A stretch of 47,850 bases of DNA from a virus. Position numbers and translations under genes: made by a program. Of this stretch, positions 1 to 47,850 are shown one piece after another. The notes beneath the pieces are model-generated. The model had not been told where the DNA came from. It made no database searches and saw only the letters and a list, made by a program, of their open reading frames with translations. The stretch covers positions 1-47,850 of the IMG/VR virus record IMGVR_UViG_3300005663_000071. One strand, 5' to 3'. How positions within the stretch are numbered: the stretch's first letter is position 1; each line of letters opens with the position of its first letter.

Positions 1-138
1 AACATAGTCTTGCCGCCAATGTCAGAAGTTGAAAAAGCCGTAGTGATGGGGCCAATGTCAGAGGCAGAGAAAGATGGATACGAATCGGATTTTGTTTTGT
101 GTTACCCAGGAGAACAAAATTCCGATTTGTTCAATTAG
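1..138 (+). CDS. C-terminal end of a gene entering from the left (unknown function)
   Basis: Frame 1 is open from the first base to the TAG at 136-138, giving 45 residues with no internal stop. A short near-repeat is visible (PMSEVEKA and PMSEAEKD, 15 codons apart), and the tail is acidic and ends DLFN. I do not recognise a family. The real start lies outside the window. It is followed directly by the structured non-coding region, so it may be the last gene of an upstream operon. Confidence 0.5.
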   Translation, partial: NIVLPPMSEVEKAVVMGPMSEAEKDGYESDFVLCYPGEQNSDLFN

Positions 139-151
139 CCGGTATGAAGAA

Positions 152-450
152 TAGTTTTTGCTCTTTATAACAGAATACAGATTAAGGCAGTGGCGGACTA
201 AGAAAGTGACGGACAGCTTGGACCTGTCTATAAATGAGTTACGAGCCTGCCTTATACATAATCCATCGTCGGCGGTGCTTATAGTAAGGCCAGTAATAGC
301 CGTAAGCCTGCCCGATGGACTAATACCGGCTGGCCGATGTGTCGTGTCGCTTCGCATTGTCAGTCAACCAGCAATAGACGCCTCCTAATGCAGATAACGG
401 CTGCTAACGAGTGTCGTGACGGGCCAAGGATGGCCCACTTTGCTGGTGTT
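152..450 (+). ncRNA. Structured non-coding RNA, copy A
   Basis: About 300 bases with no convincing gene but dense complementary segments. TAAGGCAG at 183-190 pairs with CTGCCTTA at 247-254 and encloses GACAG/CTGTC (212-216/224-228). TCCATCG at 262-268 pairs with CGATGGA at 313-319 around a long inner stem. ACCAGCAA at 367-374 pairs with TTGCTGGT at 440-447. GGGCC/GGCCC forms near 421-435. A diverged copy lies at 46437-46630 and keeps equivalent helices with changed bases, the signature of a conserved RNA fold. The domain at 179-326 is absent from the other copy and is flanked by AATAC (174-178 and 322-326). Family not identified. The strand is inferred from neighbouring genes. Confidence 0.6.
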
Positions 451-453
451 TAT

Positions 454-594
454 CTGGTTGCGGCGTGGTGGGCACACGCAGGTGGCAGTCGCCTATTAAA
501 AGACTGCATTGGAATACCTATGCTTGGAAACTCCGAGCAAATGCCCTATTGCGGGCCATGAAACGCATAGCACGTTCGAATCGTGCCAACCGGA
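454..594 (+). ncRNA. tRNA-like structure with a very large variable region
   Basis: The 7-bp acceptor-like helix CTGGTTG (454-460) pairs with CAACCGG (587-593), followed by A594. A D-arm-like hairpin GCGTG/CACGC is at 463-467/475-479. A second arm AGGTG/CGCCT (480-484/490-494) has only a 5-nt loop. A canonical T arm GCACG-TTCGAAT-CGTGC is at 570-586. Between the second arm and the T arm are about 75 bases that include a hairpin CTTGGA-AAC-TCCGAG, far longer than any normal variable arm. It directly follows the structured RNA at 152-450 and may be its 3' domain. A standard, chargeable tRNA is unlikely. A decayed tRNA is the alternative. Confidence 0.45.
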
Positions 595-596
595 TT

Positions 597-665
597 AGTG
601 GTGTAGTTTAAGATGGAGAATACGGGTTCATGGCCGTGATACAGGTTACAGTCCTGTCGCCGCTA
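597..665 (+). tRNA. tRNA-Met(CAU)-like gene, degenerate or atypical
   Basis: AGTGGTG (597-603) pairs with CGCCGCT (658-664) over 7 bp with two wobbles. TA follows at 604-605. The T arm ACAGG-TTACAGT-CCTGT (641-657) has a perfect 5-bp stem but a non-canonical loop. The anticodon arm TACGG/CCGTG (621-625/634-638) holds an 8-nt loop GTTCATGG with a centred CAT. The D arm is weak (GTTT with AGAA). No CCA is encoded. It may be a divergent phage tRNA-Met/Ile2 or a tRNA-derived element. It is 2 bases downstream of the larger tRNA-like fold. Confidence 0.4.
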
Positions 666-698
666 TATATTAACAACCAATAGCTAAAAGGCTATAAA

Positions 699-914
699 AT
701 GACAAAGAGAATCAGAGCAACATTGTTAGGGCAAAGAAAGCTGGTAGGCCGTCTTAGCGTCGCAGCGAATATATGCGGAACACCACAAGCGAACCTTGCT
801 TTTGAGTGTGCCGAGGACGACTTAGATGCTATTGAGGCGCAAGTGGGCCAACTCGAAGCCCAGTTTGACGCCCCATGTAATATACCACCATTAAGCAGTG
901 GAAAGAGAAAATGA
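699..914 (+). CDS. Small phage protein with conserved tail NIPPLSSGKRK
   Basis: A 71-residue protein, family unknown. The acidic C-terminal half (roughly residues 35-60) is predicted helical. The last eleven residues, NIPPLSSGKRK, recur exactly at the end of the small protein at 46911-47072, where LEAQF is also matched by LESQF. The two are therefore diverged paralogues sharing a strongly conserved basic tail. It lies downstream of structured RNA copy A and starts the small-gene run that leads to the Tad2-like gene. The TAAAAGG upstream is a modest ribosome site. Confidence 0.6.
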   Translation: MTKRIRATLLGQRKLVGRLSVAANICGTPQANLAFECAEDDLDAIEAQVGQLEAQFDAPCNIPPLSSGKRK

Positions 915-931
915 AGTAAAGCGTGATCGAC

Positions 932-1084
932 ATGATCTACATTGAAGATGTAATCAAGCATTTTCAGGGTGAGTGGGAAAGAGCGGATAAGGACGCGGAA
1001 CGGTTGGCAGTGATCGACAAATTGATAAGTGACGCACAGCAGTATCGTGTTGATTTATTTATGGAAATAGTAAAAACTAAATAG
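932..1084 (+). CDS. Small hypothetical protein (50 aa)
   Basis: The ATG at 932 gives a 50-residue charged, probably all-helical protein ending KTK with TAG at 1082-1084. It sits between the SSGKRK-tail gene and the Tad2-like gene. No clear Shine-Dalgarno is seen apart from GCGTGA upstream. A similarly placed 56-residue helical protein lies at 47076-47246 in the duplicated right-hand cassette. No function can be assigned. Confidence 0.45.
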   Translation: MIYIEDVIKHFQGEWERADKDAERLAVIDKLISDAQQYRVDLFMEIVKTK

Positions 1085-1113
1085 TAATCGAAAGGAAACG
1101 GAACAACGGAACA

Positions 1114-1557
1114 ATGGAAGAAAAACTAAAGTACATCGGAACCAAAATTATCCACGCCCAACCTATAAATCTCGGTAACTATAACGAATATCGTTGTTGG
1201 GATATTCCGAAAGACGAGGATCCGGCCAGAGAGGGCTATCTCGTCACCTATCAGGACGGTTATGAATCATGGAGTCCCAAAGACGTATTCGACGCCGCAT
1301 ACCGGCGTTGCGACGCTATGACGTTCGGGCTGGCACTGGAAGCCGTGAAGAAGGGGTTGAAGGTTGCCCGGGCTGGTTGGAACGGCAAAGGGATATTTAT
1401 ATATATTCCAGCAGAGATAGGCGAAATGACTAATCCGTATATTGCCATAAACACAACCGGCTTACAGACAGACAATGCAGCTGCGCCAAAATGTGTTGTG
1501 CCATGGCTGGCGTCTCAAACAGACATGCTTGCCGAGGACTGGATGATCGTAGAATAA
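1114..1557 (+). CDS. Tad2-like (DUF2829) protein with an extra N-terminal domain, putative anti-Thoeris
   Basis: 147 residues. Residues ~68-147 show the DUF2829 pattern: MTFGLALEAVKKG, VARAGWNGKG, FIYIPA, then the ending VPWLASQTDMLAEDW. Known members of this family (Tad2) are phage anti-defence proteins that sequester the cyclic ADP-ribose-type signal made by Thoeris ThsB. Residues 1-65 form a separate domain with the motif EGYLVTYQDGYESWSPK; the protein at 45605-45880 is a relative of that domain alone. The anti-Thoeris role is inferred from family membership. The gene is last in its run, followed directly by a terminator element. Confidence 0.8.
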   Translation: MEEKLKYIGTKIIHAQPINLGNYNEYRCWDIPKDEDPAREGYLVTYQDGYESWSPKDVFDAAYRRCDAMTFGLALEAVKKGLKVARAGWNGKGIFIYIPAEIGEMTNPYIAINTTGLQTDNAAAPKCVVPWLASQTDMLAEDWMIVE

Positions 1558-1570
1558 AAATTAAATAACG

Positions 1571-1665
1571 CGGGTTGACCTGGTAGGCATATCAAGTCAT
1601 AACGACAAAAAAAGGCGGCAATCTGGTGCCAGAATCATCAGATGCCGCCTTTTTTTGTGCCCGAA
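1571..1665 (+). terminator. Terminator within a conserved intergenic RNA element (copy 1 of 3)
   Basis: GGCGGCA (1614-1620) pairs with TGCCGCC (1643-1649). The stem is extended inside by ATCTG/CAGAT-type pairing and outside by A and T runs, so it should terminate in both directions. Upstream, directly after the Tad2-like stop, are an A/T-rich TTAAATAA, CGGG (1571-1574) and CCT...AGG (1579-1587). Downstream of the T run is GTGCCCGAA (1657-1665), whose CCCG could pair with CGGG and close the whole element. The same order recurs at 47403-47498 and partly at 9791-9858. Confidence 0.8.
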
Positions 1666-1694
1666 TGATCTTTGACAACGTGTTCATAAAGGCT

Positions 1695-1731
1695 AAAAAA
1701 ATACCCCGGCCAGTTGGGATCTGGACCGGGG
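1695..1731 (-). terminator. Rho-independent terminator of the leftward operon
   Basis: On the minus strand CCCCGGTCCAG (from 1731-1721) pairs with CTGGCCGGGG (1713-1704) with one bulged base, followed by TA and a run of seven Ts (1701-1695). It lies 8 bases past the stop of the leftward gene at 1739. Confidence 0.85.
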
Positions 1732-1738
1732 CGCAACG

Positions 1739-1903
1739 TTAGTTAGCGTCTGCGATCTGATCGATAGCGTCAGCATCCCACTGCAAGGGGCATTTACGCA
1801 ATGGCAGCGGGTCCGGTAATCGGTGATCGGCTACCATGTTCTCAACGGTTTTAGTTGTCACTTTCAGTTTGACGGCGATCTCTTTTTTCGTGTAAGTACG
1901 CAT
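1739..1903 (-). CDS. Small helix-turn-helix DNA-binding protein (AlpA/excisionase-like)
   Basis: 54 residues starting MRTYTKKEIA. The segment KEIAVKLKVTTKTVENMV fits a helix-turn-helix, followed by LPDPLPLRKCPLQWDADAID, the usual layout of small MerR/AlpA-type phage regulators. The start was chosen because GGAG lies 7 bases upstream; the ATG 12 bases further upstream overlaps that site and would leave no ribosome site. It is last of four genes in a leftward operon and could regulate early or excision functions (inference). Confidence 0.7.
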   Translation of the reverse strand: MRTYTKKEIAVKLKVTTKTVENMVADHRLPDPLPLRKCPLQWDADAIDQIADAN

Positions 1904-1914
1904 TTTTGACTCCA

Positions 1915-2097
1915 TCAACTGTTTAAAGTTTCCATTAATTCTTGAGCATCCGGGTTGTGGTTCTGGCAAGTCCAGCAAATCCACTTATCATCCACAAGCT
2001 CAGCATTGCAAGATTCATGCTCTACTTGGGAGATCGTTTCTCCGCAGAAGTCACATATTTGGTCTTTGCCATGGTCATAGTAGTTATCCATACTCAT
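1915..2097 (-). CDS. Small zinc-ribbon protein
   Basis: 60 residues with two CxxC pairs (CDFC and CWTC) about 27 residues apart, the spacing of a zinc ribbon, and an acidic C-terminal tail. GGAG precedes the ATG. It is third in the leftward operon. Function unknown; similar short Cys-pair proteins are frequent in this genome (3474, 38980, 41805, 41972). Confidence 0.65.
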   Translation of the reverse strand: MSMDNYYDHGKDQICDFCGETISQVEHESCNAELVDDKWICWTCQNHNPDAQELMETLNS

Positions 2098-2126
2098 GTT
2101 TTACTCCGTTTCTGCCCATAAGGGCG

Positions 2127-2438
2127 TTAGGTTGTAGCTTTGGATATGGCAGCTTTGATGCTTTCAGCCATTTCAGCAGGGATATGTATATCATAAGACC
2201 CGTCCTTATTTTTACGGCTGTTATACATTTGGTTTTCAACAGCACTATTCGCCTCCAGCAATTCAGGTGCGGCGGCTATGAGTTTGGCGTTGTGATCAGC
2301 TTCTTTATGCCTTGCTTCGTTGTCAATACCGTCCGCCAAAGTGTTGATATCAGCGATCACTTGATCGTGCTTGCTCATAATGTGACGTATGCCGGTTGTT
2401 GTGACTATTGACCGCCACGGTTCTTTTGAATGCTTCAT
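2127..2438 (-). CDS. Phage protein of the NAKLIAAAPELLEA family
   Basis: 103 residues starting MKHSKEPW. The central motif HNAKLIAAAPELLEA is a hallmark of a very common small phage protein family of unknown role. The segment from about residue 80 (KDGSYDIHIPAEMAESIK) looks like an added short domain. The MKH start is preferred because GGAG lies 8 bases upstream; an ATG 12 bases earlier overlaps that site. Second gene of the leftward operon. Confidence 0.75.
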   Translation of the reverse strand: MKHSKEPWRSIVTTTGIRHIMSKHDQVIADINTLADGIDNEARHKEADHNAKLIAAAPELLEANSAVENQMYNSRKNKDGSYDIHIPAEMAESIKAAISKATT

Positions 2439-2473
2439 AATAAACTCCAATACTGTAAAAGGTTAATAAATTG

Positions 2474-2584
2474 TTATCGTTCCCAAGTAATACGCAGGAA
2501 CCCAAGGGCAAGCGTTCTGTATGAATAATCACCCATGCCCCAAGTGCGATTGCTGAATTCGAATAATCTTGATAATCTAAACAT
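2474..2584 (-). CDS. Small basic leader-proximal protein (36 aa)
   Basis: The ATG complement is at 2584-2582, with GGAG 8 bases upstream on the minus strand, and the stop at 2476-2474. The product is basic and aromatic (starts MFRLSRLFEF, ends RITWER). It is the first gene after the leftward promoter. Length, ribosome site and position support a real gene; family unknown. Confidence 0.5.
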   Translation of the reverse strand: MFRLSRLFEFSNRTWGMGDYSYRTLALGFLRITWER

Positions 2585-2619
2585 GATCAAATCTCCAATA
2601 GCCACCATTGACTATAGAT

Positions 2620-2647
2620 AGTATAACACACAGAATAGTAAAGTCAA
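2620..2647 (-). promoter_or_regulatory. Leftward sigma70-type promoter with overlapping inverted repeat
   Basis: On the minus strand TTGACT (2647-2642), a 16-bp spacer and TATACT (2625-2620). The inverted repeat ACTAT-AG-ATAGT (2611-2622 on plus) overlaps the -10 and could be an operator. The four leftward genes and the terminator at 1695-1731 follow. Confidence 0.7.
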
Positions 2648-2739
2648 GAAGAAAATAGAAAGAAAGAGAAAATAGTTGCTAAAACAGCCTTTATGATAAC
2701 GTAAGACAGGAACAAATATTAAATAAAGTTTAGGATATT

Positions 2740-2757
2740 ATGGCAAAGAAGAAATAA
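2740..2757 (+). other. Five-codon leader ORF (MAKKK) before terS
   Basis: AGGA at 2732-2735 is well placed for the ATG at 2740, which encodes only MAKKK before TAA at 2755-2757. The terS ATG follows one base later at 2759. This may be translational coupling by re-initiation, or the purine-rich AAGAAGAAATAAG may itself serve as ribosome site for terS. Confidence 0.3.
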
Positions 2758-2758
2758 G

Positions 2759-3223
2759 ATGCCGACTATTACAAATCCCGGAGTGATAGAGATGATAGTA
2801 AGTGCCTATCTTGCTAATGGGCTTGATAAAGGAGCTGCTGCCTTATCAATGGGATACAGTGAATCATATATTCGCAATGGGGATTGTGCTAAATTATGGG
2901 ACAGAAGTGATGTAAAGGTTGAATTACGCAAGCAAAGGCTTGAATTAACACGAAAAACGGGGTTTAGTAAGGAGCAAGCGAGCGTGGACTTAGACGAAGA
3001 CCGTCACTTGGCCCGCACCTTGAAGCAGCCAAGCGCGGCAATCAGTGCAACACAAGCCAAGATCAGGCTTTATGGCATGGATCAGATGGCCAGCAGTGAT
3101 CAGACGATTATTATAATCAATCCACCAAAGCAATTACCCGCAACTAAGAGCGTGGCAAGTAGGGTGATTGGGGGCGATACCAATACCAAACAGCTACCAC
3201 CAGAGCAAGTAGATTGTGCGTGA
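2759..3223 (+). CDS. terS: Putative terminase small subunit
   Basis: 154 residues. The N-terminal part (GLDKGAAALSMGYSESYIRN) has the helix-turn-helix look of small terminase subunits that recognise the packaging site. Residues 50-105 contain SATQAKIRLYGM, typical of TerS-like proteins, and a loose tail follows. It is the first gene of the rightward packaging block, about 500 bases before the large subunit. In the family it forms a ring that binds pac/cos DNA and recruits TerL. The assignment rests on position and HTH pattern. Confidence 0.7.
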   Translation: MPTITNPGVIEMIVSAYLANGLDKGAAALSMGYSESYIRNGDCAKLWDRSDVKVELRKQRLELTRKTGFSKEQASVDLDEDRHLARTLKQPSAAISATQAKIRLYGMDQMASSDQTIIIINPPKQLPATKSVASRVIGGDTNTKQLPPEQVDCA

Positions 3224-3226
3224 ATT

Positions 3227-3331
3227 ATGCTAAATACTGTAACTACAAAGACTTATAAGCTGTATCAGTCGAGACTTGGACTTGTAACCACTGGTTGGAC
3301 AGACCAGAGAGAGCCAAGGAGCAAGCTATGA
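3227..3331 (+). CDS. Small hypothetical protein (34 aa)
   Basis: The ATG at 3227 opens 34 codons ending TGA at 3329-3331, and its stop overlaps the next ATG as ATGA. The product is basic and has no recognisable motif. There is no good ribosome site. The tight overlap is the main support. Confidence 0.35.
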   Translation: MLNTVTTKTYKLYQSRLGLVTTGWTDQREPRSKL

Positions 3332-3474
3332 AACAAAACCAAACCGACATCTGGGTAAACGCATATAAAGCGAGTCCCGTATATAGAAGATTGCTGGAAA
3401 GTTGGGGTACGTCCATGTATCACATCCCCAAAACCAATAATAGTAATACCACACCTTTAAGAAAGGGAATATAA
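3328..3474 (+). CDS. Small hypothetical protein (48 aa)
   Basis: Strong AAGGAG 7 bases before the ATG at 3328. The 48-residue basic product includes VYRRLLESWG and ends PLRKGI. It overlaps the previous gene by ATGA and the next as TAATG, suggesting a translationally coupled run before terL. Function unknown. Confidence 0.5.
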   Translation: MKQNQTDIWVNAYKASPVYRRLLESWGTSMYHIPKTNNSNTTPLRKGI

Positions 3475-3707
3475 TGTTAGTTTATAAGTGCGATGCTGGT
3501 TTGTGTGACGAGACCTGTGGTGAGTCGGAAATGGTAACACTGAAAGGCTATACTGGACAGTCTGGGGGTATTTTACTTCCGAAACGATTCCAGGAGAAGC
3601 ATTTTTGCGATGCGAAGTGTTTTGAGGACTGGCTAATTCTGGAGGCTCAAGTGTGCAAAACAGAGATATGCGCGGCGAGAGGAACAGTAATAACTAATGC
3701 CAACTAA
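3474..3707 (+). CDS. Cysteine-rich small protein
   Basis: 77 residues with eight cysteines (CDAGLCDETC near residues 6-15, then HFCDAKCFEDW at ~44-54 and two more near 63 and 68), likely binding zinc. The HFCDAKCFEDWL segment resembles treble-clef or FCS-type zinc fingers. The gene immediately precedes, and slightly overlaps, the duplicated terL start. Function unknown. Confidence 0.6.
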   Translation: MLVYKCDAGLCDETCGESEMVTLKGYTGQSGGILLPKRFQEKHFCDAKCFEDWLILEAQVCKTEICAARGTVITNAN

Positions 3708-3759
3708 GACTATAAATTTTGACATGTTACAATATCAGTGGGACTTTTATGCCAACTAA
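3697..3759 (+). pseudogene. Duplicated 5' end of terL (20-codon remnant)
   Basis: The ATG at 3697 encodes MPTKTINF..., then YQWDFYAN and stop. It matches the true TerL start MPTKEFDTKQFQWDFFSA. ATGCCAACTAA occurs at 3697-3707 and again at 3749-3759; CAGTGGGACTT recurs in both. The copies are offset by 52 bases, so the first cannot read into TerL. It is best seen as a diverged tandem duplication of the gene start. Confidence 0.7.
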
Positions 3760-5260
3760 AGAATTTGACACAAAACAGTTTCAGTGGGACTTCTTTTCCG
3801 CTGTTAATCGCTACCCGGCTATGATAGCTGGTTGGGGGAGCGGCAAGACCTTATGGTCATTGATGAAAGGAGTTGAGTTATCGAAGGCGTATAAGGATAA
3901 TTTAGGCGTCATTGTAAGGTCAGAGGGCACTAAATTGCGTGATTCCACGATGAAGGATTTTACCAGACTGACAAATATACATGTGCCGCAAGGCACTAAT
4001 GAAGCAAAATATGCTAACGGTTCTTCTGTTTTGTTTCGTAATGCGAAAGATTTATCGGGGCTTCAAAATGTCAACATAGGGTGGTTTTATATCGAACAGG
4101 CAGAGGAATTTCCCACAGATACGCAATTTCAGTTGCTTAGAGGTCGATTGAGGAGGGTTTTAACCCCCAAGGTGGAAGTTCAAGAGCGATTAATGAACAC
4201 CATATCCCACCATACCAGCCTGCCTGCACTGAAAAAAGTCTCCGAGGACTGGCAGTTCTTATCTGGTGACGCACTCAACAAAGAAGGTAACCGGATTATT
4301 CATCCTGAACTTAAAGAGAATCCCGAAATAAAAGATGAAGATAAGTTTATGAGCGAACGGGATATTGCTGAGTTGGCATTAGTCAATCAGTTAGGTATTC
4401 CGTTACGTCAGGGAATAGTAATAGCCAATGCCAATGGACATAACTGGTGCTGGAAGATGTTTATTAAAAGCCCCCAGCCTATGTATTCTTGTGTACAAGC
4501 TACCGGATTCGATAATGCGGGTAATATCCCATCTGATACGCTTATTGATTGGGCGGACATGAAAATTACCGCTCCGGCAAAATATAAACAATACGTTATG
4601 AACTGTCACGATGAGGTTGATCTTGACGCTTGTTATTACGTTTCGATAATGAACAAACTGCGAGCGAATAATCACATCTGTCACGTTGCCTACGATCCAT
4701 CTGTTCGGGTGCATCTTTCTCTCGATATTGGCCTCGACTGCACAGCGATATGGTTCCTCCAAGTGGTTAAGGGTCGTCGTAATTTGATTGATTATTATGA
4801 GAACACCGGCAAGTACGTCGATCATTACGCTAAAGTTCTGGACGACAGGGGCTATAACTATGGCAAACTGATACTGCCGCATGACGGGGCTGCCCGGAGT
4901 AAAACTGATGGCGCAACTTACGCCAAATGCCTGAAAGATATGGGCTATAATGTACTTGTTAATACCCGGATAAAGACGAAAGATGTTGGTATCAACCTGA
5001 CAGCTAATGCGTTGCCGTCGTTTTACATCGACGAGGATAAATGCAAAGACGGCATAGAAGCCTTGGATCACTACCGCCGAGAGTTCGATGAGGAGAATAA
5101 GGTTTACAGGGAATATCCGCTCCACGACTGGGCTTCACACCCTTGCGATTCGCTCAAGGAAATGTGTCAGGCGTTGAAAGCCGGGAAGCTGGGCAGCGTA
5201 GTTTCGATAACCAAAGGTCAGGTGAATAAATGGTCGAAGAAATATAAGAGGACAGGATAA
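3749..5260 (+). CDS. terL: Terminase large subunit
   Basis: 503 residues from MPTKEF. The packaging ATPase has Walker A AGWGSGKT near residue 30 and an acidic Walker-B-like strand WFYIEQAEEFP near residue 115. The C-terminal nuclease (RNase H fold) shows LSLDIGLDCTAI, then LPHDG and HDWASHPCDSLKEM, giving the conserved acidic residues. It pumps DNA into the prohead through the portal and cuts it. The start at 3749 matches family N-termini; an in-frame TTG at 3719 would run through the duplicated start region. Weak ribosome site GGGA. Confidence 0.92.
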   Translation: MPTKEFDTKQFQWDFFSAVNRYPAMIAGWGSGKTLWSLMKGVELSKAYKDNLGVIVRSEGTKLRDSTMKDFTRLTNIHVPQGTNEAKYANGSSVLFRNAKDLSGLQNVNIGWFYIEQAEEFPTDTQFQLLRGRLRRVLTPKVEVQERLMNTISHHTSLPALKKVSEDWQFLSGDALNKEGNRIIHPELKENPEIKDEDKFMSERDIAELALVNQLGIPLRQGIVIANANGHNWCWKMFIKSPQPMYSCVQATGFDNAGNIPSDTLIDWADMKITAPAKYKQYVMNCHDEVDLDACYYVSIMNKLRANNHICHVAYDPSVRVHLSLDIGLDCTAIWFLQVVKGRRNLIDYYENTGKYVDHYAKVLDDRGYNYGKLILPHDGAARSKTDGATYAKCLKDMGYNVLVNTRIKTKDVGINLTANALPSFYIDEDKCKDGIEALDHYRREFDEENKVYREYPLHDWASHPCDSLKEMCQALKAGKLGSVVSITKGQVNKWSKKYKRTG

Positions 5261-5261
5261 A

Positions 5262-5471
5262 ATGAAAATCGAACAGGGAGAATTATTTGTAGTTGGGAAA
5301 AAACTAATGGTCCAATGTCCTATATGCAAAAAGATAATCCGTATTGATAAACCGATACTTGGGAGTCTGCATATTTGTCTTACGGACGAAGAAATATCTG
5401 TTGCTAGTATGAAATTCAGGCAAAAAGTTGATGCAAGATTATGTGAAATAGAAGGTATATTAAATGCCTAA
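5262..5471 (+). CDS. Small CxxC protein between terL and portal
   Basis: 69 residues beginning MKIEQGELFVVGKK, with CPICKK near residue 20 and one later Cys, so possibly half of a zinc site. It starts 2 bases after the terL stop and overlaps the next gene by 8 bases (ATGCCTAA). Unknown function; by position it may be a packaging accessory. Confidence 0.6.
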   Translation: MKIEQGELFVVGKKLMVQCPICKKIIRIDKPILGSLHICLTDEEISVASMKFRQKVDARLCEIEGILNA

Positions 5472-5781
5472 CGACTTAACACAATTCGTAAGAGAGGGAT
5501 GGGCACTGTCAGCAATAAGACAGATAAAAACGGACATTGTTGCTTGGGCCTATCTCGTGAGCACAAGTTACGACCAGGGTGATATGACCGATTTGGAATT
5601 CAGATTGTTTCACGGGACTCCCGGCCAAACCAGACGACACGCAGCACAGCAGGCACCACTTCGCGGCAACGGGCTATTCAGCAATCAACAGCAAGCACGA
5701 CCTCCTATGCCGCAACCAGTACCCCGTCCCCGCAAAACCGTAGAGTCCAGAGTAGTAGAACCGAGGATGTTAAATGCCTAA
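5464..5781 (+). CDS. Hypothetical protein upstream of portal
   Basis: 105 residues: a helical N-terminal half (FVREGWALSAIRQIKTDIVAW) and a Pro/Gln/Arg-rich disordered tail. The first codons, ATGCCTAACGA, are identical to the first codons of the portal gene, and both genes begin inside an 8-base overlap with the preceding stop. This suggests duplication of a coupling junction. Possibly a head-assembly helper, by position only. Confidence 0.6.
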   Translation: MPNDLTQFVREGWALSAIRQIKTDIVAWAYLVSTSYDQGDMTDLEFRLFHGTPGQTRRHAAQQAPLRGNGLFSNQQQARPPMPQPVPRPRKTVESRVVEPRMLNA

Positions 5782-7765
5782 CGATGCAACAACTAAATCT
5801 GAATTTCTGGACGTTTACGAAATAAACGACCAAGCGTGGAAGCCGTTTAATGAGCAGGCGTGTTTAGACAATGACTATGCGCTTTTGGCGCAGCATTCCA
5901 TCGAGGAAGTTGATCGCGCCAACCAGCAAGGCAGGGTGTTGCATACTATTGATAAGATCGGTCGGCAGATCAACTTACTTCACGGCTACGAGATACGCAA
6001 CCGACATATTTTGAAGATAGGGCCACAGGGTAACTTCGACGCCGCAGAGGATCAGGCTTGTAATCAGCATACAGGCGTCATAATGAGTTTAATGGCGAGG
6101 CATGGCGGGTACAATGTATTGAGTGAAGCGTTTCGGTGGGGTACGCTTGTTCAGGGTTCCAACCTCATAGAGTCATGGCGCGACAGGGATGGGTTGATAC
6201 AATACGGTCGCTTGGGGTGGAATCAGTTCTTGTTAGATCATGGACTTACCAAATCCGACCTCAGCGACTGTATGGACATTTTGACAGGCCAGTGGATCTC
6301 GACCAATAAAGCGAAGATGTTAGTACCTACCGCCGCCGACGAGATCGAGGATATCAGACCGCTGACACAGACAAGCCGTTGGCCGTTCCAAGGTTCGCCT
6401 GCAATGAATAATAAGGCCGGAAAACGAATGTTCGAGCAGTGGTGGCATCGAACCACCGAAGAGGTATCTGTTGTTCAGCATCGTATCACCGGCCAGAAAA
6501 TGACGTTTGAGCAGTTTGTCAACGAGAATGCCGACGGTGATAAGAACCTGGCGAACAGGTTCATACAAGAGTTCAGAATGCCTAATGGCACACCGTTCCT
6601 TGTGAAGTTCAGGGAGATCAAGGATAAGGTCGAGTTAAAGATATTCGTGGACGATGAATTAGTATGGACCGGCGATAACCCGATGAAGATCAGGGACTTT
6701 AACTATTCGTGGGTGCATGGCCAGTGGTGCCCCGAATGTCCGCGCACTGAGTTGAAGCTGCAATCGTTCGTTCGTGGCCGCCGTGACCCGCAGCGGATGT
6801 ATAACCGCAAGATCAATCAGGCGATGGACATTATCGAGAGCCAGATACAGGGCTTGCGGATCGTGCGAAGTAGTAAGCTGATGAATCCCGAAGATGCTTA
6901 TTTAGCTGGGCAGGGTATCGTGTTGCAGGTTGATGAAAACGCTGACGATACGGTTCTGGACGAAATATTCAAGCAAGTCAAAGCATCTGAAGTTCCCCAA
7001 TCCGTCTTTACTATGCTTGCGTTGATAGATAAGGATCAGACTGACGGCGGCGGTTTGAATCAGGAGATATTCGGAACTGACGATAAGAACATAGAGATTT
7101 CAGGTGTGCTATCGAAGTTCAGAACCGGACAAGCATTGACCGGTCAGGGATGGATGTTCCAGAATCTCAGAGAGGCTAAACGTGACTTTGGCAAAAAGCA
7201 GGTTCAGATGGTACAGCTTAACTATAAACCGCAGAGGGTTAAGCAGATAATCAACGAAGAACCGGTGCCGGGCTTTTATAGCGACGATCTGACAAGGTTC
7301 GATTGCAATCCGGTTGAAGGGCAACTGACCGATAGCCAGCAGAGCATGTATTATCAGGAGATGAAAGAATTACTCAAGACTTTCCCCGAATTGTTCAATG
7401 GTGTTATTACAGCAGATATGATCGTCAAGGCTGCTCCGATGCAGTTTAAGACTCCGACATTGCAAGCTATCCAACGTGCTTCGCAACAGAAACAACAGTT
7501 GCAGAAACAGCAGACACAGCAGGTACTTACTGACCAGCAATTGCAACAGGCGGTTACTCAGTTACAGTTAGCGCAGGGCGTCGAAAGTTTGGCAGACGCA
7601 GCGGAGAAACGATCCGAGATACCTCTTAATCGCGCAAAGACGTTATCAGAGATAAATAAGAATCGAGATAGTACGGAACTTGGCGCATTGAAGGAATTAG
7701 TACGGCTTGAGATAGCAGCCGATAAGAATAGACAATTACAAGGAGCGATTTCAAATCAACCTTAA
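5774..7765 (+). CDS. P22-like portal protein
   Basis: 663 residues, the size of P22-type portals. The N-terminal core has IDKIGRQINLLHGYEIRNR, the central region RDPQRMYNRKINQAMDIIESQ, and the C-terminal part is Gln-rich and coiled-coil (QQKQQLQKQQTQQ, ~residues 570-610), as expected for the barrel of long portals. It forms the dodecameric vertex ring through which TerL packages DNA. It follows terL and precedes the scaffold and coat genes. Confidence 0.88.
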   Translation: MPNDATTKSEFLDVYEINDQAWKPFNEQACLDNDYALLAQHSIEEVDRANQQGRVLHTIDKIGRQINLLHGYEIRNRHILKIGPQGNFDAAEDQACNQHTGVIMSLMARHGGYNVLSEAFRWGTLVQGSNLIESWRDRDGLIQYGRLGWNQFLLDHGLTKSDLSDCMDILTGQWISTNKAKMLVPTAADEIEDIRPLTQTSRWPFQGSPAMNNKAGKRMFEQWWHRTTEEVSVVQHRITGQKMTFEQFVNENADGDKNLANRFIQEFRMPNGTPFLVKFREIKDKVELKIFVDDELVWTGDNPMKIRDFNYSWVHGQWCPECPRTELKLQSFVRGRRDPQRMYNRKINQAMDIIESQIQGLRIVRSSKLMNPEDAYLAGQGIVLQVDENADDTVLDEIFKQVKASEVPQSVFTMLALIDKDQTDGGGLNQEIFGTDDKNIEISGVLSKFRTGQALTGQGWMFQNLREAKRDFGKKQVQMVQLNYKPQRVKQIINEEPVPGFYSDDLTRFDCNPVEGQLTDSQQSMYYQEMKELLKTFPELFNGVITADMIVKAAPMQFKTPTLQAIQRASQQKQQLQKQQTQQVLTDQQLQQAVTQLQLAQGVESLADAAEKRSEIPLNRAKTLSEINKNRDSTELGALKELVRLEIAADKNRQLQGAISNQP

Positions 7766-7779
7766 AAAAAGGGAGCATT

Positions 7780-8133
7780 ATGAGAAAAACGACGAAAGCA
7801 GAATTTAATAGATTTAAGAAAGAATTTCAGTATTGGGTAGAAAAATTTGGACTGAAAGGCTATAAGGTATACTTCTTTCATAAAGCGTTGGATGGTAGTT
7901 ACGCAGAGACAAAAGTAAACGAACAAGGCAAGGTCGCGACCGTAACTTACGGACTGGAATTGACTAAGATAGATTGTGAGGTCGGAGACGGCCCAGAGGC
8001 AGATGCAAAACATGAAGCCATACATCTTTTGTTGCATAAGATCGGTTTTCTGGGAGAACAAAGATGGACGGCATCTGACGAGATACGAGACGAAGCCGAA
8101 AGACTTGTAATAGTTTTAGAGAAAGTGCTATAA
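7780..8133 (+). CDS. Putative zinc metallopeptidase-like protein (HExxH)
   Basis: 117 residues with the zincin motif in DAKHEAIHLLLHK (residues ~67-79), preceded by an N-terminal alpha/beta region and followed by an acidic helical tail with DEIRDEAERLV. Small zincin-like proteins occur in phage structural regions. The substrate is unknown; prohead processing or a lysis role are possible but unproven. GGGAG lies 7 bases before the ATG. Overlaps the next gene as TAATG. Confidence 0.6.
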   Translation: MRKTTKAEFNRFKKEFQYWVEKFGLKGYKVYFFHKALDGSYAETKVNEQGKVATVTYGLELTKIDCEVGDGPEADAKHEAIHLLLHKIGFLGEQRWTASDEIRDEAERLVIVLEKVL

Positions 8134-8402
8134 TGGTTGCGATACTAATAGAACCGCCAAAAAAGATATTCACCGGCGAACCGGAAGATTTAGCCGAGGA
8201 GTTTCGTAAGGAACTTCGGACGATGATGAAAGCCGCGGCATTGAAGATGCAGTGTCCGGTTGAGCATCTGAAATACAGAGTTGATAATACTGGTACGGTT
8301 GAGATACAGAAGATGGAACCTGACGAAATGGCAGCGATGGAGATTCAAGAAAAACAAAACAAACTCAGAAAACAGATTCTCAAGCGGAAAGGGTTACTAT
8401 GA
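8133..8402 (+). CDS. Small hypothetical protein, first of three related tandem genes
   Basis: 89 residues. The centre (KMQCPVEHLKYRVDNTGTVEIQ) matches the layout of the next protein (RYDCDWTELTWSVKPDGIISV), suggesting tandem duplication of a small alpha-beta fold. The C-terminal 25 residues are a basic helix (KQNKLRKQILKRKG). It overlaps the next gene by ATGA. No family recognised. Confidence 0.6.
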   Translation: MVAILIEPPKKIFTGEPEDLAEEFRKELRTMMKAAALKMQCPVEHLKYRVDNTGTVEIQKMEPDEMAAMEIQEKQNKLRKQILKRKGLL

Positions 8403-8596
8403 ACGGCGTCTTAGAATTTACAACTAATCCTGACATAGTTCTCGACGAGAATCGAATCAAAGGTATGCCTGCCGATATTAAGCAGAGACTCCTCGATACA
8501 ATGACAATAGCGATGGATCGTTACGATTGTGACTGGACAGAATTGACGTGGAGTGTTAAGCCCGATGGAATTATAAGCGTAAAGAAGAAACCGTGA
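8399..8596 (+). CDS. Small hypothetical protein, second of three related tandem genes
   Basis: 65 residues, essentially only the shared core: a helix (IKQRLLDTMTIAMDRY) then CDWTELTWSVKPDGIISVKKK. It overlaps both neighbours by 4 bases. Function unknown. Confidence 0.6.
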   Translation: MNGVLEFTTNPDIVLDENRIKGMPADIKQRLLDTMTIAMDRYDCDWTELTWSVKPDGIISVKKKP

Positions 8597-8757
8597 CAGC
8601 AGAACAAGATAAATTGATCATAGCCGCGCATAGTTTGATAAAAAAAGCGTTTCCAACTGAAAATCTGCAATTTTGCTTTAACTTATCGAGAGAACATGAT
8701 AACGTGAATTATAATATTAAACAGAGTGGTATTTTGAAAACCTTTAAGAAAGGATAG
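8593..8757 (+). CDS. Small hypothetical protein, third of three related tandem genes
   Basis: The GTG at 8593 overlaps the previous stop as GTGA and opens 54 codons to TAG at 8755-8757. The C-terminus (VNYNIKQSGILKTFKK) lines up with LTWSVKPDGIISVKKK of the preceding gene, with a helix in front, so it is probably a third diverged copy. It ends 4 bases before the lipoprotein gene. Confidence 0.5.
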   Translation: MTAEQDKLIIAAHSLIKKAFPTENLQFCFNLSREHDNVNYNIKQSGILKTFKKG

Positions 8758-8761
8758 TGAC

Positions 8762-9295
8762 ATGAGAACAATTATTTTACTTATGGTAGTGGTGGCATTG
8801 TGTGGATGCCAGGAGCAGCAGCAATGGGGCAACGGTCAACCTAACGACGACTGGCTTGGCTGGTTCGGTAACAGTAACGGTTCGCGGGTGAGTTATGTCA
8901 TCGTGAACAAGATCAATGCCATAGCCCCTGTGGTGACTGACCACGAAGCGAGACTCAAGGCGTTGGAGGCAAGGCCGGTTTATGATCCGAATGCCTTGGC
9001 CGAGCGGGTGAGACTTTTGGAAGAGAAGCCTACACCACCATCTTCATCTAACGGTATCTCGCTTAATAAGGACGGTGTTATTGTTCAAAAACCTGTACTT
9101 GTTACGTTAGACAAACACAATAAAGAGGCTTGGCCTTTCCAGTATTGGGCAAATAATCCTCAGCCTAACGGCATAGCTTGCCCGGAATGCGGGGCGGAAT
9201 TATATGATACATCACCGGACTTAATGCTTACAAGTGATCCTCCACAGTTTTGGATTGTGTGTAAAAAGTGTGATTATACTGGAACGAGATTTTGA
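8762..9295 (+). CDS. Phage lipoprotein with C-terminal zinc ribbon
   Basis: 177 residues. The N-terminus MRTIILLMVVVALCGC is a signal peptide with lipobox LCGC, so the mature protein should be lipidated at Cys16. A helical, coiled-coil-like segment follows (residues ~55-90), then a C-terminal zinc ribbon with CPECG and CKKCD. Envelope-anchored phage proteins can act in exclusion or lysis; here it sits inside the head-gene block, which is unusual. Overlaps the next small membrane gene by one base. Confidence 0.7.
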   Translation: MRTIILLMVVVALCGCQEQQQWGNGQPNDDWLGWFGNSNGSRVSYVIVNKINAIAPVVTDHEARLKALEARPVYDPNALAERVRLLEEKPTPPSSSNGISLNKDGVIVQKPVLVTLDKHNKEAWPFQYWANNPQPNGIACPECGAELYDTSPDLMLTSDPPQFWIVCKKCDYTGTRF

Positions 9296-9468
9296 TGAGT
9301 AACGGTGTATCAAAACGAGTATGTATAGCAATGCTGACGATAAATACGTTGGCTGGACTTGCGAAAGAAAGCTATGCTATTTGGTGCATAGCCGGTATAG
9401 TGTCAGTGTGCTTGGCGCATTATGCGTTGCAGGCGTACAGAGATCACAAAGGAATAGGACCGAAATAA
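9295..9468 (+). CDS. Small membrane protein (57 aa)
   Basis: The ATG at 9295 overlaps the lipoprotein stop (TGATGA). The product has two hydrophobic stretches (VCIAMLTINTLAGLA and YAIWCIAGIVSVCLAHYAL) and a basic tail ending GIGPK, so probably two membrane spans. Placement beside a lipoprotein gene suggests a joint envelope function. Small holin-like proteins look similar, but there is no specific evidence. Confidence 0.5.
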   Translation: MSNGVSKRVCIAMLTINTLAGLAKESYAIWCIAGIVSVCLAHYALQAYRDHKGIGPK

Positions 9469-9527
9469 TGTATATCCCATTATTCTGGATAATTGTGTTT
9501 TGTATAATGATGGGAAGTGATAACTAA
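9468..9527 (+). CDS. Very small membrane peptide (19 aa)
   Basis: The ATG at 9468 overlaps the previous stop as TAATG. It encodes a single hydrophobic helix (IPLFWIIVFCIMM) and ends GSDN. Too short for certainty; the tight junction is the support. Confidence 0.3.
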   Translation: MYIPLFWIIVFCIMMGSDN

Positions 9528-9555
9528 CCTAAAAAATAGGAAAGGAACGAGAATT

Positions 9556-9774
9556 ATGTTTGGATTGTGGAAGAGACTTAGAGATCTCGAAAGGAAAGTA
9601 AAGCAGAATTCATGCGACCATATTTTCGATGTCGTGTCTGTTTCGGGGCGAGAAGAGAACTCGAAATGGCTGAGATCGATTTGCATGTTATGTGATAAGT
9701 CGATAAACAGATGCGTTAAAAGTAAAGAGACAGACGCCGCTTGCAAACTATTGAGAGACGAACTGCTAAAGTAA
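9556..9774 (+). CDS. Small Cys-containing helical protein
   Basis: 72 residues starting MFGLWKRLRDLERKV, with AAAGGAA upstream of the ATG. Basic N-terminal helix, then CDHIFDVVSVSG and CMLCDKSINRC, suggesting a metal site in a Cys/His arrangement like CDH...CxxC of single-zinc-ribbon phage proteins. Last gene before the terminator element at 9791. Confidence 0.6.
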   Translation: MFGLWKRLRDLERKVKQNSCDHIFDVVSVSGREENSKWLRSICMLCDKSINRCVKSKETDAACKLLRDELLK

Positions 9775-9790
9775 CTAAAAACTAAATAAC

Positions 9791-9858
9791 CGGGATTCAC
9801 CTAAAAAATAGGCCCTTGTTTTACATTCCATCGTGGAGTGTATGCAGGGGCTTTTTTT
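9791..9858 (+). terminator. Terminator with conserved element (copy 2 of 3)
   Basis: GCCCTTG...CAGGGGC forms the base and TACATTCCA-TCG-TGGAGTGTA the upper stem, followed by seven Ts. Directly upstream are AACTAAATA, CGGG (9791-9794) and CCT...AGG (9800-9812), as in the elements at 1571 and 47403. It separates the portal-side genes from the scaffold/coat genes. Confidence 0.85.
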
Positions 9859-9884
9859 ATTACCTTAACTAAAGGATAAGTGCA

Positions 9885-10703
9885 ATGGATAAGAACGAAA
9901 ACGACCTAAACAATGATCAGGTGGTCACTGATCAAGACCTAAACAAGACTGATGCGGTCAATCAGTCGGGCCTACAGGATCAATCGGCCACTGATCAAAA
10001 TCAGGATGTAGAAACATTAGCTGATGGCACCAAGAAAGACAAGTCTGTTAAGTATTCGGAGTTCGAGAAAGCTAATAAGCGGGCTAAAGATGCCGAAGAA
10101 GCACAGATGACCGCCGAACGCAGCCTCGAATTATATCAGGCCAATGTTGCAGGCCAGCAAACAGCCACTCAGCAACAGGCTCAACCAACCGGCACTGTGT
10201 ACGAACAGGCTATGGCTCAATTGGGTTTGACAGAAGATGATCTCTACGGCGGAAACATCGTGAAGGTCAACAATCTTGTCGCCCAGATGAACACAGCGAT
10301 TTCGCAACAGCAGACAACTTTCAATGCCAATCAACAGTTTGTAAATAGTCATTCTGACTTTTCACAAGTTGTAGGGAGTGTAAACCCTGCTACCGGAGCA
10401 GTAATAACACCATCCGTAGAGGTGGCGGCATTACTACAAACAAACCCATATTTAGCGAATGCTTCTTATCAGGTTATCTACAATGAGGTTATCAAGGCTC
10501 GAAAGTTTGCAGAGTTCGAGAAAACCGTCGCTGCCAACAAAGAGCATTTGGACAGGCAGAACATCGACACGGCAAGCGATCCTATGGGCGGCTCGGCTGC
10601 CGGGGGTGGTGCGGGCGGTGATGTTCAGAGCCAGCGTATGATGACCAGAGAAGAAAGCCTTAAGATAAGAGCGCAACTCGCTAATGGCGAATTAGTAACA
10701 TAG
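9885..10703 (+). CDS. Putative scaffolding protein
   Basis: 272 residues, very acidic and polar at the N-terminus (Asn/Asp/Gln-rich to ~residue 45), helical in the middle (SEFEKANKRAKDAEEAQ), Gln-rich, then a glycine-rich stretch (GGSAAGGGAGG) and a charged C-terminal helix. This composition and the position just before the coat gene fit a scaffolding protein that templates prohead assembly. AAAGGA precedes the ATG. Assigned by context rather than motif. Confidence 0.65.
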   Translation: MDKNENDLNNDQVVTDQDLNKTDAVNQSGLQDQSATDQNQDVETLADGTKKDKSVKYSEFEKANKRAKDAEEAQMTAERSLELYQANVAGQQTATQQQAQPTGTVYEQAMAQLGLTEDDLYGGNIVKVNNLVAQMNTAISQQQTTFNANQQFVNSHSDFSQVVGSVNPATGAVITPSVEVAALLQTNPYLANASYQVIYNEVIKARKFAEFEKTVAANKEHLDRQNIDTASDPMGGSAAGGGAGGDVQSQRMMTREESLKIRAQLANGELVT

Positions 10704-10716
10704 AAAGGAACAAAAA

Positions 10717-11754
10717 ATGGAAAAGTTTAAGTTTTTCTCCGTCGAGGAAAGGATGGGGCGTCATAACGATTTGGCGTCGATACTTCCTCTTGGATTTAGC
10801 GCAGGCAGGATGCGGTTCACAATCAATCAGAATATGCACACAACGACAAGGATCAACCATCCTATCGACATCTTTTACCAAAGTCAGGTGTTGCTCAGGG
10901 TCATTGATGCCTTCGTTTACGTTCGGTTTGGAAAGACCGATTCAATGCCGCAACACGCTGGCGATGTCAACAAATGGCGCAGGTGGGGTAATCCGCTTGC
11001 GCAGACGGTACCGCTCACTGAGGGCGTAGATCCTACGCCTATCCTTTTGTCCAAGACCGATATTCAGGTCAGGATCAGGGAATATGGTGCGTGGATCGTA
11101 ACGAGTTCGTGGATGACCTTCACAGGCATCACGGACGATCAGACGCAGATGGCGGATATACTGCTGGATAACATGCGACTGACGATGGACACCCTCACAA
11201 GGGACGTAGCAAGCGGCGGAGCCTCTCGAACCACAGCTTCAAACGGTTCGGGTACATCGACGTTTATCAACAAGGTAGACCTCGATATAATCGTCACGAA
11301 CTTGCTCGTTCAGAATACCCGAATGATGGAAGATCAGATAGCGGCCAGTACATTAGTGGCCACTTCGCCAATCAGTTCCTCGTTTATAGGTATCTGCCAT
11401 GTTGGTCAACGTACAAAACTGTCTCAGGTCAGTGGGTTCAAACGTGTTTCCAGCTATGCCCAAGATAAGCAAATGAAGGACGAGTTCGGTGCGACCGATG
11501 ATATTCGCTGGATACTCTCGACCAATGCAACCCGCGCAACGACTACAACCGGGTACCAGAACCTTATCTTCGGTCAGGAGTTCTACGGAACGGTTAAGAT
11601 CAAGGGTAACTCCGCTTCTGCGCCGCTTATCTTCCACGGTAAGGACAGAGTGAATTCACCGTTAGAACGGTTCACTACGCTCGGTTGGTTGCAGAACTTC
11701 GCAGCCCAAATCCTCAATGATAACTTTGGGCACGTTTTGCTCACAACGGTTTAA
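10717..11754 (+). CDS. Major capsid protein, N4-gp56 family
   Basis: 345 residues. Family-like landmarks in order: basic N-terminus, PLTEGVDPTP, TDIQVRIREYGAWI, LTMDTLTRDV, SSSFIGICHVGQRTKL, VSSYAQDKQMKDEFG, then GQEFYGTVKIKG and a C-terminal LGWLQNFAAQILNDN. The fold of this family is HK97-like and builds the icosahedral shell. It follows the scaffold gene by 13 bases. No cleaved delta domain is visible, consistent with a separate scaffold. Confidence 0.85.
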   Translation: MEKFKFFSVEERMGRHNDLASILPLGFSAGRMRFTINQNMHTTTRINHPIDIFYQSQVLLRVIDAFVYVRFGKTDSMPQHAGDVNKWRRWGNPLAQTVPLTEGVDPTPILLSKTDIQVRIREYGAWIVTSSWMTFTGITDDQTQMADILLDNMRLTMDTLTRDVASGGASRTTASNGSGTSTFINKVDLDIIVTNLLVQNTRMMEDQIAASTLVATSPISSSFIGICHVGQRTKLSQVSGFKRVSSYAQDKQMKDEFGATDDIRWILSTNATRATTTTGYQNLIFGQEFYGTVKIKGNSASAPLIFHGKDRVNSPLERFTTLGWLQNFAAQILNDNFGHVLLTTV

Positions 11755-11768
11755 GAAAGGAAAGAATT

Positions 11769-12437
11769 ATGAGTAATCAAATTAAAGTTGGACATTTTGA
11801 AGCAGACGGGGGAATTATCAATCTCCCAGTAGGGTTCGTTCCTGACTATTTCCAAATGCACGACGTTGGAGAAGGAACTAATCCTGATATGTTCCAGTGG
11901 TTCAGGCAACAGCAAACACATGAAGCGACCGGTTCGCAGGAAGGCATGCTCACGAACGGAGCCGATGGCGTGATAACATTGATGGCTGATGATGCTGGTA
12001 TTACTGCTTACAACACCGGACAGCAAACGCCTCCTATCGGAATATGGGAAGCCAGTAGTGCGACAATTGACGAGAGGGACGGGACAAGTCTCACAATCAC
12101 TGCTCGTACCGCTGACGCTCCTGGTACTTATGTAAATCCAACAGTAGGTTCTACTACTGACCGTCAGGCTATTTTTGAAGCTGTAACGGTTTCAGGTAAT
12201 ACTGGTTCGACAGAACCTACATGGCCCGATTCAATCGGTGAGAACGTAACTGATGGCTCGGTGGTGTGGAAACGTGTAGATGTAAGCCTCCAGCGCGGTG
12301 GTTATCAGGGTGTTGTCATTCAGGATGACATAAATACTGATAGCAGGGAAATGTATTATCTGGCGTTGCAAGCCGATCAACTTGTGGATCACGGCGATAC
12401 CGCCGGATGGACAGATGGCATTGATCCTAATGCCTAA
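11769..12437 (+). CDS. Virion-associated protein, possible head decoration or fibre
   Basis: 222 residues, beta-rich, Thr/Gly/Asp-rich. Residues ~140-175 (VSGNTGSTEPTWPDSIGENV, then TDGSVVWKR) match a short beta module frequent in phage decoration and tail proteins. Located right after the coat gene, which suggests a capsid-surface protein (inference). Confidence 0.6.
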   Translation: MSNQIKVGHFEADGGIINLPVGFVPDYFQMHDVGEGTNPDMFQWFRQQQTHEATGSQEGMLTNGADGVITLMADDAGITAYNTGQQTPPIGIWEASSATIDERDGTSLTITARTADAPGTYVNPTVGSTTDRQAIFEAVTVSGNTGSTEPTWPDSIGENVTDGSVVWKRVDVSLQRGGYQGVVIQDDINTDSREMYYLALQADQLVDHGDTAGWTDGIDPNA

Positions 12438-12468
12438 ACAATAATTACTTATTTTAAGGATTTCAAAA

Positions 12469-13278
12469 ATGGGAAACCAAGTTCAAGAAACTGGAATGGA
12501 GCGATTTCGTAGACTCCAAAAAGAAGCAAAAGCGTTGGGTATAACAGGCCAGCATAACGCAAATGAGTTTGAGGCGTTGATCGCTCAGGCAAAGGCCGAA
12601 TTTGCAGAACCGGTTGAACCAATCGCCCCCGAAAAACCTGTTGGGTCTAAGTTGCTTGTCGGTACCGGTCTCACTGTCGAAGAGGCGGCGAAGATTGACG
12701 CAGAGTTGAGGTATAGGCATGAAGCCGAGGAAAAGTTTAAGGTCGAACGCCAAAAACAACTCGATTACGCATCTATCGTTGCCGAAGCCGACTCTCTGAA
12801 AATCGAGATTGACTTGCCTGAGAACCCGACAGAATTACAGCTTGCCAAGGCAAGGCGGAAACTCGGTATCGAAAAAACCGAGGTTAGGCCTTCGCCTGAA
12901 ACCGTTGGGATCGAATCGAGCAAAAGGGGATATTACATATTTACGAACCGCGAACAGGAAGATGCGTTGCAGATTGTCAACCTTGGCGGCAAGTATACTA
13001 TAAATCTTATCCCTGAGCAGGTTCACGTCCTCTCGGAATATCATGTTAAAACATGGAAGCGGTTTGCTGTTACGCCTGTCTACGAACGTGTTTCAACTGG
13101 TGTCGTTGCCAGTCCAAACTCTACAGGCGAGTTTGTCGAAGAGTGCAAAAGGACGGGTAGTAAGCCGAGGTTCATATTTGAATATCTCGGCGAGGCACCA
13201 GCCGATGCTCCATTCGGATTAGTTCTCGATCGTGAAATCCTTGATAAAGTAATGCCAAAAGAAGAATCATTTGCATAG
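12469..13278 (+). CDS. Hypothetical head-associated protein
   Basis: 269 residues. Residues 9-45 (RFRRLQKEAKALGI to ALIAQAKAEF) and ~105-130 (PTELQLAKARRKLGI) look like short helical, SAP/HeH-like modules. The C-terminal half (YYIFTNREQEDALQIVNLGG...) is alpha/beta with the features of small head proteins. No enzymatic motif. It lies between the coat region and the first fibre. Confidence 0.55.
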   Translation: MGNQVQETGMERFRRLQKEAKALGITGQHNANEFEALIAQAKAEFAEPVEPIAPEKPVGSKLLVGTGLTVEEAAKIDAELRYRHEAEEKFKVERQKQLDYASIVAEADSLKIEIDLPENPTELQLAKARRKLGIEKTEVRPSPETVGIESSKRGYYIFTNREQEDALQIVNLGGKYTINLIPEQVHVLSEYHVKTWKRFAVTPVYERVSTGVVASPNSTGEFVEECKRTGSKPRFIFEYLGEAPADAPFGLVLDREILDKVMPKEESFA

Positions 13279-13290
13279 AAAGGATAAATT

Positions 13291-13482
13291 ATGGAACGAG
13301 TAACAGAGGTGGAAGTCAACACCGATCGGGAGAAGTGCGACCTTTTCAATCGGTTTATTGACAACCTAAACCAATTAGAGGGCAAGTTGTTGACGATGAT
13401 TGCTAAAGACAAAGAAATCGTCGAATACAATGAGGCTGTTGCAGAATACAACGGCGAACCCATCCAGAAAGGAGGCGAATAA
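13291..13482 (+). CDS. Small coiled-coil protein
   Basis: 63 residues, strongly charged, predicted continuous helix (VNTDREKCDLFNRFIDNL, QLEGKLLTMIAKDKE). Good AAGGA upstream. Overlaps the following signal-peptide fibre gene by one base (TAATG), suggesting co-translation; it could be a fibre chaperone, on position only. Confidence 0.55.
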   Translation: MERVTEVEVNTDREKCDLFNRFIDNLNQLEGKLLTMIAKDKEIVEYNEAVAEYNGEPIQKGGE

Positions 13483-15857
13483 TGTTTAAGAAACTGTTTC
13501 TTATTACTTGCCTATTATTGTGTTCGTTGGCATTCGGTGAATTTCAACAGATCAACTTTGCCAATGTTCAGAACGATAACACTTTAGTAACTATACTCAG
13601 GGAGCGTCTTAGTAACAATGGCGACATTATCAGCTTCCGAAACGGACTGACGATAGACAACGCTACTAATAATGCTTTTGAGTGGAATGAGAACGACGAA
13701 GAACTTATTTGGACGTTCGCAACAAATGCGGTTAATCTGTCAACAGGTACAGGTATAGTGAGTATGGACTTTGCTGCGATTGTTACTAAGCATGACCAGA
13801 TATTGCTCGATCCTGTATCGGCAGCGGTTGGAACGGTTGAAGGCACACTCTACTACGATAGTGATACTGACAAGTTGACTTATCGCAATTCATCTTCGTT
13901 TATTTCGCTTCCGGGCAGTTCTGCCGCTGGTGGTAGTAACACAGAAATCCAATTCAACAGCACCGGTACCTTAGATGGTATTGCCAATATAATCTGGGAT
14001 GGCACGAATCTTGAATTTGCTGATGATCAATCTGCCGCTTTCGGAACCGCCGCTGACTGGACGGTTAATTTCGATGATTCTGTTGACGACCAATTGCTTT
14101 GGCTCACAGCAGCTACGACAGCGGGTGCTATTACTGACCCGTTGTTCGAGATTATCGTAGGTGCTTCGCCTACGGCAGATCAAGAGGTTTTTGGTGTAGC
14201 AAAAGGTACGCAGGTATCGAATACTTCATTGTTGGCATTAGACGAAGATGGTGACATGACGATTGCAGGCAATTTCTTTCAGACTGCAATTGCTTCCGCT
14301 TCTTCCGGTAATATCAATATAACCATCAACGCTTCCGGTACAGGTACGATGACTATTGGTGGAATATCTACCGGGTTGATTTCGATACCTAACGCCAATC
14401 TTGACATCGGCGACGCAGCAACGGATAAGTTGTCTATTGTTTCCGAAGTAGATACCAACCTTACGCTTGATGATGATACTACCGATTCGCCTGCATTGAT
14501 ATTGAGCGATGCTGGTGATAATACGGCTACTTTCATTAAGAAAAACGGTGCAACCGGAAATACAGAGATCACGATTGGCGCAACTTCTGATTTAGAGATA
14601 GTTGCCGGTAATTTAGCTGTTGGCGATGGTTCGCCTGGTTCGGCGGCTATGGACGGTGAAGATTTCTATGTAAACGGTGACTCCGAGTTTGATGGTACTG
14701 TTCAATTTGATGGACTGCCAACAGGTGCGGCTGGATTAACTATTACAGGAGCAGCAGTTAATCTTAATGTTAGTTCTAACTTTGCCGTTAATATAGCAAC
14801 CGGTACATCAACAGGTACGGTAACAATTGGCGGTAATGGTATTCAGGCTATCAATATTGGTGATGGTGCCGCGGCAAAGACAGTGACGCTTGGCAGTAGC
14901 AATTCAACTTCTACGACTACACTACTTTCAGGTTCTGGTGGCCTTAACCTGAATGCCAGTAACAATCAACCAACTAATGTGAATACTGGTAACTCGACTG
15001 GGGCTACAACTATTGGTAACGCTCTTAGTGATATATCACTGTTAGGGCATATCCAAGGTGCAACTGCATTTGTACTTGATGGTGCAACAGATAATAGCTT
15101 TGAAACATCTATTGCTGTCACTGATCCTACAGCGGACATCATCTGGACACTTCCTGACGGTGCGGCTGACACATTGGCATTTATGGGTTCAACACTCACA
15201 ACGAATTATCCCGAAATTGCTAACTCTGTGACGGGTGGAACAAATCAACTTATCTTTGAAGGGTCTGATGCAGATACCGAAGAAACAATAATCACTGCTA
15301 CTGACCCTACGGGAGATATTATCTGGACACTTGCAGACGGTGGAGCACAGACAGTGGCTTTTGTGCCTGCTACTTTGGCAACGAATTTCGTAGATGTTGT
15401 TAATTCAGTCTGGACCGGTACTAACCAATTGATATTTGAAGGTACCGATGCAGACACAGAGGAAACGGTTATAACCGTAACCGATGCTACTGCTGACAAT
15501 ACATTCACGTTTGCAGATGATTCCGGGCTTGTTGCTTACACTGCCGATGGCGGAAAGACTACTTTGAGCGGAGCAGGTGCTATACCACTCACGGATGCTA
15601 TTGTCGAATGGACAACGACAGGTTCTGATACAGGAAGTTTAGCTGACGGCAAACCCGGTCAAATTTTAACGGTTGTTATAGTTACAGACGGCGGCGAAGG
15701 AACTATTGTTCCTGACACGACATTTACTGGATGGGCAACTGCTGTTCTTACTGACGATATTGACACTATCACATTCTTCTTTGCTGATACTACTTCCGGG
15801 TGGATTGTTATGGGCACGGCTGCTGCTAATGGGAATGCGGTTGCGTTGACTCAATAA
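13482..15857 (+). CDS. Long beta-rich fibre/appendage protein with N-terminal signal peptide
   Basis: 791 residues. The N-terminus MFKKLFLITCLLLCSLAFG is a clear Sec-type signal peptide, odd for a virion protein. Then come Gly/Thr/Asp-rich beta repeats, including the tail-fibre-like GTLYYDSDTDKLTYR near residue 125. A ~60-residue unit recurs near residues 560-680 (NQLIFEGSDADTEET, NQLIFEGTDADTEET, 180 bases apart). The C-terminal domain (GGEGTIVPDTTFTGW, then DTITFFFAD) looks like a compact beta tip. Probable receptor-binding or decoration protein. Two other genes (20212, 27984) share the signal-plus-fibre design. Confidence 0.7.
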   Translation: MFKKLFLITCLLLCSLAFGEFQQINFANVQNDNTLVTILRERLSNNGDIISFRNGLTIDNATNNAFEWNENDEELIWTFATNAVNLSTGTGIVSMDFAAIVTKHDQILLDPVSAAVGTVEGTLYYDSDTDKLTYRNSSSFISLPGSSAAGGSNTEIQFNSTGTLDGIANIIWDGTNLEFADDQSAAFGTAADWTVNFDDSVDDQLLWLTAATTAGAITDPLFEIIVGASPTADQEVFGVAKGTQVSNTSLLALDEDGDMTIAGNFFQTAIASASSGNINITINASGTGTMTIGGISTGLISIPNANLDIGDAATDKLSIVSEVDTNLTLDDDTTDSPALILSDAGDNTATFIKKNGATGNTEITIGATSDLEIVAGNLAVGDGSPGSAAMDGEDFYVNGDSEFDGTVQFDGLPTGAAGLTITGAAVNLNVSSNFAVNIATGTSTGTVTIGGNGIQAINIGDGAAAKTVTLGSSNSTSTTTLLSGSGGLNLNASNNQPTNVNTGNSTGATTIGNALSDISLLGHIQGATAFVLDGATDNSFETSIAVTDPTADIIWTLPDGAADTLAFMGSTLTTNYPEIANSVTGGTNQLIFEGSDADTEETIITATDPTGDIIWTLADGGAQTVAFVPATLATNFVDVVNSVWTGTNQLIFEGTDADTEETVITVTDATADNTFTFADDSGLVAYTADGGKTTLSGAGAIPLTDAIVEWTTTGSDTGSLADGKPGQILTVVIVTDGGEGTIVPDTTFTGWATAVLTDDIDTITFFFADTTSGWIVMGTAAANGNAVALTQ

Positions 15858-15870
15858 TTATAGGTGACTT

Positions 15871-16002
15871 ATGCGAGCGAGACGTTCAGGACAAGGGCAT
15901 CGACAAAAGCGAAAAGACATCAAGGAAGCCAAGAGATTGGGCGTTCGCTTGCATAAGTTCCTAAAAGAAAAGAAAGACAAAAAAGATAAAGACAATGGCT
16001 GA
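15871..16002 (+). CDS. Very basic small protein (43 aa)
   Basis: The ATG at 15871 follows AGGTGA. The product is Lys/Arg-rich throughout (MRARRSGQGHRQKRK, then FLKEKKDKKDKDNG) and probably binds nucleic acid or capsid. It overlaps the next gene by 8 bases (ATGGCTGA). Too short for the usual gene-calling cutoff but well supported by spacing. Confidence 0.5.
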   Translation: MRARRSGQGHRQKRKDIKEAKRLGVRLHKFLKEKKDKKDKDNG

Positions 16003-16264
16003 ATATAGAAGAAAACCGGTGGTCGTCGATGCAGTTCAATACTTCGGAGACGTTGAAATAGATGGCGTAACCCCTCCAGCAAAGAACCTAAAAGGATGTG
16101 CGGCACAAATAGTATCTGCGTCTCGCCCGCTTAGTGCATATCTTGAGACAGGCAGGGGAAAAGTGGCAGTACACCCCGGCGACTGGATTATAACAGATGG
16201 GAATGCCATTAAATCCGTGTGCCATAAAGACTTATTCGGTGAACTCTACGAAGAGGTGAAATAA
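15995..16264 (+). CDS. Conserved small phage structural-region protein
   Basis: 89 residues of a widespread phage family: YRRKPVVVDAVQYFG at the start, VHPGDWIITDGNAIK in the middle and CHKDLFGELYEEV at the end. Function unproven; homologues lie in head/tail regions. Overlaps both neighbours (8 bases upstream, 1 base downstream). Confidence 0.7.
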   Translation: MAEYRRKPVVVDAVQYFGDVEIDGVTPPAKNLKGCAAQIVSASRPLSAYLETGRGKVAVHPGDWIITDGNAIKSVCHKDLFGELYEEVK

Positions 16265-17358
16265 TGGCTGACGAAAAGACATGGAAATTATCTGAGATAC
16301 GAGAACTGTTTCGTAAGTTGACCGGTAGACGGTCTACCGAACAGATTTCTGACGAAAATGCCAACAAAGAGATTAATGACTATTATACTAACGGTCATTT
16401 CTCCCACGACGCGAAAGTTGACGAGTTCGATACATTCTTTACTCAGGCTTTGTCGGCTACGGATGATGGCGAATACACCCTCGATCAGTCAATAGATCGT
16501 CTCGACGATCCTATAACGATAAATGGTAATCGGATAAGGTTCTATCGTGACAGAGAATTGTTTTTCTCCGGTGAACATCTTGACACACAGCATCACCGCT
16601 TTAGGTTCCTGTCGCTTACTGTTTCACATAATACTCATTTTACCAAGTTCGAGGATGAGCAGTTTATTACCGAACCGACATTGGTTATAGGATCGAGTGA
16701 TAGTAAAAAAGTCAAACATAGTAACTTCGATTACAACATTGACGTTTTCGCTTATTCCAAGTTGTCAAGTGAAGTCGCTCTGACAGGAGATGCGATACCA
16801 GAGGATAAATATGGTGCATGGTCGCTCAAGATCGACACGGACGGCGATATAACCGTTGCTGCCGCTGACGACAATGTAACCGGCTACGACACACCACGCA
16901 AGGCGTTAGAGGCGTTAGACAACTCAGACAGCGACTCGGCTTACATGGGCTATGTAACTGTTATGAAGTCAGATGGTGCGTTTACACCGGACACCACAGC
17001 CTTAGACGCTGCGAACGTAACTGCCACATTCACTGACGGCAGATTTGAGAACAGATCAACGCCAATATCGGCATTATTGTACGGCACAAAGTTATTCGTA
17101 CACCCCAAACCAAATGATATTTATGAGTTCAAGGCATTGCATATTGCCGACAGGCCGACAGCCTTTGCAGACGATAATGCGGTTCCCCCTGACCGTAAGT
17201 GGGGGCCGGTGATAGCGACGGGGGCAGCGTTGAGATTCTTGCGACAGAGAGGCGAAGATGTTGAGGGTGTATTAGAGTTTGGCCGAGGTGATATAACGTC
17301 GGTACGTTCAGATAAAATTAAACGATTCGTGGGCCAAGTGGTTCAAAGGACTTTTTGA
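16264..17358 (+). CDS. Putative head-to-tail adaptor/connector protein
   Basis: 364 residues. The N-terminus (LSEIRELFRKLTGRRSTEQI, then ANKEINDYY) resembles the opening of phage gateway/adaptor proteins, and the mid-region is beta-rich. It sits where podophages encode head-completion proteins, before the large tail protein. No catalytic motifs. Assigned by position and N-terminal pattern. Confidence 0.55.
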   Translation: MADEKTWKLSEIRELFRKLTGRRSTEQISDENANKEINDYYTNGHFSHDAKVDEFDTFFTQALSATDDGEYTLDQSIDRLDDPITINGNRIRFYRDRELFFSGEHLDTQHHRFRFLSLTVSHNTHFTKFEDEQFITEPTLVIGSSDSKKVKHSNFDYNIDVFAYSKLSSEVALTGDAIPEDKYGAWSLKIDTDGDITVAAADDNVTGYDTPRKALEALDNSDSDSAYMGYVTVMKSDGAFTPDTTALDAANVTATFTDGRFENRSTPISALLYGTKLFVHPKPNDIYEFKALHIADRPTAFADDNAVPPDRKWGPVIATGAALRFLRQRGEDVEGVLEFGRGDITSVRSDKIKRFVGQVVQRTF

Positions 17359-17368
17359 GGAATAAATT

Positions 17369-17776
17369 ATGTCAGACAAAAGAGAATTAGGCGAACGTCC
17401 ATCGTTCCCAGTGGCAAGCACAGCTTTTGCTCAACTCAGTTTCCCAAATGGTGCAACTGGTGCGACGCTGATAGACACTGCTACTTTGAATATAAATGGT
17501 GTGATCGAGCAGATAGAAATTGAGATAAGTACGTTTACTGACGGAGCAAAGACGATGACAATCAATATCGCCTCCGCTCAGAATGCCAACCTCTTTAACG
17601 AGGGATCTCTCGCCGATGCGACGACTCATTTGAAACAAGCTCTCAGTTTTAAGAATTCTGCTGATGCGGATTTCAACCCTGCGCTTGTCGATGGGGCTTT
17701 GACGCTCACCGGCACTATATCCGGCGATCCCGGTGCATCGGGCGGAACGGTAGATGTGACTATATTTTACAGATAG
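17369..17776 (+). CDS. Small beta-rich structural protein
   Basis: 135 residues starting MSDKRELGERPSFPV, then Thr/Gly/Ala-rich beta strands ending DVTIFYR. Looks like a small virion protein of the head-tail region. GAGGAATAA precedes the ATG. No family recognised. Confidence 0.5.
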   Translation: MSDKRELGERPSFPVASTAFAQLSFPNGATGATLIDTATLNINGVIEQIEIEISTFTDGAKTMTINIASAQNANLFNEGSLADATTHLKQALSFKNSADADFNPALVDGALTLTGTISGDPGASGGTVDVTIFYR

Positions 17777-17787
17777 GAGTGTAAGCT

Positions 17788-19932
17788 ATTCCTTATAAAC
17801 CTTTTCCAATATTGGATATGAGAGAGGGCAAAAGGCTTGACCTTAATCCGTGGCTACTTCCACAGGATGCTTTCGAGACTATGCGCAACTGTGGACTGAA
17901 ACGCGGGGTATTGGAGAAGCGAAGAGGCTATGCGTTATTTGGACAGATTCTGGCGATCAGCACAACTACATTGAATCCTACGTTGCAGACCAATCCGGTT
18001 ACAGGGATATTCAATCACTTATCAGGCTCGACACAGAATCTATTGGTCGCCGACCAGAACCGTATCAATGAATTTGTTTCGAGCAGGCCAGCGAATAAAA
18101 GTTTGACCGGTGTGGCTGATTTAGGCGGTAGCCCGAATCGAGTTCGTTTTGAATCGACAGGGCACTCATTTACTGCTGATGAAATCAATACTATTACAGG
18201 TGACACAGACTGGAACGGAACGTATAGAGTTGAGAATGTTTCAGATGCGAACCATTTCGACATTGAACACGCTGCCTCTGATACGGTAGTTGATGCCGGT
18301 ACTACCGCTACGCAGGAAGCGTTTTCCGACTTGACCCGCAATAAGATACAATTCAAACCAACTAACGCTGACGCTGCACAGGACACGCAACCAAGTGACG
18401 GCGTAACGATAAATGGTGTTACCAGTGGCGCGACAGCCACACTTTCAACAAGTGGTGTGATGATCGACTATGGCTTATTTGGTGACGGAGATGCTTTTGG
18501 TACGTTTGTGTTTGACAACGGAACAGTCACAGGCACGTTTCAGGCAGGCGAACAACTCAATAGTACTGGCGTTCTGGATAGTGGCGATATATACGGCTAT
18601 GCCATTGCCGCCAATTCAGACGAAGCCTTTACGGGCGACAACACGAATTTCTTCTGGACAGAGAATTGGGATCACGATGGGGTAAGCGATCTTACATATA
18701 TTACAAACAATCAAAACCCGATCCAGCTATATGACGGTACGCATTTAAGGCAATTTTCAATAGATATAGGGACCGATGCTGCGAGGGCGGGTGACAACGA
18801 TGTCAACTCTGCGTTATTGGTTGTAGTTTTCAAAGAGCGGGTCATTCTTTTCAGTACAAATGAAAGCGGTTCTGACTTTTTTCAACGCGCGAGATGGTCT
18901 GCTATTAAAGCCCCCTTTAGTTGGCCTACCGCTAATTTCAAAGATGCTCCTACCTCCGATGTTATTAAGGGTTTGGATTTTATTGGAGAGGAGTTATACG
19001 TTTGGTTTGAGGGTGGTAGTGTGTGGCGATTCACATGGACAGGCGATTCCAACGACCCGTTCCAGTGGGAGAACGTATCTCGAACCGAGGGTACAGTTGC
19101 GCAAATGAGTGTCGTTACTCAAGACGACAGACAGTTTGCGTTAGGCGCATCAAGGATACAAGTATCTAACGGTAGACGAGTCGGGCCTGCCGATATAAAG
19201 ATACCTGATTTTACATTGGGCTGGAATCAGGACTCGCTACCGTTTAGCAATGGCGTTGTATTAAACGAGGAGCGACAGATACATTTTACTTATGCTTCGG
19301 CAAGTGCTTTATCAGATGATTCCGATCAGCCGGACGACGGTAATGTTTATCCTGACAGTTCGTTGGTTTTGAATTATGAGGATTTAAGTTGGTCAACTCA
19401 CGGTTTGCCTATTCATACGTTTGGTTTTTCATCCATTGAAAGCGATCTTACATGGGATGATGTCTCTGATGCGTGGGAAGATATAGACTTTTCGTGGAAC
19501 GCGGGACAGGCAAAGTCAGGGTTTCCGACTACGTTATTTGGTAATCATTTGGGTAAAGTATTTCAAATGAATTTCGCCGGTTCGGATGACGGTTCTGCAA
19601 TAGAGTTTAATGCTGTTAGCGGTCAGTGGAACCCATTTGTAAAGCAGGGTAACAAAGCCGATTTCGGGTTTATAAGATTTCTATGCGACGTAGACGCTTT
19701 GGTTAGTTTCGATGTCAAGTTTTTCCTCAATACCGATACGACAGCGTGGCAAACCAAAACAATTACCTGCGATGCAGTAGCAGGTTCCGATAGTCTTGTA
19801 TGGAAACAGATCGATGTAAAAGCGGTAGCCAACTTTCATAGAATCGAAATAACCAATAACGCTTCTAATAACCGTCCTCGTATCCACGCGATAATACCTT
19901 ATTTCAAGAATGCGGGCGGAAGGATGGTGTGA
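17788..19932 (+). CDS. Large tail/stabilisation protein, probable AUU start
   Basis: About 715 residues. The reading frame opens at 17785 just after an in-frame stop. AGGAG at 17775-17779 is correctly spaced for ATT at 17788, which would give IPYKPFPILDMREGK; ATG and TTG only occur at 17818 and 17812, too far from the ribosome site. Phage tail-hub proteins often begin MxYKPF. A second copy of this start (MAYSLFPILNIRQGK) with a normal ATG exists at 28985. The body is beta-rich with DPFQWENVSRTEGTVAQM. Likely part of the short tail tube or neck. Confidence 0.7.
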   Translation: MPYKPFPILDMREGKRLDLNPWLLPQDAFETMRNCGLKRGVLEKRRGYALFGQILAISTTTLNPTLQTNPVTGIFNHLSGSTQNLLVADQNRINEFVSSRPANKSLTGVADLGGSPNRVRFESTGHSFTADEINTITGDTDWNGTYRVENVSDANHFDIEHAASDTVVDAGTTATQEAFSDLTRNKIQFKPTNADAAQDTQPSDGVTINGVTSGATATLSTSGVMIDYGLFGDGDAFGTFVFDNGTVTGTFQAGEQLNSTGVLDSGDIYGYAIAANSDEAFTGDNTNFFWTENWDHDGVSDLTYITNNQNPIQLYDGTHLRQFSIDIGTDAARAGDNDVNSALLVVVFKERVILFSTNESGSDFFQRARWSAIKAPFSWPTANFKDAPTSDVIKGLDFIGEELYVWFEGGSVWRFTWTGDSNDPFQWENVSRTEGTVAQMSVVTQDDRQFALGASRIQVSNGRRVGPADIKIPDFTLGWNQDSLPFSNGVVLNEERQIHFTYASASALSDDSDQPDDGNVYPDSSLVLNYEDLSWSTHGLPIHTFGFSSIESDLTWDDVSDAWEDIDFSWNAGQAKSGFPTTLFGNHLGKVFQMNFAGSDDGSAIEFNAVSGQWNPFVKQGNKADFGFIRFLCDVDALVSFDVKFFLNTDTTAWQTKTITCDAVAGSDSLVWKQIDVKAVANFHRIEITNNASNNRPRIHAIIPYFKNAGGRMV

Positions 19933-19933
19933 T

Positions 19934-20248
19934 TTGGAATTTGCAAAAGAGACAGAAGATTTTGGAACGAAATTTAAGGAAGATGACAATATTGAAGAAT
20001 TCCTTGGCGAGTTGGTTTCGTTTGTTGAGCGACGGGTTTTCAACAAGTTATCAAAGAAAGTTAATTTCCTACTGACGAGAGTAAACGATCAGAAATTTGA
20101 GTTTGTAGCAGATGGTAATGACAACAAAGACCAAGACGGTAATTTGAGAATAATAAATAGTAACGGAAACTTTTTGTTTCAGAAAAGAAACGGTAATGAG
20201 GAGACAGGTACATGGTCAAACGAAAACAGAATAAAAACTACATCTTAA
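19934..20248 (+). CDS. Hypothetical protein (about 104 aa)
   Basis: Start taken as TTG at 19934, because GGAAGGA lies about 10 bases upstream and the previous gene ends at 19932; an in-frame ATG at 19910 would overlap that gene. Acidic helical N-terminus (KETEDFGTKFKEDDNIEEFL), then charged beta segments. It overlaps the next fibre gene by 37 bases. No family recognised. Confidence 0.5.
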   Translation: MEFAKETEDFGTKFKEDDNIEEFLGELVSFVERRVFNKLSKKVNFLLTRVNDQKFEFVADGNDNKDQDGNLRIINSNGNFLFQKRNGNEETGTWSNENRIKTTS

Positions 20249-22617
20249 TATTCTTTATATTGTGTTCCACTGTATTTGCAGGGGATATTATATTACTGAA
20301 TGATGGCGATCTTATCAGTTGGCCGAACAACAGCCAGACAGTCAGGGTTTACGCCCACCCTTCGGCTTCCGAGTCATACGAGCAGATTTTTCCTTCTGCG
20401 AAAGGAACGGGCGGGCAAGCGTTAATAATTGATAGCGTGGTGGGGGATGTAATAACTCACGCATACAGTTCGCCTTCTTCTTTCGCCGCCCATCAAATGT
20501 TAAGCCCAACACATACAGACGCAACAACAGCAAATATTATACAAGGAGATATATTGTACGGTTTTGCTAATAATGATTTACGCAGACTCCCAGTTGGTAC
20601 TGCACTTGGCGGAACAGCTACGACCTTTTTTGGTGGCGATGGAACCGATGTTGGATATAGGACGGTTGCGCAAGTGGTCACAGACCTAAATACTCCTCTC
20701 GACCTTGAATACTTGAGACTTGACACCACTAATGACCCTCTGACGGGCGACCTTGATTTTGGAGGGAACGATATTCTATCATCTGGTGCGCTTGGTTTTA
20801 AGGTGTCTGGCAATACGAGCAACTACATATCTTTCAGTACGATTTTCAGTGTCCCTACTATAAATTCAGTGGGTACGAGTAATTTTATTAACATAGTAAT
20901 GGCATCAGGTACACCGGGTATTCGGCTTGTTGAAGATAGTAGCAACAGGATGACTCTCAGATGGGATGGTACTGATACAAGTTTTGTAGAGTCTACACAC
21001 AATATTACTATTCAATCACGCGGCAACAACGGCGATATAAATTTAACCCCCAACGGAACAGGTGTGGTCAATGTCAGCAGCGACTTAAATATGGGTTTCT
21101 TCGACATTATAAACCCTGACAACATGGACGGTTCTGTTGAACCTGCCGCTATAACAGATATAGATGCAGCCCCTCATGCACATTGGTCGTTTCAAGATGC
21201 GGCTAACAAAACAACCCTTGCGGCAGCAGAGGGCGGAGCAACTTTCAGCCTCACAGCAGGGACAACAAACTTTTGCGATAGAGGTGTAAAGAAAGGTATT
21301 GAATATCCAGGCGATTCTTACCACGAAGCGACAGGCTACAAAGGTATTACTGGGACAGGCGATTGGTCACTGTCGTTTATGATAAAACCAGAACTTGATG
21401 AAGAATTTAATAGTTTTTTGTATTGGGGTACAAGTGCCAGTGTTGGCAGAAACGTACAACTCCAAGTCAATAACGACAACAGGATTCGTATGTTTTTTGG
21501 CAATGGCTTTCTAAATGGAGCAACGCCTCTTGTCCCTAATGAATGGTCACACGTCCTTTTCGTTCACCCAAGCGGTGCAAACTATACCGAGATGGTAATA
21601 TACCTTAACGGCGTAGAAGATACAGGGACAAACAGTGGAACTAATTCTGTTGATATACTATCTGGTGATGATTTTCGTTTAGGCCAAGTGCCCGCCGGGG
21701 GATTCATGTTTACTGGTTGTCTTGACGAAGTGGCGTTGTTTGATTCTGAATTAACGTCTGCAAATGCACGCAATATATTTGACCGGCAACAAGACCGTGA
21801 AATCAGGGGTACAAGTAATTCTCAAATTGACTGGACCAAGGCAGATAGTAATTTCAGCACGACAGGTAACTTAGATGTTGGTGGCGATGGTGATATTACT
21901 GGTTCCTTAGATGTTGGGATCACTTTAGATGTCGCTGGTGCTGCCTTTGTACGAGGCTCCTTTGATGTTGGGACAAACAATTTCACTGTGTCTGCCGCTG
22001 GCGTTACAAATGTATTTGGCAAACTAACGGCATTTGCTGATCTTGCTGTTGTTGGCATCACGGACTTAGGTGATGGTGGTGATACGCTATTCATGCGAAT
22101 CGAAGCCGATGGCGATACTTTTTGGGTCGGTGCTGGCACTGGTTTACCTTACGCATGTATGTATGTTGATGGTACACAGGCGATTGAGGTGGCACTTACT
22201 TCAGGAGTGGTAGCTGAAGTAAAAGACGATGGGACAACCTCATTAGACGATGGATGGTTAGCGGGAGACCTTAATTTAATCACATTCCCGACAGGGGGGG
22301 ATGAGCATTATCTATCAGTTACTAAAGCCGGGTTTTACAGGATTCAATGGAGTTTAAGTTTCAACACAGCCAATCCCGGTGCTAATGTAGAAATCCACGG
22401 GGGAATAGCAGTTGACGGTACAGCGATAAGAAATAAAGCGGAGGCCCACAGAACGATAGCAAACAATAGTGATACAGGTAACATGGGCGGGACAGCTATG
22501 ATAGATGCCCCTAACGGAACAGAGCAAATAAGTTTGTGGCTTCTAAATACTACTAATAATGCTGATGTAACAGTAGAGCATGGAAACGTCAGTATGGCAA
22601 TGGCTGGCGGAACTTAG
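20212..22617 (+). CDS. Fibre protein with signal peptide, LamG-like and C1q/TNF-like domains
   Basis: 801 residues. The N-terminus KNYILIFFILCSTVFAG is a signal peptide. Beta repeats follow. Residues ~320-530 (AHWSFQDAANKTTL, WSLSFMIKPELDEEF, NEWSHVLFVHPSG, GCLDEVALFDSELTS) form a concanavalin/LamG-type lectin domain. The final ~150 residues (HYLSVTKAGFYRIQWSLSF, then VDGTAIRNKAEAHR) look like a C1q/TNF jelly roll, typical of trimeric tips. Probable carbohydrate-binding receptor protein. GAGGAG precedes the ATG. Confidence 0.75.
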   Translation: MVKRKQNKNYILIFFILCSTVFAGDIILLNDGDLISWPNNSQTVRVYAHPSASESYEQIFPSAKGTGGQALIIDSVVGDVITHAYSSPSSFAAHQMLSPTHTDATTANIIQGDILYGFANNDLRRLPVGTALGGTATTFFGGDGTDVGYRTVAQVVTDLNTPLDLEYLRLDTTNDPLTGDLDFGGNDILSSGALGFKVSGNTSNYISFSTIFSVPTINSVGTSNFINIVMASGTPGIRLVEDSSNRMTLRWDGTDTSFVESTHNITIQSRGNNGDINLTPNGTGVVNVSSDLNMGFFDIINPDNMDGSVEPAAITDIDAAPHAHWSFQDAANKTTLAAAEGGATFSLTAGTTNFCDRGVKKGIEYPGDSYHEATGYKGITGTGDWSLSFMIKPELDEEFNSFLYWGTSASVGRNVQLQVNNDNRIRMFFGNGFLNGATPLVPNEWSHVLFVHPSGANYTEMVIYLNGVEDTGTNSGTNSVDILSGDDFRLGQVPAGGFMFTGCLDEVALFDSELTSANARNIFDRQQDREIRGTSNSQIDWTKADSNFSTTGNLDVGGDGDITGSLDVGITLDVAGAAFVRGSFDVGTNNFTVSAAGVTNVFGKLTAFADLAVVGITDLGDGGDTLFMRIEADGDTFWVGAGTGLPYACMYVDGTQAIEVALTSGVVAEVKDDGTTSLDDGWLAGDLNLITFPTGGDEHYLSVTKAGFYRIQWSLSFNTANPGANVEIHGGIAVDGTAIRNKAEAHRTIANNSDTGNMGGTAMIDAPNGTEQISLWLLNTTNNADVTVEHGNVSMAMAGGT

Positions 22618-22634
22618 ACAAGAAAGGTGAAATT

Positions 22635-23063
22635 ATGAATTTAGAATTTGTAAGAATAACGACGCTTGATTCGTTCAAGCTGATACCGAGACATCTATTT
22701 GAGCAGATAGGCGGTAGAAGCTGGACAGTAGACAGATTGTTTAAGTTAGGCACACAGGTTCTCACGATGCCGCCGAAATGCTTTTGGGTTCTCATGGATG
22801 AAAACAGCCATGTCAAAGGTTTGCTTTGGATCGTAATTGACGTACTTTCAGAAAAGGTCAATGTAATAGCTTTCTCGGTTGACCCGGATTGTTCAGACGA
22901 AAGCGACCTCGATATGGCAATAGAGTTTTTGCGCAGATTTATAAAAGATTTCAACTCTATTGATAGTGATATAAAACTCAAAGACAAGATCAACTGGATA
23001 ACTGATGAGCCGGAGAAATTCAAAGACCATGTAATACCGAAAACAAGGATTATAGAGGTATGA
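22635..23063 (+). CDS. Hypothetical protein, possibly GNAT-like
   Basis: 142 residues: CFWVLMDENSHVKGLLWIVI followed by KVNVIAFSVDPD and a long helix (DMAIEFLRRFIKDFN), the strand-strand-helix order of small acetyltransferase-like phage proteins, though no acetyl-CoA loop is visible. Good AAAGGTG ribosome site. Overlaps the cupin gene by 4 bases. Confidence 0.5.
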   Translation: MNLEFVRITTLDSFKLIPRHLFEQIGGRSWTVDRLFKLGTQVLTMPPKCFWVLMDENSHVKGLLWIVIDVLSEKVNVIAFSVDPDCSDESDLDMAIEFLRRFIKDFNSIDSDIKLKDKINWITDEPEKFKDHVIPKTRIIEV

Positions 23064-23518
23064 TAAAACTAAAAGAAAAACAGACTATAAAGCAGTTCAT
23101 TGACAAAACTTACGTTGCTGAACAGATCCTTGCCAGCCAGCCCGGAGCGTTATTCGGTGACGACTGCTGTCCGCTCACTCATTCTTTTGGCGATGGTCTT
23201 TATATTCGTGAAATGAACGCGCCTGCTGGACAGATCAATGTTAGTAAATTGCATAAAACAAATCATCCGTTTTTTATTCTCAAAGGCGACGCAACCGTTG
23301 TTACCGAAAATGGCAATGTCAGATATACCGCTCCTATGTGGGGCATTACAAAAGCAGGCACGAAACGAGTAGTCTATTTCCACGAAGATACCACATGGAT
23401 TACTGTCCACGCAACCGAAGAAACAGACCTCGGCAAGATCGAGGACGAAGTAATAGCAAAAACTTACGACGAATTACCAGAACATGTAAAGGAGCAATTA
23501 TGTCTTTCACGACAGTAG
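23060..23518 (+). CDS. Cupin-domain protein
   Basis: 152 residues. A single small-barrel cupin: HKTNHPFFILKGDATVVTE, then APMWGITKAGTKRVVYFHED and TWITVHATEE. Conserved His residues (in KLHKTNHP and later HED, VHATE) could bind a metal. Such proteins recur in phage genomes in the tail region with unknown substrate. It overlaps its neighbours by 4 and 19 bases. Confidence 0.7.
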   Translation: MIKLKEKQTIKQFIDKTYVAEQILASQPGALFGDDCCPLTHSFGDGLYIREMNAPAGQINVSKLHKTNHPFFILKGDATVVTENGNVRYTAPMWGITKAGTKRVVYFHEDTTWITVHATEETDLGKIEDEVIAKTYDELPEHVKEQLCLSRQ

Positions 23519-24561
23519 CTTTAATAGGGGCCGGAGCAACATTAGGAGCAGCAGCACTAAACAAGGGTGGCGGTGGTGGCGGTGGCGGTGGGTTTTCGCA
23601 ACAGCCTACCCTTACGCCTAATCAAAAGGAACTTCTCAATAATCTTATAGCTGGTATTCAGGGTGGAGCATTCCCCGGAGGCCAACTCGGAGGGATCACC
23701 CCCTTTGGCGGTCAGCGTGTAGCCGGATTCGGGCAATTGCAACAGCAAGGGTTAGGTTTGGCCGGTGGATTAGGTCAAGGTATCGGGCAGGGCTTTGATA
23801 TATTCGGGCAACAGCTTGCTCAGTTCGATCCCAACCTTGGCGGGCAGTTCTTGGGTCAAGGCGCAGACTTTCTTACTCAAGCCGGTCAGGGTCTCGACCC
23901 TCAACGTATCTTAGATGCTCTTGAGCCGGGCAGACAGCTTGCCCTTAACACATTCGAGCAAGATATAGTGCCTTTCCTCGGTGAGAGGTTCGGGGCCACC
24001 AGCGGGGCGTCAGGGGCGTTCAACAAGGCGTTGGCCGAAGCTGGTGCCAATCTGTCATTAGGGGTAGGTGCACAAGCTGCTCCATTCTTAGGCCAAGCAG
24101 CGTTGCAGCAGCCCGGATTGGACCTCTCGGCGGCGGGGCGGGCGGGTGAATTCGCTCAATTGCCCGGCCAGTTAGCCCTACAGGGTGGCCAAATAGGGTC
24201 GCAGGGGACGGATTTGCTTAGCCAACTGCTTAATTTCGGTGGTTTACAACAGAGACAAGAGCAAGCCGGATTAGGTGCTGCTCAACAATTTTTCCAAGAA
24301 CAGCAGCCGTTTAATAACCCGTTCCTAAACCTGTTGGGGCCAGCACTCGGTACGCAGGCGTTCCAGACATCGTTCCAGCAACCGGCACCGGGATTAGGCT
24401 CGCAATTATTGCCTGCATTAGGGGCGTTTGCTGGATCGGGCGGGTTTGGTAATTTAGGGTTTGGACAGACACCTTTGCAAAACAATCAACTCTTTCAACC
24501 AAATTCACCTACGGGCATAAATCCGGCTAATGTCTTTAATCTTCAAAGGAATTTCGGATAG
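23500..24561 (+). CDS. Internal virion/ejection-type protein, Gly/Gln-rich
   Basis: 353 residues from the ATG at 23500 (GGAG 5 bases upstream). Hydrophobic N-terminus TTVALIGAGATLGAAALN, then nine glycines in a row, then low-complexity Gly/Gln/Leu sequence (QLGGITPFGGQRVAGFGQL). It begins a set of three genes typical of podophage ejection proteins that cross the envelope with the DNA. An in-frame upstream extension (to 23338) lies inside the cupin gene and is rejected. Confidence 0.6.
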   Translation: MSFTTVALIGAGATLGAAALNKGGGGGGGGGFSQQPTLTPNQKELLNNLIAGIQGGAFPGGQLGGITPFGGQRVAGFGQLQQQGLGLAGGLGQGIGQGFDIFGQQLAQFDPNLGGQFLGQGADFLTQAGQGLDPQRILDALEPGRQLALNTFEQDIVPFLGERFGATSGASGAFNKALAEAGANLSLGVGAQAAPFLGQAALQQPGLDLSAAGRAGEFAQLPGQLALQGGQIGSQGTDLLSQLLNFGGLQQRQEQAGLGAAQQFFQEQQPFNNPFLNLLGPALGTQAFQTSFQQPAPGLGSQLLPALGAFAGSGGFGNLGFGQTPLQNNQLFQPNSPTGINPANVFNLQRNFG

Positions 24562-24570
24562 GAGTATATC

Positions 24571-25578
24571 ATGGCAAACGGAATAAATATATTACCGCAA
24601 GCACAATCAAAGTTTCAGGGTCTTGGCGGATTCTCTAATAACCTTGTCGCTGGACTATTGCAACAGCAGGCACAGCGTCGTTCCGGCCAGCAGTTCGGTC
24701 AGGCATTCCCACAGTTTGGCGCGGGGATAACCGATCCACAGGTACAGCAGTTTATTGCGCAACAGCAGTTACAGAGATTACGGAATCAGGGCGCAGGGTC
24801 AGGTTTCACAATAGGGAACACAAGGTTTAATGCGCAGGGACAACCGATAGTAACGGCTCCAATAGCCCCTCAAACATCGGCAGAAGTAAGAAAAGAAAAG
24901 CGTGATATACAAAAGGCCGCTGCCGAGGGCGATCTTGAGCGAGGCGAAGCCAGAAGACAGTTACGCGAAATAGACCAAAGGGAACGCATAATCAAACTCC
25001 CTGAATTCAAAGCCGGTGGAGATCCCAATAAGCAAGCGAACACATTAAGGAAAGAGTTCAATGCTGACCCTGTAGTTAAGAACAACGAAATAATCAGTAC
25101 GCAACTTGGTATTATCGAACAGGCGTTTGACCAAGCAACTAATCCATTAACATCTAATGAAAGCCGAATAGCGTCCGATCAAGCATTAGTAATATCGTTC
25201 AATAAGATGCTTGACCCGACTTCTGTTGTAAGAGAGTCGGAATTTGAAAGAACGCCATTGCAGGCTGCATTATTGAATAGGTTTCTTTCTCAGCCGGATA
25301 AAGCTAAAAAGGGTGGTTTGGCGATAACTGACGCTGACCGTAAAGCTATTTTAGATATGGCGAAACGAGCAGCAAGAGAGACATCGAGAAGATTCAATCG
25401 TGCATTCGACAGATTTAACAACTTGGCTAACACCTTTGGAGTTGAACCTGGTAAGATATTCGGCGGTATCACCAGGTCGGGCACATTGGAAGACATACCT
25501 CAAGTCAACCCATCTCGCGACAATCTAACGCCCCAAGACTTAGGCAATTTAACATTAGAACAGTTGCAGAATCTTTAA
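24571..25578 (+). CDS. Internal virion/ejection-type protein (335 aa)
   Basis: Gln-rich N-terminus (VAGLLQQQAQRRSGQQFGQ), then long helices rich in Arg/Glu (SAEVRKEKRDIQKAAAEGDL), as in podophage internal proteins. GGAGTATATC precedes the ATG. Second of the three probable ejection proteins. No catalytic motif is visible. Confidence 0.55.
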   Translation: MANGINILPQAQSKFQGLGGFSNNLVAGLLQQQAQRRSGQQFGQAFPQFGAGITDPQVQQFIAQQQLQRLRNQGAGSGFTIGNTRFNAQGQPIVTAPIAPQTSAEVRKEKRDIQKAAAEGDLERGEARRQLREIDQRERIIKLPEFKAGGDPNKQANTLRKEFNADPVVKNNEIISTQLGIIEQAFDQATNPLTSNESRIASDQALVISFNKMLDPTSVVRESEFERTPLQAALLNRFLSQPDKAKKGGLAITDADRKAILDMAKRAARETSRRFNRAFDRFNNLANTFGVEPGKIFGGITRSGTLEDIPQVNPSRDNLTPQDLGNLTLEQLQNL

Positions 25579-25588
25579 GGAATAGGCA

Positions 25589-27484
25589 ATGGCTGTAACT
25601 CAAGAACAAATTCAGGACGAAATAGCCAGAAGACAGCAACAGGCTGCCGCTGTACGAGAGCAACCTCAGATCAGTGCTATTGAGCCAACAGCCAGAGATA
25701 GGTTTTCGCAGTTTGGTGAGCGTGTGAGCCGTGCCATAGGACTTGAAGGCGAGCCAATATTCCAACCCGGACCAATAGGTGCTTTTGCTGCAAAGAAAGG
25801 TAGAGAGATAAAGGCGGGCGTAAAAGAAGAAGGGCCTTTGTTTATCGGCGAAACAATCGGAGAGTTCGCTGGTTCTAAATTTGGCGCAAAAGGTCGGATC
25901 GCCGGTGCAGGCATTGGCAGGGCAACAGGAGAGTCTTTCAAACAAATAGGACAAGCAATCATCAACTCGCCCAATGCACCAGCATCATCTAAAGACGCAG
26001 CTTTGCGGCTCCTAAAAGAAGCGGCGATAGGAGCAGGCACAGAAGCTGTCAGCGAAGGTGCAGTTAAAGCATTTCGCCGACTTGGTACAACACTTGGTTT
26101 CAAGTCTACTGTGGTAAAACCCTTGCCTGACTTTGATGACGTACAGAAACTTGCTCGTAACATCGGCATTGATTTGACGCCTGCACAAAGGAGTGCGTCA
26201 AGAGCAGTAGATACCTTTGAAGAGATTGCCGAGAACGCTTTCTTTGGTCGTGGCAAATTGAGGGATATAAAACAGATAACTCAGCCAGCCGGAATCAGGA
26301 GGGGCGTAGATAGATTGTTGGATTCTTTCTTGCCGAAAGCCAGAAGGGTTGGACGAGGCGAACTTGGCGAAATACTTAGTGATACCATCGCTGAGAAAAA
26401 CACTGCGTTCAGGAAAGCCGGCGCTGCAATATACAAAAGAGTTGACAGATTAAACAAAGGTGCAACTGTAAACTTGAGTTCATTAAAAGCATTTGCAACA
26501 AGACTACAGCAGCGAAGAATAAAAGAGGGCGGTCTTGCGCAACCCATAGATACAGTGATCGAGGACTTGCTGAAAAGGCCGGATATTACTGATTTTAGTA
26601 CGGCCCACAGAATACGATCAAGCCTTTTGGAAGTTGCAAGAAACGCGCCGTCAAAGAAAGATCGCATCGTAGGCATAACAAAACAGGCGTCGAAGCTGGT
26701 TGACAATCAAATGACAAAAGCATCAAAGTCTCTTTCGCCAGACGCTTTCAAAATGTGGCGGGCGGCAGATGGTTTCTGGCGAGGAGGCAAACAGGTATTT
26801 AATTCTAAAGTTATTAGGCGTGTAACCAAATCGGTGTTAGATGACACACCAGATAAAGTGTTAGATGTAATCTTTCAGGCCAAGTCGCCTAAACAGATTA
26901 GGACGGTTATGAGCCTTGCCGATCCGCTGACCAAAAAAAGACTGCGGTTCGCTTTTCTTGACAACATGCTTGAGAAAAGCACCCGGCAAATACCAGGTGA
27001 TATATCAGACCTCAGGACATTGTTGGGTAGAAATTTTCTTGAAAAGTTTGATGCGTTTGGCGACGAAGCATTGAGTGCTATATTTTCTCAAGAAGAAAAA
27101 CAACGGATTCGCAATCTTGCAAGGTTGGCAAAAACGACACAAGGCAAGACGGGTGGCGCAGGTGGCTTTTTGATTCAACTAATACAAGCTGCACCACTTG
27201 GAGCGACCGCAACGGGGATAGTTGCAGGCCAACCCGAGTTAGCTAAGAAAGGGCTTATAACGGGCATACCTGTCGCTGGGTTTACAGCCGGACTGTCCGC
27301 GTTGATTAGAAGCAAGAGGGGATCAAAAATACTTACAGATTTGATTGATGTACCGAGAGGCACTCAGAATATAGCAGCATTGAGCGCAAGGCTCACAAGA
27401 GAACTGGCGAGAATAAAACTCGAAGAAAGAAAAAGCAAACAGGGTCCGAAACAAGCAATAATCACAGGGACAAGACCAAATTAA
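25589..27484 (+). CDS. Large internal virion/ejection-type protein (631 aa)
   Basis: 631 residues, mostly helical and basic. Gly/Ala-rich near residues 80-110 and again near the end (AAPLGATATGIVAGQPELAK, GITGIPVAGFTAGLSALIR), which could insert into membranes during DNA ejection. No lysozyme or peptidase motif is seen. It is the last of the ejection set and precedes the small membrane genes. Confidence 0.6.
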   Translation: MAVTQEQIQDEIARRQQQAAAVREQPQISAIEPTARDRFSQFGERVSRAIGLEGEPIFQPGPIGAFAAKKGREIKAGVKEEGPLFIGETIGEFAGSKFGAKGRIAGAGIGRATGESFKQIGQAIINSPNAPASSKDAALRLLKEAAIGAGTEAVSEGAVKAFRRLGTTLGFKSTVVKPLPDFDDVQKLARNIGIDLTPAQRSASRAVDTFEEIAENAFFGRGKLRDIKQITQPAGIRRGVDRLLDSFLPKARRVGRGELGEILSDTIAEKNTAFRKAGAAIYKRVDRLNKGATVNLSSLKAFATRLQQRRIKEGGLAQPIDTVIEDLLKRPDITDFSTAHRIRSSLLEVARNAPSKKDRIVGITKQASKLVDNQMTKASKSLSPDAFKMWRAADGFWRGGKQVFNSKVIRRVTKSVLDDTPDKVLDVIFQAKSPKQIRTVMSLADPLTKKRLRFAFLDNMLEKSTRQIPGDISDLRTLLGRNFLEKFDAFGDEALSAIFSQEEKQRIRNLARLAKTTQGKTGGAGGFLIQLIQAAPLGATATGIVAGQPELAKKGLITGIPVAGFTAGLSALIRSKRGSKILTDLIDVPRGTQNIAALSARLTRELARIKLEERKSKQGPKQAIITGTRPN

Positions 27485-27494
27485 GGAAAGCATC

Positions 27495-27713
27495 ATGGCC
27501 CAAGCAACAAAAGCAGATATTGAACGTCTATATGACAAACTGGATCCTATCGGCAAGGACGTTGCGGTCATTAAGTCGCAGCTTGCCGAACACCTAAAAA
27601 CCCATCAAACCACCCGGACAACATGGCAACGGTCTGTGATCGGCGGACTTGTTCACATGATCGAAGTTGCGGTGATCGCCGGGGTTGCGTACCTTTGGGG
27701 TACGAAACAGTAA
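27495..27713 (+). CDS. Holin-like / XhlA-type small membrane protein
   Basis: 72 residues: an N-terminal coiled-coil (KADIERLYDKLDPIGKDVAV, IKSQLAEHLKTHQ) and one C-terminal hydrophobic segment (GGLVHMIEVAVIAGVAYLWG). This layout matches haemolysin-XhlA/holin-accessory phage proteins. Probable lysis role together with the next gene. GGAAAGC upstream. Confidence 0.6.
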   Translation: MAQATKADIERLYDKLDPIGKDVAVIKSQLAEHLKTHQTTRTTWQRSVIGGLVHMIEVAVIAGVAYLWGTKQ

Positions 27714-27741
27714 ACCGAATTTAAAAAATTAGAGATTAAAC

Positions 27742-27987
27742 ATGAACAAGAGATGGTGGAAATCAATGACGATACTGGCGGTAGTCGTAGTGATGGGCTG
27801 TATTGGTATGCTTATGTATGATACGCCAAAACCGCTCGGTCACGATTTTACGACAATAGAATTATGTGATTGGGCCGAACAACAGAGCAATAACCAGTAC
27901 AGATTGATAGTAATGCAGTTGGCTATGTCAAGTTGCATACTGGTTATCGTCGGCAGGATCAGGGCAAAAGGGGGGATAGGTAAATGA
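27742..27987 (+). CDS. Small membrane protein, possible holin/antiholin
   Basis: 81 residues: basic start (MNKRWWKS), hydrophobic segment TILAVVVVMGCIGMLMY containing a lipobox-like VMGC, a polar middle, then a second hydrophobic segment (VMQLAMSSCILVIVGRI) and a basic end. Two membrane spans or a lipidated anchor. Overlaps the next gene by ATGA. A lysis role is inferred. Confidence 0.55.
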   Translation: MNKRWWKSMTILAVVVVMGCIGMLMYDTPKPLGHDFTTIELCDWAEQQSNNQYRLIVMQLAMSSCILVIVGRIRAKGGIGK

Positions 27988-28985
27988 ATTGTAAACAGGT
28001 AAACACTGCTATTTTGATAGGTTTATTGTGCGTATGGTCCCCGTGGTTTATGGCAGCCTTTGATAAAGACAAACCCGCATCGTCAACCTCATTGCGTAAC
28101 TCTAATCCAGAGATACTTGCGAACTGGGCGGCAATAGAAACGGCGTTAGGTGCTAACCATGAATTCTCGACAGGTGGTTCTAATACGGGAAATCACGACA
28201 GTATTGTATTGATCGAAGCGGCTGATATAGGGACGGGTGCCTCTGGCTTGCCTATTCTCGGCGCGCAGACGGTAGTTGCTCCTGAACTCGTTTATACTGA
28301 CGAGGGCGATAACGACGTGCAGTTGACAAGCGGCGGCAGTATGGGTTCAGCGACGACAAACACGCTGACTAACACGATCACTGCTACGGGACTGATAACT
28401 GCAAACGCTGGAGTAACACTTGGCGCGGGCGATGATCTTATAGGCTCGGCTACTTCTGATATAAATATAGGGTCTGGCAATTTCACGGTTGCCGGTGACT
28501 CTGGTAATACCCTTGTTGGAGGAACCCTTGACATACAAGGCACTACGGCTGTTGTTGGCGTACTCGACGAAGATGATCTTACCTCTGATTCAGCGACGAA
28601 TCTTGCGACTCAACAGTCTATCAAGGCTTATGTTGATTTGGATTCTACTGGCAGTGTGATGCACGACGCGGAGGGCGGGTTTACTAATGCCGATGTTGAT
28701 GGCGTAAAAACCAAAGTATACACTAAATATATCACTGGAACACTGGATGCTTCATCAAGTAAGAATGTTGCTCATGGTATTACTGGCATAGACAATATCT
28801 TAGGTGCTGATGTTATCGTTTTTAATAGCACTACAAGTTCGTATTGGGTCACTGAAATAAGACAGACATCTTCAGGGGTGGCAAACTTTAGCGCAACTTA
28901 CGACGGAACCAATGTGATATTTATAGCGGTTGGCACTCAATTCCAGAGTCAGAAATTCAGGATTAGACTGGATTACAAACTATAA
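27984..28985 (+). CDS. Tail fibre-like protein with signal peptide
   Basis: 333 residues. Hydrophobic signal-like N-terminus (NTAILIGLLCVWSPWFMAAF) followed directly by FDKDKPASSTSLRNSNPEIL, then NWAAIETALGANHEFSTGG, a segment typical of phage fibre N-termini. Beta repeats follow and the C-terminal domain ends KFRIRLDYKL. Third of the signal-bearing fibre genes. Its stop overlaps the ATG of the tail-gene fragment at 28985. Confidence 0.65.
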   Translation: MNCKQVNTAILIGLLCVWSPWFMAAFDKDKPASSTSLRNSNPEILANWAAIETALGANHEFSTGGSNTGNHDSIVLIEAADIGTGASGLPILGAQTVVAPELVYTDEGDNDVQLTSGGSMGSATTNTLTNTITATGLITANAGVTLGAGDDLIGSATSDINIGSGNFTVAGDSGNTLVGGTLDIQGTTAVVGVLDEDDLTSDSATNLATQQSIKAYVDLDSTGSVMHDAEGGFTNADVDGVKTKVYTKYITGTLDASSSKNVAHGITGIDNILGADVIVFNSTTSSYWVTEIRQTSSGVANFSATYDGTNVIFIAVGTQFQSQKFRIRLDYKL

Positions 28986-29047
28986 TGGCATATTCCCTAT
29001 TTCCAATACTGAATATAAGGCAAGGAAAAATGAACGAAACCAATTAG
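28985..29047 (+). pseudogene. Truncated copy of the start of the tail gene at 17788
   Basis: ATG then 20 codons encoding MAYSLFPILNIRQGKMNETN and stop. This parallels IPYKPFPILDMREGKRLDLN at the start of the large tail protein (17788). Nothing after the stop resembles that gene. Either a remnant of duplication or recombination, or a short peptide gene coupled to the fibre gene by TAATG. Confidence 0.55.
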
Positions 29048-29193
29048 CGATGCTGTGGCTGGGTGTATGGCTGATGGTGAGAGCTTATTTTTTGCTCTAT
29101 CTCCGCCTTAACCATGCTGTAAACCCACAACGTACCGACAAGAATCAGTATTACGACGACAAAAATCATGAGTGTTTTATTTACAGCCCTCAT
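29044..29193 (-). CDS. Small single-span membrane protein (49 aa)
   Basis: Minus strand, ATG complement 29193-29191, AAGGTGG upstream, stop 29046-29044. Hydrophobic helix MIFVVVILILVGTLWVY near residues 9-25, then a polar His/Gln-rich tail. Overlaps the upstream gene by 4 bases (ATGA). Single N-terminal span plus polar tail is spanin-like or toxin-like; no further evidence. Confidence 0.5.
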   Translation of the reverse strand: MRAVNKTLMIFVVVILILVGTLWVYSMVKAEIEQKISSHHQPYTQPQHR

Positions 29194-29303
29194 ATTGCCA
29201 CCTTACATAAATATATTATTGCCACCCACGGTAGACATACCACGGTTAAACCCACAAGATTCAGAGCTACATCTTTAATTGTTATCCGGTGTCGTTTTGA
29301 CAT
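29190..29303 (-). CDS. Small single-span membrane protein (37 aa)
   Basis: Minus strand, ATG complement 29303-29301, with AGGG upstream, stop 29192-29190. Basic start MSKRHRITIK then a hydrophobic span (VALNLVGLTVVCLPWVAIIY). Overlaps both neighbours. Probably a membrane peptide acting with its neighbour. Confidence 0.45.
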   Translation of the reverse strand: MSKRHRITIKDVALNLVGLTVVCLPWVAIIYLCKVAI

Positions 29304-29334
29304 AAAGCCACATCCCTTTTTGCCGGTTGTTCAT
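29275..29334 (-). CDS. Very short ORF heading the leftward membrane genes (19 aa)
   Basis: Minus strand, AGGTGA 4 bases before the ATG (29334-29332); encodes MNNRQKGMWLYVKTTPDNN and stops within the next gene. Could be a leader peptide that couples translation of the membrane genes. Confidence 0.3.
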   Translation of the reverse strand: MNNRQKGMWLYVKTTPDNN

Positions 29335-29405
29335 CTTCACCTTTCTAAAAATATTACACTAAACTAAGGAATTGAAACCCCTAAAATCAGGGATTCACCT
29401 ATATA

Positions 29406-29434
29406 CAAATACACACTACTCTGTAAAATGTCAA
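29406..29434 (-). promoter_or_regulatory. Weak leftward promoter candidate
   Basis: On the minus strand a perfect TTGACA (29434-29429) with a 17-bp spacer to TATTTG (29411-29406), a poor -10. It would drive the small membrane genes at 29044-29334. The same stretch forms ACTACT...AGTAGTTTTTT on the plus strand, which could instead be a rightward terminator for the late region. Confidence 0.3.
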
Positions 29435-29499
29435 GTAGTTTTTTAGGATTTCACTTCGCAGGGACGCAATTATGCCACTTTAATACAGGGATTAGTAGC

Positions 29500-29664
29500 A
29501 TGGAACGCGAAACTGTACCTATTATCAACTTTCAAAAAGAGCTTGAAATTCGCAAAATTACGCAGATTCTAAAGGGTGCTGACCCGGCTTTTGTTTCTTC
29601 TCTGTTGAATCAGGCTCGGCTTTGGCAACAAAGAAAATCAGTCTTTCGTCAACAATCCGAGTAA
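29500..29664 (+). CDS. Small hypothetical protein (54 aa)
   Basis: Start taken at the ATG at 29500 (GGGA 9 bases upstream); an in-frame ATG at 29428 lacks a ribosome site. The sequence is helical (FQKELEIRKITQILKG, then FVSSLLNQARLWQQRK). Its last third overlaps, tail to tail, the leftward gene ending at 29558, about 107 shared bases. Confidence 0.4.
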   Translation: MERETVPIINFQKELEIRKITQILKGADPAFVSSLLNQARLWQQRKSVFRQQSE

Positions 29665-29863
29665 TAATAGCCTCCAATTTCTCTCCCCTGGCCTTATGCG
29701 TATACAACTGTATTTGCATATCAACAGGGAGTTCAAGCCAAAATTCCACTAAAGTTTCTACTGTTTTTGCAACGGTAAACCCCAAATCAGACAACTTGTT
29801 ATCAAGTTGAGATTTCAAATCTGCCGCAATATTGCCTTGGACTAAATTTTTTTCTTTTGACAT
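29558..29863 (-). CDS. Putative DNA-binding/regulatory protein of the divergent control region
   Basis: 101 residues. The first 60 (VQGNIAADLKSQLDNKLSDL, GFTVAKTVETLVEFWL) resemble a ribbon-helix-helix type with 'strand, helix, GxTVAKTVETLV' pattern; the tail is basic and Pro-rich. It faces away from the gene at 30008 across an AT-rich region with repeats of CATAACTTT. Likely an early regulator (inference). The ribosome site is weak. Confidence 0.5.
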   Translation of the reverse strand: MSKEKNLVQGNIAADLKSQLDNKLSDLGFTVAKTVETLVEFWLELPVDMQIQLYTHKARGEKLEAIITRIVDERLIFFVAKAEPDSTEKKQKPGQHPLESA

Positions 29864-29942
29864 AACTTTAATTCTAACAAGAAGTTACAGGAACACGAAA
29901 CATAAAATAACATAACTTTTCATAATATTTCATGTTTTCCGT

Positions 29943-29970
29943 TTGACATAGCCGAAATATGTGTTATGAT
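29943..29970 (+). promoter_or_regulatory. Strong rightward early promoter
   Basis: TTGACA (29943-29948), 16-bp spacer, TATGAT (29965-29970). Upstream, GAAACAT and ATGTTTTC form an inverted repeat around CATAACTTTTCATAAT, a plausible operator between the divergent genes. Drives the early region starting at 30008. Confidence 0.75.
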
Positions 29971-30007
29971 ATATTATGATAAAACATAAATTATTATGGA
30001 GCTTAAA

Positions 30008-30223
30008 ATGAACAATAAGATTCAACAATTAACTTTTAACAGGGATAGTTATTCTGACGTCCTTGAAGTAACCGACGAACTTGCTGCCTTAGAGCAACGA
30101 AAGCCTCACGATTCCATTCGCCTACTCATCCTTGAGGCTGGGCGGGCAAAAATAGATAAACTTCGTTCTGGAAACCCTACTCCGGAAAACAAAGATACAG
30201 ATTCCCAAAGTGGAAGTCAATAG
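30008..30223 (+). CDS. Small protein, first gene of the early operon
   Basis: 71 residues from the ATG at 30008, with GGAG 7 bases upstream. Residues ~5-60 (QQLTFNRDSYSDVLEV, then HDSIRLLILEAGRAKIDKL) have a short strand then helices, in keeping with a ribbon-helix-helix fold. The end DSQSGSQ is shared with the next protein because of the 40-bp direct repeat. Possible regulator. Confidence 0.5.
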   Translation: MNNKIQQLTFNRDSYSDVLEVTDELAALEQRKPHDSIRLLILEAGRAKIDKLRSGNPTPENKDTDSQSGSQ

Positions 30224-30243
30224 AAAAACAATAATTTTTTGAA
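30204..30243 (+). repeat. Direct repeat, left copy (40 bp)
   Basis: From CCCAAAGTGG to TTTTTTGAA. It matches 31065-31104 at 39 of 40 bases (C at 30229, T at 31090). The two copies bracket the DUF4116-like gene exactly from stop region to stop region. Confidence 0.9.
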
Positions 30244-30256
30244 ATGGAGCAGAAAA

Positions 30257-31084
30257 ATGACACTAAATGAATTTTTGCAAGAAGTAGGCGGCGATGAGAG
30301 CCAAATAATCTGCTATGTAGCCGAAGAAGCCTTGGAAGCCGTCAAAGAAGATGGCTACGCACTCCAGTACGTCAAAGAGCAGACAGAGCAGGTTTGCTTG
30401 GAAGCCGTCAAACGCAATGGCTACGCACTCCAGTACGTCAAAGAGCAGACAGAGCAGGTTTGCTTGGAAGCCGTCAAACGCAATGGCTACGCACTCCAGT
30501 ACGTCAAAGAGCAGACAGAGCAGGTTTGCTTGGAAGCCGTCAAACGCAATGGCTACGCACTCCGGTACGTCAAAGAGCAGACAGAGCAGGTTTGCTTGGA
30601 AGCCGTCAAACGCAATGGCTACGCACTCCAGTACGTCAAAGAGCAGACAGAGCAGGTTTGCTTGGAAGCCGTCAAACGCAATGGCGACGCACTCCGGTAC
30701 GTCAAAGAGCAGACAGAGCAGGTTTGCTTGGAAGCCGTCAAACGCAATGGCTACGCACTCCAGTACGTCAAAGAGCAGACAGAGCAGGTTTGCTTGGAAG
30801 CCGTCAAACGCAATGGCTACGCACTCCGGTACGTCAAAGAGCAGACAGAGCAGGTTTGCTTGGAAGCCGTCAAACGCAATGGCTACGCACTCCAGTACGT
30901 CAAAGAGCAGACAGAGCAGGTTTGCTTGGAAGCCGTCAAACGCAATGGCTACGCACTCCGGTACGTCAAAGAGCAGACAGAGCAGGTTTGCTTGGAAGCC
31001 GTCAAAGAAGATGGCTACGCACTCCAGTACGTCAGCAAAAAAGTCTTTTCGGTAGAAATTCAGGCCCAAAGTGGAAGTCAATAG
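30257..31084 (+). CDS. DUF4116-like repeat protein
   Basis: 275 residues from the ATG at 30257 (GGAG 8 bases upstream). After ~25 residues (LNEFLQEVGGDESQ) come eleven 22-residue units with consensus EAVKRNGYALQYVKEQTEQVCL; the first and last units read EAVKEDG. Units alternate Gln/Arg in ALQYV/ALRYV and one has DAL for YAL. The pattern matches DUF4116-type helical repeats known from bacteria and giant viruses, where they may mediate protein-protein contact. DNA units are 66 bp and nearly identical, so copy number probably changes readily. Function unknown. Confidence 0.75.
   Translation: MTLNEFLQEVGGDESQIICYVAEEALEAVKEDGYALQYVKEQTEQVCLEAVKRNGYALQYVKEQTEQVCLEAVKRNGYALQYVKEQTEQVCLEAVKRNGYALRYVKEQTEQVCLEAVKRNGYALQYVKEQTEQVCLEAVKRNGDALRYVKEQTEQVCLEAVKRNGYALQYVKEQTEQVCLEAVKRNGYALRYVKEQTEQVCLEAVKRNGYALQYVKEQTEQVCLEAVKRNGYALRYVKEQTEQVCLEAVKEDGYALQYVSKKVFSVEIQAQSGSQ
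30335..31034 (+). repeat. 66-bp tandem repeat array, 10.6 units
   Basis: Units start at 30335, 30401 and every 66 bases to 30995; the eleventh is partial. Almost all differences are CAG/CGG in the ALQ/ALR codon, one TAC/GAC and the KRN/KED edges. Two other plus frames and one minus frame are also free of stops throughout the array. Confidence 0.95.
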
Positions 31085-31104
31085 AAAAATAATAATTTTT
31101 TGAA
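31065..31104 (+). repeat. Direct repeat, right copy (40 bp)
   Basis: Matches 30204-30243 with one mismatch. It encodes the shared QSGSQ end of the DUF4116-like protein and the AT-rich spacer after it. Recombination between the copies would cleanly delete that gene. Confidence 0.9.
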
Positions 31105-31115
31105 GCGAGTTGATT

Positions 31116-31682
31116 ATGGGCGTTGAGCGAGTTGATTATTATTCGGAAGATGAATTCCAACAAGCATTGGAAGAAGAACAGCAAAGCTATGGTTCGCAAC
31201 CGCAAGAGCCTGACGTTGTACCTTGTTTCAAATGTGGCGGTCAGATGTATCAAGAATGTCACGCGCCAGAGGGCAATATCTGTGAGACTTGCGAGAAAGC
31301 CGGAAACAGGAGACCTCCAATGAAAGCTGAACGGATAAAAGAAATCAAAATGAGGCTAACTTGCCTTGATTACCACGGCAATAGTAAAGCTGTACTAAGG
31401 AAAGATATTACCGAACTCCTCACTGCCCTTGAATCAGCCCAGTCCGAGAATGAGCGGTATAAGGCGGCGTTAGAGAAACTACTTGAAATCCATCCTGATA
31501 TGTGCGGTATGTGTGAGCATTTTGACGAACAAGACGATGCCCATTTTTGCTGGGAACATCTTCAAGATATGGAAATAACCGAAGGCCGAGAGGCTTGCGA
31601 AGATAATTTCAAGATGACCGAATGGTTCGTAGAGCATGTAGGCAGTGCCCGCAAAACCCTCAAACAAGAATCAACCGGTTAG
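31116..31682 (+). CDS. Hypothetical Cys-rich protein with two putative zinc sites
   Basis: 188 residues. First zinc-like site CFKCGG...CHAPEG...CETC at ~residues 35-62. Then a region (AERIKEIKMRLTCLDY to RYKAALEKLL) common in phage NAKL-like proteins, and a second site CGMCEHF...CWEH...CEDNF resembling the small CExCxH modules. GCGAGTTGATTAT occurs twice at the start (31104 and 31126 regions). Function unknown. Confidence 0.55.
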   Translation: MGVERVDYYSEDEFQQALEEEQQSYGSQPQEPDVVPCFKCGGQMYQECHAPEGNICETCEKAGNRRPPMKAERIKEIKMRLTCLDYHGNSKAVLRKDITELLTALESAQSENERYKAALEKLLEIHPDMCGMCEHFDEQDDAHFCWEHLQDMEITEGREACEDNFKMTEWFVEHVGSARKTLKQESTG

Positions 31683-31778
31683 CTAAGGATCGCAACCGCA
31701 AGAAGCGGTATCGTGCGGAAGGGACGTTACCCGGTAAATAAGGGGACTGAAAAAAGAGTTTTCATCATCCTCCTCCGA

Positions 31779-31806
31779 GTGGGGCACTTGAGTTTGGGTG
31801 CCTCAC
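31779..31806 (+). terminator. Probable terminator hairpin
   Basis: GTGGGGCAC (31779-31787) pairs with GTGCCTCAC (31798-31806) over 9 bp with one wobble, followed by TTTATAA. It lies between the genes at 31116 and 31826. The intervening stretch 31683-31778 also contains an ACCGC/GCGGT hairpin and otherwise no gene. Confidence 0.6.
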
Positions 31807-31825
31807 TTTATAAGAAAGGCGTATT

Positions 31826-32218
31826 ATGGACAGAGAGATTAAATTCCGGCTGCTAAAGAATGGCAAGGTTGTGGGATATATGGCGTTAATGCCTATATGC
31901 CGTGAGGGCAAGAGGTTGATATGGAAGTATTCTGAGAACGGCACGGACGGTTGGAGCGGGGCGGGTAATGCCGTAATTGATTTTGACGTAGCCGAATCCT
32001 ACACCGGCCTCAAGGATAAGAACGGGACGGAGATATATGAGGGCACTAAACTTTCATACGAGAATTTCGAATGCTGTGAAATATGTACAGTCTATTGGGA
32101 CGAAGAAGATGCGTCGTGGAGGGTAGATTTTGGCGACAACACTGATTGCACCTTATCCGATCTTGAGAAGTCGTTGATTACAGTCATCGGAACCGTACAC
32201 GACACGGAGCAACCATGA
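31826..32218 (+). CDS. YopX-family phage protein
   Basis: 130 residues. Family landmarks: start MDREIKFRLL, SYTGLKDKNGTEIYEGTKL in the middle and VIGTVHD at the end, as in the YopX family of small phage proteins of unknown function. Good AAAGGCG site. Overlaps the next small gene by ATGA. Confidence 0.85.
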   Translation: MDREIKFRLLKNGKVVGYMALMPICREGKRLIWKYSENGTDGWSGAGNAVIDFDVAESYTGLKDKNGTEIYEGTKLSYENFECCEICTVYWDEEDASWRVDFGDNTDCTLSDLEKSLITVIGTVHDTEQP

Positions 32219-32313
32219 GAATCTTAAAAACAATAGCAAGTATGATCTGGGTTTGCATAAAGCAATCATGGCTACCTAATTATAACCAGAAAGCACACTT
32301 TTATGGAGATTGA
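32215..32313 (+). CDS. Small hypothetical protein (32 aa)
   Basis: The ATG at 32215 overlaps the YopX-like stop as ATGA. Short hydrophobic-basic start (MRILKTIASMIWVCIK), then a polar end. Three bases later the next gene starts. Possibly a membrane peptide. Confidence 0.4.
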   Translation: MRILKTIASMIWVCIKQSWLPNYNQKAHFYGD

Positions 32314-32316
32314 AAA

Positions 32317-32595
32317 ATGAGCAGAACACCAGCAAATCCAAACCATAAGTCGCCATTTGTTATCGAGGGATATAAAGACCTCGGCTGGCAAAATGGATGG
32401 ACGCCTATCTGGGATGACACCCGCGAAACCAGCAAGCTGGTTGGTTATGAGGGACAGGACGAATTCAATGCCTGCAAAAAGGCTGAACACAAAAAAAGAG
32501 ATGTTGACAATTCTTCTCATTTGTTCAGAGGTACGGATAACATCGTTATCTGCGACGAATGCAAACACTTTTCGCATTATGATTGTAGTGATTGA
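32317..32595 (+). CDS. Small hypothetical protein with a C-terminal metal-site motif
   Basis: 92 residues. The C-terminus NIVICDECKHFSHYDCSD has CxxC plus His and Cys and may bind zinc. The N-terminal part is polar with several Trp/Tyr. GGAG 7 bases upstream. Unknown function. Confidence 0.55.
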   Translation: MSRTPANPNHKSPFVIEGYKDLGWQNGWTPIWDDTRETSKLVGYEGQDEFNACKKAEHKKRDVDNSSHLFRGTDNIVICDECKHFSHYDCSD

Positions 32596-32610
32596 TCTTT
32601 GACAAAGTAT

Positions 32611-32686
32611 ATGGGGCAGTGACGGCTTGTGTGACATAGAGTTTCTATGTTACGTCCTACACAAGTTCTTTCCCGTCCTGCCCCAT
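32611..32686 (+). ncRNA. Long multi-segment hairpin leader before the Rad50-like gene
   Basis: Nested perfect pairings: ATGGGGCAG/CTGCCCCAT (32611-32619/32678-32686), GACGG/CCGTC (32621-32625/32673-32677), CTTGTGT/ACACAAG (32626-32632/32659-32665), ACATAG/CTATGT (32634-32639/32645-32650). No T run follows, so it is more likely a structured leader or processing site than a terminator. It ends 36 bases before the ATPase ATG. Confidence 0.55.
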
Positions 32687-32721
32687 CAAATTAAAACTTA
32701 AAACTGAAAGAGAGAATTATC

Positions 32722-34653
32722 ATGGACATACATTTGAACAATATCAGTATCGAGAATTTCAAGGGTATCAAGTCCTTTGGAACGGAGTTTAACGGTAACA
32801 CAATCATCAAAGGCGAAAACGGTTCCGGCAAAACAACGGTTTACGATGCTTTCCTGTGGTTGTTATTCAGTAAGGATTCTTCCGGTCGTAAGGAATTCGG
32901 TTTACGCCCCCTGGACAAAGACAATAACGCCATCAAGGGCTTGGTTGTAGCTGTTGAGGCTCATATCATGTTTGGCGGCATGCGTCACGATCTCCGCAAG
33001 GAACATCACGAAGAATCCAACAGGAAAGGCTATAAAACTCTTTGCTGGATTGACGAAGTTCCGAAAAAGATCAGCGAGTACACCGATTGGATTAAGGAAG
33101 TTATCAACGAGGACACTTTCAAACTTCTTACCGATACGCACTTTTTCAATGACAAATACCATTGGACCGACCGCAGGAACATCTTGCTTGATATAGCCGG
33201 TGAGATCGGAACGCCAGAGGGTTTTGAGGAACTTATCGAAACGCTTAACGGCAGGAGCGTTGAAGAATACCGAAAAGTCCTGGCAGAGCGTAAGAAACTG
33301 GCAAACAAGGAACGCGACGAGATCAATCCTCGTATTGACGAACTCCAAAAGCAGTTAGACGATTATGCCGGTGGAGATACAGCCGATCAAGAGAAGGCCA
33401 GAAAAGCCATTGAGGACGAACTTGCCGCCCTTACTATTCTACGTCAAGAGATCGTTGAAGGGCAAAATGCCCGCCAAGTCAAGATCGACGAATTGAACCG
33501 TCTGCAAGGCAAGCGAACCATTCGAGAGGGTGAACTGAAAAACGATACTACGGCGGTAGATGCTTTTATCAAAGAACGCACCCAAATCACCGATTCGGTT
33601 GAAAAGAAGAAAACCGAGATCATGCAGAAACAGAGTGCAATCCGGCATAAACAAACCTATATCGATGGAATAAAAGGCAAAGCATTCGCATATTCAGCAC
33701 AATTATCGCCAATCAGACAGCAAGCAAACGAGCTAAAAGTAATCAAGGAATCTGACAAAATATGCGGGGCTTGTGGTCAAGCATTATCGATAGACAAAAT
33801 CGAACAATTGATAAAAGACAATGCGTTACTCCTGAAAGGTGTTATTGCCCAAGGTGACGGTATATATATTAAAGTTCAGCAATGCGACACCGATTTTGCC
33901 GCCGCCGCCGAAGAACTCAAAGACTTCCAAGGCCATCTTTCGATATTGGAAAAAGAACTCGAAGACGGTATCAAATGGCGCGACGAACGCAAGGAAATCA
34001 TCGAGAAATCTATTGCGGCCAATGTAACCGTTGACCCCGCTGTCGATGAAACTTGCATAGAATTGAGCAAGCAGATAAACACGTTGGCTTCGGAGATCGG
34101 CGAACCCGCTGGAAATCAACTCCGACAGATTGAAGATAATCGCAGAGAAAAGAATAAAGAACTTGCCGCGGTCGAAAGAACCCTTGCCGCAAGCGATCAG
34201 ATGAAAAAGAACACCGAGCGTATCGCCGAACTCGAAGAAAAGGAAAAAGAATTTGCGCAGTCAATCGCCAACATCGAGAAAGAGATCGCCGACATCGATC
34301 AGTATAAGAAAGCCGAGTCCGGCCTTATCACAGAGGCGGTAAATGATAAGTTTGCACACGTCACTTTCAAATTGTTCGATACGCTACTTAACGGTAGCAT
34401 TGAGGATTGTTGCGAGGCCATTTTGAATGGTACTCCTTACCCCGATATGTCATGCGGTGAAAAGAACTTTGTCGGTATCGACATAATCAATGTGCTTTCA
34501 GATCATTACGATTTATCGGTTCCGCTTTTCATCGACAACGCCGAAAGTATGACCCTGCCGATAGAGGCAAAATCACAAGTAATCGAATTGTACGCCGTTC
34601 CTGGCGTTAAAGAACTTGTTGTACACGAAGCAAATGTAAGGGCGGTTGCATAA
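32722..34653 (+). CDS. Rad50/SbcC-like ATPase (SMC family)
   Basis: 643 residues. Walker A in KGENGSGKTTVYDAFLWLLF near residue 30; two coiled-coil arms (~residues 180-330 and 390-550); zinc-hook-like CGACGQAL near residue 350; C-terminal Walker B/D-loop region VPLFIDNAESM. The C-terminal half is short relative to cellular Rad50. These proteins pair with a nuclease to process DNA ends. Here it opens a recombination block with an annealing-protein candidate and nuclease candidates. Confidence 0.85.
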   Translation: MDIHLNNISIENFKGIKSFGTEFNGNTIIKGENGSGKTTVYDAFLWLLFSKDSSGRKEFGLRPLDKDNNAIKGLVVAVEAHIMFGGMRHDLRKEHHEESNRKGYKTLCWIDEVPKKISEYTDWIKEVINEDTFKLLTDTHFFNDKYHWTDRRNILLDIAGEIGTPEGFEELIETLNGRSVEEYRKVLAERKKLANKERDEINPRIDELQKQLDDYAGGDTADQEKARKAIEDELAALTILRQEIVEGQNARQVKIDELNRLQGKRTIREGELKNDTTAVDAFIKERTQITDSVEKKKTEIMQKQSAIRHKQTYIDGIKGKAFAYSAQLSPIRQQANELKVIKESDKICGACGQALSIDKIEQLIKDNALLLKGVIAQGDGIYIKVQQCDTDFAAAAEELKDFQGHLSILEKELEDGIKWRDERKEIIEKSIAANVTVDPAVDETCIELSKQINTLASEIGEPAGNQLRQIEDNRREKNKELAAVERTLAASDQMKKNTERIAELEEKEKEFAQSIANIEKEIADIDQYKKAESGLITEAVNDKFAHVTFKLFDTLLNGSIEDCCEAILNGTPYPDMSCGEKNFVGIDIINVLSDHYDLSVPLFIDNAESMTLPIEAKSQVIELYAVPGVKELVVHEANVRAVA

Positions 34654-34820
34654 TGAAATCACGAACTAAAGCTTGGACATTCTTTTTATGCGGCGGATGG
34701 ATATTAGGACTTGCGATTGATATTTATATTTGTCTACACAAGATCGCACATGCAATAAATGAAAATGTTGAAGAACACATTAATGGAATTGAAAACGAAC
34801 TTTTCAAGAAAGGTGAATAG
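34653..34820 (+). CDS. Small membrane protein (55 aa)
   Basis: The ATG at 34653 overlaps the ATPase stop (TAATG). One hydrophobic segment (WTFFLCGGWILGLAIDIYI, residues ~8-26), then a charged helical tail. The stop is 2 bases before the next ATG, which uses GGTGA inside this gene as ribosome site. Function unknown. Confidence 0.55.
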   Translation: MKSRTKAWTFFLCGGWILGLAIDIYICLHKIAHAINENVEEHINGIENELFKKGE

Positions 34821-34822
34821 TT

Positions 34823-35692
34823 ATGACTGAAAACGGAAAACCACAAACCACAGAGGTAGTTGTTTCTCATGTGCCGATGGAAATAGCTGAAATTGAAAGC
34901 CAGATCGCAACGGCAAAACGATACCCGCGAGACATCAAGGTTTTCAAAGATAAGCTAATGGCGATGGCGAATCTCGATCAGGAAACCGCCGAGGGGTGCT
35001 ATTACGCATTGCCGAGGGGCGGCAAGTCTGTCGATGGACCAAGTGTGCGGTTGGCCGAAATAGCATTGTCTTGTTATGGCAACTGTGCGGCAAAGGCAGA
35101 TGTTCTTAGTGAAGATGACAGGTTTATCTATGCGATGGGCCAGTGTCGCGACCTTGAAAACAATGTAGCCGTTCAAGTCAAAGTGCGGCGGCGGATAACC
35201 AACAAGAACGGCAAGCGGTACAACGACGATATGATCGCCGTCACTGCTAATGCTGCCTGTGCTATTGCCTTGCGCAATGCCATTTTTAAGATCGTCCCCG
35301 GTGCCTACTTGAAACCTGTTTTCAAAAGGTGCAAGGAAACCGCCGTAGGCAAGATGAAAAGTCTTGCTAATCGTCGGGCCGAAGTCGTCACCAGGCTTAC
35401 CAAATTCGGGGTTGAGGTCGAAAGAATCCTCTATGTTATCGGCAGGAAATCCATCGAGGAGGTTACTTTTGACGATGTTGCGGTGCTTATAGGGCTTGGT
35501 ACGGCTATCAAAGATGGTGACACAACCGTAGAAGAAGCGTTCCCGCCAAATTACGCAGAAGCCCAAAACGACGCCGCCGAAACAATCAGAAAAGAACAAG
35601 GCAAAGAAATTGTTGGCGAACCCAAAGACGAAACCCCTGCCGAAGATAATGCAGAAATTCCGGACTGGATGAAAGATAAAGATGAAGTTTGA
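34823..35692 (+). CDS. Putative recombination (annealing-type) protein
   Basis: 289 residues. Conserved-looking core: ALPRGGKSVDGPSVRLAEIA, YGNC, a strand-rich region, RYNDDMIAVTANAACAIALR and GAYLKPVF; tail acidic and disordered (residues ~250-289), ending PDWMKDKDEV. I know this as a widespread phage protein found beside nucleases; an ssDNA-annealing role is inferred from its neighbours, not from a proven motif. Overlaps the MBL gene by 11 bases. Confidence 0.6.
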   Translation: MTENGKPQTTEVVVSHVPMEIAEIESQIATAKRYPRDIKVFKDKLMAMANLDQETAEGCYYALPRGGKSVDGPSVRLAEIALSCYGNCAAKADVLSEDDRFIYAMGQCRDLENNVAVQVKVRRRITNKNGKRYNDDMIAVTANAACAIALRNAIFKIVPGAYLKPVFKRCKETAVGKMKSLANRRAEVVTRLTKFGVEVERILYVIGRKSIEEVTFDDVAVLIGLGTAIKDGDTTVEEAFPPNYAEAQNDAAETIRKEQGKEIVGEPKDETPAEDNAEIPDWMKDKDEV

Positions 35693-36428
35693 GCAGCTAT
35701 TTTCGAGCAGCAAAGGCAATGCTCATGTAGTTACGGCCAATAACGGGAAACGCCTACTCATAGAGTGTGGCGTTACCTGGCCTCTGTTACAGAAGGCTCT
35801 TAACTATGACCTGACAAGCATTGAGGGCTGTTTGCTGACGCATGAGCATAAAGACCACAGTAAGGCCGTACAGGACGTTATGAAGGCCGGTATAGACGTT
35901 CATGCAAGCTATGGAACATTTGAGGCGTTAGATATTGCCAAAAAAACCAAAGGCAGCCAGAGCCTCCGGATCCATCGCAGGGCGGTTTTAGTTGTAGAAA
36001 ATGTTATTTATAAGATTGGCTCATTTGAGGTTACTGCGTTCAATTCTCACCATGACGCACGGCAACCATTCCTTTTCACTATTCGCAACAAAAAAGAGAG
36101 GATGTTATTCGCAACAGACACGAGTCACATAAAACAGAAATTCAAAACTGCTTTCGATATTATAGCAATAGAGTGCAGCTACAACGAACCATATTTGCGC
36201 AATAGAGTTGAAAAAGGAACCATTAACGAGCAGCTTGCAAAACGCTTACTTGAATCACACATGAGCGAATCAAACTGTTTATCTTATCTGCAAACTTATT
36301 GTAATCTGGATAAATGCAGGGAAATACACTTACTCCATCTATCGGCAGATAATATCAATAAAGAACGAATCAAACGAGAATTTGAGAAGAAACTGTTTAT
36401 TGAAATTAAAACAGTAGGGGAACAGTGA
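35682..36428 (+). CDS. Metallo-beta-lactamase-fold nuclease candidate (YycJ/WalJ-like)
   Basis: 248 residues. The metal-binding motif LTHEHKDHS (residues ~48-56) is the HxHxDH signature; further ligands fit NSHHDA and LFATDTSH. The fold and size match YycJ-type single-domain exonucleases. In this operon it may generate the ssDNA on which the preceding protein works (inference). Confidence 0.8.
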   Translation: MKFEQLFSSSKGNAHVVTANNGKRLLIECGVTWPLLQKALNYDLTSIEGCLLTHEHKDHSKAVQDVMKAGIDVHASYGTFEALDIAKKTKGSQSLRIHRRAVLVVENVIYKIGSFEVTAFNSHHDARQPFLFTIRNKKERMLFATDTSHIKQKFKTAFDIIAIECSYNEPYLRNRVEKGTINEQLAKRLLESHMSESNCLSYLQTYCNLDKCREIHLLHLSADNINKERIKREFEKKLFIEIKTVGEQ

Positions 36429-36505
36429 CAAAGAAAGTGATAAGAGAAGCGTTAAAGCAAGGGATTGTGAGACGATATGCCAGTATACACAGGACAAATC
36501 AATGA
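36425..36505 (+). CDS. Very short basic ORF (26 aa)
   Basis: The GTG at 36425 overlaps the previous stop (GTGA). Encodes a basic helical peptide (VIREALKQGIVRRYAS) and ends inside the NinB-like gene, overlapping it by 29 bases. Could be a coupling ORF rather than a functional gene. Confidence 0.25.
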   Translation: MTKKVIREALKQGIVRRYASIHRTNQ

Positions 36506-36935
36506 TGGGGGAATGAATTGCACTCGGCCAGACTTGCTCGATAAGTGGATGAAGCGCAACGACGGTCTTTGGTGGAAAGCAAAGTTTGAGATCGTCGGCA
36601 AGCACAAAGACCCTAAGACCGCCGCACAGCTTGGCTACTACTGGGGGCTGTTGCAACCAGAGATATGGGAGCAGCTTGTCCGAGACGGCCACACGATCAC
36701 CATAGAGGCTTTTGGCAAGCAAATAGAGATACCTTTCACCGCAGACTCTACACACGAAATGCTGACGGCTCTATGCGGTCATGTAGGCGATGGTGGTAAA
36801 GCTATAAGACTTAGCGATCCAGATATGGGCATTGGTGAGTGCATGAAGTTTATCGACGGCGTTCTGAATATCGCAGCGGACTTAGGGATGAACATGGATG
36901 GATTGAAGGCCAAAAGACCCGAACTGGGCGAATAA
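36477..36935 (+). CDS. NinB/YbcN-like recombination protein
   Basis: 152 residues. Landmarks of the NinB family: WWKAKFEIVGKHKDPKTAAQ, LGYYWGLLQPEIWEQL, TADSTHEMLTALCG and a C-terminal helix region MGIGECMKFIDGVLNIAAD. NinB of lambda (Orf) binds ssDNA and SSB and supports recombination. Agrees with the neighbouring nuclease and annealing genes. Confidence 0.75.
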   Translation: MPVYTGQINDGGMNCTRPDLLDKWMKRNDGLWWKAKFEIVGKHKDPKTAAQLGYYWGLLQPEIWEQLVRDGHTITIEAFGKQIEIPFTADSTHEMLTALCGHVGDGGKAIRLSDPDMGIGECMKFIDGVLNIAADLGMNMDGLKAKRPELGE

Positions 36936-36960
36936 CCAATAACTTTTAACAGGAGAAATC

Positions 36961-37440
36961 ATGGACATTATCAAAGCATTGAAAGAGAACGAGAAACCCT
37001 TTGGCTTGATGTCAGAGGAATTGCAGGCGAAAACGAAAGAGATGGGTCGTGGTTGTTTCCAACTCTTTATGGCACATGGGCAATGGCTGAGATGTCCAAC
37101 GCAAGATTTCAATAAGGATGAATTTGTCCCCGGCACTACCTACCGCCTCCTCGCCGACTACCAAGAGCCAGCAGAAGATGGTTATGAGACGATAGAAATA
37201 GTAAACGAAGAGGGTGCGCTGAAATACTTGCCAGAAGACAACGGTGAGGTGTGCTGGTTTATAACTACCGCACAGAGTGATGCCAACTTCGCCGGATACC
37301 TGTATGCGGATGCGATAATTTCTTCTATGCCGGTAAGGTACGACATTGACGGTGTAGGGCATCACAACTTCTACTTTGCAAAAGAAGACGCGTTCAGGAC
37401 TAATATTCTCCGTCCCACTCACGTTGTATTTAAGAAGTAA
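36961..37440 (+). CDS. Hypothetical phage protein (159 aa)
   Basis: Starts MDIIKALKENEKPFGLMSEE. The centre contains WLRCPTQDFNKDEFVPGTTY then RLLADYQEPAEDGYETIEIV, a pattern in many phage proteins of unknown role. A His/Tyr-rich stretch GVGHHNFYFAKEDAF is near the end. GGAG site upstream. Last gene before a hairpin region. Confidence 0.6.
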   Translation: MDIIKALKENEKPFGLMSEELQAKTKEMGRGCFQLFMAHGQWLRCPTQDFNKDEFVPGTTYRLLADYQEPAEDGYETIEIVNEEGALKYLPEDNGEVCWFITTAQSDANFAGYLYADAIISSMPVRYDIDGVGHHNFYFAKEDAFRTNILRPTHVVFKK

Positions 37441-37454
37441 GCCTTATATACCGT

Positions 37455-37530
37455 TGGCGGCGTACGCCAGCGGGACCAAACAGGCCGGGCGTTTACTTTG
37501 CAGTTCCCGCCCGGTCTTGGAATAATTTTT
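37455..37530 (+). terminator. Hairpin pair with probable terminator
   Basis: First hairpin TGGCG-GCGTA-CGCCA (37455-37469). Second GGCCGGGCG (37483-37491) pairs with CGCCCGGTC (37508-37516), followed 9 bases later by TTTTT at 37526-37530. The rest of the gap to 37634 holds further pairings (GGCTTG/CAAGCC, GGCG-AA-CGCC) and a 23-codon ORF that I do not trust. Confidence 0.55.
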
Positions 37531-37634
37531 AAGGAGCAGCACATAGCAAGGATGTATGGCTTGGCGGGCCTAAGCTTCATCGCGGCGAACGCCTGTCAAG
37601 CCAGTAATTTTATAAATGATTGAGCGGTTAAATA

Positions 37635-38087
37635 ATGGATATGGAAACCTTTAATTTTGTAGATATGGATGGCGTTATAGCCAATGTAAGCGAGGGGCTG
37701 CAAACATCGCTCGGGCTGCCAATAGTTCCGCCGACTGATTACAACTGGTGCGCCGACTTGGTGGACTGGTCGCTTCTTAATGCTGGTTTTTGGGAGGGCT
37801 TGCCGGTCTATGAAGATACTTTGATTGAAATGCAATCCCTTGAAAACACAATAATCTTAACGCATTGCTTTAGTGTTGACGCAATAATTGGGAAACGCAA
37901 GTGGTTGGATAGATATTGGCCTGGAATCGAAATGATAAATCTTGCCGATAAGTGGCTGATCGCTGGCCCGGGGCGGTGTTTGTGGGACGATTACCCTGTC
38001 CAGATTGAGCAATGGAATGAAGCTGGCGGCATGGGTATCTTGATAGAAAGGGCGTGGAATCGTGGAACAGCCAAAGTGGAAAAATAA
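37635..38087 (+). CDS. HAD-like 5'(3')-nucleotidase family protein
   Basis: 150 residues. FVDMDGVIANVSEG near residue 8 is the HAD DxDG catalytic motif; TIILTHC is motif-II-like, KRKWLDRYWP carries the motif-III lysine and LWDDYPVQIEQW the final acidic pair. The sequence is like small phage 5'-nucleotidases. May recycle nucleotides during infection. Overlaps the next gene by 26 bases. Confidence 0.75.
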   Translation: MDMETFNFVDMDGVIANVSEGLQTSLGLPIVPPTDYNWCADLVDWSLLNAGFWEGLPVYEDTLIEMQSLENTIILTHCFSVDAIIGKRKWLDRYWPGIEMINLADKWLIAGPGRCLWDDYPVQIEQWNEAGGMGILIERAWNRGTAKVEK

Positions 38088-38220
38088 TTGCGACGTTAAA
38101 GGGTGCCCTAATATAGCCTTTGTTTTAATAAACACAGGGGAATTCAAAGGACGTAAGCCCTGTAAAAGTCACTACGATGAAATAAACAAAATCAGAGCAT
38201 CTAAGATTTTAACCCCCTAA
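38062..38220 (+). CDS. Small zinc-finger-like protein (52 aa)
   Basis: The GTG at 38062 is preceded by AAAGGG and opens 52 codons to TAA at 38218. Cys at ~14, 19 and 38 and His at 41 (NNCDVKGC...PCKSHY) could bind zinc. Lies directly before the replication gene. Confidence 0.45.
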   Translation: MEQPKWKNNCDVKGCPNIAFVLINTGEFKGRKPCKSHYDEINKIRASKILTP

Positions 38221-38231
38221 CAGGAAACAGA

Positions 38232-38978
38232 ATGGCAGACGGAAGAATGTTAAAAAAAGTAGTGTCGACCAGCAAGAAACTTGCGGCGTTAAAAACAGAC
38301 TCCGCAAGGCTTTTGTACACTTGGATTTTGCCCCACCTTGACATACAGGGTCGCTTTTCCGCAGAACTTGATATAATCAAAGGCTCTGTGGTCCCCCGAC
38401 TGAAATCTATGACATTGCCGAAGATTGAGAAATACTTGCAAGACCTCGCCGAAAACAAGCTGATTATATTGTATAACGTCAACGGCGATAGATACTTAGA
38501 ACTCGTTAAATTTAAGGATTTTCAGAGACTTCGAGAGAAAAGAGAGGCGGTGTCAATCATCCCCGAACCCCCCGACTCCACCCCTACGCCTGACGAACTC
38601 CCGGAGTCCCCCAGCACAACTAAAGATAAGCTAAGAGAAGTTAAACTAAGTCTAAGTGAAGAAGAAGTTAAGTTAAGTCTAAATGAAAAACCAAAAAAAC
38701 TTTTTTCTGCCTTAGATTTAGACCAACAAAAAAAGGCTATACAGTTGACCGAAAAACTTGAGAGGGTTTTTGAATACCAGACCCCAAATGAGAGAACCAC
38801 TTTCAGGAACATTGTCAGGCACTTGCTTGATTGTGGAATGATCGAATCGGGGATGGTTTGGTTGAAAGAAGTTTTACAATGGGGCAGTGATAATGACAAA
38901 CCCCAACTGGACATGAAAAAATGCTTTGTTTCAAAAGTAATAAAACTATCCGGGTTTAAGAAGAAAGCAGAGGGGTAA
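38232..38978 (+). CDS. Putative phage replication initiator / replisome organiser
   Basis: 248 residues. The first ~110 residues (DSARLLYTWILPHLDIQGRF, IKYLQDLAENKLIILY, YLELVKFKDFQ) form a winged-helix-like domain as in phage O/DnaD-type initiators. A Pro/Ser-rich linker holds two iteron-derived repeats (EVKLSLSEE, EVKLSLNEK), and the C-terminal helical domain ends at a basic tail. Expected to bind the origin and load a helicase. The nested 24-bp repeats suggest the origin lies in this gene. Confidence 0.7.
   Translation: MADGRMLKKVVSTSKKLAALKTDSARLLYTWILPHLDIQGRFSAELDIIKGSVVPRLKSMTLPKIEKYLQDLAENKLIILYNVNGDRYLELVKFKDFQRLREKREAVSIIPEPPDSTPTPDELPESPSTTKDKLREVKLSLSEEEVKLSLNEKPKKLFSALDLDQQKKAIQLTEKLERVFEYQTPNERTTFRNIVRHLLDCGMIESGMVWLKEVLQWGSDNDKPQLDMKKCFVSKVIKLSGFKKKAEG
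38637..38687 (+). repeat. Two 24-bp iteron-like repeats in the replication gene
   Basis: Copies at 38637-38660 and 38664-38687 share 21 of 24 bases (core TAAGTCTAA). They are in frame 27 bp apart and followed by an A/T-rich stretch (AAAAAAACTTTTTT near 38692-38705). The arrangement resembles the lambda origin inside gene O. Confidence 0.5.
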
Positions 38979-38979
38979 A

Positions 38980-39207
38980 ATGAAAACAAGAGAGATTGTA
39001 AAAGCGTGGCTTATAGCCAATGGTTACGATGGATTATGCGGCGAAAATTGCGGGTGCAAAATTACGGACTTAATGCCGTGTGATAGTGCGGATGTTTCGC
39101 AATGCGTCGCAGGGTACTTGCACAAAAGAGGCCCAAAATGCGTTAATCCTGACTGTGAATATGTTGACGATGGTTGTACTTTCTGCATACGGAGCGAAAA
39201 ACCATGA
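38980..39207 (+). CDS. Cys-rich small protein
   Basis: 75 residues with ten cysteines, including CGENCGC, CDSADVSQC, CVNPDC and CTFC, clearly a metal-binding phage protein, commonly placed beside ninG. Starts just after the replication gene (1-base gap) and overlaps ninG by ATGA. Confidence 0.65.
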   Translation: MKTREIVKAWLIANGYDGLCGENCGCKITDLMPCDSADVSQCVAGYLHKRGPKCVNPDCEYVDDGCTFCIRSEKP

Positions 39208-39644
39208 CCCCCAAACAAAAAGCATCGGCAGCGTTTTCAAGATACATAAGACTTCGCGACGCATTAGAGTACTGCCAGATACACATGATCGAGACTCGGC
39301 AATTTGCAAGGCCAGAGGACATAATCGGCGTATGTTGCACCTGTGGGACTGTCAAGCGGTGGATCAAGATGGACGCGGGGCATTTTAAGCCCAGGGGGAT
39401 CGGTGGCGGATCAGGGACATACTTCGACGAGAGAAACGTACATTTACAATGTAAGCGATGTAACGGCTTCGAGGGCGGGCGTGTTCAGGACTATGAGGAA
39501 TTCATAATTGAGAAATACGGACAGGGTGTACTCGAAGAATTGAACATAAAACATCACATCCCCGGACGAATGGGGGATGTGGAATATCAAATACTCGAAC
39601 AGCATTACAAAGAAGAATATAAGAAACTTTTGAAAGGGATATAA
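39204..39644 (+). CDS. ninG: NinG (Rap)-like recombination endonuclease
   Basis: 146 residues from the ATG at 39204 (GGAG 9 bases upstream; overlaps the previous stop as ATGA). Family features: helical start, CCTCGTVKRW zinc pair, DAGHFKPRGIGGGSGTYFDE, NVHLQCKRCNGFEGG, YEEFIIEKYG. In lambda, Rap/NinG resolves branched recombination intermediates. Completes the recombination gene set of this region. Confidence 0.88.
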   Translation: MTPKQKASAAFSRYIRLRDALEYCQIHMIETRQFARPEDIIGVCCTCGTVKRWIKMDAGHFKPRGIGGGSGTYFDERNVHLQCKRCNGFEGGRVQDYEEFIIEKYGQGVLEELNIKHHIPGRMGDVEYQILEQHYKEEYKKLLKGI

Positions 39645-39646
39645 TT

Positions 39647-39904
39647 ATGGAAGACAAGCCAAGTAGGATTAGCGAGAGAAAGTGTAATGTTGTGGCGATA
39701 ATGGGATACGATACTTTCCATACAACAGAAACAGTTGGCCGTATTGAGTTTTATACAAAAGGCTGTGTTAGTATCCAAGTGAATCCTTTTTTCATGCGGT
39801 CAAGTCTGGGCAATACGATTGAACTGTCCGAGAAAACAGCAAGGGCGTTTGCTAACGAGATATTGCGTCGATGTGATATGGTCAAAAAAGCTAAGGCAAA
39901 ATAA
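39647..39904 (+). CDS. Hypothetical protein (85 aa)
   Basis: Beta-rich start (CNVVAIMGYDTFHTTETVGR) and a C-terminal helix (LSEKTARAFANEILRRCDMV) with basic tail KKAKAK. The start lies 3 bases after the ninG stop. No family recognised. Confidence 0.55.
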   Translation: MEDKPSRISERKCNVVAIMGYDTFHTTETVGRIEFYTKGCVSIQVNPFFMRSSLGNTIELSEKTARAFANEILRRCDMVKKAKAK

Positions 39905-39924
39905 AGATATAGGAGAATAGACAA

Positions 39925-40092
39925 ATGAGACGCCCCAAACTAAGCCTAAAAAATCTAAGCTGGCCTGTCGTATGGATAGTGATAGGGCTACTAATGTTTT
40001 GGGCGTCGTTGATAAGCGGTTGTGTGACTGTATATGACCAGACGAATGTATTTGTAATTGAGCCGGTAGTTGAATTGGAGATAGAAAAATGA
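39925..40092 (+). CDS. Small membrane or lipoprotein-like protein (55 aa)
   Basis: The ATG at 39925 follows AGGAG. Basic start, hydrophobic helix VVWIVIGLLMFWASLISGC (ends in a lipobox-like ISGC), then an acidic tail. Could be lipidated at that Cys or span the membrane once. Overlaps the next gene by ATGA. Spanin-like proteins can look like this, but it lies far from the lysis candidates. Confidence 0.55.
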   Translation: MRRPKLSLKNLSWPVVWIVIGLLMFWASLISGCVTVYDQTNVFVIEPVVELEIEK

Positions 40093-40310
40093 AAGTATGG
40101 ATAAGTAGAGATAAGGGGCTTACGGGTTGTATCGAGATTTACATAGAAGAACCTGAGATCGGAGATATGGGGTATTACGGCCCCAAAAAACGCAAAGATG
40201 GTCATAGTTCTGGCAGGTATGAGCCCGACGTATTCCAAGCCCTTTTCGGCTCCACACCCCGCAAGGGAACATGCAAACAATACAACCTTACGCTGGAGGA
40301 ATTGAAATGA
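40089..40310 (+). CDS. Hypothetical protein (73 aa)
   Basis: Starts MKVWISRDKGLTGCIEIYIE and has EVGDMGYYGPKK-like and FGSTPRKGTCKQYNL segments typical of a small uncharacterised phage protein family. Coupled to both neighbours by ATGA overlaps. Confidence 0.55.
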   Translation: MKVWISRDKGLTGCIEIYIEEPEIGDMGYYGPKKRKDGHSSGRYEPDVFQALFGSTPRKGTCKQYNLTLEELK

Positions 40311-40870
40311 AATACTTCGAGCGCAACCACGACTACCTGCTTGAATTAGCAGAGGACGAAACGATTCAGGTCCCGATAACCCAATACGCTGGCAATGATT
40401 TTATCAGCTTGGGGATGGGAACTATAACAATCCGCAAGCATTACGCATGGGATGGTTCAAGCATACCGTTCAAACGCCTTGCTCAACGCCTGACATTCGG
40501 GAAATACGACCCTGACAAGTACTGCAAAGAAGCAAGCCTTGTCCACGACGCATTTTATCAGCTAATGCGGTCTAAATTGCTCTCACGCAGCCACAAAGAC
40601 TCCATAGACCGCCTATACGAGAGAATGTGCATAGAGGGGGCTACGAAGATTATCTTTGACGAGAGCCATGCAGCGAGAATAAAAATACTCAAATCAAACC
40701 TAACAAACAAACAAAAAACCCGAAAATTGACATCGCTGACTAAAAAGCAGAACAGACTCCTTAATGGGCTACCCGGTTGGGCTGCACGTCGATACTGGGC
40801 TGTTAAGCATTTCGGAGCGAGAACATTAAAGCCGAGATATTATCCGGAAAAGAAAATACTTGAAACATGA
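40307..40870 (+). CDS. DUF1353-like protein
   Basis: 187 residues from the ATG at 40307 (GGAGG 7 bases upstream). ITIRKHYAWDGSSIPFKRL followed by ASLVHDAFYQLMRSKLL matches the DUF1353 core (WDGAS...P, HDxLY). A basic helical region follows. Some phages place such genes near lysis or tail genes; function unknown. Charged C-terminal half is an extension. Confidence 0.7.
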   Translation: MKYFERNHDYLLELAEDETIQVPITQYAGNDFISLGMGTITIRKHYAWDGSSIPFKRLAQRLTFGKYDPDKYCKEASLVHDAFYQLMRSKLLSRSHKDSIDRLYERMCIEGATKIIFDESHAARIKILKSNLTNKQKTRKLTSLTKKQNRLLNGLPGWAARRYWAVKHFGARTLKPRYYPEKKILET

Positions 40871-40884
40871 AAGGAACGTGAGAT

Positions 40885-41202
40885 ATGAGTAATAGAATAA
40901 AAGTAAAACCAGAAGGTCGTGAGGGCGTTTACACCTGTGAGAAAAAGGATATTATCGAATGGCTTGAGCAGGGCGATTTGGATATGATACATAACTATAT
41001 CCCCGGGCCTATAATGCTTGGTGCTGACTGGGCGAAATCGCAAGTCATTGAGGCGATAAACAAATCCCAACGAATAGGAATCCTGACAGGAAGTGCGTTG
41101 GCGGGAAATATGCGACACAGCCTATCGGTCATAGTGGGCAATGAACTGAAAATGTTTGACATCGGCGAAATAACCAGCGATGACTTGGAAATAGGAGAAT
41201 AA
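40885..41202 (+). CDS. Hypothetical protein (105 aa)
   Basis: No family recognised. Alternating polar and aliphatic segments (KDIIEWLEQGDLDMIHNYI, then HSLSVIVGNELKMFDIGEI). Ribosome site AAAGGAACG upstream. Part of a run of small early genes with 4-base gaps or overlaps. Confidence 0.5.
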   Translation: MSNRIKVKPEGREGVYTCEKKDIIEWLEQGDLDMIHNYIPGPIMLGADWAKSQVIEAINKSQRIGILTGSALAGNMRHSLSVIVGNELKMFDIGEITSDDLEIGE

Positions 41203-41206
41203 CCCC

Positions 41207-41587
41207 ATGAAAGAACTAAGCGACGACCAATTAGCAGTAGCGATACCGACAGCGTTCCCGGAGTTGTTCCCGGATGCGTGGAAGCATGACTGGAATGACG
41301 ATCACGGAAACAGTGGCACAAAATGTCTCGACTGTGGTATGAAATGGTATGCTTACGCCATTAACCCGCACAAGAATAGACAGTGCCCAAAGCCCACCCC
41401 TATCGTGATAGACTGGAATACCGCCCATAGGGTGGTGCGGGAATGTGATTCGTTAAAGGTTAGAGAGCAACTAATGACAATGTGGCTTGAAGCGGGAGTT
41501 GATGGCAGTTACTGGGAATGGCTTATCTCTATCGCCCTCCCTGCCGACTACCTCAGAGCAGCCCTATTAGCTAAAGGAGCGGAGTAA
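41207..41587 (+). CDS. Hypothetical protein with a zinc-like CxxC site
   Basis: 126 residues: CLDCGMKW near residue 43 and a single later CPKP could bind metal; the C-terminal half is helical (REQLMTMWLEAGVDG, IALPADYLRAALLAKG). The last base overlaps the next gene (TAATG). Function unknown. Confidence 0.5.
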   Translation: MKELSDDQLAVAIPTAFPELFPDAWKHDWNDDHGNSGTKCLDCGMKWYAYAINPHKNRQCPKPTPIVIDWNTAHRVVRECDSLKVREQLMTMWLEAGVDGSYWEWLISIALPADYLRAALLAKGAE

Positions 41588-41808
41588 TGGTACAGTGGGC
41601 CATAATGATACTTGGCGGCCTGTCTATATGGCTGATTGCTCGCAAGAGTAAGTGGGGTTACATACTTGGGCTTGCATCAGAGCCGTTCTGGATAATAACC
41701 GCAATACAACATAAACAGTGGGGCATCTTAGTCTTGTGCGTGTGGTATGCTTACGCTTATGGATTAGGCCTTAAAAATAATTGGCAAGCTAAGGAGGCCG
41801 GGCAATGA
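41587..41808 (+). CDS. Small multi-span membrane protein
   Basis: 73 residues, almost entirely hydrophobic: VQWAIMILGGLSIWLIA, GYILGLASEPFWIITAI and WGILVLCVWYAYAYGLGL, giving two or three spans. The GYILGLASEPFW motif recurs in many phages and resembles part of the PnuC-type fold. Function unknown. Confidence 0.6.
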   Translation: MVQWAIMILGGLSIWLIARKSKWGYILGLASEPFWIITAIQHKQWGILVLCVWYAYAYGLGLKNNWQAKEAGQ

Positions 41809-41975
41809 AGCGACGACACTGCAAGTATTCAGCCAAGATCGACGGAGAATGGCTATGTGTCCACGAAGATGTATTGGCCGGTGACGTATCGCCATTATGC
41901 CAGCTATGTATTATCTGTGAGGGTCGCCTCTACATAAGGCTCTGGGAGTGCTTGAAGAAAGTGGGGCGAAGATGA
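41805..41975 (+). CDS. Cys-rich small protein (56 aa)
   Basis: The ATG at 41805 overlaps the previous stop (ATGA), and AAGGAGG lies 9 bases before. Six cysteines in CKYS, CVHE, CQLCIIC and WECL, a likely zinc-binding fold. Overlaps the next gene by 4 bases. Confidence 0.55.
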   Translation: MKRRHCKYSAKIDGEWLCVHEDVLAGDVSPLCQLCIICEGRLYIRLWECLKKVGRR

Positions 41976-42133
41976 GTAGTATGGGAGACACACCGTTATT
42001 TGTCAGGACTAAGTGGAAATGCGTTAATTGTGAGCATGAAGTCGAAATAGTCAATGCTGACTGCTTGGATATGGGCATTGCTGAATGTGAAAAATGCGGA
42101 ATAAAGGGATTAAGAAAGGTAGAGCTGAAATGA
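41972..42133 (+). CDS. Small zinc-ribbon protein (53 aa)
   Basis: Start taken at the ATG at 41972 (overlap ATGA). CVNCEHEVEIVNADC and CEKCG give the CxxC...CxxC ribbon. Common small phage type; function unknown. Confidence 0.6.
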   Translation: MSSMGDTPLFVRTKWKCVNCEHEVEIVNADCLDMGIAECEKCGIKGLRKVELK

Positions 42134-42441
42134 GTACAGAAAACCGAACGCAAGAAATAAAATCAATTCTGCTGTGGCTTAGCCGGTCGATGAAAAAGTG
42201 TCGTGGCAGTGACCTTGAATGCTTGATTAGATTCTGTGATGACCCAATCAGCCCATGGATAGCCATAACGCCAGAGACGATGCCGAAAGAAACAGGCGAT
42301 TATTGGGTTATACGCGAGGGAGTCGCAAGGCCTGAAATTAGGACTTTTGAAAAATCGAATCACTTATGGATAGCGGTTTTTCCGACAGACCCTAAAATCA
42401 CCCACTACATGCCAATACCACCGCTACCAGAAAAGAAATAG
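42130..42441 (+). CDS. DUF551-like protein, copy 1
   Basis: 103 residues. The C-terminal half has SPWIAITPETMPKETGDYWV and ends THYMPIPPLP, the DUF551 layout (WI..tP..P...G.Y.V, H.mp.P). A second, diverged copy is at 44492-44830 and shares SPWI-VTPETMP. N-terminal half is helical and Cys-containing. Start at 42130 overlaps the previous stop by ATGA. Confidence 0.7.
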   Translation: MSTENRTQEIKSILLWLSRSMKKCRGSDLECLIRFCDDPISPWIAITPETMPKETGDYWVIREGVARPEIRTFEKSNHLWIAVFPTDPKITHYMPIPPLPEKK

Positions 42442-42447
42442 AATATT

Positions 42448-42651
42448 ATGCTTGACGTAAATCTACTAACAGCAAGAGAAACGGCGGAGGCAATGAACAT
42501 ATCGCGCAGGACGTTTGAACGCTGGCGATCTAAAGGTATCGGGCCGGTAGGCAGGGTGATCGGGAAGAAAACATGGTGGACGCGAAGCGATGTATTGGCT
42601 TGGGAAGAAAACCTGGCTAAAGAGAATCAACTGAATCCAGCTTTGAGGTGA
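42448..42651 (+). CDS. Small HTH protein, excisionase-like
   Basis: 67 residues: LLTARETAEAMNISRRTFER then WRSKGIGPVGRVIGKKTWWT and a recognition of the MerR/HTH_17 class. Small phage regulators of this type act as excisionases or repressors. It is 800 bases from the convergent integrase gene, so a role in excision is plausible but unproven. Confidence 0.7.
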   Translation: MLDVNLLTARETAEAMNISRRTFERWRSKGIGPVGRVIGKKTWWTRSDVLAWEENLAKENQLNPALR

Positions 42652-42654
42652 ACA

Positions 42655-43485
42655 GTGAATATCGGCCTTATGAACATTGAACCAAAGATACAGAACACCG
42701 CTTATATGCAAATTTCGTATCATCACAAGCTGAAAGGCGATACCGTCGAATGGTACGACCCAGCCAGTCAATACGATACGATCTATTGTTCAAGTCTGTT
42801 TCGGTTTACTGACAAGTCAGACGTGCCCACGCAAGCCCTGTGCGGCGGCACTGGCTTTGATCTCACAACTAAGCTACCGTTTGACTGCGAATTAGATTAC
42901 AGCATCTACCCAGAGTGTGACCGGTCTTTTGTGTGGTTCAGTAGAGGTTGTATACGAAACTGTGCTTTTTGCGTTGTCAGAGAAAAAGAGGGTGTTATAA
43001 AATCTGTTGATCCAAAAAATCTCAATCCCACCGGAAGCCATGTCGTTGTAATGGATAATAACTTTTTTGCAAACTCTAATTGGAAAAAGGCTTTATGGCA
43101 ATTATGGGAATGGGGGCAGCCAGTAGACTTTCAGGGCGTAGACGTGCGATTGTTGACCCATGAAATGTGTCAATTCCTTAAAGTTACGAGACGTTATAAA
43201 CAAATCAAGATTGCATGGGACGACCCACGCCAAAACCTTACAGGTGCGATCAGGGAATTATTGCGATATATAGCACCAAGTAATGTCATGTGTTACGTTT
43301 TAATCGGCCATAACTCGACCCTTGAGCAAGATATTTACCGTATAAAAAAGTTGCGCGAATTAAAAGTATCGCCTTATGTAATGTGCATGAATCGCCAAGA
43401 TAAGCACCAGAAGAAGTTTCAAAGATGGGTCAACGGTTTCGCTTTCAGGAATGTAAAATGGACAGCTTTTACAGCCCCCCAATAA
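42655..43485 (+). CDS. Phage radical SAM protein
   Basis: 276 residues, GTG start after GAGGTG. Iron-sulfur motif SRGCIRNCAFCVV (CxxxCxxC) near residue 97. The N-terminal segment (LMKIS-like YMQISYHHKLKGD, then YDTIYCSSLF) matches a recurrent phage radical SAM type. C-terminal region lacks a recognisable second cluster site. It probably performs radical chemistry on an unknown substrate, perhaps a nucleotide or tRNA. Overlaps the integrase gene end by 17 bases, converging. Confidence 0.8.
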   Translation: MNIGLMNIEPKIQNTAYMQISYHHKLKGDTVEWYDPASQYDTIYCSSLFRFTDKSDVPTQALCGGTGFDLTTKLPFDCELDYSIYPECDRSFVWFSRGCIRNCAFCVVREKEGVIKSVDPKNLNPTGSHVVVMDNNFFANSNWKKALWQLWEWGQPVDFQGVDVRLLTHEMCQFLKVTRRYKQIKIAWDDPRQNLTGAIRELLRYIAPSNVMCYVLIGHNSTLEQDIYRIKKLRELKVSPYVMCMNRQDKHQKKFQRWVNGFAFRNVKWTAFTAPQ

Positions 43486-44491
43486 CCTCATCAAGTTTAG
43501 AAACAACCCGATCTTCCGTTTCAATATTGACACCGATATACCTTTTGGTGGTCTTGAAGTTCTTATGTCCAAGATGTTCTTGAAGTACCGCAGAAGATTC
43601 CCCTTTATCAGCCAGCAATGACACCGACAGATTTCGCAGATAGTGAAAGTGGAATTTTGGTAAGCCTGCCTTTTTCCGGCTTTTTTCCCATTCTTGACGC
43701 ACTTTACCATCCCAAACATTGCTAAATAGGCGGGTGTTTTTGGGTGGGAGCGTCGAAATGTAATCAATTATCTTTTGTAAGGCTTTGTCACCGAGTCTTT
43801 TAGTGATTATTTCTCTGGTTTTGACTTCGTAGAGATAGACAATCCCAGTTTCAAGATCAATACGGCAGTCAGCATCGGGCAGCAGCTTGATACTCTCAAT
43901 AGCAGATCGCCGCACTCCGAGAGCAAGGGCAAGCACCATACGCGCGTAGAGCGAGGGGCAGGACTTTGCGTAGTTGAATAGGCTGATAAGCTGATCGGTG
44001 GTCGGTGGGATGAAAGGCCGCTTGATAGTTTTGAGCATTGTCCAAGTGATACTTTGGTTGTTGTAGTGATTCTTCACCAGCCAATTATGAAAAGCACGAA
44101 GATTCTCAAGGTCTTTGTTGACAGACCTATTGCCAACAGCTTTCTTGCGGATCCTGATATAAGACTCTATGTGCTGTTGGCAGAGTTGTTCTGTGTTCCC
44201 GATAGTCATAGCCTTATCGAATTGTGCAAAGGTGTTCTCGATTTGGAACCGCGTAGCGGCGGCGATGTCCTGAGCCTCTTTTGCAAGAAAGTATAAGTGG
44301 ATAGCATCAGCCCAACGCAAGCCGGTGACGCCTTGCCAGTTCTCGTAATTGAGTGTGTACGACATGAAGCACTTCCAGAGATTCGCTTCGCGTTTGCTGG
44401 GGAATGCTTTCGCGATTCGCTTGCCATGCATCCAATACTCACCATACCAGCGTTTCCGTCGCTCTCTGTACCATATACGAATTTTCTTCAT
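43469..44491 (-). CDS. int: Tyrosine integrase
   Basis: 340 residues. N-terminal arm-binding-like region (ARM-type: WYRERRKRWYGEYWMHGKR), core-binding domain with RFQIENTFAQFDKAM, and catalytic domain: GVRRSAIESI (Arg I), a beta-strand Lys in the VKTREIITKR region, HFHYLRNLSV (H-x-x-R) and HLGHKNFKTTKRYIG with the nucleophile Tyr. It should recombine the attP at about 45400 with a host tRNA-Thr gene. The nearest upstream promoter is 45258-45286. Confidence 0.92.
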   Translation of the reverse strand: MKKIRIWYRERRKRWYGEYWMHGKRIAKAFPSKREANLWKCFMSYTLNYENWQGVTGLRWADAIHLYFLAKEAQDIAAATRFQIENTFAQFDKAMTIGNTEQLCQQHIESYIRIRKKAVGNRSVNKDLENLRAFHNWLVKNHYNNQSITWTMLKTIKRPFIPPTTDQLISLFNYAKSCPSLYARMVLALALGVRRSAIESIKLLPDADCRIDLETGIVYLYEVKTREIITKRLGDKALQKIIDYISTLPPKNTRLFSNVWDGKVRQEWEKSRKKAGLPKFHFHYLRNLSVSLLADKGESSAVLQEHLGHKNFKTTKRYIGVNIETEDRVVSKLDEVIGGL

Positions 44492-44830
44492 TTATTCTGT
44501 GGCTTTTGGTAGTTCTATGGGCTGCCAGTGGGTGACTTCAAACAACCAAACGCCTGTCACGGGATTCACCCAGTAATTATTCCCGTTGTATTTACCGACA
44601 GCAAAGTCTAATGTGCATTGGTTAAATACTAAATATTTTCCGTTCACTTCCGGCATTGTCTCTGGCGTTACGCTTATCCACGGACTCGGACAGGCTTCAG
44701 TACCAGCCATAAATGCTTTCTCGCAACCTTTTCTTAGATCCCTCGCAATCGGGCCTCGCTCCATTCCTGACGGCAACGGATATTCTTTATTAAACCATAA
44801 CCCAAACGCCTGTTTCAGTTCTTCACTCAT
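44492..44830 (-). CDS. DUF551-like protein, copy 2
   Basis: 112 residues with SPWISVTPETMPEVNGKYLV and GVWLFEVTHWQPIELPK, the DUF551 signature. Its stop abuts the integrase start, so the two are co-transcribed. Similar to copy 1 at 42130-42441, mostly in the conserved SPWI-VTPETMP. N-terminal half is helical (EELKQAFGLWFNKEYP). Confidence 0.75.
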   Translation of the reverse strand: MSEELKQAFGLWFNKEYPLPSGMERGPIARDLRKGCEKAFMAGTEACPSPWISVTPETMPEVNGKYLVFNQCTLDFAVGKYNGNNYWVNPVTGVWLFEVTHWQPIELPKATE

Positions 44831-44857
44831 AATCCTATCCTTTCAGCCCGGAGGCGG

Positions 44858-45139
44858 TTAGTTAAATTCGTGTTCTTCGCCCTCGCAGATTTCTCCATAC
44901 AGGTCCAGCTTTACAATTTCTAAGGCTCCAATAGCTTCGGCATTGTTTATATCGCCAGCGTCTTTATGTATTTTGATTACATTGGTGACTCTATCTACCA
45001 ATGCTTGTGCCCCGACGCTCTGGTTGCGATCCAAAAGTTCCTTGTAATCTGCGATCAATTCCCGGACATCTGGGCAATGACCTTTGTCGCCACCCAGAGC
45101 GTAAGCTATTTCTAATTTATTTAGTTTGTCCGCATCCAT
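44858..45139 (-). CDS. Hypothetical protein, first gene of the integrase operon
   Basis: 93 residues: helical and acidic (KLEIAYALGGDKGHCPDVRE, then LIADYKELLDRNQSVGAQ), ending GEICEGEEHEFN. The ATG has GGAAG 7 bases upstream. It lies between the structured leader and the DUF551-like gene. Unknown function; expected to share the leader-based regulation. Confidence 0.6.
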   Translation of the reverse strand: MDADKLNKLEIAYALGGDKGHCPDVRELIADYKELLDRNQSVGAQALVDRVTNVIKIHKDAGDINNAEAIGALEIVKLDLYGEICEGEEHEFN

Positions 45140-45162
45140 AATACACTTCCTTTCATAAAGAG

Positions 45163-45249
45163 AGACCGACCGAAGCTGCTATGCAGTGCGGGAGCGTTCC
45201 CGGAGTGCCTTCGGCCAGTCTCATGTAAGTTTGTTTGGTACTGCATAGC
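45163..45249 (-). ncRNA. Pseudoknot-capable 5' leader of the integrase operon
   Basis: On the minus strand the 5' end GCTATGCAGT (45249-45240) pairs with ACTGCATAGC (45187-45178), 10 bp. AGACTGGCCGAAG (45221-45209) pairs with CTTCGGTCGGTCT (45175-45163), 13 bp with two wobbles. The order is a-b-a'-b', so the two helices either form an H-type pseudoknot or exclude each other. A third hairpin CGGGA-ACGC-TCCCG lies between b and a'. The structure starts at the predicted transcription start and ends about 23 bases before the ATG at 45139. Confidence 0.7.
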
Positions 45250-45257
45250 ATATATAA

Positions 45258-45286
45258 ATAATACACTATAAAATCAAAAAGTGCAA
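45258..45286 (-). promoter_or_regulatory. Promoter of the integrase operon
   Basis: On the minus strand TTGCAC (45286-45281), 17-bp spacer and TATTAT (45263-45258). Transcription would begin near 45251, at the first base of the structured leader. Confidence 0.75.
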
Positions 45287-45303
45287 CAAAAAAATAAAAA
45301 AAA

Positions 45304-45537
45304 GATACCAGACAGATACCAGTAAACCGGACAGGTAGTGTATGGATTATGTTAAGTGCTGTAATCATAAAGGCTTATAAAAGCCAACGGTCGGAATCGA
45401 ACCGACAACCGCTGGTTTACAAAACCAGAGAGAGGGTATATTTTTTTATCAAAACCGCACTCACAATAAAAATAATGCGACATAGTGCGACAAACCCCGC
45501 CAAACTGCGACACTAAAAAGATACCAAACCGATACCA
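45304..45537. other. attP region with arm-site-like repeats
   Basis: Around the tRNA-derived core are repeats typical of integrase arm sites: GATACCA at 45304-45310, 45315-45321, 45520-45526 and 45531-45537, and TGCGACA at 45476-45482, 45486-45492 and 45506-45512. Having them on both sides of the core points to an unsplit attP. No gene is apparent in 45300-45590; this region together with the leader explains the gap. Confidence 0.6.
45383..45428 (-). other. attP core: 3' half of a tRNA-Thr(UGU) gene
   Basis: On the minus strand: anticodon arm CTGGTTTTGTAAACCAG (45428-45412, anticodon TGT), T arm GTCGG-TTCGATT-CCGAC (45406-45390) and acceptor end CGTTGGC (45389-45383). No 5' half (GCCAACG and D arm) is present upstream. 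The phage copy presumably restores the host tRNA gene after integration. Confidence 0.85.
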
Positions 45538-45538
45538 T

Positions 45539-45567
45539 TTGCTTTTATCGTGTTTGTGATGTATACT
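45539..45567 (+). promoter_or_regulatory. Rightward promoter after attP
   Basis: TTGCTT (45539-45544), 17-bp spacer, TATACT (45562-45567). Drives the small-gene run starting at 45605. The -35 side overlaps the last GATACCA arm-site-like repeat region, so integrase binding could affect transcription. Confidence 0.65.
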
Positions 45568-45604
45568 ATGTTGTAGGAATAATTTTATGTACCGGAGAAA
45601 GAAA

Positions 45605-45880
45605 ATGGCAGTATCAGCAGAAATGCCAAAATATGTGTGCCACAAAGAAGTGTATGCACTGAAAATCAAAAGCATCGACCATGATGACGCTGTTTCTGGT
45701 GGTCCTAATAAGGCAACAATTACACCAGAAGATGAGCGATATGATCCATTTGAGGTTGACGCTGCATACATGGAAAAGCATAAACCGGCTATAGGTGGGT
45801 ACTATGTTGTTTACAAAGACGGATATAAGTCATTCTCCCCAGCAGAAGCATTTGAAGGTGGATATACTTTGGTTGTTTAG
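45605..45880 (+). CDS. Stand-alone relative of the N-terminal domain of the Tad2-like protein
   Basis: 91 residues from the ATG at 45605 (GGAG 8 bases upstream). The C-terminal half HKPAIGGYYVVYKDGYKSFS, then PAEAFEGGYT, matches EGYLVTYQDGYESWSPKDVF in the protein at 1114-1557 but there is no DUF2829 part. Starts the region right of attP. Function unknown; possibly an accessory to, or relic of, an anti-defence gene. Confidence 0.7.
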   Translation: MAVSAEMPKYVCHKEVYALKIKSIDHDDAVSGGPNKATITPEDERYDPFEVDAAYMEKHKPAIGGYYVVYKDGYKSFSPAEAFEGGYTLVV

Positions 45881-45951
45881 GGAGTGGCTTAGGTGGGTTC
45901 GATCCCCATCCCCTGTCTTATGGATTGTATGAACTGAAGGATTGAGCAAGT

Positions 45952-46104
45952 ATGAGTAGAACAAATAGAAGACCCAGAAGAATAAATACTCACCAGTCGA
46001 AACTGAAGTATTGTCCGGGCAAAGCGGTTTGTGATATTTGCGAAAGGCTTACGGAATACAAGAATAAGCGACAGATGCACCCAGTACACGAAGGAAGAAT
46101 ATGA
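45952..46104 (+). CDS. Small basic protein with CxxC (50 aa)
   Basis: The ATG at 45952 opens 50 codons ending at 46104, overlapping the next ATG by 4 bases (ATGA). Very basic start (MSRTNRRPRRINTHQSK), then CPGKAVCDIC as a possible metal site, and HPVHEGRI at the end. Likely nucleic-acid binding. Confidence 0.5.
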   Translation: MSRTNRRPRRINTHQSKLKYCPGKAVCDICERLTEYKNKRQMHPVHEGRI

Positions 46105-46409
46105 GATACCAAACAGTATTTGATATGCAATTTGGAGTAAAGCGTCAGGCCGATTCGTCCATGGTGAATGTGTCGTGCGCCCAAGCTGCTCCGATGTTCC
46201 ATGGTATTCCTATACGTTTTAGTGAGCATTGCGTGGAGCGTAAGCATAAAGTCAAGCGATGGAACAGACTTAACCGTCCATCAAAAGTGAGACACAGGTA
46301 TACAGAAAGGCCATGTGCATACAAACTTGAACCGCCAATGGTTGACCAAACAACAGTGCTATGCCATCCAGATTTCGAGAAACAACTGGAAAAGATGAGG
46401 CTAAACTAA
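46101..46409 (+). CDS. Hypothetical basic protein (102 aa)
   Basis: Basic and His/Cys-containing (HGIPIRFSEHCVERKHKVKR), with an ending EKQLEKMRLN. Contains TTVLCHPDFEKQL, reminiscent of small phage proteins that begin near structural regions. Directly precedes structured RNA copy B. No family recognised. Confidence 0.5.
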   Translation: MRYQTVFDMQFGVKRQADSSMVNVSCAQAAPMFHGIPIRFSEHCVERKHKVKRWNRLNRPSKVRHRYTERPCAYKLEPPMVDQTTVLCHPDFEKQLEKMRLN

Positions 46410-46436
46410 CCCAACCCCCAGAGGTAAAGACATAAG

Positions 46437-46630
46437 TAGTTTTTGCTCTTTATAACCGAATACCGGCTGGCCGATGTATACTCCTCCGAGTGCATTGTCA
46501 GCTTAACTGGCATTGACGTGCCCCCGGCAAGGTTGCTACGGGTGTCGTGACGGGCTGAAATGGGATACGACGACCCTACTGTGTAGGTGAGAGCGTTAAG
46601 AACATATTAAGCCCTTTGCCAGTATTTTTG
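46437..46630 (+). ncRNA. Structured non-coding RNA, copy B
   Basis: Shares TAGTTTTTGCTCTTTATAAC, ATACCGGCTGGCCGATGT, GCATTGTCAG and GTGTCGTGACGGG (46542-46554) with the RNA at 152-450, in the same order. Equivalent helices use different bases: ACTGGCA/TGCCAGT (46506-46512/46617-46623), and CCCG-GCAA-GG-TTGC-CGGG (46523-46542). The extra domain present in copy A is absent. Ends with TTTTT (46624-46628) after the closing helix, so it may self-terminate. Confidence 0.6.
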
Positions 46631-46653
46631 AACTATTAAGGAATATTTAATAC

Positions 46654-46905
46654 ATGACAAGAAGACACGATCCATTTGAGCAATGCTTAAAAGAAGTGAC
46701 CAGTGACAAGGCAAAACGCGAAATCAGTGTTAATCGCAATGTAGTGCGGGTCTTGGTGCATGAGATAGTCAAGGATGATCCCCCTGGAACCGATTTAAGG
46801 CCGGGGTCGACAAGTTTAAGAAAACGCCCGAAAGAAGTGACCCAAGAACAATCTAATAAAATTCTCCGATATGCCCGAAGAGTATTACGAGAGGTGCTAA
46901 ATTGA
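46654..46905 (+). CDS. Small basic protein (83 aa)
   Basis: 83 residues, basic: MTRRHDPFEQCLKEVTSDKA and a C-terminal helix SNKILRYARRVLREVLN; the middle (VRVLVHEIVKDDPP) is mixed. AAGGAAT upstream. First gene after structured RNA copy B. Function unknown. Confidence 0.5.
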   Translation: MTRRHDPFEQCLKEVTSDKAKREISVNRNVVRVLVHEIVKDDPPGTDLRPGSTSLRKRPKEVTQEQSNKILRYARRVLREVLN

Positions 46906-46910
46906 GAAGC

Positions 46911-47072
46911 ATGACTTTAACCGAACAAGTTGAGACGTCCGAAAAGCATCCGGTCACGATAAAGCGACTAAAAGAAGTTGATATTATGCTGAATATTGCC
47001 CTTTTCTTGGAAAGTCAATTCAATTCACCTCCGGCAAACATACCACCATTGAGCAGCGGAAAGAGAAAATGA
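46911..47072 (+). CDS. Small protein with conserved tail NIPPLSSGKRK (second copy)
   Basis: 53 residues from the ATG at 46911; a TTG at 46902 overlapping the previous stop is an alternative. Ends FLESQFNSPPANIPPLSSGKRK-like, matching the tail of the protein at 699-914. The two are paralogues; the N-terminal half has diverged. The shared tail suggests a conserved binding function for this basic peptide. Confidence 0.6.
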   Translation: MTLTEQVETSEKHPVTIKRLKEVDIMLNIALFLESQFNSPPANIPPLSSGKRK

Positions 47073-47075
47073 AAA

Positions 47076-47246
47076 ATGGATTGCTTCCCAGAGATAACTA
47101 AACAGATCACAGGCACAGAATCTTTCTTGCTCCAGTTGATAGACAAGGACAGCACAATCGATCAGGAAACGAACCGGGATAAGGCAATAGAATCCCTTGA
47201 GGTGTTCAAACAAGATATGAAAGAACTGCAAAGGAGCTTTGAGTAA
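47076..47246 (+). CDS. Small acidic helical protein (56 aa)
   Basis: The ATG at 47076 opens 56 codons; predicted helical and charged (FLLQLIDKDSTIDQE, then ALESLEVFKQDMKEL-like ending SFE). Occupies the same place as the 50-residue gene at 932-1084 in the left cassette. Overlaps the next gene by one base. Confidence 0.5.
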   Translation: MDCFPEITKQITGTESFLLQLIDKDSTIDQETNRDKAIESLEVFKQDMKELQRSFE

Positions 47247-47389
47247 TGATAAAGCGATGGATAGCAAAGTTGTTAGGCAAGCGGTTCATAGCTTGGGACA
47301 TGGCGCATGGCAACGATTACAGCGTAAAGGTGACAGGGCACAAGCACAATGGCATAATCTATATCGACGAGATAGAGTATTTCAATTAA
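47246..47389 (+). CDS. Small hypothetical protein (47 aa)
   Basis: The ATG at 47246 overlaps the previous stop (TAATG). Basic start (MIKRWIAKLLGKRF) then AWDMAHGNDYSVKVTGHKHN and GIIYIDEIEYF, a beta-hairpin-like end. Last gene before the terminator element. Family unknown. Confidence 0.5.
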   Translation: MIKRWIAKLLGKRFIAWDMAHGNDYSVKVTGHKHNGIIYIDEIEYFN

Positions 47390-47402
47390 AAACTAAATAC
47401 AT

Positions 47403-47498
47403 CGGGTAGTCCTCGACAGGCATGTTGAGGCTCGAAGAAACAATCAAAGCGGTCGTTAGGGACCTATCTCCTTGACGATCGCTTTTTTTGTGCCCGAA
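47403..47498 (+). terminator. Terminator within a conserved intergenic RNA element (copy 3 of 3)
   Basis: AGCGGTCGT (47448-47456) pairs with ACGATCGCT (47475-47483) over 9 bp with one wobble, then seven Ts. Upstream: AAAACTAAATA, CGGG (47403-47406), CCT...AGG (47411-47420). Downstream: GTGCCCGAA (47490-47498). The layout matches 1571-1665. Confidence 0.8.
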
Positions 47499-47511
47499 AA
47501 GGAGACAAGCT

Positions 47512-47700
47512 ATGAGTATTCAAGAGCTTGAGGTGAGGTTGCGCGCGTTGGGCGACGAGGGGGAAAAGATCCTCAAGGCCGCCACGGACGAAAAGCGCAA
47601 GCTGACGGACGAAGAAGACGCCCGGCTGAAAGAGATCGACGCGGAGGTGGCCGAAGCCGGCGCCGACGTCGCGGACATCAAGAAGCGGGCTGCGGCATGA
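47512..47700 (+). CDS. HK97-type capsid delta-domain-like fragment, GC-rich
   Basis: 62 residues from the ATG at 47512 (GGAG 8 bases upstream). IQELEVRLRALGDEGEKIL then RKLTDEEDARLKEIDAEVAE resembles the coiled-coil N-terminal (delta/scaffold) region of HK97-fold capsid precursors, but the reading frame stops right after it. The DNA is much richer in G and C than the rest of the window. Probably a transferred gene fragment; a stand-alone small coiled-coil protein is the alternative. Confidence 0.5.
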   Translation: MSIQELEVRLRALGDEGEKILKAATDEKRKLTDEEDARLKEIDAEVAEAGADVADIKKRAAA

Positions 47701-47806
47701 CCACGGTGAAGGAACGCACGACGGGTCGAAGGTGCACTCGGCCCTATCCATGAGGCAAAGGCGTGTCACGATCCGCTTTCGCATTGGTGGTAGCCCCAGG
47801 TTAATG

Positions 47807-47850
47807 AGCCGCGTAGCTTAAAGGTAAAGCACCGTGGATGACACGGAAGA
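47807..47850 (+). tRNA. 5' part of a tRNA-like gene, cut by the window edge
   Basis: AGCCGCG (acceptor, 47807-47813), TA, D arm GCTT-AAAGGTA-AAGC (47816-47830) with the GG of a D loop, then an arm CCGTG-GATGA-CACGG (47832-47846) whose loop is only 5 nt. The T arm and 3' acceptor are outside the window, so identity cannot be assigned. The stretch 47701-47806 contains no gene I can support. Confidence 0.45.

What the first reader, a model, noticed from the sequence alone, without database searches (positions are those of the whole stretch)
152..450. Duplicated structured RNA with compensatory changes (copies at 152-450 and 46437-46630)
The two stretches share four sequence blocks in the same order but have drifted elsewhere. 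The long-range helix is ACCAGCAA/TTGCTGGT in A and ACTGGCA/TGCCAGT in B, at the same place between the blocks. The hairpin just before the invariant GTGTCGTGACGGG is closed by CTC/GAG in A and CCCG/CGGG in B. Paired changes of this kind are what a conserved RNA structure produces. Identity is unknown; large phage RNAs such as GOLLD or ROOL are only a comparison I cannot test here.
Basis: partly seen in the sequence, partly recalled or inferred. Interest (0 to 1): 0.85.

Follow-up and report, generated by a model that had tools for sequence, protein, structure and literature searches.

The report
boxA-led structured phage RNA, two copies
A temperate phage, probably of Planctomycetota bacteria, carries two diverged copies of an untranslated folded RNA, each headed by a copy of the host's ribosomal-RNA 'do not stop transcribing' signal (boxA); one copy runs straight into oversized tRNA-like genes, which suggests the phage borrows the ribosomal-RNA antitermination machinery to make non-coding RNA.

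Summary
The two stretches (152-450, 46437-46630) share four blocks in order. A covariance model built from copy B alone finds copy A (E 1.7e-10). Five base pairs change on both sides between the copies, and no reading frame is shared. Nothing in Rfam matches, so GOLLD/ROOL is not supported. No other homologue was found in viral-collection scans, 38 related phage records or about 400 Phycisphaerae genomes.

GYTCTTTR occurs on the + strand only in the two copies. An attP-like tRNA-Thr piece beside the integrase matches only Planctomycetota MAGs, and 17 of 30 rRNA leaders of that order carry GYTCTTTR. Two related phages (L168, G018) carry boxA at the stop codon of an ORF, followed by untranslated tRNA-like arrays. 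Copy A likewise runs into a 140-nt tRNA-like element and a degenerate tRNA.

Best reading: a new phage non-coding RNA whose untranslated transcription is shielded from Rho by boxA. The function of the folded domain is unknown.

The parts
152..178 (+). Copy A block 1, TAGTTTTTGCTCTTTATAACAGAATAC, with boxA core GCTCTTTA at 160-167; starts 14 nt after the stop codon (136-138) of an upstream ORF
   Evidence: 96% identical to 46437-46463
184..253 (+). Copy A extra hairpin H1 (AAGGCAG/CTGCCTT), absent from copy B
263..318 (+). Copy A extra hairpin H2 (CCATCG/CGATGG), absent from B; resembles L168 2221-2160 (-) ATCATCGGGCGG..CCTGCCCCGATGAT
   Evidence: resemblance by eye only
329..363 (+). Copy A hairpin H3 (GCTGGC-GATGT / GCATT-GTCAG), shared with B
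367..447 (+). Copy A three-way junction H4: P1 367-373/441-447, P1a GACG 377-380/TGTC 412-415 plus CTC 382-384/GAG 409-411, invariant GTGAC 416-420, P1b GGGCC 421-425/GGCCC 432-436
454..593 (+). Hypertrophied tRNA-like element: acceptor CTGGTTG/CAACCGG, D arm GCGT-GGTGGGCAC-ACGC, T arm GCACG-TTCGAAT-CGTGC, about 65 nt extra between D and T arms
597..665 (+). Degenerate tRNA (CAT in an 8-nt anticodon loop; T loop TTACAGT)
   Evidence: Rfam tRNA 34.2 bits, E 2.6e-5
46437..46463 (+). Copy B block 1 with boxA core GCTCTTTA at 46445-46452; boxA lies 35 nt after the TAA (46407-46409) of the upstream ORF
46466..46503 (+). Copy B hairpin H3, directly after block 1
46506..46623 (+). Copy B three-way junction H4: P1 46506-46512/46617-46623, P1a GACG 46515-46518/TGTC 46543-46546 plus CCC 46521-46523/GGG 46540-46542, GTGAC 46547-46551, long P1b arm GGGCT 46552-46556/AGCCC 46610-46614; followed by ATTTTTG
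699..914 (+). Gene downstream of copy A; its C-terminus ...NIPPLSSGKRK is shared with the gene at 46911-47073 downstream of copy B
   Evidence: (D4)
46911..47073 (+). Paralogous gene downstream of copy B

Best explanation
Each copy is an untranslated, folded RNA segment inside a phage operon. It begins with a boxA at the boundary where translation of the upstream ORF ends. As RNA polymerase leaves the translated gene, boxA in the nascent RNA is bound by host NusB-S10, which assembles an rRNA-type antitermination complex on the polymerase and protects it from Rho while it transcribes the ribosome-free stretch: the folded RNA in both copies, and also two tRNA-like elements in copy A. The conserved H3-H4 domain (hairpin plus three-way junction with invariant GUGAC linker) is then released as a stable non-coding RNA, in copy A plausibly by RNase P cutting at the 5' end of the tRNA-like element at 454. 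Shown: the two-copy homology, the conserved pairing, the boxA core motif, its place after stop codons, the host-order rRNA boxA, and two relatives with the same arrangement. Inferred: NusB-S10 binding, Rho protection, processing, and any function in trans (unknown).
For: Pairing and homology. Not coding: (the spacing between blocks 1 and 2 differs by 148 nt, not a multiple of 3). boxA: GYTCTTTR occurs on the window's + strand only at 160 and 46445; published consensus GYTCTTTAANA for gamma-proteobacteria (PMC5725501). Host: the 33-nt tRNA-Thr fragment next to the integrase matches exactly in 5 genomes, all Planctomycetota; 17 of 30 16S leaders in that order carry GYTCTTTR, mostly continuing GACAAGTTAAC and about 180-245 nt upstream of 16S. 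Relatives: L168 (TerL 64% identical) has CAGTAGCTCTTTAACATAAC, boxA overlapping the stop codon, followed by about 650 nt without a predicted gene that hold a 186-nt tRNA (30.2 bits). G018 (portal 72%) has GGATAGTTGCTCTTTGACATAAC directly after a stop, followed by two tRNA-like elements. Precedent: boxA upstream of untranslated CRISPR arrays and long non-coding RNAs improves processivity (PMC7862264).
Against: The two copies' boxA is followed by TAAC instead of the ACAA of the host rRNA boxA. An 8-nt match is weak on its own, and the two copies count as one event because they are paralogues. No third homologue of H3-H4 was found, so the structure rests on two sequences. The folds are not more stable than shuffles. 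Copy B has no tRNA behind it and only about 200 nt of untranslated RNA, for which Rho protection is less obviously needed. No expression data.
Confidence: 0.5

Rival explanations
1. Cis-acting control element: boxA plus the folded domain form a nut/put-like antitermination site or a leader that regulates the gene behind it (46654 or 699), for example by Nus-factor occlusion as in suhB, or by pairing of the invariant GUGACGGGC with boxA.
For: RNAalifold without a given structure pairs block 1 (GCUC.UUAU) with GUGA.GGGC of block 3. boxA in E. coli represses the nearby suhB gene (PMC5725501). Related genes lie downstream of both copies.
Against: The alternative pairing is G-U rich and invariant, so it has no covariation. 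Copy A inserts 148 nt between boxA and H3-H4, which argues against a rigid composite site. In A two tRNA-like elements intervene before the gene.
Confidence: 0.22
2. H1, H2 and H4 are decayed or armless tRNA genes, so the whole of 152-665 is simply a degenerating phage tRNA array.
For: P1 is 7 bp like an acceptor stem, P1a has a 4-bp base like a D stem, true tRNA-like elements follow in A, and relatives have arrays of odd tRNAs.
Against: H4 has no T arm next to the acceptor-like stem; Rfam tRNA finds nothing in 152-450 even at E 5 or in copy B at E 10; sequence blocks are conserved between copies while arms compensate, which decay would not do.
Confidence: 0.12
3. Block 1 is a promoter (-10 TATAAC at 166-171 / 46451-46456) and the RNA starts just after it.
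For: TATAAC matches 5 of 6 bases of a -10 hexamer, and transcription would start near GAATAC.
Against: No -35-like hexamer is conserved at 16-18 nt, and the promoter scans list none at these sites (the scan demands T at the last -10 position). The conserved part is the GCTCTTT stretch. In L168 and G018 boxA is kept but TATAAC is not at that place.
Confidence: 0.1
4. A member of the large ornate phage RNAs (GOLLD, ROOL).
For: Phage-encoded, next to tRNA-like genes, several helices.
Against: No Rfam match to either copy; 195-300 nt versus more than 800 nt in many GOLLDs (PMC12286853); no shared motif seen.
Confidence: 0.03
5. A DNA-level repeat (recombination, packaging or att site) with incidental base pairing.
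For: The copies lie near opposite ends of the linear contig, and other sequences are duplicated there (D4).
Against: Compensatory changes, fixed strand, position between ORFs on the transcribed strand, boxA content.
Confidence: 0.03

Closest known systems
rrn leader/spacer boxA antitermination (E. coli rrnTAC; Sedimentisphaerales 16S leaders)
   Same: GYTCTTTR core, precedes an untranslated structured RNA and tRNAs, host motif nearly the same
   Different: In a phage operon directly after ORF stop codons; downstream RNA is not rRNA; the bases after GCTCTTTA diverge (TAAC instead of ACAA)
boxA upstream of CRISPR arrays
   Same: boxA guarding a long untranslated transcript
   Different: No CRISPR repeats here; phage-borne; RNA is a folded domain plus tRNA-like elements
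lambda nut / HK022 put sites
   Same: Phage RNA element with a boxA (nut) or RNA hairpins (put) acting on RNA polymerase
   Different: No boxB-N pair identified; H3-H4 is larger and its distance to boxA differs between the copies
GOLLD and ROOL RNAs
   Same: Phage non-coding RNA near tRNAs
   Different: No profile match, much smaller, different anatomy

Membership tests
boxA (NusB/S10 antitermination site) | Core sequence GYTCTTTR | tested here: met
   GCTCTTTA at 160-167 and 46445-46452, the only + strand matches in the window
boxA (NusB/S10 antitermination site) | Full gamma-proteobacterial consensus GYTCTTTAANA (PMC5725501) | tested here: not met
   GCTCTTTATAA; L168 GCTCTTTAACA meets it, G018 GCTCTTTGACA matches the host type
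boxA (NusB/S10 antitermination site) | Same core in the rRNA leader of the probable host group | tested here: met
   17 of 30 leaders of the order; host assignment rests on 33 nt of attP-like tRNA
boxA (NusB/S10 antitermination site) | Binds NusB-S10 and protects from Rho | not testable with these tools
   needs biochemistry
Structured non-coding RNA | Helices maintained by compensatory change | tested here: met
   Five double-sided changes, none broken in the chosen helices; only two sequences
Structured non-coding RNA | Support from independent homologues | tested here: not met
GOLLD / ROOL | Match to the Rfam covariance models | tested here: not met
tRNA (element 454-593) | 7-bp acceptor, D arm, T arm with TTCRANY loop | tested here: met
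tRNA (element 454-593) | Normal 7-nt anticodon loop without insertion | tested here: not met
   ARAGORN needs a 61-nt intron; the Rfam tRNA model does not report it

The most novel reading that the evidence does not exclude
A phage RNA device that uses the host rRNA boxA in duplicate: besides shielding its own untranslated array, the abundant boxA RNA titrates NusB-S10 away from host rRNA operons, or switches between a boxA-free and a boxA-sequestered fold (GUGACGGGC pairing with boxA), tying phage non-coding RNA output to host ribosome synthesis.
Probability: 0.07. Interest if true: 0.85.

Novelty: new variant of a known kind. Interest (0 to 1): 0.5.

Why it matters
If right, this extends boxA antitermination, known from rRNA, lambdoid nut sites and CRISPR leaders, to phage operons in Planctomycetota where it marks the switch from translated to untranslated RNA. 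It also adds an unclassified structured RNA and unusual, oversized phage tRNA-like elements. It gives a simple rule (boxA just after a stop codon) for finding hidden non-coding RNAs in phage genomes.

Tried and rejected
Rfam search of both copies and the whole window: nothing for the RNA. BLAST against phage records: none. RNA model R1 in related phages: only 5' block fragments at E 0.1-10, inspected and rejected. R1 hits in Sedimentisphaerales genomes (L240-L244) looked promising, but L243/L244 appear to lie in one repeated protein-coding (transposase-like) sequence and the others are chance. Pattern GCTCTTTATAACNGAATAC in host genomes: no more hits than the reversed control, and those inspected lack the RNA. 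Portal search in GTDB genomes: no relative. Downstream-gene search in viral contigs: none. Protein-coding explanation: rejected.

Full report
Observation. Both stretches exist as described and share four colinear blocks. A covariance model made only from copy B finds copy A with E 1.7e-10 (core) and 3.3e-6 (5' block), so the resemblance is far beyond chance. Each copy folded alone gives the same helices: a GGCTGGC hairpin (H3) and a three-way junction (H4) closed by a 7-8 bp long-range stem. Between the copies four pairs of H4 change on both sides and stay paired, and a fifth lies at the apex of H3. Sliding the partners by 1-3 columns drops pairing from 100% to 30-52%. A null of random substitutions keeps all 19 variable-helix pairs in 29 of 400,000 trials, with the caveat that the structure was picked by inspection. 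Column shuffles are weak with two sequences (31 of 500 reach the observed value), and neither fold is unusually stable (z -1.67 and -0.51). Copy A has two more hairpins (H1, H2) inserted between blocks 1 and 2. The insertion is 148 nt, so a shared reading frame is excluded, and frames are interrupted in six-frame translation.

Anatomy. Block 1 starts 14 nt (A) and 28 nt (B) after the stop codon of an ORF on the same strand, and both copies are followed by genes with the same C-terminus (NIPPLSSGKRK), so the RNA is part of a duplicated operon segment. Copy A is followed after 6 nt by a 140-nt element with a tRNA acceptor, D arm and T arm but about 65 extra nt, then by a degenerate tRNA with CAT. 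Copy B ends in P1 followed by ATTTTTG.

boxA. Block 1 contains GCTCTTTA. The published boxA consensus is GYTCTTTAANA in gamma-proteobacteria (PMC5725501). GYTCTTTR occurs 19 times in the window but on the + strand only at these two places. To test the reading I looked for the host. A tRNA-Thr 3' fragment beside the integrase (45388-45440, minus strand), which looks like attP, has exact 33-nt matches in five genomes, all Planctomycetota, including Sedimentisphaerales and Anaerohalosphaeraceae. In 30 16S loci from that order, 17 leaders hold GYTCTTTR, mostly GYTCTTTGACAAGTTAAC about 180-245 nt before 16S. So the motif is the rRNA boxA core of the probable host group. The phage's own version continues TAAC, which departs from the full consensus.

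Relatives. Terminase and portal searches gave about 40 related phage records. None carries H3-H4. Two of them, however, carry boxA exactly at the end of an ORF followed by gene-free sequence with tRNA-like elements. In L168 (minus strand 2380 to 1740) boxA overlaps the TAG and precedes about 650 nt with a 186-nt tRNA (30.2 bits). In G018 (L217 1859-2070) boxA follows the TAG by 2 nt and precedes two tRNA-like elements, one without a normal anticodon arm. The two share GCTCTTTRACATAACNATA, found nowhere else in IMG/VR. boxA at the transition from translated to untranslated RNA is thus a recurring arrangement in this phage group, although not every tRNA in it has one (for example the tRNA in L215).

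Mechanism. The best-supported account is Rho protection. boxA is known to improve polymerase processivity on rRNA, CRISPR arrays and other long non-coding RNAs (PMC7862264; PMC10250234). An untranslated, folded stretch inside an operon is a natural Rho target, and boxA sits where ribosomes leave the message. H3-H4 keeps its fold in both copies while its distance from boxA differs by 148 nt, which fits an autonomous RNA domain better than a rigid composite antitermination site. What H3-H4 does after transcription is not known.

Comparison. GOLLD and ROOL are not supported by profile search or size. The RNA has no Rfam family. It is best filed as a new candidate structured phage RNA with a known kind of transcription signal at its head. 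Its great weakness is that only two copies are known.

Noticed in passing
window 45388-45440 (minus strand): 3' half of a tRNA-Thr(TGT) next to the integrase, probably attP; exact 33-nt matches only in Planctomycetota genomes, pointing to the host group. A degenerate similar piece lies at 3286-3313.
   Followed up: yes
window 1114-1557 and 45587-45880: A Tad2-like protein (PF11195, Thoeris anti-defence 2-like) and, near copy B, a short protein related to its N-terminal part.
   Followed up: partly
L217 (G018) 940-1055: Non-coding stretch before an ORF with interleaved complementary pairs ACGTCGATA/TATCGACGT and GGCCCGC/GCGGGCC, i.e. a possible pseudoknot; no Rfam match.
   Followed up: no
L168 2152-1967 (-), L215 about 2672-2544 (-), window 454-593: Oversized phage tRNA-like elements (126-186 nt) with normal acceptor, D and T arms and large insertions in the anticodon/variable region.
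   Followed up: partly
window 47808-47850: Start of what looks like a further tRNA, cut by the contig end.
   Followed up: no
window 30199-31158: Tandem 66-bp repeats, about 11 copies, the central ones 97-98% identical, inside an ORF.
   Followed up: no
window 3719-5260: Large terminase with a variable insertion at residues about 137-228 relative to relatives.
   Followed up: no

Follow-up and report, generated by a model that had tools for sequence, protein, structure and literature searches.

An interlocked RNA pseudoknot at the predicted start of a phage integrase operon and of other phage transcripts

The leader of the integrase operon

The window, by which we mean the whole 47.85-kb stretch of viral DNA analysed here, carries on its minus strand a leftward operon of three genes preceded by a structured leader and a phage attachment site. 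The first-pass annotation had placed the leader at the head of an integrase operon; the integrase gene comes third in it, after an orphan gene and a DUF551 gene. The features, with boxes, hairpin and Shine-Dalgarno read from the sequence, are:

45384-45450, minus: attP core, the 3′ part of a tRNA-Thr(UGU) gene (cmscan), upstream of the leader
45281-45286, minus: predicted −35 box TTGCAC, 17 nt from the −10 box, fair consensus
45258-45263, minus: predicted −10 box TATTAT, 7 nt before strand a, placing +1 at about 45250
45240-45250, minus: strand a, the 5′ strand of helix a, at the 5′ end of the predicted transcript
45223-45239, minus: loop L1, 17 nt, A-rich and without G, ACCAAACAAACUUACAU
45209-45222, minus: strand b, the 5′ strand of helix b, paired in the three-way alignment
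45188-45208, minus: loop L2, 21 nt, containing a small hairpin
45202-45189, minus: L2 hairpin CGGGA-ACGC-UCCCG, 5 bp, between b and a′, absent in homologue L062
45177-45187, minus: strand a′, the 3′ strand of helix a, pairing with strand a in all three aligned homologues
45162-45175, minus: strand b′, the 3′ strand of helix b, one nucleotide downstream of a′
45154-45161, minus: U-rich tail UCUUUAUG, weak in the window, U7 in several relatives
45146-45153, minus: Shine-Dalgarno sequence AAAGGAAG
44858-45139, minus: operon gene 1, a 93-aa orphan without known family
44492-44830, minus: operon gene 2, a DUF551 protein
43469-44491, minus: operon gene 3, a tyrosine integrase (Phage_integrase 6.8e-16; PHROG integrase)

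The attP region spans 45384-45540 plus 45299-45321, and its tRNA part scores 20.6 bits in cmscan, under the gathering score. GATACC/GGTATC direct repeats flank that part at 45299-45321 and 45515-45537, and TGCGACA repeats occur at 45472-45512; both resemble integrase/Xis arm sites. The same tRNA 3′ sequence is found in five Planctomycetota genomes, including members of the Phycisphaerae and Sedimentisphaerales, and this match suggests that the likely host of the window phage belongs to the Planctomycetota. The predicted promoter is located between attP and the leader, and would stay attached to int upon integration.

The leader RNA contains two interlocked helices in the order a-b-hairpin-a′-b′, as determined from the sequence and a stacking-energy scan. 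Specifically, helix a (UGCUAUGCAGU/ACUGCAUAGCA; 45250-45240 with 45187-45177) comprises 11 bp, Watson-Crick throughout, while helix b (GAGACUGGCCGAAG/CUUCGGUCGGUCUC; 45222-45209 with 45175-45162) comprises 14 bp, including two G·U pairs. The interlocked arrangement with a small hairpin between b and a′ had been recognised in the first-pass annotation, which gave the helices as 10 and 13 bp. It had also put the first strand at the predicted transcription start and the last strand just upstream of the ribosome site, in agreement with the 7-nt spacing from the −10 box to strand a and with the end of strand b′, which precedes the Shine-Dalgarno sequence by 8 nt and the ATG at 45139 by 22 nt. Neither helix a nor helix b sequesters the Shine-Dalgarno sequence. 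The window promoter (TTGCAC-17 nt-TATTAT) matches the consensus at only 8 of 12 positions, a fit equalled by 6% of random sites; homologues repeat the layout of promoter and strand a, with better promoters than the window's.

The knot is the top interlocked pair on both strands of the window, with a stacking energy of −49.6 kcal/mol; the runner-up reaches −40.7 and lies at a terminator. None of 2000 dinucleotide shuffles of the leader matched the knot (best, −38.8). Interlocked helices are beyond ordinary folding programs; in the minimum-energy fold of the leader, helix b is drawn and helix a is missing.

A profile of 12 integrases led to L062 (G481), a virus record in which the integrase shares 48% identity with the window's and the int operon has an alignable leader upstream, sharing the 17-nt A-rich L1 and lacking the L2 hairpin. 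Between the two leaders, ten of the 25 pairs show two-sided changes and one is a non-pair, so that both helices are kept. When a covariance model was built from these two sequences, it retrieved one more copy (E 9e-9), in G010, a phage whose terminase and further structural proteins relate it to the window phage. The three-way alignment preserves pairing in 74 of its 75 pair cells and shows two-sided changes at 13 of the 25 pairs, a number equalled in none of 500 shuffles; the signal collapses once the pairing partners are slid. The idea of an RNA pseudoknot in the 5′ leader is therefore borne out by covariation: the helices are not lost in homologues, nor is the predicted transcription start downstream. 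We conclude that it is close to certain that a real pseudoknot structure stands at the predicted start of the integrase-operon mRNA.

The G010 copy precedes no integrase; the genes behind it are an HNH-like one (so named by inspection), followed by YqaJ (PF09588) and ERF (PF04404). G481 and the window phage have essentially the integrase alone in common, indicating that the element also travels with the integrase module. Integrases of this type do not require the element, because an integrase relative, L078 (63% over a short segment), has an attP-like tRNA sequence and a leader without the knot. That attP-like sequence, upstream of the L078 integrase, is a tRNA-Arg(CCU) 3′ sequence. The L078 integrase itself (L078:3995-4222, G487) has its N-terminal part fused in frame to the last ~40 residues, which may reflect an internal deletion or an assembly artefact.

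A family of leaders found by shape

We scanned related phages with a search based on geometry only, blind to sequence and promoter. Three further elements were found, at −46 to −48 kcal/mol, in the terminase relatives G002, G003 and G007, giving six elements altogether at −46 to −50; the best control value is −39.7, and 12 shuffles, 9.6 Mb in all, produced nothing at or below −45. All six have a sigma70-type promoter with the −10 box ending 4-8 nt before strand a; the promoters, ignored in the scan, nevertheless fit at P 0.06 to 0.0004 each. A second scan, anchored on promoters and tolerating a broken helix b, yielded at least ten confident elements, at −43.6 to −56.5, in seven phage records (two each in G002, G007 and G010; one each in the window, G481, G003 and G011), most of which are relatives of the window phage. 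Twenty shuffles of 1.1 Mb gave none at −42 (best, −39.6), and 0.97 Mb of control loci gave no element (best, −33.8). The records are viral metagenome contigs, and the observed distribution is a lower bound. Sequence is alignable in three of the ten members, and the covariation comes from these three; the other seven share architecture only and rest on structure and promoter statistics.

The members share one anatomy, in the order promoter, strand a at the predicted +1, L1, b, L2, a′, b′, tail, Shine-Dalgarno and gene. With starts predicted from promoter position, strand a begins 4-9 nt past the −10 box in all ten. L1 is A/U-rich and 14-26 nt long throughout, L2 is 3-21 nt long with a hairpin inside it in some members, the linker between a′ and b′ is 0-1 nt in every case, and the two helices measure ~11-19 bp and 9-16 bp. 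An ORF starts 16-36 nt past the element in nine of ten, the sole exception being G002a, which has no gene close behind it. Helix sequences vary freely between members, and the divergent members share no loop or helix sequence. In all six members checked, the G·U pairs are on the gene-sense strand (the other strand would have A·C), which indicates that the object is RNA and not a DNA operator.

U-rich tails are a further common feature. Pooled over the ten elements, the tails contain 72 T of 100 (combined P 1.5e-12), and in eight of ten the tail follows a GC-rich stem in the manner of a terminator. The tail is weak in both integrase leaders, with 5 T of 10 in the window (UCUUUAUGAA; P 0.18) and 6 T of 10 in L062 (P 0.05). 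The ordinary terminators of the window phage carry U7, much stronger than the leader tail.

Integrase genes lie downstream of two of the ten elements, and the other eight head different transcripts. The downstream genes comprise the two int operons, the HNH-YqaJ-ERF set, a DnaD-like protein (named by eye, with no Pfam match), small ORFs before a GP88 gene, and other small ORFs; the first genes behind the elements differ, and those scanned matched no Pfam family above cut-off. Since the same knot heads at least nine other transcripts, it represents a type of leader RNA and not an integrase-specific switch, and the first-pass proposal of a lysogeny switch acting on integrase is unsupported. A leader next to an integrase should accordingly not be read as an integrase switch. 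Judged by sequence features, the element is a new type of phage 5′-leader RNA.

Because architecture is conserved and sequence is not, covariance and BLAST searches would largely miss the family; the geometry-plus-promoter scan does find these elements. Single-protein queries with the integrase and P0003 against viral and genome collections returned nothing, the phage and plasmid records searched held nothing useful, and no confirmed member came from the R1 and R2 searches, which covered genomes at order, class and phylum level. The exact inverted-repeat pattern matched four viral contigs, with helix b in none. In viral contigs, TGCTAYGCANNACNAAACAA occurs in the L062 phage and otherwise in unrelated phages without the knot, and the sole real match to the pattern AAACAA..TGSCCG..GCACT is the L062 phage. 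A BLASTN search of 397 Phycisphaerae-class genomes with the leader gave three weak matches in GC-rich, ORF-dense DNA that we judged to be chance. No comparable leader knot was found at remoter chromosomal integrases (L038-L058, L079-L107), and the matches in G250 and G453 (L131, L126) and L130 are without the knot.

Several loci were set aside. A candidate eleventh element on the minus strand of L007 (roughly 5678-5790 in reverse-complement numbering), with a 6-nt a′-b′ linker and a 35-nt L1 followed by a Shine-Dalgarno sequence and ATG, was not counted, its energy (−35.9) being inside the shuffle range by the strict rule. A covariance match of 23-25 bits in L014, L015 and L028 is an ordinary terminator without a or a′. 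At L014:3944-3993 and L028:7811-7860, this terminator includes a GGGGCACUUCUC stretch, with 12 nt identical to the L062 leader, and directly precedes a DnaB-like gene; it may be a degenerate relative of helix b lacking helix a. In G002, about 470 nt between two pseudoknot elements (L022:7290-7760) are apparently non-coding, with a repeated CTGCCGACCACCTTTTTAT segment.

Possible function and competing explanations

We tentatively propose a cis-acting leader in which the pseudoknot would seal the 5′ end of the transcript and, in most members, would be combined with early termination (attenuation), a reading that we favour over its rivals, at somewhat less than even odds. As a′ runs straight into b′, the two helices are proposed to stack end to end in a coaxial rod of ~23-33 bp; by helix geometry, L1 would span the full length of this rod, for which 14-26 nt should suffice, and the first nucleotide of the transcript would be buried at the rod joint, sealing the 5′ end. 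Helix b and the U tract would form an intrinsic-terminator-like hairpin inside the leader; where the U tract is strong, the combination has the typical features of such a terminator, and some of the transcripts would end at that point. Part of transcription would thus halt after ~75-115 nt to leave a small RNA with both ends protected, while the read-through fraction would yield an mRNA with a sealed 5′ end, the net role being that of an attenuation device heading early-type operons. Known intrinsic-terminator attenuators likewise have a GC-rich stem and U tract in a leader just before the Shine-Dalgarno sequence; the present family differs in being without an overlapping antiterminator and in having the transcript 5′ end pair inside the terminator loop. 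Counting against an attenuator, the loops exceed those of standard terminators in size. The window leader and the other integrase leader both have a weak U tract, and there a sealed 5′ end and partial pausing would be left; the window tail is so much weaker than the U7 of ordinary terminators that termination there may be poor, and the termination part of the model is weakest for this element.

In its fullest form, the proposal is of an undescribed family in which the 5′ end would lie enclosed midway along a coaxial pseudoknot rod doubling as a terminator hairpin, a self-sealing attenuator placed at one or two promoters per phage among Planctomycetota phages and partly carried as an exchangeable part of the integrase module; we regard this picture as possible, at somewhat less than even likelihood. 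If the mechanism is true, transcription start, RNA folding, termination and mRNA decay would be linked within ~90 nt, in a testable and portable control part.

Sealing of the 5′ end could also be the only function, with no unpaired 5′ nucleotide, pyrophosphohydrolase and 5′-end-dependent nucleases blocked, and a U tail that aids ribosome binding. Such a stabiliser fits the features common to all ten members, strand a at the predicted +1 and the 0-1-nt linker, and its shape-only role would be expected to let helix sequences vary as freely as they do. Furthermore, RppH-type enzymes require unpaired 5′ nucleotides, at least two for B. subtilis RppH, and 5′-terminal stem-loops stabilise the ompA and papA mRNAs (PMC3997798). 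The ompA and papA structures likewise stand at the extreme 5′ end with no unpaired leader nucleotide, but are simple hairpins, in contrast to the interlocked helices of the phage leaders. A plain 5′ hairpin would suffice for this purpose, however, and the U-rich tracts right after a GC-rich stem would be left unexplained; we consider stabilisation by itself unlikely, though far from negligible.

A free-standing, trans-acting small RNA of ~75-115 nt, made from a promoter of its own and ended by its own terminator, with the downstream gene reached by read-through, would explain why a single unit carries a promoter, a compact fold and a terminator-like end, and G002a, without a direct downstream gene, suits it better than it suits an attenuator. 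The placement of nine elements so shortly before an ORF start and the lack of a conserved loop sequence as shared target or protein site nevertheless make this explanation improbable.

A translational operator or riboswitch, in which binding of a phage protein or ligand to the pseudoknot would close or open the ribosome site, after the example of T4 gene 32, is suggested by the position of the element directly upstream of the Shine-Dalgarno sequence. L2 also shows weak complementarity to its own Shine-Dalgarno region (mean, −5.7 vs −4.2 kcal/mol shuffled; P 0.03), a signal that is marginal by permutation (rank 9 of 120) and of a kind that any pyrimidine-rich loop shows to some extent. The downstream genes differ, and conserved ligand-binding nucleotides were not found among the members; the ligand riboswitch raised in the first-pass annotation is disfavoured, as divergent members have no loop or helix sequence in common and no Rfam class matches. 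The pseudoknot of gene 32 in T4, T2 and RB69, also a phage 5′-leader structure whose helices stack coaxially ahead of the ribosome site, acts by binding its own gene product, and was described in a 2010 review as perhaps the sole viral pseudoknot in translational autoregulation (PMC3014915). The present family differs from it in helix lengths and connectivity, with helices of ~11-19 and 9-16 bp joined via a′-b′, an L3 near zero and a long L1, and also in its varying genes and commonly terminator-like tail. We regard an operator or riboswitch as quite improbable.

A very improbable alternative is a put-like antiterminator, in which the nascent RNA binds RNA polymerase so that later terminators are ignored, as with HK022 put and EAR. 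Those cis-acting RNAs head operons or early phage transcripts, and the element likewise stands at the very beginning of early-type phage and int transcripts; put acts as RNA with no protein factor (PMC11658703). By description, put and EAR have no known counterpart of the U tract that most members carry, which is unexpected straight behind such an RNA; moreover, the window operon has only three genes, with no terminator seen that would need bypass. A DNA-level operator or recombination arm site, with the inverted repeats binding repressor, Int or Xis, could be considered from the adjoining attP and the rather conserved strand a sequence among the three alignable members, but has almost no probability given the gene-sense G·U pairs, the covariation with G·U, the seven further members unrelated in sequence and mostly away from any attP, and the window's having near-matches only and no other repeat copies. 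We rejected an HDV-like self-cleaving ribozyme: that topology demands space for a catalytic segment between a′ and b′, where 1 nt leaves no room, and the promoter already sets the 5′ end.

Relation to known RNAs and other features of the window

The Rfam search proposed in the first-pass annotation was run and found no known family: the whole window gave no match among 4227 families at the gathering threshold, and six leaders at relaxed E gave nothing or weak sub-threshold matches to unrelated families. By context, the nearest known RNA is STAXI (RF01728), a pseudoknot occurring in two to three tandem copies in Enterobacteriales (PMC2864571). Both are pseudoknot RNAs of mobile elements, often by integrase and DNA-handling genes; the leader element differs in being single copy at the predicted +1, in phages probably of Planctomycetota, and the window leader has no Rfam match to STAXI at E up to 10 and no tandem repeat. 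The family is thus placed among the structured phage leader RNAs, as a new sort. Apart from riboswitches and ribosomal-protein leaders, such leaders in phages are to our knowledge poorly known, and next to nothing has been described from phages of Planctomycetota.

Elsewhere in the window, tandem repeats at 30239-31092 encode a repeated VKEQTEQVCLEAVKRNGYALQY protein and are open in several frames, on both strands simultaneously. A stretch of ~240 nt at 46410-46650, between two small genes, has no convincing ORF and no Rfam match, and is possibly another structured RNA.
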